The notes under the pieces: generated by a model
Seen by the model: only the letters and a program-made list of their open reading frames with translations
Told to the model about the DNA's origin: nothing
Database searches by the model: none
Program-made: the position numbers and the translations under genes
In this document: in pieces, positions 1 to 64,000 of the stretch
How the letters are laid out: each line of letters begins with the position of its first letter
Position numbering within the stretch: position 1 is the first letter of the stretch
Source: Megasphaera paucivorans
GTDB lineage: Bacteria > Bacillota > Negativicutes > Veillonellales > Megasphaeraceae
DNA: 64,000 nt
NCBI RefSeq assembly: GCF_900103535.1
Contig: NZ_FNHQ01000010.1
Coordinates: forward strand, 1-64,000
Direction: 5' to 3'

Positions 1-47
1 CTAAAATTATTACCGAGCTTCAACTACAATTAGCAAAGACTGCTTAA
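1..47 (+). CDS. C-terminal end of an unidentified CDS (partial)
   Basis: An open frame enters from the left edge and stops at the TAA at 45-47. The last residues read KIITELQLQLAKTA, a charged amphipathic tail of the sort seen at the end of many proteins. Too little is present to name it. It lies upstream of the AT-rich gene at 170 and inside the same putative integrated element. Confidence 0.3.
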   Translation, partial: KIITELQLQLAKTA

Positions 48-169
48 TCCCATTCGGAGGTTGATGGTTTTTGCGAACATTGCTTGACACTATCACTTTT
101 TAATTTGCAGGAAGGTTATATATAATAACGTGAAAAGGTAGCCTGCTTATTCAAAATTTAGGAGAGAAT

Positions 170-1063
170 ATGAATGAAGTAGCAATTCAATATCGTATCG
201 AACGTGTAAAGGATGGAGTTAGTTTGCAATCTACGCATAGACTTCCATTCGAGCCCAAGGGTACATTGTTGAAAATGAGAGAGGATTTAAAGACAGCACT
301 TTGGAATATGCCATATGAGCAAGAACAAATATTATACGGTACCTATTCTTTTGTTGAAAATGGTCGCAGAGATGTCGATGTAGATAATATTCTTATTTAT
401 AATGTTCAACAGGGAAAAAATGGGTCCACCGTATTTCAACATCTTTGCAGAAACGGATTAATATTAGAAAAATTTAAATATCCTCATTCTTTAGAAAAAG
501 ACAAACAAGTACCGTATCAATATTTTCAACAGTACACTATGGTGGATGAAAGGAAACAACAAACCTATTGGAATTTTAATAAATTAATTATTTCTTGGGA
601 GGATATAAGGATACGGACATTATACAATGATCTGGTATTGTACTGGAAAGATATAAAAGACAATCATAATCGCATATATATTGCTGCAAAAGATGATGTT
701 AAAGACGAAAAGTATGGGATGGAAATAATCTTATATACTAATACTGAATATAATCTGGCAGGTAAATTGAAATATATGATAGATGGTATTACTGCAGCAT
801 TTCATTCTCATACAGGTAAAGATTTATCGGAGATTTCTCAACGAATAGCAGTGAAATTATCTATTCCAGCACGGGATATAGCGGATATATTGATTGATTC
901 TCAATATGCTGTATTAGGGAAAAGACGATTGGTTTGGCTTTTTAGAAAAGGTATTCAGTGGAATCCGGCAGACGATCGATTTGCTTTTATTAAGATATTG
1001 ATAAAACCTTCTGCTGATTCATATACTAGATTGAGTGGAAAAATTTTTACTGTTAGTCAATAA
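170..1063 (+). CDS. Hypothetical protein, AT-rich, in the putative integrated element
   Basis: A 297-residue soluble-looking protein starting at ATG 170 after a GGAGAG ribosome site. I see no signal peptide, membrane segment or recognisable catalytic motif. The middle is rich in Tyr, Asn, Lys and Asp (for example YWNFNKLIISWEDIRI), and the C-terminal third, from about residue 205, may be a separate helical domain ending in a basic segment (GKRRLVWLFRKG). Base composition is clearly more AT-rich than the genes from 1560 onward, consistent with horizontal transfer. A U-tailed terminator follows at 1133. Function unknown; a cargo or defence role is possible only by position. Confidence 0.75.
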   Translation: MNEVAIQYRIERVKDGVSLQSTHRLPFEPKGTLLKMREDLKTALWNMPYEQEQILYGTYSFVENGRRDVDVDNILIYNVQQGKNGSTVFQHLCRNGLILEKFKYPHSLEKDKQVPYQYFQQYTMVDERKQQTYWNFNKLIISWEDIRIRTLYNDLVLYWKDIKDNHNRIYIAAKDDVKDEKYGMEIILYTNTEYNLAGKLKYMIDGITAAFHSHTGKDLSEISQRIAVKLSIPARDIADILIDSQYAVLGKRRLVWLFRKGIQWNPADDRFAFIKILIKPSADSYTRLSGKIFTVSQ

Positions 1064-1132
1064 AAATCATGAGATGTTAATAAAATATTAGGGATAGTGT
1101 GGCAGGTATCAGTAGCAATTTTGCCAAATAAT

Positions 1133-1169
1133 AAAAAGCCTCAACATTGCTATGATGGGGCTTTTTTGC
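1133..1169 (+). terminator. Rho-independent terminator after the 170-1063 gene
   Basis: AAAAGCC and GGGGCTTTTTT form a short stem around a loop of about 15 bases and are followed by a T-run. It is the natural end of the transcript from 170. Confidence 0.7.
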
Positions 1170-1342
1170 TGTCAAAATGCGTGTTGCAATATGTTCTGGT
1201 ATAAAAATGCATTTATGTTTTTTTAGGGTCAGCTATCGTGTTGGTAAAAAATCACATCAGTGTTTTCCTGTCATCTTTTAAGAAACGTGATAACCATGCG
1301 CTATGGGACATATGTAGATACACGCAAAAATGGCTTAATAAT

Positions 1343-1404
1343 ACTTGGAAATCCTGTATAGGGTGAAAACTCTATACAGGGTTCAAATCCCTGTCTCTCC
1401 GCCA
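1343..1404 (+). tRNA. 3' half of tRNA-Ser (anticodon GGA), attachment-site remnant
   Basis: The segment begins in an anticodon loop (TTGGAAA, anticodon GGA). It then has the 3' strand of an anticodon stem (TCCTG), a long class II variable arm (TATAG paired with CTATA), a perfect T arm (CAGGG-TTCAAAT-CCCTG), an acceptor strand TCTCTCC, discriminator G and encoded CCA. The bases upstream do not pair with the anticodon stem, and there is no GGAGAG acceptor strand or D arm in the preceding 100 bases. The gene is therefore only half a tRNA and cannot be functional. Homology starting exactly at the anticodon loop fits a recombinase crossover site. Confidence 0.85.
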
Positions 1405-1416
1405 TACGATAAGATG

Positions 1417-1444
1417 GAACCTGCTTTGGTGGGTTCTTTTTTTT
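1417..1444 (+). terminator. Rho-independent terminator after the tRNA-Ser fragment
   Basis: GAACC and GGGTTC pair around a short loop and are followed by a run of eight or more T. It probably came with the original tRNA gene. Confidence 0.75.
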
Positions 1445-1559
1445 ATGTCTGAATACGGAGCGACTGTCAAAAGTCTTGTTAGTATGAGGCATACTAATTC
1501 CCGAGAAAATGTTTGCGAAAAATAGGGTACGGCATAGGGGGATTAGAAGGACGGGGGAG

Positions 1560-2468
1560 TTATATTTTCTTTCGCTGGTTTAAATAACTGAAACCAATCG
1601 TACCGATCAGTATAGCTGTAATGCCGATGTACTGATATCCGTAAAGAAGTTCTTTCAGATATAGGACTCCGGCTAAAATAGAAATCACCGTAGAAAGATT
1701 GTTGAATTGCCCGACCGTAGAGGCTTCTAATTTTCCCAGAGAATACGTTGAAAGCAGAGAGGTTAACAGGGACGATGCAATGCCTAAGTATAAAATGGGA
1801 AAAACAAATGATAGATTGGTAAAGGGGGCAAAATAAGCTGTAATTGTTCCTTCCAGGAGATGGCGAATGATTGAGAGGATATTGAAACTTATACAGCCCA
1901 GTAGTGTCATTATATATGTCAGGATGAAGGTAGAGTAATGGTTAGATAATTTTCTTGTAAATACGGTACATAATGCGGCGGAAACAGCAGATAAAAAGAT
2001 GTATAAAAATCCTATGTACATACTATTTTCGGTGTCCTGTCCGCTCATTATGTTAATAAAAACGACACCGCATATGGAGAGGGACATCAATGCTTTTTGC
2101 TTCGGGCTAATGGATTCCCCTAACACGATGTTGGCAATGATCAGCGTGAGAATAGGCGTAATTGCATAGATGATCCCGGCTGCGGTAGAAGATACAATAT
2201 TCAGTCCCAGCGTTTGAAATAAGAAAAACAAGAAGGGATACATAATGCTTAAGGGGAGTATGTTTAATACATCGCGCCATTTGATGGAAATAGTATTGGA
2301 TTTGCATATCCGGAAGATAAGAATGGCTATCGCAGCGATTGTAAAGCGATGAGCTAGTAGATCCATAGGATGGGTACTTTGGAGCGCGATTTTTACAAAC
2401 ATATAAGAAAGTCCGATAATACTTGATTGAAGTGTTATTGCATAATATCCTTTAGTAGTATCTTTCAT
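1560..2468 (-). CDS. EamA/DMT-family transporter
   Basis: A 302-residue polytopic protein with ten predicted hydrophobic segments arranged as two EamA halves (about residues 8-140 and 150-298). The opening pattern with SSIIGLSYMFVKIAL and the later KLEASTVGQFNNLSTV stretch are typical of drug/metabolite exporters. It acts in the cytoplasmic membrane; the substrate (metabolite or amino-acid efflux) cannot be read from sequence. It is the first chromosomal gene beyond the tRNA scar and is transcribed toward it. The start at 2468 is preceded on the minus strand by an AAGGAATC ribosome site. Confidence 0.9.
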   Translation of the reverse strand: MKDTTKGYYAITLQSSIIGLSYMFVKIALQSTHPMDLLAHRFTIAAIAILIFRICKSNTISIKWRDVLNILPLSIMYPFLFFLFQTLGLNIVSSTAAGIIYAITPILTLIIANIVLGESISPKQKALMSLSICGVVFINIMSGQDTENSMYIGFLYIFLSAVSAALCTVFTRKLSNHYSTFILTYIMTLLGCISFNILSIIRHLLEGTITAYFAPFTNLSFVFPILYLGIASSLLTSLLSTYSLGKLEASTVGQFNNLSTVISILAGVLYLKELLYGYQYIGITAILIGTIGFSYLNQRKKI

Positions 2469-2525
2469 GAGAGATTCCTTTTTGAATGCAGCGTGCGGGA
2501 TTGTTTTTTTACTGTATAGGGCAAC

Positions 2526-3242
2526 CTATATCGATTGGATTTTTTTCTGTGCTTCTATATAGGCTGTTACTTTTGCGTGATATTCATCCAGTGTATCCGG
2601 CATTGGTTCTGTAAGACGGTTCAGTATAAGATCCGGCAAATAGCGCGGTTTTTTTCCGCCTGCGGTCATGGCACGCACGCAGCCGATGCAAGTGACGACG
2701 ACATTGTCGCAGGGAAATTGATCTGCTCGTTCCTGAATTCGTGCTTCTACTTGTTCGTTCGGCACATGTCCGTAAAAAGTATCCCCGCAGCACACGGAAC
2801 GGGTCCCGCTGAAGGTTGTTTCTATCATCATGATATTCATCTTGCAGAGCAGGCTGCGAATTGCGTTGTGTACCTGCGGTTTGTGCCGATACCCGCAGGA
2901 ATCATGGACAGAGACGGTCAACCCATGATAATCGGGCAATCGCAGGTCTTCCAGGCTGTCCAGTACTTCCCAAATGGAGAGAGTGCGGATCCCTTTATAC
3001 AGAGAACGGAATCGCCGGTCACATCCTGCACAGTTGTTGATGATTGTGGCTCCTTTCGGAAGAAGCGGGTCATGATGACAGCAGATGGGATGGAATGGTA
3101 CCTCTTCCCAGTAGGTTTTCAGCAGCTCCCACAGCAGGCTGGGGACTTCCGGCTTATATACGCTCATGGCGCAGCCCGGATTAAAGTAACAGCTATTTTT
3201 GTTGATTTGACGGAGGGAAATACTTTCTCTTATTGTTGTCAT
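2526..3242 (-). CDS. CCG-domain Fe-S protein (HdrB/GlpC-like)
   Basis: A 238-residue cysteine-rich protein with two CCG-type motif sets. The first has FNPGC, then ICCHHD, then NNCAGC; the second has HDSCG, then SVCCGD, then VTCIGC. In HdrB and GlpC-type proteins such CCG motifs ligate non-cubane or [4Fe-4S] clusters and pass electrons to a partner oxidoreductase. It sits 16 bases downstream of a 2x[4Fe-4S] ferredoxin gene on the same strand, so the two are probably an operon and an electron-transfer pair. No flavoprotein or dehydrogenase partner is adjacent, so the substrate is unknown. Confidence 0.8.
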   Translation of the reverse strand: MTTIRESISLRQINKNSCYFNPGCAMSVYKPEVPSLLWELLKTYWEEVPFHPICCHHDPLLPKGATIINNCAGCDRRFRSLYKGIRTLSIWEVLDSLEDLRLPDYHGLTVSVHDSCGYRHKPQVHNAIRSLLCKMNIMMIETTFSGTRSVCCGDTFYGHVPNEQVEARIQERADQFPCDNVVVTCIGCVRAMTAGGKKPRYLPDLILNRLTEPMPDTLDEYHAKVTAYIEAQKKIQSI

Positions 3243-3258
3243 TTCTGTTAGTCTCCTT

Positions 3259-3483
3259 TTATACAGGGTGCGGGACGCCTAACGGGCAGATGTAAGAGCA
3301 GGTCCCGCAATCAATACAAAGAGAGGGGATGATTTCATATTGCCCATTGCCCTCGAGGATTGCGTTTACCGGGCATGCTTTTACACAGCAGCCGCACATG
3401 ACGCAATCGTTGGAAATAACGTAATAAAACCTATCCTCTACACCGGGAATAATGGGTGGGGCGCAGCACGTTTCACTGTTCAC
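3259..3483 (-). CDS. 2[4Fe-4S] ferredoxin-like protein
   Basis: A 74-residue protein with two cluster motifs, CVMCGCCVKACP (about residues 28-39) and CIDCGTCSYICP (about 57-68), the standard bacterial 2x[4Fe-4S] arrangement. It also has an N-terminal CC pair. It is transcribed just ahead of the CCG-domain protein (16-base gap) and probably donates or accepts electrons for it. Confidence 0.9.
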   Translation of the reverse strand: MNSETCCAPPIIPGVEDRFYYVISNDCVMCGCCVKACPVNAILEGNGQYEIIPSLCIDCGTCSYICPLGVPHPV

Positions 3484-3671
3484 AAGCTGGATCCTCCTGT
3501 CTTAATTTCAAAGAATAAAATATGAGATGGCAGTCGACTCTAAGGGAGGGGGATATATTCTTTCCCGTAGATCCGGTTTCTTTGATTGTATCGGATGTAT
3601 ACCGGTATGTCCATCTTTTTATGAAAGGATGGAATTTTTTTGCTGAATCATAGGGCTGCTAGCAGAAAAAT

Positions 3672-3715
3672 AGCCTTCGTATGCTTTTTATTTTTATATC
3701 CTGCATGCGAAGGCT
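3672..3715 (-). terminator. Terminator of the repressor-like gene at 3768
   Basis: AGCCTTCGTATGC and GCATGCGAAGGCT form a long stem with one mismatch around an AT-rich loop. Read leftward it is followed by ATTTTTC. It lies directly downstream of the minus-strand HTH gene. The rest of 3484-3767 shows only a second small stem near 3610-3630 (CCATC/GATGG followed by T's). Confidence 0.65.
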
Positions 3716-3767
3716 GTGTGTGCTTGTATTTATAATAAATAAAAAACATAGGTGACAGAATTTCGAA

Positions 3768-4166
3768 TTAATCTGCCGTATCGTTACTGATTTTTTGGGT
3801 TGCGGCATTGTATTGGATATCTATAACAGCATCTACGGTTGCTTTGCCTTCTGAAGGCAGGCAACGGTATTTTTTTATCATATCCTTTTCCGACGCGGTA
3901 TATCCTTCTGTGCTGTAGTGTTTTATATCGTTTAAAACGTATTGCAATTTTTCAACAGAGAGAATTTTATCATCAATTAAATACAGTAATGGGATTTTTA
4001 ATTTATCTGCATATTCTTGGGCTACCGTGATTTTAGGAGTACGCTGATTTGTTTCATATCGACTAATCACTTGTTTCGAGGTATGTAAAAAAACAGCTAA
4101 TTCTTCCTGAGACATATTCTTAGACAATCTTATTTTTTTTAATTTATCTCCAAATTTTTCAGTCAT
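3768..4166 (-). CDS. XRE-family HTH repressor (phage cI-like)
   Basis: A 132-residue protein with an N-terminal HTH_3 domain (residues 7-61: LKKIRLSKNMSQEELA, then SKQVISRYETNQRTP) and a C-terminal tail without a recognisable LexA/S24 peptidase serine-lysine dyad. It is divergent from the 79-residue HTH gene at 4326 with 160 AT-rich bases of operator-like repeats between them. That is the geometry of a phage or ICE cI/cro switch. Its composition is AT-rich relative to neighbours. The start has a minus-strand AAGGAGAT ribosome site. Confidence 0.85.
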   Translation of the reverse strand: MTEKFGDKLKKIRLSKNMSQEELAVFLHTSKQVISRYETNQRTPKITVAQEYADKLKIPLLYLIDDKILSVEKLQYVLNDIKHYSTEGYTASEKDMIKKYRCLPSEGKATVDAVIDIQYNAATQKISNDTAD

Positions 4167-4203
4167 AATAAATCTCCTTTTGTGTATAAATTAATTAAAA
4201 CAT

Positions 4204-4300
4204 ATATTGTCACCAAAATCAATACAATTATATAAATATTGTAACCAAACGATTGACACAACGCAAACTGAATGATACTATAATTATAAAATCACCAAAC
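4204..4300. promoter_or_regulatory. Divergent operator/promoter region of the HTH pair
   Basis: Three same-orientation copies of a CACCAAA-type element occur: ATTGTCACCAAA at 4206-4217, ATTGTAACCAAA at 4238-4249 and AATCACCAAA at 4290-4299. ACAAT at 4224-4228 forms inverted repeats with the flanking ATTGT copies. A TTGACA lies at 4252-4257 and a TATAAT at 4280-4285; their 20+ base spacing is long, so the rightward promoter may use GATACT instead. The layout suggests binding sites for one or both HTH proteins. Confidence 0.55.
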
Positions 4301-4325
4301 AGACTACAAGAATGAGGCGAAGAAG

Positions 4326-4565
4326 ATGTCTAAAAAAATAAAAGAATTAACAGATATTATTTATGATAAATTTCATACGGAAGCGGCATGTGCTGAAATG
4401 CTGGGCTGGTCCAGGCAACGATTGAATAAAATAACGAATGGGAAAAAAATACCAGATGTAAGTGAATTGAATAGTTTGTCTAATGTTCTGGATACCTCTG
4501 TTGGCTCGCTGGCCATTATTTTTTTGCAGAAAAAATCACCAAATGAGCAACGAAAAATAGTATGA
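4326..4565 (+). CDS. Small HTH protein (Cro-like)
   Basis: A 79-residue protein with a helix-turn-helix (roughly residues 17-45: HTEAACAEMLGWSRQRLNKI followed by TNGKKIPD). It is the divergent partner of the repressor at 3768, starts at ATG 4326 after GAGGCG, and is AT-rich. A Cro or antirepressor role is inferred from position. A further AAATCACCAAA sequence, like the operator repeats, lies inside its 3' end at 4533-4543. Confidence 0.75.
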   Translation: MSKKIKELTDIIYDKFHTEAACAEMLGWSRQRLNKITNGKKIPDVSELNSLSNVLDTSVGSLAIIFLQKKSPNEQRKIV

Positions 4566-4709
4566 TATATACGGTGAAAATAGTAATAGAATTATACCAT
4601 TAAAAGCATCTGGAAGCATCAAAACCGTATAGATATAGAAAAAGTTCAAGATGGACAAACGCGGGAAATAGTGACGATACAACAGATGCGAAATAGGAGA
4701 CATATCAAA

Positions 4710-4868
4710 ATGCAATGGATCATAAATGCAATTGTAGAAGCGGATGCTGTCATGGAGAACGAACAAAAAGAACATAAAAACCGGCAGTATACATTTGAAA
4801 AGTACGTTATTAAGATCAATTTAGCAATAATAGGTATTGCAATCCTTACTTTGAGAGGAGGCATGTGA
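4710..4868 (+). CDS. Small hypothetical membrane protein in the phage-like relic
   Basis: A 52-residue reading frame beginning ATG 4710, nine bases after AGGAGA (4695-4700). It has a charged middle (MENEQKEHKNRQ) and one C-terminal hydrophobic stretch (INLAIIGIAIL), suggesting a small single-pass protein. The same frame is open upstream to about 4600 without a good start, so it could instead be the tail of a decayed gene. Function unknown. Confidence 0.35.
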   Translation: MQWIINAIVEADAVMENEQKEHKNRQYTFEKYVIKINLAIIGIAILTLRGGM

Positions 4869-4976
4869 CGCAGCGCGTAATGTATGCAAGTATAAAAGCA
4901 GCAAGTTTATCTACAAGATAGATATTGCTGCGCAGGAACAGATACGATTGAGAATGATTTATAGTAGTACATCGTG

Positions 4977-5045
4977 TATAAAATAACCCGCCCGCATCGA
5001 TTGGAAACTATGTATTTCCAATCGATGCGGGCGGGTTATTTTATA
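4977..5045. terminator. 31-bp perfect hairpin, bidirectional terminator
   Basis: Bases 4977-5007 and 5015-5045 are exact inverted complements (core CCCGCCCGCATCGATTGG) around the 7-base loop CTATGTA, with AT-rich outer ends that give T-rich tails in both directions. It separates the phage-like relic from the amino-acid permease and lies downstream of both. Confidence 0.8.
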
Positions 5046-5096
5046 TTCTGTGGAGAGTAATACACGACTGCGTATATGATGGTCCGCAGGATGCGC

Positions 5097-6551
5097 TTAT
5101 TTGTTTTTAGCAGTAGGCGAGTCATCGTGCTGCCCCGAGGGTTTCATAGAACCGCTGAAGAGTCCTCCGGAGATAATGCTATGATCATAGCTATAACCAA
5201 AATAGATAATTAATCCTAGTATCAGCCAAACAATAAAACGAATTTGCGTAACGACCGGCAGCATCCAAATCAATATGCCGCAGAAAATAATAGCTAGTGC
5301 CGGTACAACGGGAACCCAGGGACACTTGAAGGCTCTGGGACGATCCGGCGCTTTTTTGCGCAATACAATAACGGCAGCGGCTACGATCATAAATGCACAG
5401 AGTGTGCCGATGTTTGTAAGTTCAGCGACGATGCCGATGGGCAGGAAGCCGGCAACGATAGCCGTAATAATACCAATGATCAAAGAGCTTCTGGCCGGGG
5501 TTTTATATTTTTGATTAATATGGCCAAAAATACCCGGAAGAAGTCCATCACGAGACATAACAAACAAAATTCTGCTTTGTCCAAATAGCATGACCAGCAG
5601 TACGGAGGTCAAACCACAGATTGCACCGACAGAAATTATGGCAGCCCCCCAATGATAGCCTACTTGCTGCAATGCAAATGCAACCGGCGCCGCTTGGCCT
5701 TTAAAGTCAAGATACGGAACCATGCCGGTTAAAATAGCAGATACAATAATATATAAAACGGTACAAATAATTAATGATAAGATGATACCGCGCGGCAAAT
5801 CTTTTTGTGGATTTTTCACTTCTTCTGCAGCCGTAGATACAGCATCAAAACCAATATAAGCAAAAAATATAACAGAAGCTCCGGACAGTACCCCGTTCCA
5901 GCCGTAAGGCATAAACGGATGCCAGTTGTCTGGATTTACATTACTGAATCCCAGTACAATAAATAATAAAACAACAGCTAGTTTAATGGCAACAATGACG
6001 TTATTGACAGAGGAACTCTGACGGACACCCATGATATTGATCCATGTTACCAGCGCAATGATCAGCATAGCCGGAAGATTGACGATACCGCCGGCATAAG
6101 GAGCGTTTGTCAAAATAGCGGGCAGATTTATACCGATATTAGACATGATATTGGCAAAATAACCGGACCAGCCGATGGCAACGGCACCGATAGCAAATGC
6201 ATATTCCAAAATCAGATCCCAGCCGATGATCCACGCCCAAAATTCACCGAGAGCAATATACCCATACGTATATGCGCTGCCGGCGACAGGTACCATGGCG
6301 GCAAATTCCGAATAACATAAGGCGGCACAGCCACAAGCGATAGCCGCAATAATAAAGGAAATAACCAAAGCAGGTCCCGCATAATCCGCTGCAGCGACTC
6401 CGGTGAGGACAAATATTCCTGTCCCGATAATACAACCGATACCTAACATGGTAAGCTCGAAGGTTCCCAGTACTTTATTCATGCCGCCTTCTTTTTGCGT
6501 CTCTGAAATAAATTCATTGATACTTTTCGTTCTGAAAATTTTTCTAGTCAT
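5097..6551 (-). CDS. APC-family cationic amino-acid permease
   Basis: A 484-residue integral membrane protein with about 12 hydrophobic segments. The first carries the APC signature GIGCIIGTGIFVLTG (about residues 37-51) and the third region ALCYSEFAAMVPVAGSAYTY. The C-terminus matches the CAT (cationic amino-acid transporter) subfamily, like YfnA. It imports or exchanges amino acids across the cytoplasmic membrane; the exact substrate is not readable. It is monocistronic, closed by the hairpin at 4977 and preceded by an attenuator-like palindrome at 6639. Confidence 0.92.
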   Translation of the reverse strand: MTRKIFRTKSINEFISETQKEGGMNKVLGTFELTMLGIGCIIGTGIFVLTGVAAADYAGPALVISFIIAAIACGCAALCYSEFAAMVPVAGSAYTYGYIALGEFWAWIIGWDLILEYAFAIGAVAIGWSGYFANIMSNIGINLPAILTNAPYAGGIVNLPAMLIIALVTWINIMGVRQSSSVNNVIVAIKLAVVLLFIVLGFSNVNPDNWHPFMPYGWNGVLSGASVIFFAYIGFDAVSTAAEEVKNPQKDLPRGIILSLIICTVLYIIVSAILTGMVPYLDFKGQAAPVAFALQQVGYHWGAAIISVGAICGLTSVLLVMLFGQSRILFVMSRDGLLPGIFGHINQKYKTPARSSLIIGIITAIVAGFLPIGIVAELTNIGTLCAFMIVAAAVIVLRKKAPDRPRAFKCPWVPVVPALAIIFCGILIWMLPVVTQIRFIVWLILGLIIYFGYSYDHSIISGGLFSGSMKPSGQHDDSPTAKNK

Positions 6552-6638
6552 AATACCCCTCCCATGTGATTGCTGTCAGAAAATTAAAATAAAAAGCAAT
6601 ATAAAGAATATGGCAGCAAATGATACTATATATAAAAA

Positions 6639-6668
6639 AACTTCTTTTCAGATATCTGAAAAGAAGTT
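6639..6668 (-). promoter_or_regulatory. Palindrome with T-run: putative transcription attenuator ahead of the permease
   Basis: AACTTCTTTTCAGATATCTGAAAAGAAGTT is described here by its arms: AACTTCTTTTCAGAT and its exact complement ATCTGAAAAGAAGTT. Read on the minus strand the 15-bp arms are followed by seven T, a textbook intrinsic terminator. It lies about 90 bases upstream of the permease start, inside its presumed leader. A 26-codon frame (6718-6798) precedes it. I recognise no known riboswitch or T-box element in 6670-6830. The remainder of 6830-7040 is AT-rich and shows nothing else. Confidence 0.55.
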
Positions 6669-7042
6669 AGTAAGCAGCAATATACACGTTGATGGCCCTT
6701 GGAAAAAATCAATTTTCTTATATATGACTATCTAGCAAGTAATATGTAACACTCCATAGCACTGAAAATAACAGCGATTCTTCTTTCCGATACAGCATGT
6801 GTTAAGTATTCGTACAAAATTATAGTAACATAAGTATATTAATATAAATTAATTATTTTGTAAAGTGTATCTTGTTATTTTATATTAAATTTAAGTTGTT
6901 TTGCGGATTGTTGCAAAAAAAACATGAACTTCATTTTCTTATAATATTTTTGTATACATTGAGGCGCAGGAGACATGCCCGATGCGGATATCATGTGGTT
7001 TGTAACGGGACGGCATATAGTAATTTTTTGCCGGGCAGAAAA

Positions 7043-7077
7043 AAACGGACTGCAGTTTTTTGCACTGCAGTCCGTTT
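7043..7077 (-). terminator. Terminator of the Pro/His-rich peptide gene
   Basis: AAACGGACTGCAG and CTGCAGTCCGTTT form a 13-bp perfect stem. Read leftward it runs into TTTTTTT. It ends the transcript of the gene at 7099. Confidence 0.8.
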
Positions 7078-7098
7078 AGGGGATGATACATTATTTTT

Positions 7099-7320
7099 TT
7101 ACGGAAAAGGAGGTGCCGGTGGTAACGTGGGCGGTGCCGGCGGCAATTTCGGCGGCGGTGGAAGATGCGGGCCGTGATGATGCGGCGGCGGGGGAAGCGG
7201 GGGAAGCGGGGGAAGCGGGGGAAGCGGAAACGGAGCAGCACCCGCAGTACTGGGACACCAACCCAGCATGAATACTGCCAGTAGGGTAAACAATAATTTT
7301 TTTACGGGGGTACTTTTCAT
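7099..7320 (-). CDS. Exported Pro/His-rich low-complexity peptide
   Basis: A 73-residue protein. ATG at 7320 is chosen over an earlier in-frame start because AAGGAAAA lies 7-14 bases upstream. Residues 1-28 are a signal peptide (MKSTPVKKLLFTLLAVFML with cleavage near STAGA-A). The mature part is almost entirely Pro, Leu and His: PLP/LPP triplets, then PPPPHHHGPH, then PPxP repeats. The LPP block is encoded by four exact 9-base repeats (7190-7225). The histidines suggest metal binding or a polyproline spacer in the envelope; no homologous family is recognised. Confidence 0.7.
   Translation of the reverse strand: MKSTPVKKLLFTLLAVFMLGWCPSTAGAAPFPLPPLPPLPPLPPPPHHHGPHLPPPPKLPPAPPTLPPAPPFP
7190..7225. 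repeat. Four exact 9-bp tandem repeats (GGGGGAAGC)
   Basis: Four perfect copies of GGGGGAAGC lie inside the peptide gene. Each adds one Leu-Pro-Pro triplet on the minus strand. The unit is a multiple of three, so copy-number slippage would change peptide length without a frameshift. Confidence 0.9.
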
Positions 7321-7370
7321 GGATATTTTTCCTTTTTTATAAATATGCAATTATATTACATGATTATATG

Positions 7371-7516
7371 ACACGGCGGTATCTGCAATACGATCTGCAG
7401 CAAAAGCTGCAGAGATAGAAAGATATCTGAATAGGTAAAAACGTCTTGTACCTCGTGAAATATACAAGATGTTTTTACCTATTGCGGAGATCGTATAGCT
7501 GTCAGCTGCTCCGTGT
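7371..7516. ncRNA. Multi-branched inverted-repeat element (structured RNA or MITE-like)
   Basis: Outer arms ACACGG (7371-7376) / CCGTGT (7511-7516) and ATACGATCT (7388-7396) / AGATCGTAT (7488-7496) enclose two strong hairpins. One is CTGCAGC-AAAA-GCTGCAG (7395-7412). The other is a 21-bp stem at 7430-7450 / 7463-7483 with a single G-T pair. The fold is compact and could form from either strand. It lies in the upstream region of the Pro/His-rich peptide gene, so on the minus strand it may be a 5' leader. No match to a riboswitch class I know. Confidence 0.5.
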
Positions 7517-7538
7517 TTCTGCATGTAGTATATACTGG

Positions 7539-7561
7539 TTTTACTATAAACCATAGTAAAA
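7539..7561. repeat. Inverted repeat upstream of the structured element
   Basis: TTTTACTAT and ATAGTAAAA are exact 9-bp complements separated by 5 bases. This is operator-like or part of the promoter region for leftward transcription. A TTGACT on the minus strand lies at 7560-7565. Confidence 0.4.
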
Positions 7562-7690
7562 GTCAAGCAGGAATCCTCTGATTTTTTTTAGCTAAAATAG
7601 GATAAAAGACGGGAGACTTTTGCTGTTGTTGTAACATAAGGCATTTCGAAAGAATTGATATGTATTTGTCAAAAAGAGTTTCTTTTTATT

Positions 7691-7726
7691 TGTTATTTTG
7701 ATACACTAAAATGTAACAAAATAACA
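7691..7726. repeat. Operator-like inverted repeat upstream of the Flp pilin
   Basis: TGTTATTTTG and CAAAATAACA are exact 10-bp complements separated by 16 bases, 74 bases ahead of the pilin start. It may be a regulator site or a weak leader hairpin. Confidence 0.4.
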
Positions 7727-7799
7727 GCAGGTATCGTAAAAATATATTGAATAAAACGGTATCAAGTAATGAAATGAGTTGTGAAGGGAGCGATAGAGT

Positions 7800-8000
7800 A
7801 TGCTAGGGTATATACAATATGTAATGAATCGGTATGCAGGAGAAAAAGGACAGGGACTTACAGAATATGCAATCATTTTACTGCTCGTGGTGTTGATTGG
7901 GGTTATGATATGGTTTGGCTTTCATGTCAGAGGGTCCGTGTCGATGCTGTATAGTAAAATCGGCAGTGATCTTTCCAGTATTGCTTCCTCATCGAACTAA
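7800..8000 (+). CDS. Flp/Fap-type (type IVb) pilin
   Basis: A 66-residue prepilin. The processing motif is present: Gly17 is followed by QGLTEY, giving Glu at +5 and Tyr at +6 of the mature protein, the G/XXXXEY rule of Flp pilins. A hydrophobic stretch (AIILLLVVLIGVMIWFGF) follows directly. Mature subunits would assemble into tight-adherence pili using Tad secretion proteins and a prepilin peptidase. None of these is within the window, so this is an orphan pilin gene. It is monocistronic, with a ribosome site GGGAGCG and a terminator just downstream. Confidence 0.9.
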   Translation: MLGYIQYVMNRYAGEKGQGLTEYAIILLLVVLIGVMIWFGFHVRGSVSMLYSKIGSDLSSIASSSN

Positions 8001-8047
8001 AACGGATAATTATACGAGAACTATTATTTTCACGAGACGACATAATG

Positions 8048-8075
8048 AAGAGTCTACATGCAGAGGCTCTTTTTT
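8048..8075 (+). terminator. Terminator after the Flp pilin
   Basis: AAGAGTCT pairs with AGGCTCTT (one G-T pair) around a short loop and is followed by T6. Confidence 0.7.
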
Positions 8076-8142
8076 GTTTGCAGAGGGGAATCCTCTATGA
8101 TGCTTCTCTTTTTTGAAGCAGTGACAGTGTACATAAAAATAA

Positions 8143-8174
8143 CGCACAACGATGCGTCTTAGCCTCGTTGTGCG
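8143..8174 (-). terminator. Terminator of the Cys-repeat peptide gene
   Basis: CGCACAACGA and TCGTTGTGCG form a 10-bp perfect stem. Read leftward it is followed by TTATTTTT. Confidence 0.75.
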
Positions 8175-8188
8175 CTGTACTGCCGTCC

Positions 8189-8449
8189 TTAGGATTTTGT
8201 CGGCGGCATTTGATGACCGTCATGCTGATGACCTTCTGCTTTTTGTTGGTGTTGATGACAGTTCTTATCTTTACAGTTTTTATTTTTGCAATTCATCTGA
8301 GGGCAATTCATGTCCTTGCAGTTTTTGTCTTGGCATTGCTGCTGCATTGGCATGGGAGGCGGAGGTTGTGCTGCGAATGATACAGATAAACCCATCATAA
8401 ACATACTGCCTATGAGCAATGTTAGCACGTTCTTCCAGGATTTTTTCAT
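8189..8449 (-). CDS. Exported six-cysteine pentapeptide-repeat peptide, His-rich tail
   Basis: An 86-residue protein with a signal peptide (about residues 1-26, ending SVSFA-A) and a PPPPMPM spacer. Cysteines then fall at exactly every fifth residue (39, 44, 49, 54, 59, 64) in a KNCKD/MNCPQ-like repeat. A tail with five histidines (65, 67, 74, 76, 79) follows. It resembles the MXKDX-type low-complexity exported repeat peptides. Regular Cys and His spacing outside the cytoplasm suggests metal or heme binding or redox buffering; this is inference. The start follows a minus-strand AAGGAAGTG site. Confidence 0.75.
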   Translation of the reverse strand: MKKSWKNVLTLLIGSMFMMGLSVSFAAQPPPPMPMQQQCQDKNCKDMNCPQMNCKNKNCKDKNCHQHQQKAEGHQHDGHQMPPTKS

Positions 8450-8480
8450 GGTATCACTTCCTTTGCATTACAATACATAA

Positions 8481-8520
8481 ATTATAATTGTATAATTTAA
8501 TTATAGCTTATAATTGTAAA
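8481..8520. promoter_or_regulatory. AT-rich repeats upstream of the Cys-repeat peptide
   Basis: ATTATAATTGTATAAT (8481-8496) is an inverted repeat with 6-base arms. TTATAATTGTA recurs at 8509-8519. The pattern resembles Fur/PerR-type operators (TTATAAT-N-ATTATAA) but could simply be overlapping -10 elements for the leftward gene. The rest of 8520-8678 shows no gene. Confidence 0.35.
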
Positions 8521-8678
8521 TATTTCAACACATATACATCGAATATTTTAGCATATGATGTTATGTTCATAAAAATGATGCGAATATATATGCGTAGTTT
8601 TTTCGGAAGTATCCGTTATAGAAGACGGGCGGTAGTTTTTCTGCAGAGAGCCGCATGTAACGTTTTTCTCAGGGGTGT

Positions 8679-9191
8679 TCAATTTTTCTGCCAGGTTGGC
8701 AGCAGTGTATATATGGATTTGTATGCCAGAAAGAACAGCGAGATTTCCATAGGGAAACAGAGGATGTTCTTGAGTAAGCGGCTTAAGAATATAGCTGAAA
8801 CAGCCTTGCCGTAAAAGAGCGTAAGCCATAGTGTATTGAGTCCCAAATGAATGCAGATAGTGACGAGCAGAAAGGGGAGAACGACTTGACGAAGCGTTAT
8901 TTTTTTCTGATATAAAAAATGCCCGAATAGCCAGCCTGTCAAAAATCCGGATAGGACAAAACCGGGAAAGAATATACTGAGCCCCAATACGCCGGTTCCG
9001 ATAACATCTGCCATAGCTGCCACTATTCCGGCTTGCCTCGGTCCGAACCGCATGGCGTACAACGAGATAGGGAGAAAGCCAAACGTAATATGAACAAAGG
9101 TTGTTCGGATGGCAAACACATAGGAAAAAATAACGGTTAAGGCAATACATATTCCTGCATATACGATGGTACGGGCTGAATCATTTGACAT
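8679..9191 (-). CDS. ECF transporter S component, folate (FolT)-like
   Basis: A 170-residue membrane protein with about six hydrophobic segments. The GFLPISLYAMRFGP and FFPGFVLSGFLTGWLFG stretches match folate-type S components of energy-coupling-factor importers. ATG 9191 is chosen because AAAGGATG lies 11 bases ahead on the minus strand; an upstream TTG would add ten residues. It would bind folate-like vitamins in the membrane and needs the shared EcfA/A'/T module, which is not in the window. I looked for a tetrahydrofolate riboswitch upstream and found none. Confidence 0.75.
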   Translation of the reverse strand: MSNDSARTIVYAGICIALTVIFSYVFAIRTTFVHITFGFLPISLYAMRFGPRQAGIVAAMADVIGTGVLGLSIFFPGFVLSGFLTGWLFGHFLYQKKITLRQVVLPFLLVTICIHLGLNTLWLTLFYGKAVSAIFLSRLLKNILCFPMEISLFFLAYKSIYTLLPTWQKN

Positions 9192-9301
9192 ACGAAAGTA
9201 GACATCCTTTCTATTCTGCAATACATTTCCGGCATTGCAGTTTGGTGCGCGGGGGATTTTTATATCGTGACAGGCAGTACGATGGGACCGGAAACGGTCG
9301 T

Positions 9302-9571
9302 TTATTTAGAGAGTAGTTGTTTTATATCCTCTGTTATTTTTTTATTGTTGGCTTCGATTAGATCGGAAACAAAAGGATATAAGATATTTTCCGTATATAC
9401 AGCGGAAAATATTTCAAGTGATGCGAATACATCTTTTGTGGTTTGAGAGTGTAAATGGCGGATCGTATCAAAATACAATGCATTGAACACCGTATGATAC
9501 TTTCTGTTGTTCAGATGACGCATGGTTTCAAACACTTCTTTTTTAGTCATTCCAATTATTTTTTCACTCAC
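9302..9571 (-). CDS. Small hypothetical protein
   Basis: An 89-residue protein. GTG 9571 is chosen because AAAGGAG sits nine bases upstream; a longer frame to 9637 lacks a ribosome site. It is soluble and mostly helical, starting VSEKIIGMTKKEVFETMRH, with no recognised motif. It lies between the ECF S component and the hemolysin III family gene on the same strand. Function unknown. Confidence 0.6.
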   Translation of the reverse strand: MSEKIIGMTKKEVFETMRHLNNRKYHTVFNALYFDTIRHLHSQTTKDVFASLEIFSAVYTENILYPFVSDLIEANNKKITEDIKQLLSK

Positions 9572-9656
9572 GGTAATCATCTCCTTTGAGACGATTATAA
9601 CATAAAAATAAAATAGGAGAATACGGGACAGTTTCAAAAAAAGATGGGACAGATGA

Positions 9657-9696
9657 CCGCAGCAGCCTTATATTGTGCAATATAAAGCTGCTGCGG
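9657..9696. terminator. Strong hairpin between the 9302 and 9724 genes
   Basis: CCGCAGCAGC-TTATATTG pairs with CAATATAA-GCTGCTGCGG with one unpaired base on each side of a 2-base turn. No T-run follows on either strand, so it may be a weak terminator of the 9724 transcript or an mRNA processing/stability hairpin. Confidence 0.5.
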
Positions 9697-9723
9697 GAGA
9701 TTGCATATTATTTTTAACTACTT

Positions 9724-10383
9724 TTAAAAGATTTCAGATATAGGAAGAACAAAAAAGAAAATACAGTAGAAATGCGTTGCGCTGCCGGCTAAAACAAACA
9801 TATGCCAAATGGCATGCTGGAACGGCAGTTTTTTCCAAAGATAGAAAATGGCACCTACGGTATAGCAGACCCCTCCGGCGATGAGCCACATGATCGCGTT
9901 CCATGACAGATATTCTATCAGCTGCGGCAGCAATAGAACGGATATCCAACCCATTGCGATATAGCAAAGCGTAGACACAATATGAAATCTATGTACGTTG
10001 AAGCACTGCCATACGATACCCAGCGCGGCAAGCAGCCAAATCACGGCAGAGATGGCCAAGCCGGAGGACTGGCGGAGCGTGATCCACAAAAAGGGAGTAT
10101 AGGAACCGGCAATCAGTATATAAATTGCAGAATGATCCAGTATTTTGAAAACATAGGAAACCTTTGGCAGTTTAAAAAAGCTGTGGTACAACGTACTCAT
10201 TAAATATAAGAGAACCAAAGAAGCGCCATATACAGTAACTGAAAGTACATGCCAGGTTCCTTCATGATGAACCAGGGTCATATACAGCATAATACCGAGA
10301 GCCGCAATGGACAACACGGTACCGACGCCATGGGTTACTGCATTTGCAATTTCTTCTATCCATTTTTTTGATTGAAGAGTCAT
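9724..10383 (-). CDS. Hemolysin III / PAQR-family membrane protein
   Basis: A 219-residue protein with seven hydrophobic segments. The PAQR histidine and Ser/Asp motifs are visible: ANAVTHGVG near the start, STLYHSFF and ILDHSAIYILIAGSYTP in the middle, and HAIWHMFVLAG near the end. In eukaryotic relatives these ligate zinc and give hydrolase-like activity. Bacterial YqfA/HlyIII members are linked to membrane homeostasis; pore formation is rarely tested. It is monocistronic in appearance. Confidence 0.9.
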   Translation of the reverse strand: MTLQSKKWIEEIANAVTHGVGTVLSIAALGIMLYMTLVHHEGTWHVLSVTVYGASLVLLYLMSTLYHSFFKLPKVSYVFKILDHSAIYILIAGSYTPFLWITLRQSSGLAISAVIWLLAALGIVWQCFNVHRFHIVSTLCYIAMGWISVLLLPQLIEYLSWNAIMWLIAGGVCYTVGAIFYLWKKLPFQHAIWHMFVLAGSATHFYCIFFFVLPISEIF

Positions 10384-10612
10384 GATATTTCCTTCCTTTC
10401 TTTTTCTGCTTTTCGTATCATAAAAGATACAGCAGACGATTTTTCTTTCGGACTATATTATATACCTTATTATCCGAATCGTCATGTCGGAGTCAATGAT
10501 TTTACAATGCGAGGGAAATAAAATTGATTTGCAGGATTATTGCTTTTCATTCCCAGTGAAATTCAGTATAATAAAACTAAGATCGGCAAGGTTAAACTAA
10601 GGAGGCAATTTC

Positions 10613-11158
10613 ATGAAAAGAACATTAGCTATAGTAATGGCTGTCTTGACTATGTTTTTAATAGCCGGATGTGATATGGGTTCTACGGCAACGCAGAAAA
10701 ATTCGACGCAGCAGGGGCAGCAGGATACAAAGAATACGCAATCATCTAAAGCTGCTGCGCGGCAGGCCGTAGTTTGTGAACTTCCCGGCTTAGGAGATAC
10801 ACGTACGGCATGGACGGCAGAATGGGGCAGTCCGACAGCACAGGGAGATACGATTAAATTGTTTAATAATGGGGCGTATAAAACCATTTTTGAGGGGGAT
10901 AAAGCGATTACGATAACGTTTGCTTCCAAAGACGGCAAGAATCCACTGTCTGAAAAAATGGTTCCTAAAGATGGCAAGAAGCTCTCCGAAAACAGTAAAA
11001 AAACAGGAGATTCCAAAATGATCGTGCAAAAATGGCATAGCGATTTATTGGCGGCGGCTATTCCGGAAACAAAAGGCAATTATACGATCATGCAGCATAT
11101 GGAAGGAACGGCATATACCAATGTTACGGTAGACTGCACACCGAATTTAAGTAAATAG
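10613..11158 (+). CDS. Putative lipoprotein
   Basis: A 181-residue protein with a lipoprotein signal: a hydrophobic N-terminus and lipobox LIAGC with Cys20 as the lipidation site. A Gln/Ser/Thr-rich linker follows (about residues 24-48), then a globular domain of about 130 residues beginning VVCELPGLGDTRTAW. I do not recognise the domain. The promoter is probably TTTTCA-17-TATAAT just upstream (-10 around 10568) and the ribosome site is AAGGAGG. Confidence 0.8.
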   Translation: MKRTLAIVMAVLTMFLIAGCDMGSTATQKNSTQQGQQDTKNTQSSKAAARQAVVCELPGLGDTRTAWTAEWGSPTAQGDTIKLFNNGAYKTIFEGDKAITITFASKDGKNPLSEKMVPKDGKKLSENSKKTGDSKMIVQKWHSDLLAAAIPETKGNYTIMQHMEGTAYTNVTVDCTPNLSK

Positions 11159-11162
11159 AGAT

Positions 11163-11198
11163 AAAAAAATGCTGTTCTCATAGGAACAGCATTTTTTT
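11163..11198. terminator. Bidirectional terminator between the lipoprotein and tex
   Basis: ATGCTGTTC and GAACAGCAT form a perfect stem flanked by A7 and T7, so it can end both converging transcripts. Confidence 0.9.
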
Positions 11199-11204
11199 AT
11201 CTCT

Positions 11205-13385
11205 TTATTTTTGTGATTTATTCGTCTCTAATTGTTTAATTGAAAGACCGATACGGCTGCGTCCGGCATCAACAGAAATAATGACGGCGTCGATGATATC
11301 GCCAACGTGAATGATATCCAGCGGATGCGTAAAGGAATGGGAACTCAGTTCGGAACGATGAATCAAGCCGGGCGTTTTGAGCCCAATATCGACAAAGGCG
11401 CCAAAATCGACTACATTATGCACCGTACCGCGTACAATAGTGCCGACCGGCAGCTCATCCAGAGAAACGACATGTTTGCGTGTCAAAGGCTGTGGAAAAC
11501 CGTCGCGTATATCGCGGCCGGGTTTGCGCAATTCTTCTAATATATCCCGGATCGTAGGAATGCCGGCTTGTAATTTAGCGGCTAATTTAGGAGCTGCGTT
11601 CATTTGTAATTTGCTTTGCAGGAGCCGGAGCTTTTCTTCATTTTCTAAATCCTGCATAGTAAAATCATACATCTTGATTATTTCTTCAGCCAGTGGATAG
11701 GATTCGGGATGAACGGAGGTGTTATCCAAGGGATTGCTGCCGTTTTTGATACGAAGGAATCCGGCACACTGCGTAAAGGCGGCGGGTCCCAGGCGATTGA
11801 CGCTGAGCAGTTCCCGACGGTCATGAAACGGACCATTTTCATTTCGGTAGGCAACGATATTTCCCGCTGTACTTGCCGTAAGTCCGGAAATGTGCTGCAA
11901 CAGGGCGGGAGAGGCTGTGTTTAAATCGACACCTACATAGTTTACGACAGATTCGACGACGTCATCCAAGGTTGCCGACAGTCGTTTTTGATTGACGTCG
12001 TGTTGGTATTGGCCGACGCCGATTGATTTAGGATCTATTTTTACTAATTCTGCCAGCGGGTCTTGTATGCGCCGGGCAATCGATACGGCACCGCGTATGG
12101 AAACATCGAGTTCCGGTAATTCTTCACGGGCCAGATCAGAGGCTGAATATACGGAGGCACCGGCTTCATTGGCAATGCAATAGCGGCAGGTTAAACCGTT
12201 GTCCCGGATCAGTGAGGAAATAAATTGTTCTGTTTCATAGGATGCCGTGCCGTTGCCAATGGAAATGAGCGTAACGTGATGCTGCTGTATCAAGGCGCTG
12301 AGGGCCGCGGCACTTTCTTCCCGCTGTTTTTGCGAGCTGGTTAGATAGTAAGTACCATAATCCGCCACATGACCGCAGGAATCAATGACGGCACATTTGC
12401 AGCCGGTACGGTATCCCGGATCCATGCCCAAGATGGTTTGGCCTGTAAACGGCGGCTGCAGAAGAAGCTGGCGCAGATTTTCGGCAAAAACGGTGATGGC
12501 TTGTTTTTCTGCACGTTCCGTTAATTCATTGCGTATTTCCCGTTCCATCTGTGGAAAAATAGTGCGCTTGTAACTGTCTGCGGCGGCAGCTTCCAGCAGT
12601 GCTGCATAGGGGGAGTCCTGCTGGACCAGCAGACTTCTCAAATGCTGAATATAGATATCATCAGCAGCCGTCAGTGTGACTTTTAATACTTTCTGCGCTT
12701 CGCCGCGGTTGATAGCTAGAATGCGGTGGCTGGGGAGATGACGGATACTTTCGCTGAAGTCTTTATAGGTAAGCATTGCTTGTGCATCTTGTTCTTCGAC
12801 CAGCAGCGTACATTCCAGCTTTGCTGATTTCCAAAGAGCGGAGCGGAGGTAGCGCCGGAACGCTGCCAATTCGGACAGATGCTCGGCAATAATATAACCG
12901 GCCCCTTGAAGGGCGTCTTCCACTGTCGGCACCTCTTCGCTGAGGAATGAACCAGCCAGTGATTCGGCCGACGGTCCTGCCGGATTTTGTTCCATTAGCA
13001 GTGCCGCCAGGGGTTCCAGTCCGGCATCACGAGCCATGGAGGCCTTCGTGCGTTTTTTCGGCTTATACGGAAGGTATATATCTTCTACATCTTGCAGACG
13101 TTGTGCGTTTTCCAGCTTTTCTGCCAGTTCTTCTGTAAGCTGTCCTTGTGAAGCGATAGATTGACGCACTGTTTCTTTTCGTTGAGCCAGTGCCATGTCA
13201 TATTCAAAGTTTTCTTTTATTTGCCGTAATTGTACTTCATCGAGTTCGCCGGTTGCTTCTTTTCGGTAACGAGCGACAAAGGGAATCGTATTGCCTTGAT
13301 CGAAAAGAGTAAGGGCGGCAGCGACTTGCTTGGGTGTGATATGAAGTGCTGCGGCAATCTTTCGGATAATTTTTTCTGGTTGCAT
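11205..13385 (-). CDS. tex: Tex family S1 RNA-binding transcription accessory protein
   Basis: A 726-residue protein of normal Tex length. It has the N-terminal helical Tex core (GNTIPFVARYRKEATGELDE near residues 31-50), a YqgF-like RNase H fold (TILGMDPGYRTGCK, about 318-331) and helix-hairpin-helix repeats (VGVDLNTASPALLQHI and VNRLGPAAFTQCAGF). A C-terminal S1 domain (about 646-715: LPVGTIVRGTVHNVVDFGAFVDIG) completes it. Tex binds RNA and associates with RNA polymerase in transcription quality control. The start follows AGAGGAGATATAT on the minus strand. It is single-gene and convergent with the lipoprotein. Confidence 0.95.
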   Translation of the reverse strand: MQPEKIIRKIAAALHITPKQVAAALTLFDQGNTIPFVARYRKEATGELDEVQLRQIKENFEYDMALAQRKETVRQSIASQGQLTEELAEKLENAQRLQDVEDIYLPYKPKKRTKASMARDAGLEPLAALLMEQNPAGPSAESLAGSFLSEEVPTVEDALQGAGYIIAEHLSELAAFRRYLRSALWKSAKLECTLLVEEQDAQAMLTYKDFSESIRHLPSHRILAINRGEAQKVLKVTLTAADDIYIQHLRSLLVQQDSPYAALLEAAAADSYKRTIFPQMEREIRNELTERAEKQAITVFAENLRQLLLQPPFTGQTILGMDPGYRTGCKCAVIDSCGHVADYGTYYLTSSQKQREESAAALSALIQQHHVTLISIGNGTASYETEQFISSLIRDNGLTCRYCIANEAGASVYSASDLAREELPELDVSIRGAVSIARRIQDPLAELVKIDPKSIGVGQYQHDVNQKRLSATLDDVVESVVNYVGVDLNTASPALLQHISGLTASTAGNIVAYRNENGPFHDRRELLSVNRLGPAAFTQCAGFLRIKNGSNPLDNTSVHPESYPLAEEIIKMYDFTMQDLENEEKLRLLQSKLQMNAAPKLAAKLQAGIPTIRDILEELRKPGRDIRDGFPQPLTRKHVVSLDELPVGTIVRGTVHNVVDFGAFVDIGLKTPGLIHRSELSSHSFTHPLDIIHVGDIIDAVIISVDAGRSRIGLSIKQLETNKSQK

Positions 13386-13468
13386 ATATATCTCCTCTCT
13401 TCTCTATTATGCGTAAAAAAAATGTATACGTCAAATGAAAAAAACATTTGCTATTTTCTTCAATAACC

Positions 13469-13520
13469 ATTACAATGTAATAGTACAAATAATTAACAAT
13501 AAAGATTATTAAAAAATCTT
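13469..13520. promoter_or_regulatory. Putative Fur/PerR-type operator upstream of perR
   Basis: ATTACAATGTAAT (13469-13481) is a perfect inverted repeat with a single central base, close to the PerR box layout. AAGATT...AATCTT (13503-13518) is a second symmetric site. Both lie within 95 bases of the perR start, fitting autoregulation. Confidence 0.5.
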
Positions 13521-13560
13521 AAATTGGTAAAAATTGTTGTCCGAAAGGAGGATATAGGTT

Positions 13561-13968
13561 ATGAACATTACTGAAGTTCTGCGTGAGCATGGTTATAAGG
13601 TTACGCCGCAGCGTCTGGCTGTGTATGAAGTCATTGATCAGAATAAGACGCACCCGAATGCCGAAGCAATTTATAAAGAATTGCAGCCACGTTATCCGTC
13701 TATGAGCTTGGCAACAGTATATAAGACAATGGAAATTTTTGCAAAAATTGGAGTTGTCCAAATCTTGCAATGTGAAGAAGAATCACATCGCTATGATTTT
13801 AATGTTTCGCCCCATGCCCATATCCGGTGTACGATTTGCAACCGTGTTGATGATGTGAATGTTGATATGGAAGCATTAAAGCAACAGGCTGCAGACGAAA
13901 CAAAATATAAAGTAAATGGTGTCGGTGTATCTTTTACTGGTGTGTGTGCAGCATGTCAAAAAAAGTAA
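13561..13968 (+). CDS. perR: PerR-type peroxide-responsive repressor (Fur family)
   Basis: A 135-residue Fur-family repressor with an N-terminal winged helix (YKVTPQRLAVYEVI, then SLATVYKTMEIF). The structural zinc site is Cys90/Cys93 and Cys129/Cys132. The regulatory metal ligands fall at His31, Asp79, His85, His87 and Asp98, with the same spacing as Bacillus PerR (37, 85, 91, 93, 104). Asp79, where Fur normally has Glu, is the residue linked to peroxide sensing, so PerR is a better call than Fur. It is followed by its own terminator. Confidence 0.85.
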   Translation: MNITEVLREHGYKVTPQRLAVYEVIDQNKTHPNAEAIYKELQPRYPSMSLATVYKTMEIFAKIGVVQILQCEEESHRYDFNVSPHAHIRCTICNRVDDVNVDMEALKQQAADETKYKVNGVGVSFTGVCAACQKK

Positions 13969-13979
13969 GCTGTATCAGC

Positions 13980-14021
13980 AAGGGAGCTGTCTTCTAACGG
14001 GGATGGCTCCCTTGTTTTTTT
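13980..14021 (+). terminator. Terminator after perR
   Basis: AAGGGAGC and GCTCCCTT pair around an 18-base loop and are followed by G then T7. Confidence 0.8.
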
Positions 14022-14195
14022 CATGTTATATCATGAAACATAGATGCTTGAAAATTTTACATAAATGCCTATCTTTTTACTGGATTTATACCATAAGCTG
14101 TGTTATACTTTTAGCAATCAAACAACATATAGATGAACGTTGGCGCGTACAGGACATTTGTACATACCGTACGTTGACCGAATGGGGGGCTGACC

Positions 14196-14432
14196 ATGAT
14201 TAAACATTTGACAGTTGAAAGAGATGATTTTTCGCTGTATCGTGATTGGATGAAGTCACAAGGGTTTATATCGGCAACATATTTTTCGGTAAACGGTTTT
14301 GATTTGAAAAAAATGAAGAAACTGGCAGAAGCGGGTAAATTAAATGCAATTTGCTGTTCTGTCGGCAAATCTGTAAAGTGGTACTATGCCGAAAACCAAA
14401 CGGAATTAGCCTATTTACGCGGTGAAGTTTAA
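14196..14432 (+). CDS. Small hypothetical protein
   Basis: A 78-residue soluble protein starting ATG 14196 after a GGGGGGCTGACC stretch. It contains FSVNGFDLKKMKKLAEAGKL and a CC pair but no recognised motif. It is a lone gene closed by a terminator at 14457 and lies just ahead of the DNA-repair operon. Function unknown. Confidence 0.65.
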   Translation: MIKHLTVERDDFSLYRDWMKSQGFISATYFSVNGFDLKKMKKLAEAGKLNAICCSVGKSVKWYYAENQTELAYLRGEV

Positions 14433-14456
14433 TCTATAGTTGTACAAGTATTCTGC

Positions 14457-14486
14457 AGACCGGAGCGATATGCTTCGGTCTTTTTT
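14457..14486 (+). terminator. Terminator before nfo
   Basis: AGACCGGAGC and GCTTCGGTCT pair with one mismatch and are followed by T6. Confidence 0.8.
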
Positions 14487-14542
14487 GCTCTTTTTGAAGT
14501 AGTTGTATATAATAGAAACTAATTATATGATGAGGTGAGACC

Positions 14543-15379
14543 ATGTTACATATAGGATGTCATTTATCTATTTCCAAGGGATTTCTGCATATGGGGCAGG
14601 AAGCAGTTTCTCTTGGGGCCGATACATTTCAATTTTTTACCCGCAATCCCCGCGGCGGTACCGTACGCAAGCTGGATATAGATGATATACAGGCGCTGAA
14701 TTTGTTTCGGGAGGAGAATCATTTTGCCCCCATACTGGCGCATGCCCCGTATACCCTGAATGCTTGTTCCGCCAGTGATAAAACCCGGGAGTTTGCATTT
14801 CATGCGATGGCGGAGGATTTGCAGCGGCTGGAGTATGTCGCACAGTGCCGCTATAATTTTCATCCCGGCAGTCATGTCGGGCAAGGTGCGGAAATAGGGA
14901 TCGCACGCATTGTGGAGATGCTGGATGCCTGTATGTTTGAAGGGCAGAAAACGACGGTGTTATTGGAAACTATGGCAGGAAAAGGATCAGAAGTGGGCAG
15001 AAATTTTGAGGAATTGGCCAGAATTTTGGAGGCAGCCCGTCTGTCTGATCATATCGGGGTATGTTTGGATACATGCCATATATTTGATGGCGGGTATGAT
15101 ATTGTGTCTGATTTGGCGGGCGTCTTGGCTGAATTTGACCGTATTATCGGCTTGGACCGACTGCTGGCCGTTCATCTTAATGACAGCAAAAATGTCTTGG
15201 GCAGTCATAAGGACCGGCATGAAAAAATCGGACAGGGATACATTGGGATGGATACATTTACCGCTATTATCAACCATCCGCGCCTGCGGACTTTACCGTT
15301 TTATTTGGAAACACCCAACGATCTTGACGGGTATGCCCATGAAATAGCGTTGCTCCGCAGCGCATACATCGACAGATAA
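14543..15379 (+). CDS. nfo: Endonuclease IV (AP endonuclease)
   Basis: A 278-residue TIM-barrel AP endonuclease that cuts 5' to abasic sites in base-excision repair. The metal-binding motifs of the family are all present: [49 protein letters not shown], then [10 protein letters not shown] and the terminal LETP. Length is normal. It begins a DNA-repair operon: sbcD starts 13 bases after its stop. Confidence 0.97.
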
Positions 15380-15392
15380 GGGGGACGGGAGT

Positions 15393-16544
15393 ATGCGTAT
15401 ATTACATACGGCAGATTGGCATTTGGGAAAAATGTTTTATGGTGAATATGTGACGGAAGATCAGTCCTGCATTTTATCGGAACAATTGCTGCCGATGGTG
15501 CGGGATGAAGGCATTGATGCGGTCGTTTTGGCGGGAGATGTCTATGACCGCAGCCTGCCGCCGTCAGAAGCAGTGGAATTATTTGATGAGATAGCAACCA
15601 AACTTACGTGTGATCTTAAGGTGCCCCTGCTGGTTATCAGCGGCAATCATGACAGTGCGGTCCGGTTATCCTTTGCCAGCCGCTTGTTGAGGCAGCAGCA
15701 ATTGTTTATCGCCGGGGAACTGACAAAATTGACAGGTCCCATCGTATTGGAAGATGCTTTCGGACCGGTAGCTTTTGTTCCGGTCCCGTTTGCAGAACCC
15801 GCCGTGGTACGGCATTTTTTAGGAAATGAAGAAATAAAAGATCATCAAACGGCCTTGGAATGTTTATGCCGGGTGCAGTCCCAAAATCTGCCGGAAGGCA
15901 TGCGTACTGTCTGTATTGCCCATGCGTTTGTGACCGGAGGTAGTATCAGCGATTCAGAACGTCCATTATCTGTAGGCGGTTCCAGTTGTGTGGATGCAAG
16001 TATTTTCAAGCCTTTTTCGTATACGGCATTAGGCCATCTGCATGGTCCGCAGCAAGCAGGACGTCCGGAGGTACGGTATGCCGGCAGCCTGATGAAATAT
16101 TCTTTTAGCGAAGCACAGCAGCAGAAGGGCGCTGTGTTGGTGGATTTGCAGGAGGACGGACAGGTCGCGGTAAACCTGCTGCCGTTTATTCCCAAGCATG
16201 ATGTACGCATCATAGAAGGGTCTTTTGATACGATTATGAAAGCAACGGACGACCACGAAGATGATTTTGTTTTGATACGGCTTAGTGATGCAGAACCCAT
16301 ACTCGATGGCATGGCCAAGGTGCGTCGGAAGTATCCAAGAGCGTTGGCACTGGAAACGCCTAACCGGCAATATGAAGGCAGGAACGAACGTGATTTTGAC
16401 GTACGCAATACAACGGAACGGCAATTGTTTGCAAGCTTTACCGAAGCTATGCGTCCGGAACACCCCTTGTCTGAAGCGGAAACAGCCTGTGCCAATGGAT
16501 TGTGGGAACAGCTGATCAAAGACGAAGGAGAGGGACTGCTATGA
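15393..16544 (+). CDS. sbcD: SbcD nuclease subunit (Mre11 family)
   Basis: A 383-residue calcineurin-like phosphoesterase. Motif I is HTADWHLGK (from residue 5), motif II VLAGDVYDR, motif III ISGNHDSAVR, and later ALGHLHGPQ. With SbcC it forms the two-metal nuclease that opens hairpins and trims protein-blocked DNA ends. Its stop overlaps the sbcC start by four bases (ATGA), indicating translational coupling. Confidence 0.96.
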   Translation: MRILHTADWHLGKMFYGEYVTEDQSCILSEQLLPMVRDEGIDAVVLAGDVYDRSLPPSEAVELFDEIATKLTCDLKVPLLVISGNHDSAVRLSFASRLLRQQQLFIAGELTKLTGPIVLEDAFGPVAFVPVPFAEPAVVRHFLGNEEIKDHQTALECLCRVQSQNLPEGMRTVCIAHAFVTGGSISDSERPLSVGGSSCVDASIFKPFSYTALGHLHGPQQAGRPEVRYAGSLMKYSFSEAQQQKGAVLVDLQEDGQVAVNLLPFIPKHDVRIIEGSFDTIMKATDDHEDDFVLIRLSDAEPILDGMAKVRRKYPRALALETPNRQYEGRNERDFDVRNTTERQLFASFTEAMRPEHPLSEAETACANGLWEQLIKDEGEGLL

Positions 16545-19500
16545 AACCGATCTGTTTGGAAATGAATGCATTCGGCCCGTATGCAGGGCGGCAGATTATT
16601 GATTTCCGGCTGCTGCGGGACCGTAAGCTGTTTTTGATTTATGGACCGACGGGGGCCGGAAAAACAACGGTGCTGGATGCGATTTGCTATGCCTTGTACG
16701 GAGATACAAGCGGCAATACCCGTACGGGAGCCAATATGCGCAGCGAATATGCATCACCGGAACAAACAACCTATGTGACCTTTACCTTTGCCATCGGGTT
16801 AAAAACATATAGAATCGAACGGCAGCCGGAACAGGAAATCGCTAAAAAGCGCGGAACTGGTTTAAAAATAGAATCGGCTTCGGCTGTTTTATATGAACTT
16901 TGCGATGATGGAACAGATAAGGCCGTACTGGCCAGTAAAATGGTGACTCCCGCAGTAGAACAGCTTCTCGGGTTTAAGTCGGAACAATTCCGCCAAGTTG
17001 TGTTATTGCCGCAAGGTGATTTTCGTAAATTATTATTGGCAAATTCCAATGATCGCCAGCAGATCATGCAGGTCTTATTTCATACAGAACGATACAGCCG
17101 CTTTCAAGAGCTAGTCAAGCAGCGGCATGATGAAGTAAAAGAGAAATATACGGCGATACAATATAAAATAGATCAATATTTGCAGACGAATGATGTCGCG
17201 CAGGAAGACTCCCTGGAATGGCTGCGGCAGGATCTTTTGGCACAGCAAAAAAAAATAGAAGCCGAAAAGAAAACGGCACTTGCCAGCAGAGATGCCTATC
17301 AACAAGTCGTGCAGCATGCACAAGTATTGGCCGATCATTGGCGGGTATTGAAGCATAACCGCAAAGAGAGGGAAGGACTGCAGCAACAGCAGGAAATGAT
17401 GGAAAAACGGCGCAGTCTGATTGAGCAGCTCAAAAAAGCCCAACTGCTGGCGGAACCATGCCGTACCCTCGAAGAGATACAGCGGCAGGGCATCGCGGCA
17501 GGGAAGGCACTGGAGGAAGCGGCGGCAAAATCAAAGCAAGCGGCGGCGGCACTTCGGGATATTGCTGCATATCAGCATGCCCTGGAAGCACAGCAGGAGG
17601 ATATGCGCAAAGAGCGGGAACGAATCGTGCAGCTCCATGGGTATGTGGAAAAAGCTCATGAATGTACCGAACTGGGAAAGCAGTACGATATGCTCCAAAA
17701 AAAATCGCAGGAGGCAGCGCTTCGCCTGCAGCATATACTTTCGCAAAAAGAAGACTGCAAAAAGGCAATAGAAGCGGCGGCTCCTATTGTAGAAAAACAG
17801 CAGCAGCTTTTTGTTGCCTTAGAAAAGAACAAAGGAGAGGAAAAAAATCTCCGGGACCGCCTGCAGCAGGAACAGCATATAGACCAGCTGATGACGACGA
17901 TCAGCCGTACACAAAAACAAATGACGGAGGCAGTACAGGCTTATACGAAACAACAGCAACAGGCACAGCAGGATGCCGTAGACTATGAGTCGGTGCAAAC
18001 ACTGTTTTTACAGGGACAAGCTGCTCTGCTGGCGCAGGGGTTAAAAGAAGGAAGTCCTTGTCCGGTATGCGGTTCCCGGGAACATCCTCAGCCGGCTGCG
18101 GCAGCCGCACACCTTCCGCAGAAGGAAGATGTGGAGCGCCGCAAACATATCGCTGCCACCAGTGAAAAAGGACGGCAGCAGGCGGCGGGAGCCGTACAAA
18201 AACTGGAAGCCGTATTGGCGGAACAGCAGCGTCAGTATAAATTACTTCGTTCTGCATATGCAGAAGAGGGAAGTGTGGCAGAATGGGCACAGCGGCTGGC
18301 TGATAAAAAAGCTGCCGGAGCAGTGCTGGAAAGTGCCGCGGCACAGACGAAGCAGATGCAGAAACAGTTGCAGGATCGTCAAAGCGAATTAAAACAATGG
18401 GAAGAACAGGAAACTGCGGCTCGCAGCAGTGCGGAGGAAGCGCGCTTGCATTTTGCGCGGACGGCAGAAGCTAAACAACGAGCAGAAAATGAACTTCCCG
18501 AAATATATCGTATAGAACAAACACTGCGGCAGGATATCCAACGGTTGGAAATGAAAGTTACTGACTATGAGAAGAAAACAGCGACAGCCCGGGAAAATCT
18601 AACGGCTGCGCAAAAAGCTGATGCAGGATACCAGGAGCAGGTCAGATTACTGACGCAGCAAGTGGAAACACTGCGCAATCAATATTCTGAAAGCATGGAG
18701 GGGTTGAAAAAACGGGTGGTGCAGGCCGGATTCGCTACGGTCCAGGAATGCCGGATGCTGCAAAACGATATTCCCCGCCTGCCGGAAGAAGAAAAACAAT
18801 TGGCCCGCTATGAACAGCTTCTGCAGCAGACAGCCGGACGGATATCGCAGGAGGAAGCTGCAATCGGTCAGGAACCGGAACCCGATGTAGAACGGTATGC
18901 AAAGGAACTGCAGGCGAAAAATCAAATATGGCAGCAGCTTTCTGATCAGGAAGCTGCTGTCAGAAGCCGGTATGATACCTTGAAGAAAGGACTCGGACAG
19001 CTGCAGTCCTGGCATGCGGAACAAGCAGCGCTTACAGAACAATATAAAACAGTAGGTTCTTTGTATGACTTAGTTAGCGGCAAAGTGACAGGAATCAACT
19101 TTGAACGTTATATTTTAGGCGCACTGCTTGATGAAGTACTGCGGGCAGCCAATCTGCGGCTGGGAGACATGAGCCGCAGGCGCTATCAATTGCAGCGATC
19201 TCATACTTGGGAGGATAAGCGCATCAAGCAGATCGGTTTGGATATTGAGGTATTTGACAATTATACGGGGTACGCCCGTCCGGCCAATACCTTATCCGGC
19301 GGGGAAACCTTTTTGGCTTCGCTGGCCTTGGCCTTGGGATTGGCAGACGTAGTGCAGGCTTATTCCGGCGGCATCCATTTGGATACAATTTTTATTGATG
19401 AAGGGTTTGGCACACTGGATGCGGAGACACTGGATTTTGCTTTGAAGGCGCTGCTGGATTTACGGCAGGATGGACGACTGGTGGGAATTATTTCACATGT

Positions 19501-19585
19501 GCCGGAACTGCGGGAACGCATCGATACCCGGTTAGCCGTGCAAAAAACGGACAGAGGCAGTACCGCAGCCTTTGAATTATTGTGA
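16541..19585 (+). CDS. sbcC: SbcC ATPase subunit (Rad50 family)
   Basis: A 1014-residue SMC-like ATPase. ATG 16541 overlaps the sbcD stop and is the natural start. Walker A GPTGAGKTT is at residues 35-43. Two long Gln/Glu/Ala-rich coiled-coil arms flank a zinc hook CPVC (Cys507, Cys510). The C-terminal lobe has the signature NTLSGGETFLASLALALGL and Walker B DTIFIDEGFGTLD. It drives the SbcD nuclease in double-strand-end processing. The coiled-coil arms have a strong Gln/Ala bias. Confidence 0.96.
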   Translation: MKPICLEMNAFGPYAGRQIIDFRLLRDRKLFLIYGPTGAGKTTVLDAICYALYGDTSGNTRTGANMRSEYASPEQTTYVTFTFAIGLKTYRIERQPEQEIAKKRGTGLKIESASAVLYELCDDGTDKAVLASKMVTPAVEQLLGFKSEQFRQVVLLPQGDFRKLLLANSNDRQQIMQVLFHTERYSRFQELVKQRHDEVKEKYTAIQYKIDQYLQTNDVAQEDSLEWLRQDLLAQQKKIEAEKKTALASRDAYQQVVQHAQVLADHWRVLKHNRKEREGLQQQQEMMEKRRSLIEQLKKAQLLAEPCRTLEEIQRQGIAAGKALEEAAAKSKQAAAALRDIAAYQHALEAQQEDMRKERERIVQLHGYVEKAHECTELGKQYDMLQKKSQEAALRLQHILSQKEDCKKAIEAAAPIVEKQQQLFVALEKNKGEEKNLRDRLQQEQHIDQLMTTISRTQKQMTEAVQAYTKQQQQAQQDAVDYESVQTLFLQGQAALLAQGLKEGSPCPVCGSREHPQPAAAAAHLPQKEDVERRKHIAATSEKGRQQAAGAVQKLEAVLAEQQRQYKLLRSAYAEEGSVAEWAQRLADKKAAGAVLESAAAQTKQMQKQLQDRQSELKQWEEQETAARSSAEEARLHFARTAEAKQRAENELPEIYRIEQTLRQDIQRLEMKVTDYEKKTATARENLTAAQKADAGYQEQVRLLTQQVETLRNQYSESMEGLKKRVVQAGFATVQECRMLQNDIPRLPEEEKQLARYEQLLQQTAGRISQEEAAIGQEPEPDVERYAKELQAKNQIWQQLSDQEAAVRSRYDTLKKGLGQLQSWHAEQAALTEQYKTVGSLYDLVSGKVTGINFERYILGALLDEVLRAANLRLGDMSRRRYQLQRSHTWEDKRIKQIGLDIEVFDNYTGYARPANTLSGGETFLASLALALGLADVVQAYSGGIHLDTIFIDEGFGTLDAETLDFALKALLDLRQDGRLVGIISHVPELRERIDTRLAVQKTDRGSTAAFELL

Positions 19586-19690
19586 ATAATAAAATTATAT
19601 AAAAATATTTGATAATTCGACACCTAAAAGGTATAATATTAGGCAACAGCAATTTTAGTTAAAGATGGGATGGAAAAGAGGGGGAACAGA

Positions 19691-20167
19691 GTGTCTATTG
19701 AAAAAGTAAAAGAATATTTTTCACAATGGAACATGCAGGACCGAGTCCGGGAATTGGATCATTCCAGTGCAACCGTGGAAGAAGCGGCGGCTGCTTTGCA
19801 TACAGAAGGGAAACGGATTGCCAAGACGATGTCCTTTATGGTAGATACGCAGCCGATTCTTGTGGTCATGGCTGGGGACGCACGGGTGGATAATCATAAA
19901 TTCAAGGAACGATTTCATAAAAAAGCATCTATGATCAAAACCGACGTAGTCGAAGACGTGATTGGTCATCCGGTGGGCGGGGTCTGCCCGTTTGCGATCA
20001 AACCGAATGTCAAAGTGTTCCTGGATGATTCCTTGAAACGTTTTACAACCGTGTTTCCTGCCTGTGGGACGGGAAACAGTGCGATTGAATTAACGCTTTC
20101 GGAATTGGAAACATATTCTCATTCGTTAGCATGGGTACATGTTTCTAAAGACTGGCAAATCGGATAG
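19691..20167 (+). CDS. YbaK/EbsC-type aminoacyl-tRNA deacylase
   Basis: About 158 residues from GTG 19691, preferred because AGAGGGGG lies 6-8 bases upstream; an ATG at 19670 would add seven residues. It has the YbaK/ProRS-editing fold motifs: a conserved Lys in KRIAKTMSF, GDARVDNHKF and GHPVGGVCPF. Relatives hydrolyse mischarged aminoacyl-tRNA such as Cys-tRNAPro in trans. It is followed after 11 bases by the VOC-family gene. Confidence 0.85.
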   Translation: MSIEKVKEYFSQWNMQDRVRELDHSSATVEEAAAALHTEGKRIAKTMSFMVDTQPILVVMAGDARVDNHKFKERFHKKASMIKTDVVEDVIGHPVGGVCPFAIKPNVKVFLDDSLKRFTTVFPACGTGNSAIELTLSELETYSHSLAWVHVSKDWQIG

Positions 20168-20178
20168 GAGGGATAGCT

Positions 20179-20544
20179 ATGCAATATACTTTTAAACATA
20201 CTAATTTCAACGTTTTGGATTTACAGAAAAGCATGGATTTTTATCAGGAAGCATTGGGCTTGACGGAAGTCCGCCGTATTGAAACGGATGCGTTTACAAT
20301 CGTTTATTTAGGCGACGGCGTATCGGATTTTTGTTTGGAACTGACCTGGCTGAAGGATCGGAAAGAACCGTATAATTTAGGAGAAAACGAATTCCATACA
20401 GCTTTCAGTGTTTCTGATATAGAGGCATCGCATAAAAAGCATGAAGCGATGGGGTGTGTCGTATACGATAATCCGGCCATGGGAATTTATTTTATTGCGG
20501 ACCCCGATAGATATTGGTTAGAAGTAGTACCTGAAAGGAAATAA
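20179..20544 (+). CDS. VOC/glyoxalase-family protein (lactoylglutathione lyase-like)
   Basis: A 121-residue single-module vicinal-oxygen-chelate protein with two beta-alpha-beta-beta-beta halves: HTNFNVLDLQKSMDFYQEAL and, from about residue 74, FHTAFSVSDIEASHKKHEAM. Likely metal ligands are His8, Glu54 (LELTW), His73 and Glu116 (WLEVVP). Glyoxalase I of this type detoxifies methylglyoxal using a thiol; other VOC reactions are possible. It is separated by a single base from the tcdA-like gene. Confidence 0.85.
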   Translation: MQYTFKHTNFNVLDLQKSMDFYQEALGLTEVRRIETDAFTIVYLGDGVSDFCLELTWLKDRKEPYNLGENEFHTAFSVSDIEASHKKHEAMGCVVYDNPAMGIYFIADPDRYWLEVVPERK

Positions 20545-20545
20545 G

Positions 20546-21256
20546 ATGAAAAACGAATATACACAGCGGACGGTGCGTCTGATCGGACAGGAAAAAGTAG
20601 ATATCCTGGCAGAAAAAACAGTATTGATTTTTGGCTTGGGCGGAGTGGGCTCTTATGTTGTCGAGGCCTTGGCAAGAGCGGGTGTCGGCACCTTGATCCT
20701 GGTAGATGGAGATGTGTTTGATCCGTCCAATATCAATCGGCAATTAGGTGCGACTGTTGATACGATAGGCTGTTACAAGACAGAAGTCATGGCAGCCAGA
20801 GCACGCACTATCAATCCGGATATCACCGTACGCTCCCAGTATTTATTTTATCAGCCGGCTAAGGATGAAGGATATATTGCCGGTTCTGGAGCCGATTACA
20901 TTGTGGATGCCATTGATACGATCAGCAGTAAAATCGGTATTGTTGAAGAAGCGTATCATGCCGGGATCCCCGTCATATCATCGATGGGAGCAGGAAATAA
21001 ACTGCATCCCGAATTGTTTGAGTTAGCGGAAATTGAAAAAACATCGGTGTGTCCTATGGCAAAAGTCATGAGACGTGAATTAAAGAAACGGAATGTTCGC
21101 CACATTAAGGTCGTGTATTCTAAGGAAGCACCGCGTCCGATACAAGTACCGGATGATGCGGTACATCCCAGTCCCGGCAGCATTTCGTTTGTGCCATCCG
21201 TATGCGGCTTGATTATTGCCGGTGCTGTGGTACGAGATTTAACGGGATTACCATAA
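20546..21256 (+). CDS. tcdA: tRNA threonylcarbamoyladenosine dehydratase (TcdA, ThiF family)
   Basis: A 236-residue E1-like ATP-dependent enzyme. The nucleotide site GLGGVGSYVVEALARAGVG is near residues 31-49, with DGDVFDPSNINRQ downstream and the catalytic region DAIDTISSK. A C-terminal hydrophobic segment (SFVPSVCGLIIAGAVV) is typical of TcdA/CsdL and absent from MoeB. It cyclises t6A at tRNA position 37. It follows the VOC gene in one operon. Confidence 0.88.
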   Translation: MKNEYTQRTVRLIGQEKVDILAEKTVLIFGLGGVGSYVVEALARAGVGTLILVDGDVFDPSNINRQLGATVDTIGCYKTEVMAARARTINPDITVRSQYLFYQPAKDEGYIAGSGADYIVDAIDTISSKIGIVEEAYHAGIPVISSMGAGNKLHPELFELAEIEKTSVCPMAKVMRRELKKRNVRHIKVVYSKEAPRPIQVPDDAVHPSPGSISFVPSVCGLIIAGAVVRDLTGLP

Positions 21257-21280
21257 TACAATACGCAGACGTAAAGGAAT

Positions 21281-21919
21281 ATGAAAATGGAAACGAGGGT
21301 ATTGCAGCATCCTGCACGATTACAATTACATAAAAAGGATGGAACAACGATCTATGGGTATAATCAGGATTGGTTCCATACCTCATGGCAGCGGGCAAGC
21401 GGCTGCGGACCGACAGCTGCCGCACTGTTATCCGGCTATGTACTGCAGCGCGACGGATATATGCCTGACAATGCGTTGGATTCCATAGGCAAACGCCGGG
21501 AAGCGATGGAACGGGTGTGGGACTATGTGACTCCCAGCCACTGCGGTGGCTTGTACAAAACGGAATGGTTCAGAGATGGGCTGCAGCAGTATCTTGAAGA
21601 AGCCGCACCGGCGCGATACTGTGTGGAAATGCTGCCGGTGTATCCGTTTCATCTTTGTGAAAAAGGCGCCAAGGATATTGTGGATTTTATCGGAGCCGGC
21701 CTTGCCGCGGATTCGCCGGTCGCTTTTTTAAATCGCAGCCGCGGCAATGAACTGGAACTTAGTAATTGGCACTGGATTTCCATCGTGGCCTTGCTGGGAC
21801 GCAAACACTACCAATCCCTTTGCTATGACAGCGGCCTGATGACGAAATTTGATCCCGCACGATGGTTTAAAGAAGCTGTATTGGGTGGAGGATTTGCATA
21901 TATTAGACGTGCAGGGTGA
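21281..21919 (+). CDS. Putative papain-like (C39-type) cysteine peptidase family protein
   Basis: A 212-residue protein with RASGCGPTAAALLSGY around residue 40, matching the catalytic-Cys segment of C39-like peptidases. NWHWISIVALLG (about residue 164) could supply the catalytic His. No signal peptide is seen, so it is probably cytoplasmic. The substrate is unknown. It lies 24 bases after tcdA and is closed by a strong terminator. Confidence 0.6.
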   Translation: MKMETRVLQHPARLQLHKKDGTTIYGYNQDWFHTSWQRASGCGPTAAALLSGYVLQRDGYMPDNALDSIGKRREAMERVWDYVTPSHCGGLYKTEWFRDGLQQYLEEAAPARYCVEMLPVYPFHLCEKGAKDIVDFIGAGLAADSPVAFLNRSRGNELELSNWHWISIVALLGRKHYQSLCYDSGLMTKFDPARWFKEAVLGGGFAYIRRAG

Positions 21920-21934
21920 AGTCCATGATTTCAA

Positions 21935-21964
21935 GAGACCGGTCTTGTACCGGTCTTTTTTTTT
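21935..21964 (+). terminator. Terminator after the C39-like gene
   Basis: AGACCGGT and ACCGGTCT pair perfectly around a 5-base loop and are followed by nine or more T. Confidence 0.92.
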
Positions 21965-22042
21965 AAAATTACAACTATTTTCTTGCAAATATAAAATGAT
22001 ATTTTATAATAGATTTACATGTAAAAAAAGGAGAATAGCCTA

Positions 22043-22702
22043 ATGAATACACCTGAATTGCTTATTTTCGATATGGATGGACTCATGACAGATACAGAAC
22101 GATTAGCGGCAAAATGCTTAAAAGAAGTGGGACATACATATGGGTATACGTTTCCTAAAACGTTATTTGATAAGATAAACGGCATGGATAATCGCCGCAT
22201 CGGATCTGTTTTTCGAACCGAATACGGAGAAGATTTTCCGTATGAACAAATATATGCGGAAAAAAGAAAACTGGCAGCTGCCTATATCGAAGAACATGGT
22301 GTACCGGCCAAGCCGGGATTGCATGATTGCCTTGCGTATGCCAAAAGCAGGCATATACGCTGTGCCGTAGCCTCGTCGACACCGCTGACGCGCGTCCGCC
22401 AGTATCTGGAGCAGCTGGCAGTTCTTCCGTATTTTGAATTGATACAAAGCGGCGAAGAAATCGAACGCGGCAAGCCATTTCCCGATATATTCCTTACGGT
22501 TTGCAATAAACTGGGAACGGAACCGGCTAAGGCAATCGTATTGGAGGATTCAGCGAATGGATTGCGGGCAGCGGCAGCGGCGGCGATTCCTTCTATTTGG
22601 ATTCCGGATATGGTGGATATTCCGGCAGAGGTGAAAAAAACCGTATGGAAAGAATTGCAGAGCTTGCTTGAAGTCCCGGCAGCCCTGGAAGAACTGCGGT
22701 AA
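22043..22702 (+). CDS. HAD-superfamily phosphatase (beta-phosphoglucomutase-like)
   Basis: A 219-residue subfamily IA hydrolase. Motif I is FDMDGLMTDTE (nucleophile Asp8 or so), motif II VASSTPL, motif III KPFPDIF and motif IV VLEDSANGLRAA. The cap domain between motifs I and II matches the PGM-like group that dephosphorylates sugar or nucleotide phosphates. Substrate unknown. The Bcr/CflA-type exporter begins about 20 bases downstream. Confidence 0.85.
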   Translation: MNTPELLIFDMDGLMTDTERLAAKCLKEVGHTYGYTFPKTLFDKINGMDNRRIGSVFRTEYGEDFPYEQIYAEKRKLAAAYIEEHGVPAKPGLHDCLAYAKSRHIRCAVASSTPLTRVRQYLEQLAVLPYFELIQSGEEIERGKPFPDIFLTVCNKLGTEPAKAIVLEDSANGLRAAAAAAIPSIWIPDMVDIPAEVKKTVWKELQSLLEVPAALEELR

Positions 22703-22723
22703 GGAAGAAAGGGTGTATATACA

Positions 22724-23938
22724 TTGATAATAAAGGGTTCTTCGGCGTATATGAGGAAGGCCTTGATCGTATTTTTGGGAATGCTGGCGGCGATAGCGCC
22801 TCTTTCGACGGATATGTACTTGCCGGCACTTCCTGCGATGATGACTGATTTCTCCGTAACGCCCTCTATGATTCAAATGACGTTGACCGCTTCTATGGCC
22901 GGTATGGCGGTGGGACAGATTTTTGCCGGACCGGTTAGTGATGGAAAGGGCCGCAAGGGGCCGTTGGCTGCGGGGATGTTGATTTTTACTGTTTCTACGG
23001 TTATATGTGCCTGTTCGTCGTCTATTTCAGTTTTTCTTGTATTTCGATTTATTCAGGGATTTTCCGGCGGGGCCGGTATTGTAATCGCTCGTGCAATTGC
23101 CAGAGATGTATGCAAAGGACCGGCATTGACCCGGTTCTTTTCTATTTTGATGCTGGTCAATGGGATTGCTCCGATTTTGGCACCCGTCATAGGCGGTCAG
23201 ATTTTACGCGTTTTTTCCTGGCGGGCTATTTTTCTACTTCTCGTATTGATTGGCATTGCGTTAACGGCAGGGGCCTTGCTGATACGGGAAACACTGCCGA
23301 CAGCGCAGCGCATTACCGGCGGCTTGCTGGATCATTTAAAAAGTTTCGGCAGTTTATTCGGTAATCGGTATTTTATGGGGCATTGTATCATGCAGTGTTT
23401 TGCATTTGCCGCCTTTTTTGCTTATATTTCCGGTTCATCTTTTGTGTTTCAAAATATATATGGCGTATCGGCGCAGATGTTCAGCTATATTTTTGGGATC
23501 AACGGCATCGGACTGATGATCAGCGGTGTTTTGGTAGGAAGATTGACTGGCTGTGTGGAGGATTGGAAACTTCTTCGCATTTCTTTGTATCAAGCGTTGA
23601 TCGGAAGTCTTGTCCTGCTGTTGTGTTTTATAATGACAGCACCTCTTCTGCTGGTTGTCTTGGTATTGTTTTTGACGATTCCGACGCTGGCAGCACTCAG
23701 TACAAGCAGTTTTTCCATGGCGATGCAGGCACAGGGTCGAAATGCCGGTGGCGCCTCGGCCTTGATTGGCTTTTTCTCCATGATATCCGGCGCTGTGATG
23801 GCTCCGTTAGTAGGTATTGCCGGCAGTTATACAGCGATGCCGATGGGACTTATTATGGCTGGCGGGGAAATAGGCGCTATAGCTGCTTTTTATCTATGGA
23901 TTTATCCTTTTCATAAAAACATAGAAAAAACGAAATAA
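22724..23938 (+). CDS. Bcr/CflA-family MFS drug exporter
   Basis: A 404-residue 12-segment major-facilitator protein. The N-terminus has STDMYLPALPAMMTDF, characteristic of the Bcr/CflA (drug:H+ antiporter) family. Motif A reads GQIFAGPVSDGKGRK and motif C-like IARAIARDV follows. A TTG start at 22724 with AAGGAAGAAAGGG ten bases upstream is assumed; an ATG nine codons later is the alternative. It exports drugs or metabolites from the cytoplasm. Confidence 0.9.
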   Translation: MIIKGSSAYMRKALIVFLGMLAAIAPLSTDMYLPALPAMMTDFSVTPSMIQMTLTASMAGMAVGQIFAGPVSDGKGRKGPLAAGMLIFTVSTVICACSSSISVFLVFRFIQGFSGGAGIVIARAIARDVCKGPALTRFFSILMLVNGIAPILAPVIGGQILRVFSWRAIFLLLVLIGIALTAGALLIRETLPTAQRITGGLLDHLKSFGSLFGNRYFMGHCIMQCFAFAAFFAYISGSSFVFQNIYGVSAQMFSYIFGINGIGLMISGVLVGRLTGCVEDWKLLRISLYQALIGSLVLLLCFIMTAPLLLVVLVLFLTIPTLAALSTSSFSMAMQAQGRNAGGASALIGFFSMISGAVMAPLVGIAGSYTAMPMGLIMAGGEIGAIAAFYLWIYPFHKNIEKTK

Positions 23939-24003
23939 CTTTTCTTTTTTTTTATCAATGTGTTAAAATATAAAAAAAGACGATAGGGGAAAGGAACATT
24001 ATT

Positions 24004-24441
24004 ATGAATAAAAAAGCGGAAAAGTTTGAAGCCATGCTGAAAACCGAAGGGATTACAGCTTTTACTATGCGGGAAATGGGAGATGATTTCCATGGCAGCG
24101 TATATCACTCCAACTTGCAAATCAAGGGACAGCAGCTGCCGCTCATGGTTATCCTGGATGACAGTATTTACGCTATACTGCGTGTTTTTGTTGCCGTCAA
24201 GGTGGTAACGGCGGAAAATAAAGACAACATTGCAGCGTATCTCAATGAATGCAACAAGAAATTCAAGGTTTTTAAATATTATATTTCCGATGACGGAGAT
24301 ATCGTGCTGGATAGCTGTCTTGTTGCCAGTGATGATGCCTTTGATGCGGATATGGCCCGGACTATTATCGACGTGATGTTGCAGCATTTGGAAGCGACCT
24401 ATACCGATACGATGCAGTGCATCTGGGGAAGTCCGGCATAA
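24004..24441 (+). CDS. YbjN-like domain protein
   Basis: A 145-residue soluble protein. LNECNKKFKVFKYYISDDGDI followed by a C-terminal helix that ends near MQCIWG matches the YbjN/secretion-chaperone-like fold, which is a tentative family assignment. No catalytic residues are visible. It is monocistronic, starting after GGGGAAAGG, and is closed by a strong bidirectional hairpin. Confidence 0.55.
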   Translation: MNKKAEKFEAMLKTEGITAFTMREMGDDFHGSVYHSNLQIKGQQLPLMVILDDSIYAILRVFVAVKVVTAENKDNIAAYLNECNKKFKVFKYYISDDGDIVLDSCLVASDDAFDADMARTIIDVMLQHLEATYTDTMQCIWGSPA

Positions 24442-24465
24442 GTCGTACGTATAGAGACATAAACA

Positions 24466-24546
24466 AGGTACCGCAGCGTGAACAGCCCCCTGCAAGTTGG
24501 ATTTTTAAATCTAACGGCAGGGGGCTGTTCCGTGAAGCGGTACTTT
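24466..24546. terminator. Large bidirectional hairpin between the YbjN-like and M20 genes
   Basis: GTACCGC...AACAGCCCCCTGC pairs with GCAGGGGGCTGTT...GCGGTAC, with internal bulges, around an AT-rich loop. It separates two convergent genes and can end both. Confidence 0.8.
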
Positions 24547-24559
24547 GTTGCATATACGA

Positions 24560-25828
24560 TTATAGATTTCGCGATACTAAGTCTTCCATGGAGATGATAT
24601 TGCGGTGGAAGGGAATGTCCGGCTGTTCTGTTAAATAGTCGAGAGCATAGCCGACAGCGGTTGTTACGCCGTATATAAGACCGTCTTCATCAATGTCGAA
24701 TTCCGGAGTGTGGTGATTGGCGCCGCAGCCCTTTTCTCCATTAGCAATTCCCGTGAAGGTAAGTACACCGGGATACAGCCGCATGGTGAGTGCCATGGTT
24801 TCCGAGGCCATCCAGGGTTCGCAGGGTGTCAGTACGGCATCGCCCAAGTATTTTTGTATGGCCTGTTCTGCACGAGTTACGCAGATTTCTGTATTGCGTG
24901 TTTCATACAGCGGCTTTTTCATATGGATAATCTCATAGGAACAGTTATAATTTTTGCAGTCATTTTCCAGCAGTTTTAAAAATTCTTCGTAAAACATTTT
25001 TCCGGCATTGTCGTAGCTGAAAAACCGGCTGGTACCTGAAAAAGTCAAATCATTCGGAATGACGTTCAGTACATCGCCGCTATGGAGGCTGCCGATGGAG
25101 ACCGTCAGTGTTTCCATGGGAGAGACAGCCCGCATGCGCAATGCCTGCAGGTCTTTGTAAAATGCAGTAAAGCAGTCGATGGGGCTTTGTGCCAAATCAG
25201 GACGGGAACCATGGCCGCCGTGTCCTTTGATTTTTATTTTGAATCCGAAGCCGCCGGCCATAGCAGGACCGTGGCAGACCGCCATCTTTCCGGCAGGAAT
25301 ATCCCAGCGTACATGAGTAGCATAGCAGGTATCAATATTCCAACCGCTTTCGTTTTCTAAATACGGCAGTAAATATCGTACGGCATCAGAACCTTCTTCT
25401 CCTTCTTCAAACATGAGAATGACTTTTCCCGGCCAGGTGTCTTTTTGTTCCTGCAGTAACTTAGCTTCCATGAGCAGCATGGCAATATGACCATCATGAC
25501 CGCATGCATGCATTACGCCTTTGTTTTGAGAAATACAGGCGCGAGGGCTGTTGAGGTTCTTTTCGTCTTCGACAATAGGAAGTGCATCTATGTCGGCACG
25601 CAGCAGAATCGTCTTGCCGCTTCCCTGGCCGTCGATCCAGCCGAAAACACCGCCATTTTTGACGTAATGGTGAGAAATACCATAACTATCCAATTTTTTT
25701 TCAATATATTTCATGGTTTCAAATTCTTCAGCCGACAGTTCCGGATGTTCGTGGCAATAGCGGCGGATGGTTTTTAATTCTTCAAAATTTTGCATTACTG
25801 TTTCTTTTACATTCATTTTATATATCAT
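24560..25828 (-). CDS. M20D-family amidohydrolase/peptidase
   Basis: About 422 residues; the real start may be ATG 25816, four codons inside. Zinc-binding motifs of the family are intact: HACGHDGHIAML, the catalytic pair in FEEGEEGSDAV, ATHV, and the C-terminal GANHHTPEFD. The dimerisation domain begins GHGGHGSRPDLAQSPID. Relatives hydrolyse N-acyl or aminobenzoyl amino acids such as hippurate or p-aminobenzoyl-glutamate. It has a consensus promoter and a very strong leader hairpin directly before its ribosome site. Confidence 0.92.
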   Translation of the reverse strand: MIYKMNVKETVMQNFEELKTIRRYCHEHPELSAEEFETMKYIEKKLDSYGISHHYVKNGGVFGWIDGQGSGKTILLRADIDALPIVEDEKNLNSPRACISQNKGVMHACGHDGHIAMLLMEAKLLQEQKDTWPGKVILMFEEGEEGSDAVRYLLPYLENESGWNIDTCYATHVRWDIPAGKMAVCHGPAMAGGFGFKIKIKGHGGHGSRPDLAQSPIDCFTAFYKDLQALRMRAVSPMETLTVSIGSLHSGDVLNVIPNDLTFSGTSRFFSYDNAGKMFYEEFLKLLENDCKNYNCSYEIIHMKKPLYETRNTEICVTRAEQAIQKYLGDAVLTPCEPWMASETMALTMRLYPGVLTFTGIANGEKGCGANHHTPEFDIDEDGLIYGVTTAVGYALDYLTEQPDIPFHRNIISMEDLVSRNL

Positions 25829-25841
25829 CCCTTCGTTTTTA

Positions 25842-25895
25842 GTATGTGATTACAGGCCATTGACCGAAAACGATCAATGGCCTGTAATCACATAC
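25842..25895 (-). promoter_or_regulatory. 22-bp perfect leader hairpin of the M20 gene
   Basis: 25842-25863 and 25874-25895 are exact inverted complements (ends GTATGTGATTACAGG / CCTGTAATCACATAC) around a 10-base loop. It lies between the mapped minus-strand promoter and the AAGGGATG ribosome site, so it is at the 5' end of the mRNA. There is no T-run, so it is not a simple terminator. Confidence 0.7.
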
Positions 25896-25914
25896 GTTAC
25901 TCGAATATGCTAAC

Positions 25915-25943
25915 ATTATAATCAGTCTTTCCGGCAAAGTCAA
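25915..25943 (-). promoter_or_regulatory. Sigma-70-type promoter of the M20 gene
   Basis: On the minus strand TTGACT (25943-25938), 17 bases, then TATAAT (25920-25915). Transcription would start near 25908 and enter the leader hairpin almost at once. Confidence 0.7.
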
Positions 25944-25966
25944 TGCAGGAATCCGTTCCGGATGTG

Positions 25967-25996
25967 TTGAAAAAGCGGAAGCGGTGATGCTATAAT
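25967..25996 (+). promoter_or_regulatory. Promoter of cobQ-cobO
   Basis: TTGAAA (25967-25972), 18 bases, then TATAAT (25991-25996), 58 bases ahead of the cobQ start. No cobalamin riboswitch elements are visible between it and the gene. Confidence 0.65.
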
Positions 25997-26053
25997 TATT
26001 TATAAAGGCAGGTACGAGCGGTACATAGTGATGATATACAGGAGGAGATTCAT

Positions 26054-27577
26054 ATGGCAAAGCCTATTATGGTTGTGGGGACGATGACAAATACAGGAAA
26101 AAGCTGGATCGTTACGGGATTATGCCGGATTTTTCATCAAGACGGCAAATCCGCAGCTCCCTTTAAAGCACAAAATACGGCAAGTAGTTCTTTTATTACA
26201 GATGCAGGAGAAGAAATCAGCAGGGCGCAGGCTGTTCAGGCAGAAGCCGCGGATATTGAACCGACGAGTTTGATGAATCCCGTACTGCTGAAGCCTGCGG
26301 GGGAAGCGAACGTTCAAGTGATTGTACAGGGACATCCCGTGGGCAGCATGACGATGGATAAATTTCAGATATATCATGATAAGAAGCTGGGAGCTGTTTT
26401 GCGGGAGTCCTATGAAGCATTGGCGGCTGCCTACGATATTGTTATTCTGGAAGGGGCGGGCAATCCCTCGGAAGTCGATTCCAGCGAAGATGACCTGGCT
26501 AATATGGGAATGGCTAACGTGGCACAGGCACCGGGGATTTTGGTTGCCGATATGGATAGAGGCGGCGTATTCGCGACGCTGTTTGGGACTATTATGTTAA
26601 TGCGGCCGGAAGAACGGGCGATGATAAAGGGAATTATCATCAATAAATTCAGTGGAGAACCGGACAGCTTGACGTCGGGGCTGCGCATGATTGAAGAAAA
26701 AACAGGAATTCCCGTGTTAGGAGTTGTTCCTATGGCTCCTATCGATATTGAAGAGGAAGATAATCTGTCGGCAAGTATCAAGAGCGATGATGTGGAAAAA
26801 ATCATTACGATCGATGTTATTGCGCTGCCGCATATTTCCAATTTTACGGACTTTAATGCATTTGAACGCATTCCCGGAGTCGCTTTGCGCTATATCCATA
26901 AAGAAAGTGAATTGACCGATCCGGATATGATCATTATTCCGGGGACGTTGAATACGATCGGTGATTTGAAATGGATGCGGCAGAATGGCATAGAAGAAGC
27001 GATCCTGACAAAGGCACGGGAAGGTGTCGTAGTATTCGGTGTCTGCGGCGGGTATCAGATGATGGGAGAAAAACTGGCAGATCCCTATCATGTAGAAGAA
27101 GGCGGCGTACTGAAAGGGATGGGATTGCTCAAAACGGTTACGATGTTTTCCGACCGGAAACGGACTTTTCGCGTGGAAGGATTTTTTGGCAATGTCCGAG
27201 GCATTTTTCGCCAGTTAAAAGGAAAGAGTTTTTATGGATATGAAATTCATTCAGGAATTACCGATTTTCCTACGGAAAATTGCCTGACCCATATGCGGCC
27301 GACATATGAACCGGGAGAAATCGTACCGGAAGGGTCTCAGTATGTTGACGATGTGATGAATGTGTATGGAACTTTTATACATGGCATATTTGATTGCGAA
27401 GGCGTAGCGTCGACGATGGCCCGGGCACTGTTCGCCAAGAAAGGAAGAAAACCTGCTGACATGCAGAGTGTTAATTATCGCTCTTATAAACAAGAGCAGT
27501 ATGATAAATTGGCGGACTGCCTGCGTCGGCATATCGATATGGATAAAATCTACAAGATCGTGGAGGAAGGGTTATAA
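26054..27577 (+). CDS. cobQ: Cobyric acid synthase
   Basis: A 507-residue enzyme of normal length that amidates adenosylcobyrinic diamide in B12 synthesis. The N-terminal dethiobiotin-synthetase-like domain starts VVGTMTNTGKSWIVTGLCR. The C-terminal glutamine amidotransferase has the nucleophile Cys in FGVCGGYQMMG (about residue 329) and the His in TFIHGIFD. The usual FKAQNM motif after the P-loop reads FKAQNTASSSF here. It overlaps cobO by one base. Confidence 0.95.
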   Translation: MAKPIMVVGTMTNTGKSWIVTGLCRIFHQDGKSAAPFKAQNTASSSFITDAGEEISRAQAVQAEAADIEPTSLMNPVLLKPAGEANVQVIVQGHPVGSMTMDKFQIYHDKKLGAVLRESYEALAAAYDIVILEGAGNPSEVDSSEDDLANMGMANVAQAPGILVADMDRGGVFATLFGTIMLMRPEERAMIKGIIINKFSGEPDSLTSGLRMIEEKTGIPVLGVVPMAPIDIEEEDNLSASIKSDDVEKIITIDVIALPHISNFTDFNAFERIPGVALRYIHKESELTDPDMIIIPGTLNTIGDLKWMRQNGIEEAILTKAREGVVVFGVCGGYQMMGEKLADPYHVEEGGVLKGMGLLKTVTMFSDRKRTFRVEGFFGNVRGIFRQLKGKSFYGYEIHSGITDFPTENCLTHMRPTYEPGEIVPEGSQYVDDVMNVYGTFIHGIFDCEGVASTMARALFAKKGRKPADMQSVNYRSYKQEQYDKLADCLRRHIDMDKIYKIVEEGL

Positions 27578-28104
27578 TGGAGACCGGACTGATTCATGTA
27601 TATTGCGGTGACGGCAAGGGAAAAACGACAGCAGCGCTGGGACTGGCTGTCCGCTGTGCGGGAAGAGGCGGAAAGATACTGTTTGTCCAGTTTCTCAAGG
27701 ACCGTCCGACAGGAGAACTTGCGTCTTTGAAATTGATTCCTGGAATTACCGTAGTACGGGGGACGGGAAATAAAAAATTCACTTTCCAAATGACAACGAC
27801 CGAATTGAAAGAAGCGCATGATATACAGAATTCCTTATTTGATACGGTGCTGGAGCAATGCCGTGTCCTGCAGCCGGATATGCTGGTACTAGATGAAATA
27901 CTGGTGGCCTGCAGTACCGGCCTGGTCGATGAATCGAAACTACTTGCGTTTCTGCGAGCTAAGCCGGCTAAACTGGAGGTCGTTCTGACGGGACGCGGTC
28001 CTTCCCAAGCGGTGATAGACGCTGCTGATTATGTATCGGAAATCTGCAAGCGCAAACATCCGTATGATGCAGGACATGCGGCGCGGATCGGCATAGAAGA
28101 ATAG
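27577..28104 (+). CDS. cobO: Cob(I)alamin adenosyltransferase (CobA/BtuR type)
   Basis: A 175-residue P-loop enzyme: YCGDGKGKTTAALG (residues 9-22) and DMLVLDEI downstream. It attaches the 5'-deoxyadenosyl group to cobalt. Its ATG shares the last base of the cobQ stop (TAATG), so it is translationally coupled. Other cobalamin genes are not in the window. Confidence 0.94.
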   Translation: METGLIHVYCGDGKGKTTAALGLAVRCAGRGGKILFVQFLKDRPTGELASLKLIPGITVVRGTGNKKFTFQMTTTELKEAHDIQNSLFDTVLEQCRVLQPDMLVLDEILVACSTGLVDESKLLAFLRAKPAKLEVVLTGRGPSQAVIDAADYVSEICKRKHPYDAGHAARIGIEE

Positions 28105-28149
28105 TTTTTCAAGGTAGAAGTGCGGTGTGTGCGGATGTCTGAGGATAAA

Positions 28150-28176
28150 AACAGGAGAGAGCCGAGGCTCTCTCCT
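28150..28176. terminator. Bidirectional terminator between cobO and lytT
   Basis: GGAGAGAGCC and GGCTCTCTCC form a 10-bp stem, with ATTTTATT on one side and TTTTTATCC on the other strand. It overlaps the lytT stop codon region by two bases. Confidence 0.85.
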
Positions 28177-28945
28177 ATTTTATTCCCAATAGTTCCTTGA
28201 TTTCTTTGAGATGGCTTTTCCCTACAGGAATTTCACCTAATTCTTTTTTCCCGGGCAATGGGATTTTCAGCCAATAGGTACTTTTATACCAAGGAAGAAT
28301 TTCCCGGACCTGGGACAGATTGACCAGATAGCTGCGATGTACACGCTTGATCGGCGTATCCTTTAATTTTTCTTCTAAGGAGGACAGCGTATCATTATAT
28401 GTATACATACCGCTTAACGCAATTACATGGACGACGCCGTCGGTTACGTGGATATACAGTATTTCCGACATGTCGATCAAATTGATGTGGCCGTTTTTTT
28501 CTACGACTAACTTATGGAGTGGTCTGGGAGAGAGTTTCGGCAGTGAATCATCAATAGAATGAAGTTTCCTGTTTTTTTCATCAGAAGTCAGTTTTTTTAA
28601 ACGGGAAATAGTATCATCAAGCCGTTCTTCCTCAAACGGTTTCAGCAGATAGTCTATGGCATGGACGTCAAACGCATTGATGGCATATTCATCGTATGCC
28701 GTAGCAAAAACGATCAAAGTGTTCTGTGATAATTTACGAATAATACGGGCCGTTTCTATCCCGCTGAGGCTGCGCATCTGGATATCGAGGAATACGACAT
28801 CCGGTTTCAACTGCGCGGTTTGAGCAATGGCTTCTTCACCGCTGTCGCACTCGGCACAAATGGTTAAATCGCTGTAGCGGGATAATAAATAGTGGAGTTC
28901 ATCGCGAGCCGGTTTTTCGTCGTCTACAATGATGACATTAAGCAT
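28175..28945 (-). CDS. lytT: LytTR-family response regulator
   Basis: A 256-residue two-domain regulator. The receiver (residues 2-120) has acidic VDDEKPARDE, phospho-acceptor Asp54 in FLDIQM, and Lys in DYLLKPF. The LytTR DNA-binding domain (about 150-252) includes VHRSYLVNLSQVREILPWYKS. It overlaps lytS by eight bases. LytTR regulators bind direct repeats near genes for murein hydrolases, holin-like proteins or pyruvate uptake; no target gene is adjacent. Confidence 0.93.
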   Translation of the reverse strand: MLNVIIVDDEKPARDELHYLLSRYSDLTICAECDSGEEAIAQTAQLKPDVVFLDIQMRSLSGIETARIIRKLSQNTLIVFATAYDEYAINAFDVHAIDYLLKPFEEERLDDTISRLKKLTSDEKNRKLHSIDDSLPKLSPRPLHKLVVEKNGHINLIDMSEILYIHVTDGVVHVIALSGMYTYNDTLSSLEEKLKDTPIKRVHRSYLVNLSQVREILPWYKSTYWLKIPLPGKKELGEIPVGKSHLKEIKELLGIK

Positions 28946-30659
28946 GAACTATAACCTCCTTTGATTTTGACACCGTTGTTGGCAGCAATTGTTTCGGCAA
29001 ATGAATGAAGACCGTGGTTCCCTGTCCTGCGGTGCTTTCGATCTTAAGGCCGTAGCGGTCTCCGTACAATCCTTGCAGGCGTGCATTGACATTATAGAGT
29101 CCAATATGATCTTGCTGTTCCTTGAATATTTCGTTGGTTACCGTCATGCCGATGCCGTCGTCGTGGATGATAAAGCAGAGGGTATCCTCTTCTATAAATC
29201 CTTTTATGGACAACGTACCGCCGTTTTCTTTTTTGTGCAGACCGTGCTGCAGCGCATTTTCAACAAGAGGCTGCAGCGTCAGAGACGGGATTCCGTAGGA
29301 GAAAATTTCAGGGTCGATATGTTCCGTAATGGATAATTTATCGCCATCCCGTATTTTCGCAATTTCCAAATACGCGTGAACCTGAAAGAGCTCTTCACGG
29401 ATAGAAATAATTTTTCCTGTTTTTTGCAGGGAAAAGCGGAATAAGGCGCTTAGCTTAGTTAAAATATGACGCGCCGTATCCGGTTGTGTACGGATAAGCG
29501 ATGAAATCGTATTTAACGTATTAAATAGGAAATGCGGGTTGATCTGCATGTGGAGTGCCATTAATTTAGCTTTGTCAGCCAGTTTTGACTGGTTGTCCAG
29601 TTCAGCTAAATCAAGCTGAGTCGAAAAAAGCGTGCCGATATCTTTGGCAAAAACAAAATCGGAATGGCTGATGGCATTGGTTTGTGTATAATACATTTTT
29701 AAGGTACCGGCTAAATGATTGCGTTTAAATAAAGGTACGACGATTGCCGAGGCTAGTTTGCAGCCGGGATAGGAACAGCCGATTTCCTCATGATTGGCAG
29801 CGACGGTTATTTTTCCGGTTTTCAAGGTGTGGCAGGTAGCACTGGTGAGACCGGCATTGCGGTGGGGACCATGGTGCGCACTTTCGACGCCGGCAAATCC
29901 CAGTACTTCCGTTGTATTCGTCAAAGCAACGGCCTGATAATCGGTTGTTTGGAGAATAATATTGACGGCGGCCTGGGCGTTTTTTTCCGTTAGTCCCGTA
30001 CGAAGGTATGGCAGGGTATGATTTGCGATATGCAGTGCCCGATGAGATTGTTCGGCAGAAATTCTGTCTTCCTGTTCAAAGGCACGGCGGACGATCACCA
30101 TAAAGATGACAAGTCCCATGGAATTGGCGGCGGTCATGGGCAAGCCGATCGTATTGACTAATTCCAGTGCACGTGAAAACGGATATGCCGTGAGCAAGAT
30201 CATGACCATCTGCAGGATATTGACGGTGATGCCCAATGTAAAAGTAACGATCCAGGGGATTTTCTTCTTTTGATAATAATAGCAGACAAAACCGGAAATC
30301 AGACCGGAAAAGATACAGGATAAGGAACAGGGAAGTGCAGTGAAACCACCCATTGTATACCGGTGGATACCCGTAATGATTCCGACGACGGTGCCGATGA
30401 TCGGCCCGAATAACAGGCCGCAGAGCATGATGATGACTTCGCGGGAATTGGCAATGGCATCATGGATGGGAACGCCAGCATAGGAGCAAAAAATACCCAT
30501 ACTGCTGAATAAAAGAATAATAACAACATTTCCCATAGAACCTATTTTACGTGTGAGGACTTGATGAAATACAGTTGTTTGCGTCAGCATATATCCCGAT
30601 ATGGCGACCAGGCTGATACGTTCCAGCATTTCTAATAACAAATTGGATATGACAAGCAT
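28938..30659 (-). CDS. lytS: LytS-family sensor histidine kinase
   Basis: A 573-residue kinase with an N-terminal 5TM-Lyt membrane domain (about residues 1-195, containing the NSREVIIMLCGLLFGP segment), a GAF domain (about 220-355), a His_kinase domain with the H box HMQINPHFLFNTLN (phospho-His about 376), and a GHKL ATPase (VENALQHG, then DDGIGM). It signals to LytT. The pair is related to BtsS/YpdA and LytS sensors that respond to pyruvate or membrane potential; the stimulus here is unknown. Confidence 0.94.
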   Translation of the reverse strand: MLVISNLLLEMLERISLVAISGYMLTQTTVFHQVLTRKIGSMGNVVIILLFSSMGIFCSYAGVPIHDAIANSREVIIMLCGLLFGPIIGTVVGIITGIHRYTMGGFTALPCSLSCIFSGLISGFVCYYYQKKKIPWIVTFTLGITVNILQMVMILLTAYPFSRALELVNTIGLPMTAANSMGLVIFMVIVRRAFEQEDRISAEQSHRALHIANHTLPYLRTGLTEKNAQAAVNIILQTTDYQAVALTNTTEVLGFAGVESAHHGPHRNAGLTSATCHTLKTGKITVAANHEEIGCSYPGCKLASAIVVPLFKRNHLAGTLKMYYTQTNAISHSDFVFAKDIGTLFSTQLDLAELDNQSKLADKAKLMALHMQINPHFLFNTLNTISSLIRTQPDTARHILTKLSALFRFSLQKTGKIISIREELFQVHAYLEIAKIRDGDKLSITEHIDPEIFSYGIPSLTLQPLVENALQHGLHKKENGGTLSIKGFIEEDTLCFIIHDDGIGMTVTNEIFKEQQDHIGLYNVNARLQGLYGDRYGLKIESTAGQGTTVFIHLPKQLLPTTVSKSKEVIVHA

Positions 30660-30828
30660 CTTTATATAAATCCTTTCTTGTAGACAGATAGTAGAATACC
30701 ATCTTAGTATAGCATATCTGCATGTACATTCAATCGGCAGAAAGAAAAATTGATTTATATGAAAGACGCTCTATGGTATAATTAAACTATTACAGTATAT
30801 TTATCTGTTGTGTGAGGTGCGTACTCAA

Positions 30829-32271
30829 TTGGAACAAGCTGTGCGAAAAATATTAATAGCATTTAATGCCAAAGGCTATGAGGCGTATATCGTCGGAGGT
30901 GCTGTGCGGGATTTGCTGCTGCAGCAGCAGCCCCATGACTATGATATTACGACTTCTGCCCGCCCGGAGGAAATCCGTGCGGTTGCCGATGAGCAGGGCT
31001 GGCGTGCGGTAGATATACAAGGTGCCAGATTTGGTATTATCGCGCTTCTTGTAGATTCTGTAGTTGTAGAGACGGCCACGTTTCGTGGGGAATCTTATGG
31101 CACCGATAGTCACCGGCCTGAAAAAATATGGTATGCAGATACGCTGCAGGAGGATGTATGCCGACGCGATTTTACGGTGAATGCACTGGCAATGGATGCG
31201 GCGGGGACTATATATGATTATGTAGGCGGACGCAAGGATATACGTAAGAAGCGTCTGACGGCCGTAGGGGATCCCGTGCGCCGGTTTCAGGAAGACGCAC
31301 TGCGCTTGTTTCGTGTGTGTCGCTTTACCGGGCAATTGGATTTTTTGCCGGACAAGGACGTATTGGTTGCGATGCCGAATGCGTTTTCCCGGGTAGAGGG
31401 TCTTTCGTTGACACGCGTTGTTGCTGAAATTGACAAGCTTATGGTTGCACCGTATGCGGCCAAAGGCCTGGATATTCTCGTGCGGTCCGGATTGGGGGAC
31501 TGCTGCTGCCGAAAGAAAAAAGACGGGATCTATACACCTGTTCCGATTTTACCGGAACTATCCCATTTGCCGCATACACCGCAATCCCGTCCGTTTCATG
31601 CCTTTGACGCATGGATTCATACATTGGCGGCGGTGGCGCATACCCCGCCGGAACTGACAGTGCGGTATGCGGCGCTGTTCCATGATGCAGCCAAGGGGCT
31701 TCCCGGTATCCGCGGTATCCATCAGGGACGGCTGACGGATTATGGGCATGATGAAAAAGGTGCCGCAATAGCCGCACAGATTTTGACTCGCTGGGAAAAA
31801 CCGGAGGCTATGGTCCGCCGCGTGTCCTGGCTCGTAAAAACACATATGAAATTCCATTATTTTGCGAATACAGGGATGGGAGACGTGGACAAGTGGCTGC
31901 GCAGGGAAGCACAACAGGGCCCGTTCCGCAGGACTGCGGATCTTACGGAGGCAGTCGGACAGGCGACGCAGCTGGCCATTGGCGATGTGCTGGCTTGCGG
32001 AGGTATTTCTGATACCAGCGGGACAGCATCCTTTGGGGAGTATATGCGGCTGCTGGCTGAACAAATGCCGATCCATACGAAAGATTTGCACTATGACCGG
32101 CGTATACCGGAACAGTGCGGTAATTTAACGGGGACTTGTCTGCAGATATTGCTGCAGCGCGTGCAAAATAAAAATTTACAAAATGATCCGGAGATATTAG
32201 CAGAAGCTGCCGGCAAATGGTTACAGCGGCAGCGTGGAGCTTATGACAATAACGATGAAAGAAAACAATAA
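30829..32271 (+). CDS. cca: CCA tRNA nucleotidyltransferase with HD domain
   Basis: About 480 residues from TTG 30829, chosen because GAGGTG lies nine bases upstream; an in-frame TTG at 30808 lacks a ribosome site. The class II nucleotidyltransferase head has VGGAVRDLLL (about residues 18-27), DYDITTSARPEE and CRRDFTVNALAMD. The RNA-binding neck follows, then an HD phosphohydrolase domain (ALFHDAAKG). It adds or repairs the tRNA 3' CCA. The next gene overlaps its end. Confidence 0.93.
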   Translation: MEQAVRKILIAFNAKGYEAYIVGGAVRDLLLQQQPHDYDITTSARPEEIRAVADEQGWRAVDIQGARFGIIALLVDSVVVETATFRGESYGTDSHRPEKIWYADTLQEDVCRRDFTVNALAMDAAGTIYDYVGGRKDIRKKRLTAVGDPVRRFQEDALRLFRVCRFTGQLDFLPDKDVLVAMPNAFSRVEGLSLTRVVAEIDKLMVAPYAAKGLDILVRSGLGDCCCRKKKDGIYTPVPILPELSHLPHTPQSRPFHAFDAWIHTLAAVAHTPPELTVRYAALFHDAAKGLPGIRGIHQGRLTDYGHDEKGAAIAAQILTRWEKPEAMVRRVSWLVKTHMKFHYFANTGMGDVDKWLRREAQQGPFRRTADLTEAVGQATQLAIGDVLACGGISDTSGTASFGEYMRLLAEQMPIHTKDLHYDRRIPEQCGNLTGTCLQILLQRVQNKNLQNDPEILAEAAGKWLQRQRGAYDNNDERKQ

Positions 32272-34231
32272 AACTCGTATGAACAATCGAATACGCAGGA
32301 GAATCAGCACTTGCTTGATCCTGCTTCTCGCCATGTGCATGGTCATCGGAGGACGCCTTTTCTGGCTGCAGGTCGTTCAGGGAGGCATGCTGGCAAAACG
32401 GGCAGATATGCAGTCGGAAGAAGACCGTAAACTGCAATCGCCGCGGGGAACTATTTTTGATAGAAACGGTAATATACTTGCCGTAAGTTCTATGGCAAAA
32501 TCATTGTATGCGGATCCTACGATGATCAATCGGTCTCCTGCGGAATTGGCGGTACTTTTAGCGCCGTATATTCATCTTAAACCGCAGCAAATCCAAGAAC
32601 GGCTGCAGCGGGATACCGCGTTTGTCTGGTTGCAGCGGACGATGGATCACGAGAAATACGAAGCCCTGGAAGCGATGATCCAGCGTGAAAAACTCAAGGG
32701 TCTGGTATTTATTGATGAAAGCTGCCGTTCGTATCCTAATGGCAGTTTGGCTGCCCAACTTGTCGGTTTTGTCGGGGACAATGACCGGGGGCTGGATGGG
32801 ATCGAAATGGTGCTGGACAAGGAAATTAAAGGGGATGTCCGTAAATTTCGCCTGACGACAGACCGCAATAATATACCTATTTTTGAATCGACGCTGGAGC
32901 AAATTTTGCCGGATAAACAGCGATCTGTTCAACTGACGATCGATAATACGATCCAATATGTAGCAGAAAAAGGACTGGATATGGTCGTGAAGCAAAGTCA
33001 TCCGACCGGTGCGTCTGTCATTATTATGAATCCGAAGAACGGAGAAATCCTGGCTATGGCCAGCCGGCCTACGTTTGACCCCAACCATTACGGCAAGGGA
33101 AACAGCGAATCCTATAAAAACCGGGCCGTGATCAATATGTATGAACCGGGTTCTACCTTTAAAGCCATTGTGGCAGCAACTGCTCTGGATGCGGGAACGT
33201 GGGGCGTAGATACAACGTATGATGACGTAGGATATATTAATGTCGATGACCGGCAGATCCGCAATTGGGATGAGACCGGCATGGGCATCGTGACATTAAA
33301 GGATATATTGAAGTTTTCCATTAATACAGGTATGGCTAATATCGGGCTTCATACAGGCGGAGATATTTTGACCTCGTATGCTAAGAAATTTGGATTTGGC
33401 AAACCAACAGATATCGAACTTCCCGGAGAAGGGACGGGAATACTCTTCAATCCCAAAACGATGAGCCGTGTCGATGTTGCAACTATGTCCATCGGACAAG
33501 GCGTGGCCGTTACGCCGCTGCAGATGGTACAGGCCTTTGGGGCGTTGGCAAACGGCGGACATATGATGCGGCCTCACGTCCTCAAGGAAATCGATAATCC
33601 CGATGGATCGGTATATGAAAAAATGGAACCGCAGGAAATAGGTACGCCTGTTTCGGAGGAAGTGGCGCATACCATCGCTTCTATTTTAGAGCAGGAAGTA
33701 TCTTCTGGCGGCGGACAGAATGCCAAAGTCGAAGGATATCAATTCTGCGGCAAGACAGGGACGGCACAGCGGTTGAATGCCGAGGGAACCGGATATGCAG
33801 AAGGACAGTATATCGGTTCTTTTATCGGATTTGGACCGTATGATGATCCGCAATATGTAGTGCTTATCGTTGTTGATAATCCTTCGGGAACCTATTATGG
33901 CGCGCAAGTGGCAGCACCTATTTTTAAAGAAATGATGACGCAGATCGTCCGTATTAAAGGGATACGGCCGACGGCTTCTGCGGCTAATGCAGATTTTCCT
34001 AAAAAGCAGGAGGCAATCAAAAAAAGAGTGATTCCGGATGTGGTGCAAAGTGGGGAGGGAATTTTGCTGCCTTCTTTTATCGGCTGGGATACGAGAGATG
34101 TAAATGACTGGCTGGATAAAGCGAATCTCGGATTTGTACCTAACGGGACAGGCCGCGCCGTTTATCAGAACCCAGCTGGCGGCCGGTATGTGGAACCGGG
34201 AACGGATGTCCACATAACATTTATGCGATAG
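32243..34231 (+). CDS. Class B penicillin-binding protein with PASTA domain (FtsI/SpoVD-like)
   Basis: A 662-residue transpeptidase. It has a basic N-terminus, one membrane anchor (about 21-45), a PBP dimerisation domain starting at SPRGTIFDRNGN, and the transpeptidase domain with STFK (Ser304, Lys307), SIN and CGKTGTAQ. A single C-terminal PASTA module (LPSFIGWDTRDVNDWLDKANL) completes it. It cross-links septal peptidoglycan. It overlaps cca. ATG 32243 is preceded by GTGGAG but closely spaced; ATG 32258 is the alternative. Confidence 0.9.
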   Translation: MTITMKENNKTRMNNRIRRRISTCLILLLAMCMVIGGRLFWLQVVQGGMLAKRADMQSEEDRKLQSPRGTIFDRNGNILAVSSMAKSLYADPTMINRSPAELAVLLAPYIHLKPQQIQERLQRDTAFVWLQRTMDHEKYEALEAMIQREKLKGLVFIDESCRSYPNGSLAAQLVGFVGDNDRGLDGIEMVLDKEIKGDVRKFRLTTDRNNIPIFESTLEQILPDKQRSVQLTIDNTIQYVAEKGLDMVVKQSHPTGASVIIMNPKNGEILAMASRPTFDPNHYGKGNSESYKNRAVINMYEPGSTFKAIVAATALDAGTWGVDTTYDDVGYINVDDRQIRNWDETGMGIVTLKDILKFSINTGMANIGLHTGGDILTSYAKKFGFGKPTDIELPGEGTGILFNPKTMSRVDVATMSIGQGVAVTPLQMVQAFGALANGGHMMRPHVLKEIDNPDGSVYEKMEPQEIGTPVSEEVAHTIASILEQEVSSGGGQNAKVEGYQFCGKTGTAQRLNAEGTGYAEGQYIGSFIGFGPYDDPQYVVLIVVDNPSGTYYGAQVAAPIFKEMMTQIVRIKGIRPTASAANADFPKKQEAIKKRVIPDVVQSGEGILLPSFIGWDTRDVNDWLDKANLGFVPNGTGRAVYQNPAGGRYVEPGTDVHITFMR

Positions 34232-34241
34232 AGGTGATATG

Positions 34242-35081
34242 ATGCAGATATTAGACGGAAAAGCCGTGGCTGCGTTTCATAGAGAACGGATCGAACAGAG
34301 ATTGGATGATTTGCACGAGCGGCAGATTCATCCGGAATTGGCGATCCTATTGGTCGGTTCGGATAAACCGTCTGCCATGTATGCCAAATCAATGTGCAAG
34401 GTAGCTTGTTCAATGGGACTCAAGGCTGAAATATATACAGAGCCTAGTACGGTCAGGGAAACCGAATTGATTGCTATGATCGAGCATTTTAATGAACAGC
34501 CGTCGATTTTCGGCATCTTGATGATGATGCCGCTGCCGTCACATATGAATGCGACTCGGGTTATAAATTGTATTGATCCCCGCAAAGACGTGGACGGGTT
34601 AACAGATAAAAGCATTGCCGATTTATTTACCGGACGCCCGGGGTTTGTTCCCTGTACGCCGCGGGCGGTTATTTCTATCTTGGATTATTATCATATTTCC
34701 TTGTCCGGTAAAGAGGTGGCGATTGTTGGCCGCAGCAATGTAGTGGGAAAGCCGCTGGCTCAATTGTGTCTTAACCGCAATGCCACCGTGACGCACTGCC
34801 ATACCCGCACGCGAGAACTAAGCAAGGTGACGCAGCGGGCCGATATATTGATTTCTGCTGCCGGACGCGCTAAACTAATACGTGGGGATATGATAAAACC
34901 CGGAGCAGTAGTAATTGATGTCGGGATCAATCGATGGGAAGGGAAGACCGTCGGTGATGTCGACTTTGAAGAAATAAAAACCATCGCCGGAGCTATTACA
35001 CCAGTACCGGGAGGCGTTGGCGCCGTTACGACGATGATGATCGTTGAAAATGTAGTTTGCGGGACAAAGCAAACAGAGTGA
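34242..35081 (+). CDS. folD: FolD-family methylene-THF dehydrogenase, with altered cyclohydrolase residues
   Basis: A 279-residue protein of FolD length; ATG 34242 is chosen over 34239 for spacing to GAGGTG. The NADP fold motif GRSNVVGKPLAQLCL, KDVDGL, VPCTP and TPVPGGVGAVTT are present. However, aligning with E. coli FolD, the catalytic Lys of the YxxxKxK motif is Met51 (MYAKSMCK) and the Gln of QLPLP is Met95 (MMMPLP). Those residues serve the cyclohydrolase step, so the enzyme may be a dehydrogenase only or have changed function. It follows the PBP gene closely. Confidence 0.85.
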   Translation: MQILDGKAVAAFHRERIEQRLDDLHERQIHPELAILLVGSDKPSAMYAKSMCKVACSMGLKAEIYTEPSTVRETELIAMIEHFNEQPSIFGILMMMPLPSHMNATRVINCIDPRKDVDGLTDKSIADLFTGRPGFVPCTPRAVISILDYYHISLSGKEVAIVGRSNVVGKPLAQLCLNRNATVTHCHTRTRELSKVTQRADILISAAGRAKLIRGDMIKPGAVVIDVGINRWEGKTVGDVDFEEIKTIAGAITPVPGGVGAVTTMMIVENVVCGTKQTE

Positions 35082-35104
35082 GTGTTTAAAAAGAAGGTGT
35101 AAAA

Positions 35105-36271
35105 ATGCATTTAGCAGATAGTTTTCTAGTACATTATTTGAATCGTTTCGATAAGTATTGCTTTAATGTGATTCTTCACGGAAAAACCTATACCGTAGGA
35201 GAAGGAAAACCTGTATTTCAGGTTACCATTCATCGGGATATCCCTAAAAGTGAATTGCTGGCATCTACTTCTCTGGCGCTTGGCGAAGCGTATATGCGTA
35301 AGGACATTACCATTGACGGAGATTTATTTACCGTGCTTAAATGCTTGCTGGAACAGACCAGCCAGTTTTCTTTAGATAAAAACGCGTTGGGAAGCATCCT
35401 ATATACGCCGGAATCTAAAGCCAAGCAGAAAGTACAGGTTTCTTCCCATTATGACTTGGGCAATGATTTTTATAACTCGTGGCTTGATCCATCCATGAGT
35501 TATTCGTGCGCTTATTTTAAGCATACGGATGATACGCTGGAACAGGCTCAACATAATAAGGTTCATTATATTTTAGATAAGCTCCATTTAGAAAGAGGCA
35601 TGTCTCTTCTGGATATTGGATGCGGCTGGGGATACTTGCTGCTGGAAGCGGCCCAAAAATATGGTGTAAAAGGGTATGGCTGCACGCTGAGCAAAGAACA
35701 ATGGAAGAAAGGGCAGGAGCGGATTCAAAAACTCGGTTTGGAGGGCCAGGTGCAAATCGATTTATTGGATTACCGTGATTTAAATGAAAGCGAACGCAAA
35801 TATGATCGTATCGTCAGTGTTGGGATGTTGGAACATGTTGGGCGTTCCAATTATCCCTTGTATATGGAAAAGGCGAATCATCTGCTGGTCGATGGCGGTG
35901 TATTCATGCTTCATTATATCAGCGGGCATGATGAAGAAATCGGCAATCCCTGGATGCGGAAGTATATTTTTCCGGGCGGTACGCTGCCCTCGCTGCGGGA
36001 AATCATCAGTTTAGCCTATGATTATGATTTTCAAGTGCTGGATGTGGAAAGCCTGCGCCGTCATTACTATAAAACACTGCATTGCTGGTATCAGAATTTT
36101 GAAAAAGTTCGGGATGCGATCAGCCAAGACAAGGGCGAAGAATTTGTGCGGATGTGGGAACTATATCTGTGCGGCTGCGCTGCCTCTTTTTATATCGGTA
36201 GTATCGATATACATGAAATCCTGATGACCAAGGGTACCAATAATCAGCTCCCTATGATCCGGTGGTATTAA
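35105..36271 (+). CDS. cfa: Cyclopropane-fatty-acyl-phospholipid synthase
   Basis: A 388-residue SAM-dependent methyltransferase. The N-terminal lipid-binding domain (about 1-105) is followed by SSHYDLGNDFYNSWLDPSMSY, then the SAM site LLDIGCGWGYLLLEAA, then VSVGMLEHVGRSNY and the terminal GSIDIHEILMTK. It converts cis double bonds of membrane phospholipids to cyclopropane rings, often in stationary phase or acid stress. It starts 23 bases after folD. Confidence 0.95.
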   Translation: MHLADSFLVHYLNRFDKYCFNVILHGKTYTVGEGKPVFQVTIHRDIPKSELLASTSLALGEAYMRKDITIDGDLFTVLKCLLEQTSQFSLDKNALGSILYTPESKAKQKVQVSSHYDLGNDFYNSWLDPSMSYSCAYFKHTDDTLEQAQHNKVHYILDKLHLERGMSLLDIGCGWGYLLLEAAQKYGVKGYGCTLSKEQWKKGQERIQKLGLEGQVQIDLLDYRDLNESERKYDRIVSVGMLEHVGRSNYPLYMEKANHLLVDGGVFMLHYISGHDEEIGNPWMRKYIFPGGTLPSLREIISLAYDYDFQVLDVESLRRHYYKTLHCWYQNFEKVRDAISQDKGEEFVRMWELYLCGCAASFYIGSIDIHEILMTKGTNNQLPMIRWY

Positions 36272-36330
36272 AAATACGCTGTAATTATTGAAAATAAGAG
36301 ATTTTTGTAGTAAGATGAAACCATAAAGGG

Positions 36331-36350
36331 TATCAGTATTTTTACTGATA
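36331..36350. promoter_or_regulatory. Inverted repeat upstream of dfx
   Basis: TATCAGT and ACTGATA are exact complements separated by 6 bases, 26 bases ahead of the dfx start. It may be a regulator-binding site or a short leader hairpin. Confidence 0.4.
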
Positions 36351-36376
36351 ATTCAATTACGAAGGAGGCTTTTACT

Positions 36377-36754
36377 ATGACACAAGTAGAATTTTATCGC
36401 TGTGAATTATGCGGCAACATTATTGCAATCGTTCATGATGGCGGAGGCAGAGAATTGACCTGCTGCGGACAGGCTATGAAGCATTTGGAAGCAGGTGCGG
36501 TGGATGCAGCTAAGGAAAAACATGTTCCGGCTATTGTGAAGGAAGATGGAAAGATAAAAGTTACGGTTGGGTCAGTGGAACATCCTATGCTGCCGGAACA
36601 TTTCATTCAATTTGTGGCGCTCGCTGCCGAAGATAGAGTAATGATCAAATATTTGAAACCCGGTGATGCACCTAAAGCGGAGTTTTGTGAAGTTCCTTCT
36701 GGCACGGTATATGAATACTGTAATCTTCATGGCCTTTGGAAAGCGGATTTTTGA
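36377..36754 (+). CDS. dfx: Desulfoferrodoxin (superoxide reductase)
   Basis: A 125-residue two-domain class I superoxide reductase. The desulforedoxin centre is Cys9, Cys12, Cys29, Cys30. The catalytic Fe(His)4Cys centre is His49, His69, His75, Cys115, His118, matching the Desulfovibrio enzyme position by position, with Glu47-Lys48 beside it. It reduces superoxide to peroxide without making oxygen, using rubredoxin-type electron donors. It is single-gene with a strong AAGGAGG site. Confidence 0.97.
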   Translation: MTQVEFYRCELCGNIIAIVHDGGGRELTCCGQAMKHLEAGAVDAAKEKHVPAIVKEDGKIKVTVGSVEHPMLPEHFIQFVALAAEDRVMIKYLKPGDAPKAEFCEVPSGTVYEYCNLHGLWKADF

Positions 36755-36776
36755 TTGCCTTGCAAGTACTGTATAT

Positions 36777-36807
36777 AAAAGGATCTGCGATGCAGATCCT
36801 TTTTTTT
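36777..36807 (+). terminator. Terminator after dfx
   Basis: AAAAGGATCTGC and GCAGATCCTTTT pair perfectly around a 3-base loop with T8. Confidence 0.92.
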
Positions 36808-36815
36808 CAAAAAAA

Positions 36816-36848
36816 AGCAGATTGGAAATCAGTGATTTCCAATCTGCT
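36816..36848 (-). terminator. Terminator after rpsD
   Basis: AGCAGATTGGAAATC and GATTTCCAATCTGCT form a 15-bp perfect stem. Read leftward it is followed by T6 or more. It ends the rpsD transcript. Confidence 0.9.
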
Positions 36849-36870
36849 GTAATTGTGTAACAGTGTACTA

Positions 36871-37458
36871 TTATTTTGAATAGAATTCGACGATCAATGT
36901 TTCGTTGATTTCAATCGGAAGTTCATCACGTTCCGGAATACGAGTCAACGTACCTTCAAAGTTATCAAAGTTCTTTTCGATATACGGAAGATCGAATGTC
37001 TTTAATTCCTGGAAGACTTTTTTGAACATTTCGTTGGAACGGGAGCTTTCTTTCAAAGAAATCACCGAGCCGACTTTAACGTTAGCGGACGGAATGTCGC
37101 AGCGTTTGCCATTTACCAGTACATGACCGTGGTTGACCATTTGACGGGCCTGACGGATGGAGTTGGCAAAACCGATACGATAAACAACATTATCTAAGCG
37201 GCATTCGAGCAGCTTAAGCATGTTTTCACCAGTGATACCGCCTTGTTTTCTGGCTTTATCATAATACCGGACAAACTGACGTTCGAGCAGATTGTAGTAT
37301 GCTCTGAGCTTCTGTTTTTCCAATAACTGTGTACCATATTCAGAAACTTTCTTTTGACGCTGATCTTTTTTTACACGTTTCAATGCCTTGGGATGTCCGT
37401 ACACATTAAGTCCGAACCGGCGACATTCTTTAAAACGTGGGTCTCTCCTTGTTGCCAT
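36871..37458 (-). CDS. rpsD: 30S ribosomal protein S4
   Basis: A 195-residue S4 protein. The N-terminal domain ([16 protein letters not shown]) lacks the paired CxxC zinc ligands, so it is the zinc-free type. The S4 RNA-binding domain spans about residues 88-150 ([15 protein letters not shown], then [21 protein letters not shown]). It nucleates 30S assembly. It is a lone gene here and not in the usual alpha operon, flanked by its own terminator. Confidence 0.97.
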
Positions 37459-37633
37459 TGATACATCACCTCATTCATTTATTTCTGCCTAAAAAGCAGT
37501 ACTAAAATAATACCATGAATGGCTGTAAAAGTCAATGAAACGGAGGCTTTTTTGATTGAAAAAGTGCAGGAATCCGTGTGGACAGAGCACGGGAAAATCA
37601 GTATACTGGAGAGGTAGAAGGGAGAGTGTATAT

Positions 37634-38623
37634 ATGACGCATGCTCATGTTCATATTATTGCCTGCGGCGGCACGATTGCCGGGAAAGCAGAGTCGGAAA
37701 AAGAACTGATTGGGTATAAAGCAGGAAAACTTACGATCGAAGAACTATTGCAATCCGTGCCGGAGGTTACGGAATATGCGGATATTACAGGGGAACAGTT
37801 TTGTAATATGGACAGCACAAATATGACGGAGGATCTGTGGCTGCGTCTGGCTCGATGCGTAGAAGCGGCAGCGGACAGAGCGGATGTCGACGGTATTGTC
37901 ATTACACACGGTACGGATACGATGGAGGAAACCGCATACTTTTTAAATCTGGTGGTCCATAGCCGCAAGCCGATTGTGATGGTTGGTTCCATGCGGCCGG
38001 CTACGGCACTGAGCGCAGATGGACCGTTGAATTTGCTGGATGCGGTTCATATAGCGGCTTGCCGGCAGGCCGGAGAGTATGGTGTTCTGGTGGCTATGAA
38101 CGGACGTATTTGCGGAGCCCGCAGTGTAGAAAAAACGGACACTACACATGTAGATACGTTTCGTTCCAGGCAAATGGGATATATGGGAATTATCCAGAAT
38201 GGGATTCCCTACTTTTATCAGCAAAGCTTGCGGCGCCATACCTATCTTTCGCAGTTGTCCTGTCAAGGAATTACGAAATTGCCTGCTGTATGTATAGTAT
38301 ATTGTTATGTGGGAATGTCACCGGCACTGATTCGGGCAGCTGTCGCGTCCGGTGTTCAGGGAATAGTGACAGCCGGCTTGGGACATGGGAAAATTCCCGA
38401 AGCCGTACTTAAAGAATTAAAGATAGCAGCACAACAAGGAATCGTTACGGTATGTACATCGCGTACCTTGGGAGGAATCGTCAGTACAACGGAAGACGAT
38501 TCTGGATTTTTCCGTATTGCGGGAGACAATCTTCCGGCACATAAAGCTAAGATAGTATTGCAATTAGCTTTATTGCAGACCCGGGATCCAAATACCTTGC
38601 AGCAGTTCTTTGATTTGTACTGA
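37634..38623 (+). CDS. L-asparaginase
   Basis: A 329-residue enzyme from ATG 37634, which follows GGGAGAG; a longer frame upstream lacks a ribosome site. The two catalytic Thr segments are present: IIACGGTIAGKA (about residues 8-19) and ITHGTDTMEETAYFL (about 88-102). It hydrolyses Asn, and possibly Gln, to the acid and ammonia. No signal peptide, so cytoplasmic. Short type II-like form, monocistronic. Confidence 0.92.
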   Translation: MTHAHVHIIACGGTIAGKAESEKELIGYKAGKLTIEELLQSVPEVTEYADITGEQFCNMDSTNMTEDLWLRLARCVEAAADRADVDGIVITHGTDTMEETAYFLNLVVHSRKPIVMVGSMRPATALSADGPLNLLDAVHIAACRQAGEYGVLVAMNGRICGARSVEKTDTTHVDTFRSRQMGYMGIIQNGIPYFYQQSLRRHTYLSQLSCQGITKLPAVCIVYCYVGMSPALIRAAVASGVQGIVTAGLGHGKIPEAVLKELKIAAQQGIVTVCTSRTLGGIVSTTEDDSGFFRIAGDNLPAHKAKIVLQLALLQTRDPNTLQQFFDLY

Positions 38624-38748
38624 GAAATGCCTGCGATGCGGAACCGTATGCATTTATTGAAATAGAATGGTGTCTGTGTTACAATGAATTTATGTGTTGA
38701 GATATAACATAGATGGAATGATTACAAATAAGATGGGAGCGATCGGTG

Positions 38749-39780
38749 ATGAAAAAATATGCAGCCTTATTGGCAGCCGCAGCATTGACGGCAACAATCA
38801 GTATGTCCGCTTTTGCTGCTGCCGGTACGACACAATTAAAAGATATAGATAATTATTGGGGCAAGGATGCAGTGCAGTATTTTTATGATAATCATTATGT
38901 CAACGGCGTCAACGGCAGTTTTTATCCGGACAAGGCGGTTACTCGCGAAGGGGTAGCTTCTATTATCAGCAATATGATCGGCAATGATGCAAAAGCGAAA
39001 AGCGCTTTTAGTGATGTAAAAGGCCGCTGGTCGGAAAATGCGATATCTTCACTTTGTGAAAAAGGAATTATGAACGGATATAACAATGGAACGTTTAAGC
39101 CGGAACAGAATGTAACGCGTGAAGAGTTTGCCGTTATCGCGTATAATTATCTAAATTACCGGGGGGTTACTACGGGGACCGTCGTTGATACCAGTTATGT
39201 CGATGAAAATCAGATTGCACCTTGGGCGCAGAAGGCAGTAGATGCACTGGCGGCTGCGGGCTATATGGAAGGAACCAATAATGTATTTCATCCCAAGGAT
39301 AATGTGACACGCGGCGAAGCTGTTTCGGTTTTATACCGCATTTTAAAGGGAACACAGGCAGACAATGCAGCAAAGACCAAGGTAGAAAACCAGGTATTCA
39401 GTGATATTACGACTGTTTACGGCAGTGTGAAGAGTTTCGCCGGAGATGGAATTATGTACTGGCAGGCAAATAAACTTCATGTAGGAGCAAAAACCAGTAA
39501 GAAGCGGGATAAATTGACCACGGCTATTGCAGCTGATGCGGCATTGCCGGCGGATACGGTGTATGTTCAGAAATCGAAATACAGTTATAATGAGTATAAG
39601 GCTATGATGACACAGGCGGAAAAGATTTATCGCGCGACGGAACCGGCAGATGCCAAGGTTTCGACGGATGTGGATTATTTAAATGAAAAAATTGTTCTTA
39701 CATGCAGCTCCATTACGCCGGAAACGCAGCAGGCTCTTAATAAAGCATTAGGCAATACTGTTAAAATTGTAATTCAATAA
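38749..39780 (+). CDS. SLH-domain envelope protein
   Basis: A 343-residue exported protein. A signal peptide ends near AFAAAG. Three SLH repeats follow (about residues 30-70, 85-130, 150-200), each with an FYP/FKP/FHP-type turn and TRE/TRG (VTREGVASIISNM, VTREEFAVIAYNY, VTRGEAVSVLYRI). The C-terminal domain of about 130 residues (from VFSDITTVYGSVKSF) is shared with the next gene. SLH domains bind pyruvylated or polyaminated cell-wall polymers and in diderm Firmicutes link the outer membrane to peptidoglycan. The start follows GGGAG. Confidence 0.88.
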   Translation: MKKYAALLAAAALTATISMSAFAAAGTTQLKDIDNYWGKDAVQYFYDNHYVNGVNGSFYPDKAVTREGVASIISNMIGNDAKAKSAFSDVKGRWSENAISSLCEKGIMNGYNNGTFKPEQNVTREEFAVIAYNYLNYRGVTTGTVVDTSYVDENQIAPWAQKAVDALAAAGYMEGTNNVFHPKDNVTRGEAVSVLYRILKGTQADNAAKTKVENQVFSDITTVYGSVKSFAGDGIMYWQANKLHVGAKTSKKRDKLTTAIAADAALPADTVYVQKSKYSYNEYKAMMTQAEKIYRATEPADAKVSTDVDYLNEKIVLTCSSITPETQQALNKALGNTVKIVIQ

Positions 39781-39809
39781 GGCACAAACCATGAAGGAGT
39801 ACAGTTCTC

Positions 39810-40892
39810 ATGAAATATATTAAAGCTGCGGTTGTGTTGACGGCAATGGTGCTGACGGCTGCGAATGTTACGGTTTTTGCGCGGGCCCCGTACACGGATA
39901 TTGGAAATACGGCGGCAGAAACAGCAATCAATTATCTGTATGATACAAAATGTCTTACCTTTGCAGGAACAGCGGATATCCGCCTTTTTCATCCTGATCA
40001 AGCTATCACGCGCGGAGAATTAGCACAGCTGCTGTGTGATACGATGCCGGTCTTCCGGACTGCCGGCGATGCCGGTAAAATAGAAGACCCCGTTCAGACA
40101 GGCGCTAGAGCTGTGTTGGCTATGCTGCGCTGCGGGATCATGACCAATCAGGGAGATGGCACATTCCATCCAACTGATATTGTTACACGGGAAGAACTGG
40201 CAGCAGTCATATATCGCTATATGGCGTATTATCAAATGGAAAATGCGGATACAACTGGTACGCCTTTTGCTGATGAGAAAGAAATTTCTGCCCAATATCT
40301 GCCTATGGTTCAGGCATTGCATCGGCAGTATGTTATCGGGCAGAAGACAAATTATTTTAGGCCGCAGCAGCCTGTGACACGAGCGGAAGCGGCATCACTG
40401 CTGTTCCGTTTGATTAAACCGGATGGAACTTATATTTCTCATGTTGATGTACAGAAGCAGGTAATGAAGACATTAGGGACTCTGTATGGATCCTCTCTGA
40501 GCTATTTTGATCAAGGGACGATGTACTGGCAGGGCGATACGTTGGTACTCGCGTTGAAGGGGGATATTCCTTCGGGATTGGTACGGCGTTTGAAAGATGA
40601 AATAACGCCGCCAGGTGTCGTTGTTTTGCGCAAGGCAAAATACAGCCATTCCGATTATATCCATATGAGGGATAAAGCCGTCCGTATATTTGTCAAGGAT
40701 GAAGGAGTACAGAATTATGTCGGAGCAGAACCGGATTATGCAAAGGAACAAATTGTCCTTACCGCGCACTATCCGGTGCGTCCGGATACTGCCGCCGCTA
40801 TAGCTAAAGCCGTTGGCAATCATGCCGTGCGGATAGAAGTTTTGCCGGCTATTGGACAATACGGCGCGGCAGCAGTGAGTGTACAAAAATAA
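39810..40892 (+). CDS. SLH-domain envelope protein, tandem paralogue
   Basis: A 360-residue exported protein with a signal peptide (ending VTVFA-R) and three SLH repeats (ITRGELAQLLCDT, VTREELAAVIYRY, VTRAEAASLLFRL). The C-terminal domain is recognisably homologous to the preceding gene: GTMYWQGDTLVLA against GIMYWQANKLHVG, and KAKYSHSDY against KSKYSYNEY. This is a tandem duplication, diverged. It starts 29 bases after its paralogue with AAGGAG, so the two are probably co-transcribed. Confidence 0.88.
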   Translation: MKYIKAAVVLTAMVLTAANVTVFARAPYTDIGNTAAETAINYLYDTKCLTFAGTADIRLFHPDQAITRGELAQLLCDTMPVFRTAGDAGKIEDPVQTGARAVLAMLRCGIMTNQGDGTFHPTDIVTREELAAVIYRYMAYYQMENADTTGTPFADEKEISAQYLPMVQALHRQYVIGQKTNYFRPQQPVTRAEAASLLFRLIKPDGTYISHVDVQKQVMKTLGTLYGSSLSYFDQGTMYWQGDTLVLALKGDIPSGLVRRLKDEITPPGVVVLRKAKYSHSDYIHMRDKAVRIFVKDEGVQNYVGAEPDYAKEQIVLTAHYPVRPDTAAAIAKAVGNHAVRIEVLPAIGQYGAAAVSVQK

Positions 40893-40922
40893 ATTACATT
40901 TAATTCTTACAGAGGAACATAA

Positions 40923-40956
40923 AAGAAGACCTTGTCAGTGGCAAGGCCTTCTTTTT
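40923..40956 (+). terminator. Terminator after the SLH pair
   Basis: AAGAAGACCTTG and CAAGGCCTTCTT pair with one mismatch around a 7-base loop, followed by T's. It may also serve the convergent phosphatase gene. Confidence 0.8.
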
Positions 40957-40971
40957 ATGTGTATGTGAAAT

Positions 40972-41628
40972 TTATCTTGCAGGAATAAATAAGTGTTTCA
41001 ATTCTTTTGGAGAGGATACCAGATAGTCCGGATGTAAAGATTGCAGCAGTGGCTTATCTCGAAAACCCCAAGTAACTAAGGCGGAATCCAATCCGGAGTT
41101 ATCTGCGGTTTTTTTGTCTACTTCGGAATCACCGATATATATCGCTTCTTGTGCAGAACTGCCGAGCCTCCGTAAGGCTTCCCAGACCATATCGGGTTCC
41201 GGCTTCTTTTTATAGTTAGCCGATTCACCAAGAGAAAATTGAACGAGACCTTCAAAAAATTCTTTGTGAAGTTCCGTTACGGCCGCTTGTCCCTTGTTGG
41301 AAACAATCGCTGTTTTATATCCGGCATCGCGGAGTGACGCTAATATTTCAAGAATACCTTCATAAGGTTTCGTGTGCCCTTGGCAGTGTGATCCGTAGTA
41401 GCTTTTGAACGCATCCTGTAATTCCAACTGAAAATCTTGGTTTGCTTCCGGGACCGCTTGGCGGATTAATCCGGCGTAACCATAGCCTAAATATGAACGG
41501 ACCTGCATTTTTGTTTTTTCCGGTAGCTGGTACTTCCGCAATATATAATTTAAGCTTTCGGTAAGCTCGTCCAAGGTATCGAGAACGGTACCGTCCATGT
41601 CAAAAATAATTGTTTTATACGTATTCAT
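40972..41628 (-). CDS. HAD-family phosphatase (phosphoglycolate/PpaX-like)
   Basis: A 218-residue subfamily IA hydrolase. Motif I is IFDMDGTVLDTLDEL, motif II AIVSNKG, motif III KKKPEPDM and motif IV YIGDSEVDKKTADN. The cap and spacing match Gph/PpaX-type enzymes acting on phosphoglycolate or pyrophosphate; the substrate is not readable. The start at 41628 is clear. It is convergent with the SLH pair. Confidence 0.85.
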   Translation of the reverse strand: MNTYKTIIFDMDGTVLDTLDELTESLNYILRKYQLPEKTKMQVRSYLGYGYAGLIRQAVPEANQDFQLELQDAFKSYYGSHCQGHTKPYEGILEILASLRDAGYKTAIVSNKGQAAVTELHKEFFEGLVQFSLGESANYKKKPEPDMVWEALRRLGSSAQEAIYIGDSEVDKKTADNSGLDSALVTWGFRDKPLLQSLHPDYLVSSPKELKHLFIPAR

Positions 41629-41868
41629 CTGTACTGTAATAATTTGAAAACGTGGCGGTGAATTTCAAATTATATGCCTCCTTATCTTGTAATAAAAAAA
41701 GTGTCTGAACCTATTATAGCGGTGAATAGACTGTTTGTCTAATTTTAGTGTCTTTAAGAGCTGTAAAAATATATAAAAACATGTTAAAATGAAGCTTATA
41801 TTATGTTACAATAAAAAAGAAAATACCTATTGGATATTAGGTGGATAGAGATACAAGGAGTGGATGTT

Positions 41869-43716
41869 ATGACGAAGTTTTTGCCGTATGTTATTTTAGC
41901 TGGTGTGGTTATTATATTTTTTGTGATCTGTTATATTATGTATTCCGGGCATGCAACGGAAAAGCCGGCGAAGAAAAAACATAAAAATATAGCATTGGAA
42001 GCACAAAAAAAGCGGAATGAAGAACACGCGGCATGGGCAACTTTAGAAACGCTGCACTCCAAAGGCCCGGCATCTTTGAAGGAAGATACAACACCCGTTC
42101 CAAAAATTTCTAATGTAAAAGTCAAGGAACGTAGAGAAAATCCGGAGGAAACAGGATTTGTTACAACGAAAGGCGAAGTTGTGCATGCGGGAGATCAGAT
42201 GTATTATGAAAAAACAACTTCTAAAAAAGCGGCAGATGATAGTTTTGGAACGACCCAGGTAATTTCCCGCGAGGAAGTACTGGCAGCGATGAAGGAAGCG
42301 GATAAAAATAAAGAAGCCAAGCAGGAAAAAATCGCAAGTCCGATTGCGGGCATGGCAGCGGTTGTTGCGGCTGATTTGAAAGAGAAAAAATCACAAGAAA
42401 CGATGAGTGCTGCGGCACCTGTGATACATTCCCCGGCACCGGCAGCTGCTGAACAAAAACATGTTCTTTCCGACGAAACTATGATTATGGATCCGGGAGC
42501 TTTAAAGACGAAACTTGCAGCAGCGGGGGCGGTGGCTGGAGCTGTGGCGGTGACAGATGTAACGACTAAAATGGCACCTGTCCACGTCGATACAGCGTAT
42601 ACGAAAAAGGAACCTGTAAATGAAACGAACCGCACGGATATATCATCTAAAAAAGCGGCATCCCAAAGTCCATGGGGCAATGTACTTCCTAGAACTGAAA
42701 AAACCACGGAGGCATTACCTTCAAAATCTATCTGGGCCCAGGATACGCATATCGATTCGCCTGTTATCAAGATGTGTATTGCACATTTTCTCGATCATTA
42801 CGGAATCGTAACACCGGAAATGAAACGCCAAATTGAATTTATTACAGCAGCGGCGTTCCAGCAGGCGGGAGTTTCTGATGAAGCAGAACGGGAGCGTATT
42901 ATAAAACCCTTTATTATACAGGATGCGCTGCAAGATGTGCAAAAAACCTATTCGGCACATCCGGAGGAACATGCAGCGGCAGTGGCACTGCGGGCTTTTT
43001 GTGATGTGCTTCATTGTCCGCCTACATCGACACGTCATTTGGTGGCAATCAACACATTAAAAGTAATGCCCTATCTTTCACAGGAACACTATCGTATTTT
43101 AGCTATCTTGCTTGTCTTCTTGTATTCCCGCAACTCCCATAATGTAGACACGGAAACATTTAGGCAGTACATCGATAAATATGTAATGCCTTTCTTGGAA
43201 CGCTTTCCAACGGAACGTTCATTTTATCAGCAGTTGGATTATTTGCATTGCACGGCGCTGGAAACCAAGGAAACACCGTTTGCCGAAATATTGGCTGATT
43301 CATATCCGCTGTTGTTCCGATATCGGGGATTTACGCTGGAAGAATTACAGACCTCCCTGCGGGGAAAACATATTCCGCCGGAATTTATTGTTCCATCCTT
43401 TAATTCTGATCTTTATAAACTCGCGCTGGTGGATGAAGGAATGGCTTCGCGCTTTTTCCGACAGACGGGTATCACTGACCGCAATACGCAAAATCACTTG
43501 CTGCGGTTGGCTAAAAAACATCCTACGAGTTTCAATGGAGAAGAAGCTTTGGATATTTTGGAAGAAATATCCCCGGTATTTGCCGATATGGGAGATCTTT
43601 GGGACAGCACGTTGCTGCGAGTATCGACATTGTCTCTCCTAGGTTTATATTTAGCACAGGCATATGTGAAGGAAATAATCGGGGAAGAGTTTGATTTATT
43701 CCGATGGTTTGAATAA
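41869..43716 (+). CDS. Large unknown membrane-anchored protein
   Basis: A 615-residue protein from ATG 41869, nine bases after AAGGAG. One N-terminal membrane segment (about 4-26: FLPYVILAGVVIIFFVICYI) is followed by a Lys/Ala/Glu-rich, probably disordered stretch of about 260 residues with an Ala/Val patch. A helical globular C-terminal half (about 285-615, starting SIWAQDTHIDSPVIKMC) completes it. The topology puts the bulk in the cytoplasm if the short N-terminus is outside. I do not recognise any domain. It sits 12 bases before galU with the same orientation, so a cell-envelope role is possible. Confidence 0.8.
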   Translation: MTKFLPYVILAGVVIIFFVICYIMYSGHATEKPAKKKHKNIALEAQKKRNEEHAAWATLETLHSKGPASLKEDTTPVPKISNVKVKERRENPEETGFVTTKGEVVHAGDQMYYEKTTSKKAADDSFGTTQVISREEVLAAMKEADKNKEAKQEKIASPIAGMAAVVAADLKEKKSQETMSAAAPVIHSPAPAAAEQKHVLSDETMIMDPGALKTKLAAAGAVAGAVAVTDVTTKMAPVHVDTAYTKKEPVNETNRTDISSKKAASQSPWGNVLPRTEKTTEALPSKSIWAQDTHIDSPVIKMCIAHFLDHYGIVTPEMKRQIEFITAAAFQQAGVSDEAERERIIKPFIIQDALQDVQKTYSAHPEEHAAAVALRAFCDVLHCPPTSTRHLVAINTLKVMPYLSQEHYRILAILLVFLYSRNSHNVDTETFRQYIDKYVMPFLERFPTERSFYQQLDYLHCTALETKETPFAEILADSYPLLFRYRGFTLEELQTSLRGKHIPPEFIVPSFNSDLYKLALVDEGMASRFFRQTGITDRNTQNHLLRLAKKHPTSFNGEEALDILEEISPVFADMGDLWDSTLLRVSTLSLLGLYLAQAYVKEIIGEEFDLFRWFE

Positions 43717-43728
43717 GGAGGAAGGAAC

Positions 43729-44613
43729 ATGAAGAAGATACGCAAAGCTGTTATTCCGGCGGCCGGATACGGAACTCGTTTTTTGCCGGCGACAAAGGCG
43801 ACTCCAAAGGAAATGCTGCCTATTGTAGATAAGCCGACTATTCAATATATTGTGGAAGAAGCCCTTCAAAGCGGCATTGAAGAAATATTGATTATCAGCG
43901 GGCATGCCAAGCGGGCGATCGAAGATCATTTTGATACGACCTTAGGCTTGGAAATGCACCTGGAGCAGCAGGGGAAAACAGATTTACTGAAAATGATCCG
44001 GGGCATTTCGGAAATCAATATTCACTATATCCGCCAAAAACATATGCGTGGATTGGGGGATGCTATTCTTTGCGCCCAGTCTTTTATCGATGATGAACCT
44101 TTCGCAGTGCTGTTGGGGGATGATGTTGTTTATAATGATGCCAATCCGGCCTTGCGCCAGATGATCGACGTATATGATAATGTAGGTGCGACTGTGCTCG
44201 GGTGCCAGGAAGTACCGCGGGAACGCGTCGCTTCTTATGGCATTGTAAAAGGAAAACGACTGGACGATTCTCGATTGATACGTGTGACCGATATGATCGA
44301 AAAACCAACTATCGAAGAAGCACCCAGCCGATGTGCTGTGCTAGGGCGATATATTATTACACCTGATGTATTTGAAGTACTGCGCCGTACGGAACCGGGA
44401 AAAGGCGGAGAAATACAGCTTACAGATGCTTTAAAAGTGATGGCTGGGCGAGAAGCTGTATTTGCCTATAATTTTGAAGGGAAACGGTATGATGTGGGGG
44501 ATAAGCTGGGATTTTTAAAAGCAACAGTAGAATATGCTTTGCGGCGGGATGATTTAGGAGAACCCTTCAAGGCATACTTAAAGGAGTTATTTTCGGGAAA
44601 AGATTCTTTTTAA
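43729..44613 (+). CDS. galU: UTP-glucose-1-phosphate uridylyltransferase
   Basis: A 294-residue nucleotidyltransferase. The N-terminal signature AAGYGTRFLPATKATPKEML is complete (residues 10-29); VEEALQSGIEEILIISG, then LLGDDVVY, IEKPTIEEAPS and GKRYDVGDKLGFLKA follow. It makes UDP-glucose for envelope polysaccharides. It is placed right after the large membrane-anchored protein and is followed by a terminator. Confidence 0.97.
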   Translation: MKKIRKAVIPAAGYGTRFLPATKATPKEMLPIVDKPTIQYIVEEALQSGIEEILIISGHAKRAIEDHFDTTLGLEMHLEQQGKTDLLKMIRGISEINIHYIRQKHMRGLGDAILCAQSFIDDEPFAVLLGDDVVYNDANPALRQMIDVYDNVGATVLGCQEVPRERVASYGIVKGKRLDDSRLIRVTDMIEKPTIEEAPSRCAVLGRYIITPDVFEVLRRTEPGKGGEIQLTDALKVMAGREAVFAYNFEGKRYDVGDKLGFLKATVEYALRRDDLGEPFKAYLKELFSGKDSF

Positions 44614-44634
44614 TATAATGTGGGGATGCATCAA

Positions 44635-44667
44635 CGGTGGGAACATATTGTTTTCACCGCTTTTTTA
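44635..44667 (+). terminator. Terminator after galU
   Basis: CGGTGGGAA and TTTTCACCG pair with one or two mismatches around a short loop, followed by C and T6. Confidence 0.75.
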
Positions 44668-44786
44668 TAGTTAAAATAAAGATGTTGTTCATCTTGGATG
44701 TAAAATAACAATGCATATTATGTATGTAATATGGCATGCCAGATAGGGGAAATTCAAAATAAACAAAGCAAATATGCAATTTTTGA

Positions 44787-44816
44787 TTGACGGTATATCC
44801 TAGTCGTTGCTATAAT
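44787..44816 (+). promoter_or_regulatory. Promoter of the deoR-kinase unit
   Basis: TTGACG (44787-44792), 18 bases, then TATAAT (44811-44816). The spacing and the operator just downstream match the promoter at 47084. Confidence 0.75.
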
Positions 44817-44822
44817 TAAATA

Positions 44823-44853
44823 AACAAAAACGAACATATAAGAACAATTAAAA
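44823..44853. promoter_or_regulatory. AACA-type operator of the deoR-kinase unit
   Basis: An AACAAAAACGAACAT block followed by AAGAACAATTAAAA lies between the -10 box and the deoR ribosome site. The same blocks recur downstream of the promoter at 47084. DeoR-family proteins commonly bind such CGAACA-type direct repeats, so autoregulation is likely. Confidence 0.6.
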
Positions 44854-44870
44854 GCCGAGGAGGAATATAT

Positions 44871-45638
44871 ATGCTGCCAGCAGAACGACGCCAATATATT
44901 TTAGATAAGTTATATAAGAATAAAGCAGTTGAGGTAAATGACTTGGCCAAGGAACTGGAGGTCACTCCGATGACGATCCGGCGTGATTTACAGCTTTTAG
45001 AGGACAGCGGCCTTGTAGAAAAAAGTCATGGTGGAGCGATTCTTACGGAATCTGTCGTCAAGGAAGCTACCTATCGCAATCGAAAACTCGTACATATTAC
45101 GGAAAAAAGACGGATAGCAAAAGCGGCACTTTCTTTGATAGAACCTTCTATGAGCATTTATATGGATGCTGGAACGACAAACTATGAATTGGCGGCACTT
45201 ATAGCAGAACAGTATTGGTCTGACTTAACAATCGTTACGAACGATTTGGCTATCGCCCAATTATTGAGTGCTGTTTCCGGTGTTCGTGTCTTGATGGCGG
45301 GAGGAACGATTGATGCCGAATCTGCTGCTACTTGCGGTGTTTTTGCGACCAGCATGGTGAAAAGTATGCACTTTGATATTTGTATCTTAGGAACGCAGGC
45401 AATTACTCCGGATTGGCGGATTATGAGTGCCAATGTGGAAAAGATAGGAGTTAAGCGCGCCAGTATTGCGGCTTCGGATAAAGTCGTATTATTGGCAGAT
45501 CATTCAAAATTCAACAAACACAAGTTGTATTATTTATTTGATTTGTGGGAGGCCGATATTTTGGTTACAGATTACAGAGCCTCTGAAGCAGAAAAAAATG
45601 TATTTACGGAACATGACGTTGAATATATCCAGATATAG
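44871..45638 (+). CDS. DeoR-family transcriptional regulator
   Basis: A 255-residue regulator. An N-terminal HTH (VEVNDLAKELEVTPMTIRRDL, residues 22-42) is followed by SHGGA and a sugar-phosphate-isomerase-like effector domain (DAGTTNYELAALI, VTNDLAIAQLL, VLLADHSKF). It probably represses the acid-sugar genes until a phosphorylated intermediate binds. It is the first gene of the catabolic block, 19 bases ahead of the kinase. Confidence 0.93.
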   Translation: MLPAERRQYILDKLYKNKAVEVNDLAKELEVTPMTIRRDLQLLEDSGLVEKSHGGAILTESVVKEATYRNRKLVHITEKRRIAKAALSLIEPSMSIYMDAGTTNYELAALIAEQYWSDLTIVTNDLAIAQLLSAVSGVRVLMAGGTIDAESAATCGVFATSMVKSMHFDICILGTQAITPDWRIMSANVEKIGVKRASIAASDKVVLLADHSKFNKHKLYYLFDLWEADILVTDYRASEAEKNVFTEHDVEYIQI

Positions 45639-45657
45639 AAAGGGAAGGAGAAAGACA

Positions 45658-46875
45658 ATGCGTGAATTTGTTATAATTGCAGATGATTTTACCGGTGCCA
45701 ATGATACAGGAGTTCAAGTAAGGAAACAAGGCATACCGATTGATGTATTACTGGAACTGGACCCGGCTGCCCAAGGCGAGGGCAGTATTGTTATTGATAC
45801 GGAAAGCCGGGTCATTCCGCCAACGGAAGCCTATGCCTGCATGGTACATATTGCGGAGACTATCGTACAGCAGGGGGGCTGTCGGTATTTATATAAAAAA
45901 GTCGATTCTACTTTACGAGGCAATTTGAAGGAAGAAATAAAAGCGCTGCTGGAGATATATAATCCGGAACTCATTATTTTTGATCCGGCATATCCGGCCC
46001 AGGGAAGAACCGTGGAAAACCGCCGTCTTTGCGTATACGGAAAACCGCTTCTTACTACAGAAATAGCGGCTGATCCCCGCAATCCCGTTTTTGAAGATGA
46101 TATTGCGCAGTTATTATCTTCGTATACAGGAACGGCGGTAATACATGTGACGGAAAAGGAACTGGCATCGGAAACTATGCAACTGACGTCTGGGGCATAT
46201 ACGTTTGATACGACCCGGCAGGAACAGATGGAACAAATAGCCAAGATGGTCCTGCAGACAGGCAGAAAAACCGTATGGATCGGGTCGGCAGGATTGGCAG
46301 CGGGATTGTTGTCGTCTGTCTATCACAAAGCACCTGTTCTTTCCGTTATCGGGAGCGTCAGCAGTAAGACAATGGAACAAATCGCATATTGCCAAGAACG
46401 CGGTATTTCTGTTGTGTGCGTCGATATGACTCGTATTTGTGAAGGAGACGCGATGGAAGAAGCTATTAGGCCTGCCGTTGACATATTGCAGAAGGGACAG
46501 GATGTTATTGTGACGGCAGCAGCGACTCGGCAGGATTACGAGACTTTCCTGAAGTACGGTAAGGAGTGCGGTAAAGAACCGGCAGTATTAGCGGAAATAA
46601 CAAAGCAGACATTGAGTGCAGCGGTTCCTTACCTCGTGTCCAAGGTCCGGATTTGTGGGATTTTTCTTACCGGAGGGGATACGGCGATTGCAGCGATTCA
46701 CCGTCTGCAGGCCTCTGGTTCTCACATTGACAGTCAAATACTGCCGGGTTTTGTGCAGGGACGGCTGATGGGAGGTATATGTGATGGACTTCCTATTGTT
46801 ACTAAGGCGGGTGCTTTTGGGGTGGACTCGGATATATACAACAGTATGATGAAACTAAAGGAAATAGTAGGATAA
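45658..46875 (+). CDS. DUF1537 four-carbon acid sugar kinase (DtnK/OtnK-like)
   Basis: A 405-residue kinase from ATG 45658 with AAGGAGAAAG upstream; longer frames run into deoR. The N-terminal substrate domain starts FVIIADDFTGANDTGVQV with YKKVDSTLRGN and FDPAYPAQGR. The C-terminal nucleotide domain has IFLTGGDTAIA, VTKAGAFGVD. Characterised relatives phosphorylate D-threonate, L-threonate or erythronate at O4 and work with a PdxA2 or OtnI/OtnC partner. A pdxA2-like gene follows in the next unit. Confidence 0.9.
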   Translation: MREFVIIADDFTGANDTGVQVRKQGIPIDVLLELDPAAQGEGSIVIDTESRVIPPTEAYACMVHIAETIVQQGGCRYLYKKVDSTLRGNLKEEIKALLEIYNPELIIFDPAYPAQGRTVENRRLCVYGKPLLTTEIAADPRNPVFEDDIAQLLSSYTGTAVIHVTEKELASETMQLTSGAYTFDTTRQEQMEQIAKMVLQTGRKTVWIGSAGLAAGLLSSVYHKAPVLSVIGSVSSKTMEQIAYCQERGISVVCVDMTRICEGDAMEEAIRPAVDILQKGQDVIVTAAATRQDYETFLKYGKECGKEPAVLAEITKQTLSAAVPYLVSKVRICGIFLTGGDTAIAAIHRLQASGSHIDSQILPGFVQGRLMGGICDGLPIVTKAGAFGVDSDIYNSMMKLKEIVG

Positions 46876-46901
46876 CATAGTACAAATATTGCAACGGATA
46901 A

Positions 46902-46941
46902 AAAACAGGTGTCGTAGTAACTAGCGACAGCCTGTTTTTTT
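46902..46941 (+). terminator. Terminator ending the deoR-kinase unit
   Basis: ACAGG-GTCG-TAGT pairs with ACTA-CGAC-CCTGT with small bulges, followed by T8. It separates the kinase from the pdxA-like gene, so these are two transcription units. Confidence 0.75.
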
Positions 46942-46954
46942 ATGTTGATATAAT

Positions 46955-47000
46955 AACATAAAAGAACAATGCATATCAGTATAAGAAAACATAAAAGAAA
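46955..47000. repeat. Two upstream copies of AACATAAAAGAA
   Basis: AACATAAAAGAAC at 46955-46967 and AACATAAAAGAAA at 46988-47000, 33 bases apart. A third exact copy is at 47141-47153. Three turns of helix between the first two fits cooperative operator binding. The rest of 46942-47083 is AT-rich, without a gene. Confidence 0.6.
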
Positions 47001-47083
47001 TAAAATTATGCATATTTGTAATACATAAAGGGCGTTTCATCAAATTATATTACCAATAAGCATAGAGATAATGCTGTTTTGTA

Positions 47084-47113
47084 TTGACTGTTACAAAGTT
47101 ATATTGATATAAT
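47084..47113 (+). promoter_or_regulatory. Promoter of the pdxA2-adh operon
   Basis: TTGACT (47084-47089), 18 bases, then TATAAT (47108-47113). Same geometry as the deoR promoter. Confidence 0.75.
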
Positions 47114-47118
47114 GGATA

Positions 47119-47160
47119 CGAACAAAAGCGAACATCAAATAACATAAAAGAACATTAAAA
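47119..47160. promoter_or_regulatory. AACA-type operator of the pdxA2-adh operon
   Basis: CGAACAAAAGCGAACAT is followed by AACATAAAAGAACATTAAAA, immediately after the -10 box. A repressor bound here would block initiation. Closely similar to 44823-44853. Confidence 0.65.
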
Positions 47161-47200
47161 TTAGTTCGTTATAGTGGCTATAGTAGTAGGAGGTAATGAA

Positions 47201-48184
47201 GTGAAATCAAAATTTGTAGGAATTACCATGGGAGATCCGGCAGGTATTGGTCCAGAGATATCGCTGAAATCTATCGAAAAAAAGGAAGAATATAAAAAAT
47301 CCGTATTGATTTATGGGAGTTACGATATACTTTCCTATTATCATACACTGCTGAAACTCACAACACCGTTAGTACAAATAGACAGTGTGGCTGATTTTCA
47401 GGAAGGAAAAATCAATGTTATTTCGGTTGTGGATTTACAAGTTGGCCGGGATATTGAAATCGGTCAAGTTTCTCCTGTAGCCGGAGATGCAGCCTACCAG
47501 TATGTAGAACGGGCAATCGCAGATGCCCTGAAGGGGGATATCAGCGTGGTAACAACGGCACCTCTTAATAAAGAAGCGCTGCATAAAGGCGGACATAATT
47601 TTGCAGGGCACACAGAAATATTTGCTGCTTTAACAAAAACCAAATCATATACCATGATGCTTTGGAGCGACAGGATATCCGTTGTGCATGTATCTACGCA
47701 CTGTTCTTTGCGGGAAGCTTGTGACATGGCAACAAAAGAAAGAGTGCTGGAATGTGTTCATCTTGCCGATAACGCGATGAAAAAACTCGGTAAAACGATG
47801 CCGAAGATTGCAGTAGCAGGCCTTAATCCGCATAGCGGAGAAGCAGGAATTTTCGGACGTGAAGAAATTGATGAAATCGAACCGGCAGTCAAGCAAGCAC
47901 AGCAGGAAGGCTTGAACGTGACAGGGCCGGTACCGCCGGATACGGTGTTTTTAAAAGCCTACAACGGTACATATGATGTGGTCGTAGCCATGTACCATGA
48001 TCAAGGGCATATTCCAATGAAAATGGTGGCATTTGACAGCGGCGTGAATGTGACATTAGGTCTCCCTATTATCCGCACATCGGTAGATCACGGGACTGCT
48101 TTTGATATTGCGGGCCAAGGAATCGCCAATGAAGAAAGCATGCTCTATGCTGTGGATTTAGGCAAACAGTTTGCTGAAGGATAA
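47201..48184 (+). CDS. PdxA2-like 4-phospho-acid-sugar 3-dehydrogenase
   Basis: A 327-residue PdxA-fold enzyme from GTG 47201, seven bases after AGGAGG. It has GITMGDPAGIGPEISLK, TTAPLNKEALHKGGHNFAGHTE, the metal-binding YHDQGHIPMKMV and LPIIRTSVDHGTAFDIAG. PdxA2 members oxidise and decarboxylate 4-phospho-D-threonate or -erythronate to dihydroxyacetone phosphate; true PdxA makes pyridoxal phosphate precursors. The DUF1537 kinase next door points to the PdxA2 role. Confidence 0.88.
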   Translation: MKSKFVGITMGDPAGIGPEISLKSIEKKEEYKKSVLIYGSYDILSYYHTLLKLTTPLVQIDSVADFQEGKINVISVVDLQVGRDIEIGQVSPVAGDAAYQYVERAIADALKGDISVVTTAPLNKEALHKGGHNFAGHTEIFAALTKTKSYTMMLWSDRISVVHVSTHCSLREACDMATKERVLECVHLADNAMKKLGKTMPKIAVAGLNPHSGEAGIFGREEIDEIEPAVKQAQQEGLNVTGPVPPDTVFLKAYNGTYDVVVAMYHDQGHIPMKMVAFDSGVNVTLGLPIIRTSVDHGTAFDIAGQGIANEESMLYAVDLGKQFAEG

Positions 48185-48259
48185 AAAATGATATGTTTTT
48201 ATTATCGTCCAATTATATATAAAACCTAATTTTTATTTATTACAAAGGAGCGTAATACT

Positions 48260-49132
48260 ATGTTTAAAGCAGAAGGACTTATAACACCCGTAGTAACAGC
48301 ATTAAATGAAAAAGAAGAATTCAATAAGGCGGAATATGTTACATTTATTGATCATTTAATTAAGGCAGGGGTCAGCGGCATTTTTCCCTTAGGTACAAAT
48401 GGGGAATTTTATGCCTTCTCTATGAAAGAAAAGCTGGAAATCATCGAAGCGGCGGTAGAAGCTGTCAACGGACGCGTACCTGTATATGCCGGCACTGGTT
48501 GTGTTACGACCAAAGAAACGATTGAATTATCAAAAGCAGCGAAATCTATGCAGGTAGATTGTCTTTCTATTATTACCCCGTATTTTGTAAAAGCCTCTCA
48601 AGCGGATATTATTGCGCATTACAGTGAAATCGCAAAAAGTGTGGATATGCCTATTCTTATGTATAATATACCCGCTCGTACCGGCAATTCCATTGAATAT
48701 AAAACAGTTAAAACCTTAGCAAAATTCCAGAATATCATCGGAATTAAAGATTCCAGCGGTAATTTTGATACTATGCTGAAATATATTGAAAATACGGATC
48801 CGCGTCTGAATGTATTAGCTGGCAGCGATTCTCTTATTCTTTGGGCCTTATTGGCTGGCGGCAGCGGAGCTATATCCGGATGTTCCAATGTTTTCCCGGA
48901 ACTGATGGTCAGCATTTACACGTATTGGAAAGAAGGAAATATTGAAAAAGCAAACGAAGCCCAGAAGAAGATTCGTCCGTTCCGTAACGTTATGCAGATG
49001 GGAAATCCGAATTCTGTTGTTAAATTGGCAGTCAATATGCGGGGCTATCATGTAGGACCGGCCCGTCAGCCGTCAAATTGTACTGATCCAGCTATCAAAG
49101 CCGCACTTGAAGACGTCTTTAAATTGTATTAA
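48260..49132 (+). CDS. DapA/NanA-family class I aldolase
   Basis: A 290-residue TIM-barrel lyase. PLGTNGEFYAFSMKEK lies around residue 44; the catalytic Tyr is in MYNIPARTGNS (about 135) and the Schiff-base Lys in IGIKDSSGN (about 164). DHDPS itself, KDG aldolases and neuraminate lyases share this scaffold. The GTNGE instead of GTTGE motif and the operon make a sugar-acid or keto-acid aldolase more likely than lysine synthesis, but this is inference. Confidence 0.85.
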   Translation: MFKAEGLITPVVTALNEKEEFNKAEYVTFIDHLIKAGVSGIFPLGTNGEFYAFSMKEKLEIIEAAVEAVNGRVPVYAGTGCVTTKETIELSKAAKSMQVDCLSIITPYFVKASQADIIAHYSEIAKSVDMPILMYNIPARTGNSIEYKTVKTLAKFQNIIGIKDSSGNFDTMLKYIENTDPRLNVLAGSDSLILWALLAGGSGAISGCSNVFPELMVSIYTYWKEGNIEKANEAQKKIRPFRNVMQMGNPNSVVKLAVNMRGYHVGPARQPSNCTDPAIKAALEDVFKLY

Positions 49133-49153
49133 TGCTTAGGAGGTTTATGAATT

Positions 49154-50131
49154 ATGGCAAAAATTGTTATTTCCCATAGATTACATGATGATGGAATGGC
49201 TGTATTGGAAAAATCAGGTGTCGATGTAGTTATTACTAATAGCGGTGAACCGGAAGATATGTTGCCGGAATTAAAAGATGCAGATGGAGTCATTATACGT
49301 ATTGGGCATATCGATAAAGCGACTATGGAACAATGTCCGAATCTTAAGGTTATAGCTCGCCCCGGTGTGGGAGTCGATAATGTCGATGTAAAAGGAGCTA
49401 CTGAATTGGGAATACCGGTAGTTATTGCGCCGGGAGCCAATACACGTTCAGTGGCAGAGCATTCTATGGCTATGATGTTTGCTTGTGCCAAGGATATGCT
49501 GCATAGTGATATTGAAATGCGAAAAGGAAATTTTGCTGTTCGCAGTGCGTATAAGGCGTATGAATTATTTGGCAAAACGCTGGGTCTTGTCGGCTATGGT
49601 CATATTGGCAGCGTATTTGCTGAAATGGCGACAGGCATTGGGATGAAAGTCCTTGTGTATGATCCATTTATTAATGAAGAAGTAGTAGAAAATCAGGGTT
49701 ATGGGTATAGAGCTGATGTACATGACATTATTAAAGAATCGGATGTTATTTCGGTACATACACCGCTGACACCGGAAACACGGGGGATGATAGGAGAAGC
49801 AGAATTGAAGATGATGAAACCTACAGCGATTGTGATCAATTGTGCCCGCGGTGGTATTGTCGATGAAGCAGCTTTAGATAAAGCACTGACTGAAAATTGG
49901 ATTCATAGCGCTGGTTTAGATGTTGTCGAACATGAACCCATAGATCCCAATGATCCTCTGTTTAAACATGAAAACATTATTGTTTCTCCACATATGGCGG
50001 GGCAAACGCAAGAAGCAGCCTCTGGAGTCGCTACGATGGCAGCCGAAGGAGCTGTAGCCATAGTCAATGGTCAAAAATGGGACAAAGTTTGTAATCCTAA
50101 AGCGTATGATCATTTACGGTGGCAAAAATAA
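49154..50131 (+). CDS. D-isomer-specific 2-hydroxyacid dehydrogenase (SerA-like)
   Basis: A 325-residue NAD-dependent enzyme. The catalytic domain has IARPGVGVDNVDV, the nucleotide domain GLVGYGHIG, and the active-site residues are in NCARGGIVDEAAL (Arg), VVEHEPIDP (Glu) and VSPHMAGQT (His). It probably oxidises or reduces a 2-hydroxy acid in the pathway. No ACT domain, so not a full-length phosphoglycerate dehydrogenase. The start follows AGGAGG. Confidence 0.88.
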   Translation: MAKIVISHRLHDDGMAVLEKSGVDVVITNSGEPEDMLPELKDADGVIIRIGHIDKATMEQCPNLKVIARPGVGVDNVDVKGATELGIPVVIAPGANTRSVAEHSMAMMFACAKDMLHSDIEMRKGNFAVRSAYKAYELFGKTLGLVGYGHIGSVFAEMATGIGMKVLVYDPFINEEVVENQGYGYRADVHDIIKESDVISVHTPLTPETRGMIGEAELKMMKPTAIVINCARGGIVDEAALDKALTENWIHSAGLDVVEHEPIDPNDPLFKHENIIVSPHMAGQTQEAASGVATMAAEGAVAIVNGQKWDKVCNPKAYDHLRWQK

Positions 50132-50192
50132 TATAGAATAGTTGTAAAAACTTTGTGATGGACAAAATATTTAATATTGAGGAGGATTATAT

Positions 50193-51515
50193 ATGTCGAG
50201 TCCAAATGAAACAACGATAGGGTTAGAAGTGCAACAATCACAAAAACGTACACATGTTCGTTGGATTGTTGCAGCGATGATGTGGGCGGCTATCGCTATC
50301 AATTTTATTGATAGAACAACTCTTGCTATTGCAACTCCGCATATCATGAGGGATTTAAGTATTACAACCGAAGAAATGGGAATGTTAATGTCAGCTTTCT
50401 TTTTGTGTTATGCTTTATTGCAAATACCTGCCGGTTTTATTTCGGAAAAAATTGGTCAGCGTAAAGCATTAGGCTTGTCCGTGCTTTGGTGGTCTATTGC
50501 AACGGGGCTTACTGGGGTGGCAACTGGTTTTAAGTCTTTGCTGGGATTGCGTATGATTTTGGGTGTTGGCGAAGCGGGAGCTTATCCGAGTAATGCTGCT
50601 ATTACGAGAAATTGGTTTCCTAAAAGTGAACGAGCTACAGTTGGAGGACTTTTTGACAGTGGGCAAAAGTTTGGAGGTGCTTTTGGAATACCTATTTTGA
50701 CTTGGCTAATGATTCAAATTGGATGGCGGGAAACCTTTGCAGTTTTAGGCGTTTTAGGCGTTTTTTGGGCAGTTGCATGGCATTTTTTCTTTAAAGATGA
50801 TCCGGCTAAACACAAAAGTGTCAATGCTTCTGAATTGTCATATATTAGAGATGGTGTTGATACTGCAAATGAAGACAAGACAATGCCGTGTAAGTGGTAT
50901 CAGTTGTTGAAATATCGTAATGTTCAAGCTATGTGTATTGGATTCTTTACAACTAATTATAGTTCTTATTTTTTCATCACATGGCTTCCTATGTATCTTA
51001 TGAAAGATCGTGGTTTAAGCTTTGCAGAAATGGGGTTTGCAGCTTCACTTCCTCTGCTTTGTGGAGCTTTTGCAGAAGTTATTGCGGGCTGGGCTTCTGA
51101 TAAAGTCCATTCATCTGGTAGATTTTCTCTTACTGCAACTAGAAAAGGTTTTATGTGTGGTGGTTTGATTTTAGCGTCATTTATTGGATTTGCTGCAGTT
51201 ACAGAATCATTGTATGTCACTTTATTCTTACTTTGTTGTGCTAAGTCGGGCACTGTTATTGCAGCTTCTCAGGTGTGGGCTATACCTAGTGAAATCGCTC
51301 CACGTAATATGACGGGTATCGTTGCTGGCATACAAAACTGTATTGCTAACTTTGGTGGAGTGGTAGGTCCTATTGTTACAGGTTTTATTGTTGGATATAC
51401 GGGACATTTTGAATTTGCTTTGTTATTTACAGCATTTTTACTCTTCTTAGGGTTATTAAATTACATTTTTTATTTGGGGAAAATTGAACCAATACAAATA
51501 AACGAAACAAAATAA
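50193..51515 (+). CDS. MFS acid-sugar transporter (ACS family)
   Basis: A 440-residue 12-segment transporter of the anion:cation symporter family, with FIDRTTLAIATPHIMRDL at the first segment, QIPAGFISEKIGQRKALG (motif A) and GVGEAGAYPSNAAITRNWFP. Relatives import galactonate, glucarate or hexuronates. This gene and the next are noticeably more AT-rich than the rest of the operon, suggesting a separate origin. Probably the uptake step of the pathway. Confidence 0.9.
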   Translation: MSSPNETTIGLEVQQSQKRTHVRWIVAAMMWAAIAINFIDRTTLAIATPHIMRDLSITTEEMGMLMSAFFLCYALLQIPAGFISEKIGQRKALGLSVLWWSIATGLTGVATGFKSLLGLRMILGVGEAGAYPSNAAITRNWFPKSERATVGGLFDSGQKFGGAFGIPILTWLMIQIGWRETFAVLGVLGVFWAVAWHFFFKDDPAKHKSVNASELSYIRDGVDTANEDKTMPCKWYQLLKYRNVQAMCIGFFTTNYSSYFFITWLPMYLMKDRGLSFAEMGFAASLPLLCGAFAEVIAGWASDKVHSSGRFSLTATRKGFMCGGLILASFIGFAAVTESLYVTLFLLCCAKSGTVIAASQVWAIPSEIAPRNMTGIVAGIQNCIANFGGVVGPIVTGFIVGYTGHFEFALLFTAFLLFLGLLNYIFYLGKIEPIQINETK

Positions 51516-51550
51516 GATGTTTTGTTTATTAAAAATGGGAGATGGTAGGT

Positions 51551-52834
51551 ATGCAATTGTTTGAGAATTTATTGAATGATGTACCAATACCAAAGTTTGT
51601 TAAAGTAAATTATCAAATCATACAGAATCATATAAAAAATCCTGCAGATGAATTATGCCAAGCTATTCAGAAAAGAAATATTTTACAAAAAATTAAAGAA
51701 GGAGATTCTGTTTGTATTGCATGTGGAAGTCGTGAAATAGCACATTTATCAGATATTGTGAGAGCATTAGTTCAGGAAATAAAAAAATATGGTGGACATC
51801 CCTTTATTATTCCTGCTATGGGGAGTCATGGTGGGTCATCTGCTGAGGGACAAAGAGAAATTCTATTAAATTTCGGATTATCAGAAGAAAACGTAGGAGC
51901 TCCTATTAAAGCTACAATGGAAACTATTTATGTTGGGAAATCAGCTTCAGGATTAGAAGTGAGATTGGATAAATATGCATCTGAGGCAGACTGGATTATT
52001 CCAGTAGGTAGAATAAAACCACATACTGCTTTTCATGGAATTATTGAAAGTGGTATTCAAAAGATGATTACGATTGGTATGGGAAAACAACACGGTGCTA
52101 ATATTTGTCATTCGCGTGGGTTTGGACAAATGTCAAAAAATATTCATGAATTTGCTCATACAACACTAGAGCATTATCCGAATATTAATGCGATTGGTAT
52201 AATTGAAAACGCTTATCATGAAACTTATAAAATTATTGCATTTCCACATGATACAATTGAAGCAGAAGAACCTGGATATTTAGAAGAAGCGCGAGCATTA
52301 ATGCCTAAAATTCCTTTTAAGAAAGTAGATGCGATTTTTGTAGATGAATTAGGAAAAAATATTAGCGGAACGGGGGCTGATCCTAATATAATTGGACGGT
52401 CTCCTGTTATGGGACAATGGGAACCTAATGCCGATTCAATTGTTATGTTTGATCTAACAGATGAATCTCATGGAAATGTAACTGGTATTGGGAATGCGGA
52501 TGTAACTACAATGCGTGTATATAAAAAATTTAATATGGAAGCTACCTATCCCAATAATATTACAAGTTTAGTTCCTAAAGCTGCAAAAATTCCACCAGTT
52601 ATGCCAAATGATAAATTAGCTATGAAATTTGGATTAAAAATTTGTTTTAATGCTGATCCAAAATATGGACCTAAGGTTGTTTGGTTGCATAATACGCTCA
52701 TGATGAAACGATTTTGGGTTTCTGAAGGATTAATTCCAGAAGTGGAATTAATCCATAATTTGAAAATTATTTCTGAACCTCAAAAGATTACATTTAATAA
52801 TGATGACAATGTTGTTAATTGGAATTGGGATTAG
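51551..52834 (+). CDS. LarA-family nickel-dependent racemase/epimerase-like protein
   Basis: A 427-residue DUF2088/LarA protein from ATG 51551, nine bases after GGGAG. Residues matching the nickel-pincer site are seen: His93 (AMGSHGGSSAEGQ), His158 (RIKPHTAFHG), Lys171 (GIIESGIQKM, equivalent to the lysine that binds the pincer cofactor) and His181 (GKQHGA). LarA superfamily members racemise lactate, malate and 2-hydroxyglutarate or epimerise gluconate at C2. Cofactor genes larB, larC and larE are not in the window. AT-rich like the MFS gene before it. Confidence 0.82.
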   Translation: MQLFENLLNDVPIPKFVKVNYQIIQNHIKNPADELCQAIQKRNILQKIKEGDSVCIACGSREIAHLSDIVRALVQEIKKYGGHPFIIPAMGSHGGSSAEGQREILLNFGLSEENVGAPIKATMETIYVGKSASGLEVRLDKYASEADWIIPVGRIKPHTAFHGIIESGIQKMITIGMGKQHGANICHSRGFGQMSKNIHEFAHTTLEHYPNINAIGIIENAYHETYKIIAFPHDTIEAEEPGYLEEARALMPKIPFKKVDAIFVDELGKNISGTGADPNIIGRSPVMGQWEPNADSIVMFDLTDESHGNVTGIGNADVTTMRVYKKFNMEATYPNNITSLVPKAAKIPPVMPNDKLAMKFGLKICFNADPKYGPKVVWLHNTLMMKRFWVSEGLIPEVELIHNLKIISEPQKITFNNDDNVVNWNWD

Positions 52835-52864
52835 GAATTATAGTTATTGGGAGGTAGAAATAGT

Positions 52865-54013
52865 ATGAAACAATATCAATTGACGATTCCGGCTATTACC
52901 TATGCAGGACAAGGAAGTATAGAAAAAATTACGGAAATCATTGAACGTGAACAGGTTCGTTCTATCCTTATTTTTACGGATAAGGGGGTACGGGAATCTG
53001 GGCTTACCAAGCGAATTGAAGAACTTTGTTCTAAGAATAGTTACACTGTTATTGATGATCTTGCATCGGAACCGTCGTACCAGGATGTAGAACGAGTTAT
53101 TGAAGAAACGAGAGGGGCTTCCATTGATTTTATTGTAGGTGTAGGCGGCGGCAGCGTTATGGATGCTTCCAAGCTGGCCAGCATTGTAATCGGAGCCGAA
53201 TATAGCGTTCGTGATCTTTTGCAAGATCCGACGATTGCTAAAAAATATATTAAAACAGTAATGATTCCTACGACCTGCGGCACTGGTTCGGAGGCTACAT
53301 GCAATGCTATTGTTGCTATTCCGGAAAAACAATCGAAGCAGGGCATTGTGAATAACTGCATGATTCCTGACTATGTCATACTGGATGCCGATATGATCAA
53401 CCATCTGCCGCCTAAGATTATTGCTGCGACCGGTGTAGATGCATTGGCTCATGTAGTAGAATGCTTTACGTCCAAAAAAGCAACGATTCTTAGTGATACC
53501 TATGCCAAAGAAGGTGCTTGCAAAATTTTTCATAATATCCGTGAAGCGTATGCGGATGCGGCGAACATGGACGCGAAAATGGAAATGATGATGGGTGCTT
53601 TTTATGGCGGAATTGCTATTACCGGGTCGGGAACGACGGCTGTTCATGCATTGTCATACCCATTAGGCGGCAAATACCATATTGCTCATGGTGTATCGAA
53701 TGCCATTCTTTTCGCCCATGTCATGGAATTTAATAAGGATGCCTGTGCCGATCGGCTTGCGCTGCTTTGTGATGCCGTATATCCGGAAAAATACAATGAG
53801 TCCGTAAATGTCAAAGCAGATTATATTATTGAAGAAATAAAAGATATTGTAGACAAAGTAAATATTCCGACAAATTTGGAAGAATTAGGTGTAAAAGCCG
53901 AAGATCTCGATTTTCTTGTAGAAGCAGGCAGTCAGCAGCAACGGTTATTGGTGAATAATTGCAAGGAATTGTCTTTGGATGATATCCGCTATATCTATAA
54001 GAAATTGTTTTAA
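52865..54013 (+). CDS. Iron-containing alcohol dehydrogenase
   Basis: A 382-residue group III alcohol dehydrogenase from ATG 52865 after GGGAGGTAG. The NAD site GGGSVMDASKLAS is near residue 95, PTTCGTGSEATCNA at about 135, and metal ligands in TGVDALAHVVECF and SYPLGGKYHIAHGVSNA. It could interconvert an aldehyde or keto acid with its alcohol in the pathway. Last gene of the operon; a terminator follows at 54065. Confidence 0.9.
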   Translation: MKQYQLTIPAITYAGQGSIEKITEIIEREQVRSILIFTDKGVRESGLTKRIEELCSKNSYTVIDDLASEPSYQDVERVIEETRGASIDFIVGVGGGSVMDASKLASIVIGAEYSVRDLLQDPTIAKKYIKTVMIPTTCGTGSEATCNAIVAIPEKQSKQGIVNNCMIPDYVILDADMINHLPPKIIAATGVDALAHVVECFTSKKATILSDTYAKEGACKIFHNIREAYADAANMDAKMEMMMGAFYGGIAITGSGTTAVHALSYPLGGKYHIAHGVSNAILFAHVMEFNKDACADRLALLCDAVYPEKYNESVNVKADYIIEEIKDIVDKVNIPTNLEELGVKAEDLDFLVEAGSQQQRLLVNNCKELSLDDIRYIYKKLF

Positions 54014-54064
54014 AAATATTGGTTTCATTGTGATCGATTATATAACAAATGATATATAGTATTT

Positions 54065-54102
54065 TGCTGGATTCTGTTTGTATAGGATCCAGCTTTTATT
54101 TT
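54065..54102 (+). terminator. Terminator of the acid-sugar operon
   Basis: GCTGGATTC and GGATCCAGC pair with one mismatch around a 10-base loop, followed by TTTTATTTTT. Between here and 54321 a TATAAT at 54189 and an inverted repeat ATTGACA/TGTCAAT (54201-54229) are seen; I found no TPP riboswitch. Confidence 0.75.
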
Positions 54103-54320
54103 TGGATAATTTATACTATATAAGTTATATTAAAAAACATAAAAATATATATATTCTACTTTTATTCATGAGAAACAATTAAATGTGTTATAATTTAATC
54201 ATTGACATATATGCTGCATACTTGTCAATAGAGACGTAGAAGTGTTTGTGTTCTCGGCCGCGCGATTGATAGGATACCGTTTGCTGCGGTTTCTTAAGAT
54301 GCAGCGGGAGGAAGTTTTTG

Positions 54321-54854
54321 ATGATGCATACTCGTTTTAACATGATAGTGGAAGCCGGTCTGGCCATTGCTTTGACGTATATCCTTAGTCTTATTATTTT
54401 GTTCCAATTGCCGCAAGGGGGGGCTATTCATCCCGCCAGCATGGCTCCGCTTATCTTTTTTGCTTTTCGCTGGGGCGGACGAAAAGGGATATTAGTCGGG
54501 GTCGTATATGGGATGTTCCATTTCCTGCTGGGACTAAAATTTACGATTCATCCCATGAGTATTATATTGGATTACCTTATGGGGTACGGAATATTGGGAA
54601 TTGCCGGATTTATCAGACCGTCTGCTTGTTGGAAAATAGCGGCGGGAACGCTGCTGGCTTGCATGGGGCGATGTGCGCTTTCCATTATATCCGGGGCGGT
54701 CATATTTGCAGCCTATGCTCCTAAGGGACAAAATCCGTGGATATACTCCGCTATATATAATGTTTCTTATATTGTACCGGAAATGATTTTAACCGTTATT
54801 GTCGCTTATATTTTTTACCCCAGGATTAAAAATAAGATATTGGAATTTCGATAG
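54321..54854 (+). CDS. ECF thiamine transporter S component (ThiT-like)
   Basis: A 177-residue protein with six hydrophobic segments; ATG 54321 has GGGAGGAAG upstream. PQGGAIHPASMAPLIFFAFRWG (shown in part as GGAIHPASMAPLIFF) is the ThiT signature and a later LDYLMGYGILGIAGF matches. It binds thiamine and docks with a shared ECF module that is not present in the window. Monocistronic. Confidence 0.82.
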   Translation: MMHTRFNMIVEAGLAIALTYILSLIILFQLPQGGAIHPASMAPLIFFAFRWGGRKGILVGVVYGMFHFLLGLKFTIHPMSIILDYLMGYGILGIAGFIRPSACWKIAAGTLLACMGRCALSIISGAVIFAAYAPKGQNPWIYSAIYNVSYIVPEMILTVIVAYIFYPRIKNKILEFR

Positions 54855-54910
54855 GGGAGAGACATATGGCAGGATACAATTGGCTGCCGACGTGTAGGCA
54901 TGTAAAAAAA

Positions 54911-54945
54911 CAATCTTTTCGAACCTAGCAGGTTCAAAAAGATTG
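54911..54945 (-). terminator. Terminator of the DUF2939-like gene
   Basis: CAATCTTTTCGAACC pairs with GGTTCAAAAAGATTG with one mismatch. Read leftward it is followed by T7. Confidence 0.85.
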
Positions 54946-54985
54946 CTTTCTGCCGCGATATGACAGACACGGTCTGTTTTCTTGT

Positions 54986-56026
54986 TTATGTTTCTGGCAA
55001 CGCATTGGCCAGTTTCCATGTTGTACCGTCTTTAAAATGAATGGCAGTCACCGATAGGGAGGCTGTTGTTGCGGAAAGATCGGTGTATCCGATGAGTGTA
55101 TATTGAGAAGGAATCAACGGATTCAGAAGAAATTGACTGGTGCGGACTGTTTCTGCAGAATCAGGATAGATTGATACATCGGCATAATAAAGCAGTGTAT
55201 TGTCATCGCTGCGCTGCAGTGTATACGCAGCTTGTATATCCTTGATGCGTTCCGGATTTCCTTTGATGATAGGTGTATACTGGAGACGCAGGAAGGTTTG
55301 TTTGTTATCGTTGCTGCGGACCAGCTGAGAGGATAACCGGCTGAGGGTGACAAGGCGGTTGATTTTATCTCGGACCGGTTGGTTATATGCTGCTAATTCA
55401 CTTTCGTAAGCGCTGTGCAGGCTTTTGAGAAACGTATCTGCATGTGTGATCCCGGTGATATGCCAGTCGTTTTTATCATAGCGGGTCATAATGACGGTTC
55501 CGGTTATATTTTTGTTGAGAAGGTCTTGATGGAAGGTTATATCTATTTCTGCTGTGTTGTCATCTATGCGGCGGCTGAAGGAAGAAGAGACATAATGCCA
55601 GCCCTTCATGGGTATGGGAAAACCAAATGTACGGAGCCGGTTGTCCATATCTTGTTCTGTTTTCTTAAACGAAGGAGTATCTATGTCTCCGGTGATACGG
55701 CAATGCAGGTATGTTTGTGTGTTGGCCGTGAATTGCGTTTTTAGCGGCCGCCATGCTAATTGCAGCAGAAAAGATGGTTGTTCTGCTGTATCGGTATCTT
55801 GGATCATAGCATCAAACAGCTGGCCGGAGATGGCTGTTCCGTCCGTCATTTCCTCAAAGGCCGAGGCATCGCCGGACTGGGCAGCGGTAATGATGCGCGA
55901 TAAGGAATAATCAGGAGTTGCTTTATACATATATCTATATGTATAGGCGGCAGCAGCCAAACATAGTATAATAATACATAAGGCAGTCCAGATAGAAATA
56001 TCCGGAGCAGGAATGCGGCGTTTCAT
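54986..56026 (-). CDS. Membrane-anchored protein with DUF2939-like N-terminus
   Basis: A 346-residue protein with one N-terminal membrane segment (about 12-32). DYSLSRIITAAQSGDASAFEEM then follows, resembling the helical start of DUF2939 proteins. Two or three beta-rich repeats with aspartates and serines follow (TAEIDITFHQDLL, LLYYADVSIYP). It is probably periplasmic-side. The terminator is at 54911. Function unknown; the family assignment is tentative. Confidence 0.65.
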   Translation of the reverse strand: MKRRIPAPDISIWTALCIIILCLAAAAYTYRYMYKATPDYSLSRIITAAQSGDASAFEEMTDGTAISGQLFDAMIQDTDTAEQPSFLLQLAWRPLKTQFTANTQTYLHCRITGDIDTPSFKKTEQDMDNRLRTFGFPIPMKGWHYVSSSFSRRIDDNTAEIDITFHQDLLNKNITGTVIMTRYDKNDWHITGITHADTFLKSLHSAYESELAAYNQPVRDKINRLVTLSRLSSQLVRSNDNKQTFLRLQYTPIIKGNPERIKDIQAAYTLQRSDDNTLLYYADVSIYPDSAETVRTSQFLLNPLIPSQYTLIGYTDLSATTASLSVTAIHFKDGTTWKLANALPET

Positions 56027-56161
56027 AGGAATCCTTCTTTCCTGACAAGTCTTTTGTCACGTGCTTTCATTATAGCACATTTATCGGCAGAAAAAGGAAA
56101 ATGGTATATTTTCCTGAATAGTTTAACATGATATACGTATCATGTTTCTGGAGATGAGTAT

Positions 56162-57808
56162 ATGGTCAAAATCCAAGATATAACGAATCATGCAGCCTAT
56201 GAAGTAGAATATGGCACAACACTGCTGGATATCAGCAAGCAGTACTGTGCAGATTCAAAGACGCGTATTGCGTTGGCGCTGTTTAATAATCAAATGGTCG
56301 GACTGCAGACAAAGGTCATGACCGAGGGGACCGTGGAATGGTTTTCCCTGGCGACGATCGAGGGCAATAATTGTATGCAGCGAACGGTTATTTTATTGCT
56401 TGTCAGAGCGGTTGCTGATTTATATCCGACGGGAAAGGTTTATGTCAAACATGCACTGAGAAAGGCGCTATATTGTGAACTCAGCATAGGACATACCATA
56501 ACTGTCGAGGATGTACGGTCTATCAAACGGCGGATGCAGGAACTGGTGGAGCAGAACGTGGATATCCGACAAGTAACCGTTAGTGCGGAGACCGCTAAGG
56601 ATATGTGTCTGAACCGTAATATGGAACGGGAGGCAAACCTGTTAAGCCATGTAAATATTGATCATATTATGACCTACCAATGCGGACAGGTCTTTGACTA
56701 TTATATGGGGCCGCTGCTGCCTGATATGGGATATGTTACGATTTTTAATTTACGTTCGTATGCTCCCGGTGTTATTTTAGAATATCCTAAGGTGGATGCT
56801 CCTGAAGAATTGCCGGAATATATGGAAATTCCCAAATTAGCACGTGTTTTTTTGGAATCTGAAGAATGGGGACGCATCGTGCGATGTCAATATGTGTCTG
56901 ATTTGAATAAGTATATTGAGGAAGGGTCTATTCAAGATATTGTGGATATGGCCGAGGCACTGCAGGAAAAGAAATTAGCTCAATTAGCTGATTTTATTGT
57001 AGAGCAGCGGCCTAAAATAAAAGTAGTCCTTATTGCCGGCCCTTCTTCAGCCGGGAAAACTACATTCTGCAAGCGTCTGGTTACGCAGCTCCGGGTTATA
57101 GGACTGCGGCCGGTACAGGTGTCATTGGATGATTATTTTTTAAATCGGGAGGATACACCGCGAAATAAAGACGGCAGCTATGATTTTGAATCGCTGCGGG
57201 CAATCGATGTGTCTTTATTTAATCAGCAGATCGATGCGCTCCATCAGGGGCATGAGGTTCATTTGGCACATTTTGATTTTGTCTCGGGACATCGGCGTTT
57301 TGATGAAAAAGTTACTGTTTTGGAGGAAGGCCAGCCTATCGTTGTAGAAGGACTGCATGCGTTGAATGATTCCTTGACCTATATGCTGCCGCGCTATGAA
57401 AAAGTGAAAATATCGTTAGGCGTATTGACGCAGATCCGCATTAACGATCATAATCGCATATCGACGTCTGATACACGGATTTTGCGCCGCATGGTACGGG
57501 ATCATCAATTCCGTGACCGCGGGCCGGATGCGACATTGGAAATATGGAGTGATGTGCGGGAAGGGGAAGAAAAAAATATATATCCCTATCAGGAAGATGC
57601 CGATACGATTTTTAATACGGCACTGCCCTATGAAATCGCCGCGTTAAAACCATATGCAGAACCATTATTGAAATCTATTACGCCGGACAGCCCGTATTAT
57701 CACGAAGCGCAGCGTTTGTTGATGTTTTTATGGCCCTTTGAAGTTATTGATCAATCCATCGTTCCTGCCAATTCGTTGCTGCGCGAATTTTTAGGACAAA
57801 AAAGCTAG
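56162..57808 (+). CDS. TGS/ThrRS-like editing domain fused to uridine kinase-like domain
   Basis: A 548-residue protein. The N-terminal TGS domain (about residues 3-65) and a threonyl-tRNA-synthetase second-additional-like domain (about 70-230) precede a PRK/uridine-kinase domain with P-loop IAGPSSAGKTTFCKR (about 290-304), then SLDDYFLNRED and VVEGLHAL. This nucleoside-kinase fusion is widespread in Firmicutes; the exact substrate is not established. It may link nucleotide salvage to translation. The start follows GGAGATGAG. Confidence 0.85.
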   Translation: MVKIQDITNHAAYEVEYGTTLLDISKQYCADSKTRIALALFNNQMVGLQTKVMTEGTVEWFSLATIEGNNCMQRTVILLLVRAVADLYPTGKVYVKHALRKALYCELSIGHTITVEDVRSIKRRMQELVEQNVDIRQVTVSAETAKDMCLNRNMEREANLLSHVNIDHIMTYQCGQVFDYYMGPLLPDMGYVTIFNLRSYAPGVILEYPKVDAPEELPEYMEIPKLARVFLESEEWGRIVRCQYVSDLNKYIEEGSIQDIVDMAEALQEKKLAQLADFIVEQRPKIKVVLIAGPSSAGKTTFCKRLVTQLRVIGLRPVQVSLDDYFLNREDTPRNKDGSYDFESLRAIDVSLFNQQIDALHQGHEVHLAHFDFVSGHRRFDEKVTVLEEGQPIVVEGLHALNDSLTYMLPRYEKVKISLGVLTQIRINDHNRISTSDTRILRRMVRDHQFRDRGPDATLEIWSDVREGEEKNIYPYQEDADTIFNTALPYEIAALKPYAEPLLKSITPDSPYYHEAQRLLMFLWPFEVIDQSIVPANSLLREFLGQKS

Positions 57809-57839
57809 GCGGTAAACAATTGGCAGATGAAAAAAATCA

Positions 57840-57868
57840 TTGACAAAGCAAGGGTGTATCGATATAAT
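57840..57868 (+). promoter_or_regulatory. Consensus sigma-70 promoter of yceD-rpmF
   Basis: TTGACA (57840-57845), exactly 17 bases, TATAAT (57863-57868): a perfect consensus, located in the short gap before yceD. Confidence 0.85.
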
Positions 57869-57886
57869 AGTATAGTCGAGGTAGAA

Positions 57887-58390
57887 ATGATGAAACTACA
57901 AGTAGAACAAGCAATGAAAGAGGAAGGCAGAAAATTTCCTTTTTCTTTTATGGAACCAGCTGTCGCTTTCGGCGATGTAGCTGCTTTTTCTTGGAAGACT
58001 CATAATGTGGCTGTAGAGGGTTTGTTTTGGTTTGATGGATGCCATTTGGTTATTCACGGAACCGTCCAGACCTCGGGAATATACCGTTGCGGCCGCTGCC
58101 TGACACCGGTATCGGTGGATCGGAAGGAAACCTTGTCTGAAGTCTATGGTACGGAAGCCGTGCTTCCAGAAGATGTGGAACCGTATAACGGGGAATACAT
58201 TGATTTGACGAAGACAGTGAGAGAAACCTTGGTCCTCAGCGAACCAATGCGGGTCTTGTGCCGGCCCGATTGCAAAGGGCTTTGCCCGCAGTGCGGCGCT
58301 AACCTGAACGAAGGGCCTTGTAGTTGTCCTGATGACAGGATTGACCCAAGAATGGAAAAATTGGGTGAATTACTAAAATCAAATCGCTAA
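57887..58390 (+). CDS. yceD: YceD (DUF177) protein
   Basis: About 167 residues from ATG 57887 (or 57890) after CGAGG; an earlier frame overlaps the promoter. It has two cysteine pairs, YRCGRCLTPV and, near the end, CRPDCKGLCPQCGANLN, typical of YceD proteins that precede rpmF. In E. coli relatives are linked to 23S rRNA accumulation. Co-transcribed with L32. Confidence 0.88.
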   Translation: MMKLQVEQAMKEEGRKFPFSFMEPAVAFGDVAAFSWKTHNVAVEGLFWFDGCHLVIHGTVQTSGIYRCGRCLTPVSVDRKETLSEVYGTEAVLPEDVEPYNGEYIDLTKTVRETLVLSEPMRVLCRPDCKGLCPQCGANLNEGPCSCPDDRIDPRMEKLGELLKSNR

Positions 58391-58423
58391 TACACGTACC
58401 ATGATTTTAAGGAGGTGCAGAAC

Positions 58424-58609
58424 ATGGCAGTACCAAAACGCAGATTATCGAAATGTCGTCGCGACCGTCGTCGTGCCAACTGGAAATTAACAGCACCGGG
58501 ATATGTGGAATGCCCGCAGTGCCACGAAGCAATGTTGCCTCATCATGCATGCCCGTCTTGCGGCTTTTATAAAGGCAAGCAGGTTGTAGCCAACACTGCA
58601 GCTGAATAA
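58424..58609 (+). CDS. rpmF: 50S ribosomal protein L32
   Basis: A 61-residue L32 from ATG 58424, after [34 protein letters not shown] is the classic start. The zinc ribbon is CPQC...CPSC (residues 30-49). Its operon partner is yceD. Terminator at 58617. Confidence 0.97.
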
Positions 58610-58616
58610 GCTAAAC

Positions 58617-58646
58617 AAAAAAGTGTGCCATGGGCACACTTTTTTT
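58617..58646 (+). terminator. Terminator after rpmF
   Basis: GTGTGCC and GGCACAC pair around ATG, flanked by A6 and T7. Confidence 0.92.
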
Positions 58647-58694
58647 GTTATGCAGATAGAGATAGTATATGCACTCTATCTGCATAACAAAAAA
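58641..58694. repeat. Second hairpin overlapping the rpmF terminator
   Basis: 58641-58661 and 58674-58694 are exact inverted complements (21 bp; core GTTATGCAGATAGAG) around a 12-base loop. The T-run of the rpmF terminator is the first arm of this hairpin, so the two structures share bases. The remainder of 58695-58844 shows only the ruvC ribosome site. Confidence 0.75.
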
Positions 58695-58844
58695 ATATCC
58701 GTCACGCCCGACGGTGAGGCAATACAGCAGGGCAGAGCGGGAAACATTGGTTGCCCGAAAATGATTTAGCATGGTATAATATATTATTGTGAATAATTTA
58801 TTTATATTGATATAGAATGAAGCTGCTGCGGGGAGGAAAATTGT

Positions 58845-59345
58845 ATGCGTGCCATGGGAATAGATCCGGGGACGGCTAGATGCGGTTTTGGGATCGTTGA
58901 TTCACAGGGCAGCCGTCTGCATCCTGTTACGTACGGTGTTATCGAAACGACGCCGGATCATACGGATGCGCAGCGCCTGGTCATGATTTATGACAGTTTA
59001 AATCGATTATATGAAACCTATCACCCTGATATTATCGGGGTGGAACAATTGTTTTTTAACCGCAACGTTACGACCGCTATTGCTGTAGGACAAGCCCGCG
59101 GCATTATTCTTCTGACGGCGCAGCAGGCAGGTATTACATTACTGGAGTTTTCTCCTTTGCAGGTCAAACAAGGGGTTACCGGGTACGGACGGGCTACGAA
59201 AGATCAAGTCATTGATATGACGATGCGCCTTTTGAATATTCGTGAGAAAATTAAGCCCGATGATGCGGCCGACGGATTAGCTATGGCCATTTATGCTTTA
59301 TATTCCAATCATTCGCAAAGCTTGAAAAGGACGGTTCAATTATGA
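58845..59345 (+). CDS. ruvC: Holliday junction endonuclease RuvC
   Basis: A 166-residue resolvase with catalytic acids Asp7 (GIDPGTARCG), Glu67 (GVEQLFF), Asp140 and Asp143 (KPDDAADGLAMA). It cuts four-way junctions delivered by RuvAB. The stop overlaps ruvA by four bases (ATGA). Normal length. Confidence 0.97.
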   Translation: MRAMGIDPGTARCGFGIVDSQGSRLHPVTYGVIETTPDHTDAQRLVMIYDSLNRLYETYHPDIIGVEQLFFNRNVTTAIAVGQARGIILLTAQQAGITLLEFSPLQVKQGVTGYGRATKDQVIDMTMRLLNIREKIKPDDAADGLAMAIYALYSNHSQSLKRTVQL

Positions 59346-59944
59346 TAGGGTATGTAAAAGGTGTTGTGACTCATATTTTTATCGACTCTTGTTTTGTGGA
59401 TGTTCATGGAGTCGGCTATCGGGTATACATTCCCGGGTCGACAATGGAAAAACTGACGATTGGCCGGGAAATGCTGCTGTTTACCTATATGAGCGTACGG
59501 GAGGATGCAATCCTGCTGTATGGATTCCAAAGTCAGGATGAATATGACTTATTTATGCTTCTGGTAGGGGTAAATAAAGTGGGTCCCAAGGTTGCCTTGG
59601 GGATCATGAGTGCTATTCGTCCCGAAAGTTTCCGCATGGCTGTACGGCAGAAGAATATAGCGGTGCTTACTAAACTCCCTGGTATCGGGAAAAAAACAGC
59701 AGAACGCTTGATTTTAGAATTACAGGATAAGATAGGCAAACTGGACCGCGAAGATAGTATTGGCGATATGCCCATGGAGGGTGTGGTTCCGCAGGGGATT
59801 GCACAAGAAACATTGGCGGCGCTGACAAGTTTAGGCTATTCTTCGCAGGAAGTACTGCCGGCAATAGAAGAAAATGTGCAGCAATGTACAACCGTAGAAG
59901 AATTACTGAAAAAAGTATTGCGTGTTTTGGGAAGCGGGAGGTAG
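59342..59944 (+). CDS. ruvA: Holliday junction helicase subunit RuvA
   Basis: A 200-residue tetrameric junction-binding protein: OB fold (MIGYVKGVVTHIFIDSCF at the start), two helix-hairpin-helix motifs (GVNKVGPKVALGIMS and LPGIGKKTAERLILEL) and a C-terminal UBA-like domain that contacts RuvB. Translationally coupled to ruvC; ruvB starts three bases after its stop. Confidence 0.97.
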   Translation: MIGYVKGVVTHIFIDSCFVDVHGVGYRVYIPGSTMEKLTIGREMLLFTYMSVREDAILLYGFQSQDEYDLFMLLVGVNKVGPKVALGIMSAIRPESFRMAVRQKNIAVLTKLPGIGKKTAERLILELQDKIGKLDREDSIGDMPMEGVVPQGIAQETLAALTSLGYSSQEVLPAIEENVQQCTTVEELLKKVLRVLGSGR

Positions 59945-59947
59945 AAC

Positions 59948-60973
59948 ATGGAAGATCGTATTGTAGAAACAGAAGCACTAGTCGGTGATTCTTGGCAATA
60001 CAGCTTACGGCCTCATTATTTTAAAGAATATATTGGGCAGGACAAAGTCAAGGCAAACCTGATGGTATTTATTCAAGCAGCAAAAGAACGCAAAGAAGCA
60101 TTGGATCATGTGCTGCTTTACGGACCGCCGGGTTTGGGAAAAACCACCATGGCAGGAATTATTGCCAATGAACTGGGCGTCAATCTGCGGATCACTTCCG
60201 GACCGGCGATTGAAAGACCTGGGGACTTAGCTGCTCTGTTAACAAATTTGCAAGAACGGGATTTACTTTTTATAGATGAGATACATCGGTTATCTCATAG
60301 TGTTGAAGAAGTATTATATGCGGCAATGGAGGATTATGCACTGGATATCGTCATCGGCAAAGGACCCAGCGCACGTTCTGTGCGCATTGATTTACCGCCG
60401 TTTACACTGGTAGGTGCGACCACACAGGTAGGCCGTCTGGCTCCGCCTTTGCGGGACCGGTTCGGCGTTATTTGCCGCTTGGAATTTTATAAACCGGAAG
60501 ATCTGGTTCTTATTATCAAGCGAACGGCAGAAATTTTGGATATTGCTGTGGATAATCAGGGAGCGCTGGAAATTGCCCGCCGGTCGCGGGGAACCCCGCG
60601 GATAGCCAATCGGTTACTCAAGAGAGTGCGCGATTTTGCGCAGGTATCGGGATCCCATGTCATTAGTGATGCCTTAGCGGCATCGGCATTGGACCGATTG
60701 GAAGTGGATTGCTGTGGATTAGATCGTACAGATCGCAGAGTACTGCAAGTCATTATCGAAAAGTTTTCAGGCGGTCCGGTTGGTCTTGATACGATTGCAG
60801 CAGCGATCAGCGAGTCCGTGGATGCTGTAGAAGATGTGTATGAACCATTTCTTATGCAACTGGGGTTTTTAAATCGGACGCCCCGGGGCCGTATCGTTAC
60901 GGAAGCGGCATATCGGCATCTGGGACTGCCTGTGCCGAAACACGAGGATACGTCGTCCGTACCCTTATTTTGA
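59948..60973 (+). CDS. ruvB: Holliday junction helicase motor RuvB
   Basis: A 341-residue AAA+ ATPase with Walker [10 protein letters not shown] (about residues 58-66), Walker B FIDEIH, sensor region [20 protein letters not shown] and the C-terminal winged-helix domain ([13 protein letters not shown]). It drives branch migration with RuvA. Last of the ruvCAB run. Confidence 0.97.
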
Positions 60974-60985
60974 GGAGATGTTAGC

Positions 60986-61201
60986 ATGGCCAGAATGCTT
61001 ATTGTTATCGGCATATTATGCATAGCGGCAGGCCTTGGCTGGATGTTTCTTGACCAAGTCGGCTTAAGCCGGCTGCTGGGTCATTTGCCAGGCGATCTTA
61101 ATTTTACCAAGGGGAATGTATCATTTCATTTTCCTGTTGTGACCTGTATTATTATTAGTGTTATCTTAACGGTTCTTTTAAATGTATTTTTTCACCGATA
61201 A
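60986..61201 (+). CDS. DUF2905-family small membrane protein
   Basis: A 71-residue protein with two hydrophobic segments (about 5-23 and 50-68) around the conserved GHLPGDLNFTKGNVSFHFP. That middle is the hallmark of DUF2905 proteins, which lie near ruv/queA genes in Firmicutes. Function unknown. It is 12 bases after ruvB. Confidence 0.88.
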   Translation: MARMLIVIGILCIAAGLGWMFLDQVGLSRLLGHLPGDLNFTKGNVSFHFPVVTCIIISVILTVLLNVFFHR

Positions 61202-61233
61202 ATTATAGATATAGTAACAGGAGGTATATAGGT

Positions 61234-62466
61234 ATGTGGCGGCAAAGACTCCTTCGCATGACCGCAGCGGCAACTGTTTTTTTATGTATGACCGCTTCTG
61301 TTCTGGCTTCTGGTACAGGGCCGGTTGTATGTATCGGGATCAAGGAAGGGCAGAACTCGACATCGGTCAGCGGAACCAGTGATATGATATTGTATAAAAA
61401 TGGAACGGTTTGGAAAAAAATAAGGGCCTATACTCCTGTTGCCGTGACCTATCAGAATGGGGCACTTGCTGTCAGCGGCAGCTTAGCGGAATCGGTTACG
61501 ATCGAACCTGCTAAAAATAATGGGACCGCTGTGTTGATGGTAGGCAATCGGCCGTACCGGGGGGATATACGACTGATCAAGTCGCCGGGCCGGTGGGGGA
61601 TGACGGTTATTAACGAAGTTCCTTTGGAATATTATCTCTATGGCGTGGTAGGCAGTGAAATGTCTTCCTCCTGGGCACCGGAGGCGTTGAAAGCGCAATC
61701 GGTGGCGGCTCGGACATATGCGGTAGCACATAAAGGATATTTTATAAAACGCGGATTTGATATGACTAATGACACCAGCAGTCAGGCCTATGGCGGCGTT
61801 CTTGCAGAATCGCCGGCTATTAAGCAGGCGGTAGATGCTACGCGCGGAGAAATACTAACATACGGCGGACGACCTATTGATGCTTTATTTTCTGCCTCGG
61901 GCGGAGGATATACGGAGCACAGTGAAAATGTTTGGGGCAGTACGGTCCCGTATTTGCGCGGCGTGTATGATGACAGTAGTAAAATGCCGGATTACCGCTG
62001 GCAAGTTACTACGACGGCTGCCGATATGGAACGCAAACTCAGAGCGGCCGGCAAAGATGTGGGAACGATCCGGGCCATTGTGCTGACTCCCTTGAAGAAA
62101 CGGCCGATTACGGCTGCCGACAGAGGAATATCAGGCAGAGTCACCTCGATGGTCGTTATTGGGACGAAAGGACAAGTCCGCGTGACGGGGAATTCTTTCC
62201 AGCAAATTTTCGGCTTGAAGAGTACCCTTTTTGATTTTTATCAGGGTGCCGGAGTACCCGGAGATATTGACACGTTCAGGACTCCCCTGCGCAATACGAT
62301 GTTCACTATAAAAAATGCATTTCCCATCATGATCTATGGCTATGGATGGGGACATGGACTGGGAATGAGCCAGTGGGGGGCTAACCAGATGGGCAGAGAA
62401 AACATCAGTTATCAAACGATTTTATATCATTATTATAGTAATACAAAATTAGAAAAGTTATATTAG
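61234..62466 (+). CDS. SpoIID/LytB-domain protein
   Basis: A 410-residue exported protein with a signal peptide (ending ASVLAS). The SpoIID domain (about 115-400) has PLEYYLYGVVGSEMSSSW, then ALKAQSVAARTYAVAHKG, and near the C-terminus YGYGWGHGLGMSQWGANQMG. Relatives are lytic transglycosylases that open denuded glycan strands; in non-spore-formers they act in wall turnover. It lies between ruvCAB and queA-tgt, its usual neighbourhood in this group. Confidence 0.9.
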   Translation: MWRQRLLRMTAAATVFLCMTASVLASGTGPVVCIGIKEGQNSTSVSGTSDMILYKNGTVWKKIRAYTPVAVTYQNGALAVSGSLAESVTIEPAKNNGTAVLMVGNRPYRGDIRLIKSPGRWGMTVINEVPLEYYLYGVVGSEMSSSWAPEALKAQSVAARTYAVAHKGYFIKRGFDMTNDTSSQAYGGVLAESPAIKQAVDATRGEILTYGGRPIDALFSASGGGYTEHSENVWGSTVPYLRGVYDDSSKMPDYRWQVTTTAADMERKLRAAGKDVGTIRAIVLTPLKKRPITAADRGISGRVTSMVVIGTKGQVRVTGNSFQQIFGLKSTLFDFYQGAGVPGDIDTFRTPLRNTMFTIKNAFPIMIYGYGWGHGLGMSQWGANQMGRENISYQTILYHYYSNTKLEKLY

Positions 62467-62481
62467 GAAGAAGGATTTAAA

Positions 62482-63501
62482 GTGAAATTAAGCGATTTTA
62501 CCTATGAGCTGCCGAAGGAATTGATTGCGCAGCATCCGGCTGAACCACGAGATCATGCTCGGCTGATGGTATATGATAAAAAAACGGGTGATGTAGCACA
62601 CCACTATTTTTATGATTTAGTCGACGAATTGCAGTCAGGAGATGTCCTTGTTTTCAACGACTCCAAGGTCATTCCTGCCCGCCTTTTCGGACATCGCATT
62701 CCTACGGGCGGAAAAGTAGAAGTACTCCTGTTGACTCCCTGCGGAGAAGATACCTGGGAGGTATTGGTAAAACCGGGGAAAAAGGCCTTGCCGGGTACGC
62801 AGCTTGCATTCGAAGGCGGAATGACGGCAGATATATTGGATAAAACCGATTTTGGCGGACGGATTGTGAAATTTAACTATGACGGCGTGTTTGACGATAT
62901 TATTGATACTATTGGAGAAATGCCGCTGCCGCCGTATATTCATGAAAAATTGGAAGACAAAGAGCAATACCAGACGGTCTATGCCCGTGAAAAAGGTTCT
63001 GCCGCAGCTCCTACGGCAGGACTGCACTTTACAGAGGAACTTTTGAAAAAAATACGGGATAAAGGCGTGCAGGAAGTATTTGTTACGCTGCATGTGGGAT
63101 TGGGTACTTTCCGGCCAGTGGAAGAGGAAAATATCGAAGATCATGAAATGCACAGTGAATTTTACAGCATTACACCCGAAGCGGCGGCAGTTGTGAATCG
63201 GGCTAAAATGGAAGGCAGACGTGTTATTGCGGTAGGGACCACCTCCATTCGTACGTTGGAAAGTGCGGGAACCTCCGGAGAACTCAAGGCGGGTTCCGGC
63301 TGGACGAATATTTTTATCTATCCGGGATTTACGTTTCATATCGTCGATGCCCTGGTCACTAATTTCCATCTTCCGGAATCGACGCTGCTGATGTTGATCA
63401 GTGCCTTATCGGAACGGGAAAAGATATTGAAAGCATATGAAATCGCCGTACAGGAACAGTATCGCTTCTTTAGTTTTGGCGATGCTATGTTTATACGATA
63501 A
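62482..63501 (+). CDS. queA: S-adenosylmethionine:tRNA ribosyltransferase-isomerase
   Basis: A 339-residue QueA. The start [23 protein letters not shown] and later [36 protein letters not shown], then THGVGTFRPV-like [13 protein letters not shown] are diagnostic. It transfers the ribosyl moiety of SAM to preQ1-tRNA, giving epoxyqueuosine. Followed 12 bases later by tgt. Confidence 0.96.

Positions 63502-64000
<499 letters not shown>

Follow-up and report, generated by a model that had tools for sequence, protein, structure and literature searches.

What does the 3' half of a tRNA gene near the left edge of this Megasphaera paucivorans contig mark? The window, the whole 64,000-nucleotide stretch analysed here, starts at base 1 of contig C56. 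An initial annotation had placed a half-gene of tRNA-Ser(GGA) at 1343-1404, starting at the anticodon loop and ending with the encoded CCA, and read it as the end of an integrated element. When the organism's own genome (G000; 2.91 Mb in 76 contigs) was searched, window 1345-1442 matched C27:9447-9544 with 94% identity over 98 bp (E 3.3e-37), which rules out a chance match and bears out the half-gene. The matched region belongs to an intact tRNA-Ser(gga) gene called by ARAGORN at C27:9415-9506, on a different contig of the same genome. Homology begins at TTGGAAATC in the anticodon loop, at window 1345, two bases inside the extent first proposed. The displaced half (1345-1404, forward strand; TTGGAAATCCTGTATAGGGTGAAAACTCTATACAGGGTTCAAATCCCTGTCTCTCCGCCA) runs from the anticodon loop as far as the gene-encoded CCA, which ends at 1404 as annotated, and the homology continues beyond it, via a rho-independent terminator, to approximately 1442. 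This terminator (1405-1442, forward strand) folds as a hairpin followed by a T run, and 36 of its 38 bases are the same as those after the intact gene. Since the alignment reaches the terminator end, the terminator hairpin was duplicated along with the tRNA half.

Contrary to expectation, the two copies proved not to be identical. The tRNA part of the half carries four substitutions relative to the intact gene, all within 1354-1376. One of them would disrupt the anticodon stem, in which all 22 intact copies compared agree, so the half has been altered since its displacement. ARAGORN called no tRNA in the window, and Rfam models matched the first 6 kb only by chance apart from a plastid tRNA-like match to the half that fell below threshold. 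Immediately upstream of 1345, no recognisable 5' half or tRNA-Pro relic was seen.

We examined the surroundings of the intact gene on C27. TerC and tRNA-Pro(cgg) precede it, and the contig ends at position 12796, approximately 3.3 kb after it. Prophage debris fills about 3.2 kb directly after the tRNA (C27:9507-12723) and follows the prophage order as read from the integrase end. On the opposite strand, approximately 90-185 bp past the tRNA, SFKVTMDTYFHVIPDRKQSRIEKIPDL is a tyrosine integrase C terminus that retains the TMDTY motif, with E-values of 5e-6 against an integrase remnant in the relative G001 and 0.009 against the intact integrase of the relative G002. The relic (about C27:9596-9730) is frameshifted and C-terminal only, and the preceding QTRLGH stretch lies in another frame. 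Past the relic, C27 carries a phage-type HNH endonuclease gene (phrog_144, E 3e-21); lysozyme-like gene scraps on the contig match the G002 prophage (E 1.7e-6), and one short frame appears, on reading, to resemble the start of a terminase small subunit. An active prophage with a working integrase and structural genes was not found on C27, where the integrase is frameshifted and truncated and the rest is debris. Of the intact tRNA-Ser(GGA) and the integrase expected at the other end of the element, the tRNA gene is intact and the integrase is present as the frameshifted relic only; the connection of C27 with C56 is indirect. G000, G001, and G002 have a conserved tRNA-integrase spacer of about 60 bp that contains TTGAC repeats, and the repeats would suit integrase arm sites. 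A search of viral contigs yielded one distant integrase and no attP with this tRNA-Ser(GGA) 3' half. In phage records, relatives of the integrase were all below 60% identity and at approximately 30% among the matches listed.

On the window side, the far (right) end of the element would lie between the end of an insertion sequence (IS) and the half-tRNA (95-1344, forward strand). This DNA is AT-rich, as first described, with a GC content of 0.33 compared to 0.37-0.51 in most of the 12 kb that follow, where one further dip to 0.33 occurs at 3.5-5 kb. It had no nucleotide match in the tRNA-Ser loci of the relatives. It contains an orphan gene for a 297-aa protein (170-1063, forward strand), probably element cargo, which a search of 60 further genomes in the order did not find. 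Relatives of the protein were found only in Filobacillus and in an Oscillochloris MAG (303 aa); none occurred in viral contigs or phage records. No match was obtained in Pfam, NCBIfam, or PADLOC, no PHROG match was better than E 0.05, a PDB profile search gave nothing credible, and the predicted structure (pLDDT 36) was unusable. The Filobacillus relative corresponds to the C-terminal half of a protein carrying DUF6946 and encoded beside EVE/AAA and McrBC-type (McrB/McrC-like) genes, and from these neighbors we would guess at a role in defence. The Filobacillus DUF6946-fusion locus (L063 3421-10187) sits downstream of a resolvase-like gene and is possibly an uncharacterised restriction-type system.

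Positions 1-94 (forward strand) are the right end of an IS at the contig break, 98% identical to C16:226-319 and related to a full copy on C59 of 1335 bp with terminal inverted repeats and an 8-bp target duplication (TTCTGTTG). The family appears IS256-like from a reading of the transposase sequence, and no copy was found in plasmids. C27 breaks off 73 bp into an IS256-like element, at its left end. The IS left end terminates three contigs (C27, C30, and C71) and the IS right end opens two (C56 and C16). The genes adjoining the IS on C16, C30, and C71 are metabolic-looking rather than phage genes, which makes C27 and C56 natural partners across one IS. Just outside the IS ends on C27 and C56, the adjacent 8 bases (TCTTTGTA and ACTTTTTA) agree at 6 of 8 positions, which is no more than suggestive. 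The intact tRNA and the half are on separate contigs of G000, both of which end in IS256-like ends fitting one IS. The link through a single IS was inferred and not read through, since the first base of the window is also the first base of its contig. If the contigs are joined in this way, the remnant probably amounts to some 4.5 kb besides the IS (3.2 kb, approximately 1.3 kb of IS, and 1.25 kb).

We compared the locus across a family set of 17 genomes, our own included, all 17 of which matched a tRNA-Pro/tRNA-Ser query. In two of them, tRNA-Ser and tex are immediate neighbors, 366 bp apart in G014 and 193 bp apart in G016, and both sites are apparently empty. In the window, the tex-like gene, encoding an S1-domain protein, occupies 11205-13385 on the reverse strand; throughout the family it serves as the conserved marker of the chromosome downstream of tRNA-Ser(GGA), and the window genes beyond it keep their order in G014, G016, and G013.

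Filled sites were observed in G002 and G010. In G002, the tRNA-Ser is followed by a 367-aa intact tyrosine integrase, a LexA/CI-like repressor, and early phage-like genes. On another contig of G002, late phage genes for an Mtd-like tail fibre, a reverse transcriptase, an amidase, and a lysozyme-like protein lead to a clean half-tRNA-Ser, which is followed by a hemolysin III-like gene and tex; tex shares a contig with the half-tRNA in both G000 and G002. The tail-fibre gene with its Mtd N-terminal domain and the reverse transcriptase gene after it (L083 87-3576) look like a diversity-generating retroelement within the tRNA-Ser(GGA) prophage. G010, the only genome in which the tRNA and the half were shown on one contig, carries the intact tRNA-Ser, genes for an integrase and for AbiD-like and repressor-like proteins, and a half-tRNA approximately 6.6 kb away. 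Its integrase is intact and differs from that of G002 (27% identity). The halves of G000, G002, and G010 share their junction, all beginning in the anticodon loop. In G001, a 76-aa integrase remnant adjoins the tRNA-Ser, and no half-tRNA was found in this genome, which is 87% complete. Two tRNA-Pro/tRNA-Ser(GGA) pairs are present close together in G003 and G007 and on separate contigs in G008, G011, and G012. In some of the double-pair genomes the TerC side and the tex side are on different contigs, and the double pairs may reflect either a duplicated pair or a rearrangement hotspot.

Between the half-tRNA and tex, the chromosome-side flank (1443-11204) encodes, to judge by sequence, EamA transporter-, heterodisulfide-reductase-, permease-, and hemolysin III-like proteins. 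These genes are lineage-specific except for the hemolysin III-like gene (9724-10383), which is 79% identical to the gene beside the G002 half-tRNA. The 9.8-kb stretch from the half to tex is not conserved as a block, which indicates that the chromosome side has changed since as well. Small secreted proline/histidine-rich proteins flank the element on both sides (window 7099-7350 and 8189-8449, and C27:9880-10370); they are possibly one host family and not phage genes.

These results make it very probable that the half-tRNA was left as an attR scar by a tRNA-Ser(GGA) prophage, since decayed, that a tyrosine integrase had inserted at the anticodon loop, with 1345-1404 as the tRNA part of attR. 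This reading is favored because the intact gene and an integrase relic are present in the genome and because filled sites (G002 and G010) and apparently empty ones (G014 and G016) occur in relatives; together with the position of tex on the half side, they uphold the original proposal that the displaced 3' half marks the end of a tyrosine-recombinase element. Weighing against it are the indirect link between C27 and C56, the imperfect agreement of the bases flanking the two IS ends, the lack of block conservation between the half and tex, and the failure to find a half in G001. In a Campbell-type integration, a temperate phage with a tyrosine integrase would long ago have entered the tRNA-Ser(GGA) gene at the anticodon loop. 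The attP copy of the tRNA 3' half and terminator would have rebuilt the gene that now lies on C27, and the host's own 3' half, its terminator, and the downstream DNA would have been pushed to the far end, now window 1345 onward. The integrase may then have been reduced to a frameshifted C-terminal scrap and most phage genes deleted, an IS256-like element may have jumped into the decaying prophage, and the useless half-tRNA would have accumulated substitutions. We infer both that decay followed insertion and the order of its steps.

A larger and perhaps living island, with further contigs and a working integrase between C27 and C56 and with the debris as its edges, is unlikely but deserves some weight. 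The assembly has 76 contigs, G000 holds six full integrase genes, and IS ends at contig breaks could conceal other arrangements. However, none of the six integrases is close to that of G002 (28% identity at best), the relic already occupies the tRNA-proximal integrase slot, and the other contigs broken at the IS (C16, C30, and C71) carry metabolic rather than phage genes.

The four substitutions in the half raise a different question. All fall in one 28-nt stretch (1353-1380), where they complete a helix otherwise paired at 10 of 12 positions and so give a perfect 12-bp hairpin capped by a GAAA loop. The folding z is -4.6 for the half taken together with its terminator, compared to -3.8 for the intact equivalent. 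Every change in the tRNA part since displacement thus perfects a single helix ahead of the old terminator, as might be seen if the half-tRNA had been put to use as a small RNA hairpin or a stop for transcription, under selection for RNA structure; the chance of four random changes doing so is about 0.002, as computed after the fact from one sequence. Nevertheless, we consider such reuse very improbable: the pattern was noticed afterwards in this one sequence, the perfected helix is absent from the G002 and G010 halves, and quasipalindrome correction by template switching, possibly the simplest cause, yields the same pattern without selection.

Equally improbable is that the half is a deletion-trimmed leftover of a tandem tRNA-Pro/tRNA-Ser duplicate that arose with no integration: double pairs do exist in G003, G007, G008, G011, and G012, but random deletion is unlikely to have stopped in the anticodon loop three times, an integrase gene or relic lies beside each of the intact tRNAs in G000, G002, and G010, phage debris lies between, and tandem duplication was rejected as the cause on these grounds.

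The decayed prophage can be compared with known systems. Islander maps tDNA-integrated prophages and islands by this signature, and 2083 of its 3919 islands are anticodon-centred (PMC4383910). Like those islands, the present case has an intact tRNA, a displaced 3' fragment, the element between them, and an integrase, here a relic, beside the tRNA, and its crossover at the anticodon loop corresponds to Islander's subsite A; unlike in those islands, an IS and a contig break interrupt the element. Because the integrase is a relic, the Islander integrase filter would reject it. Fragments of tRNA genes left by integrative elements (attR remnants) were surveyed in Thermococcaceae (PMC9897764). These and the half-tRNA described here are alike partial, non-functional tRNA genes left by integration and not canonical tRNAs; ours comes from a bacterium, its terminator was duplicated as well, and relatives show the site both filled and empty. 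The closest comparison, the G002 tRNA-Ser(GGA) prophage (L067 and L083), shares the target gene, the crossover, the conserved tRNA-integrase spacer, and the half on the tex side, whereas its integrase, repressor, and late genes are intact and only scraps persist in G000. A second tRNA scar is present in G000: tRNA-Ser(GCT) lies at C31:47571-47662 (L006) with an integrase gene approximately 3.4 kb away, and C26:1933-1999 (L007) is a 67-bp 3' half of it, 100% identical and starting again at the anticodon loop. That scar looks recent.

The window thus holds an ordinary example of a well-understood integration scar, which changes nothing in principle outside this bacterial family. Maps of element ends that require an intact integrase would miss such scars. 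Here, the half-tRNA fixes the right end of the decayed prophage. Within the family, integration has recurred at tRNA-Ser(GGA), where integrases only 27% identical to each other share the same crossover.
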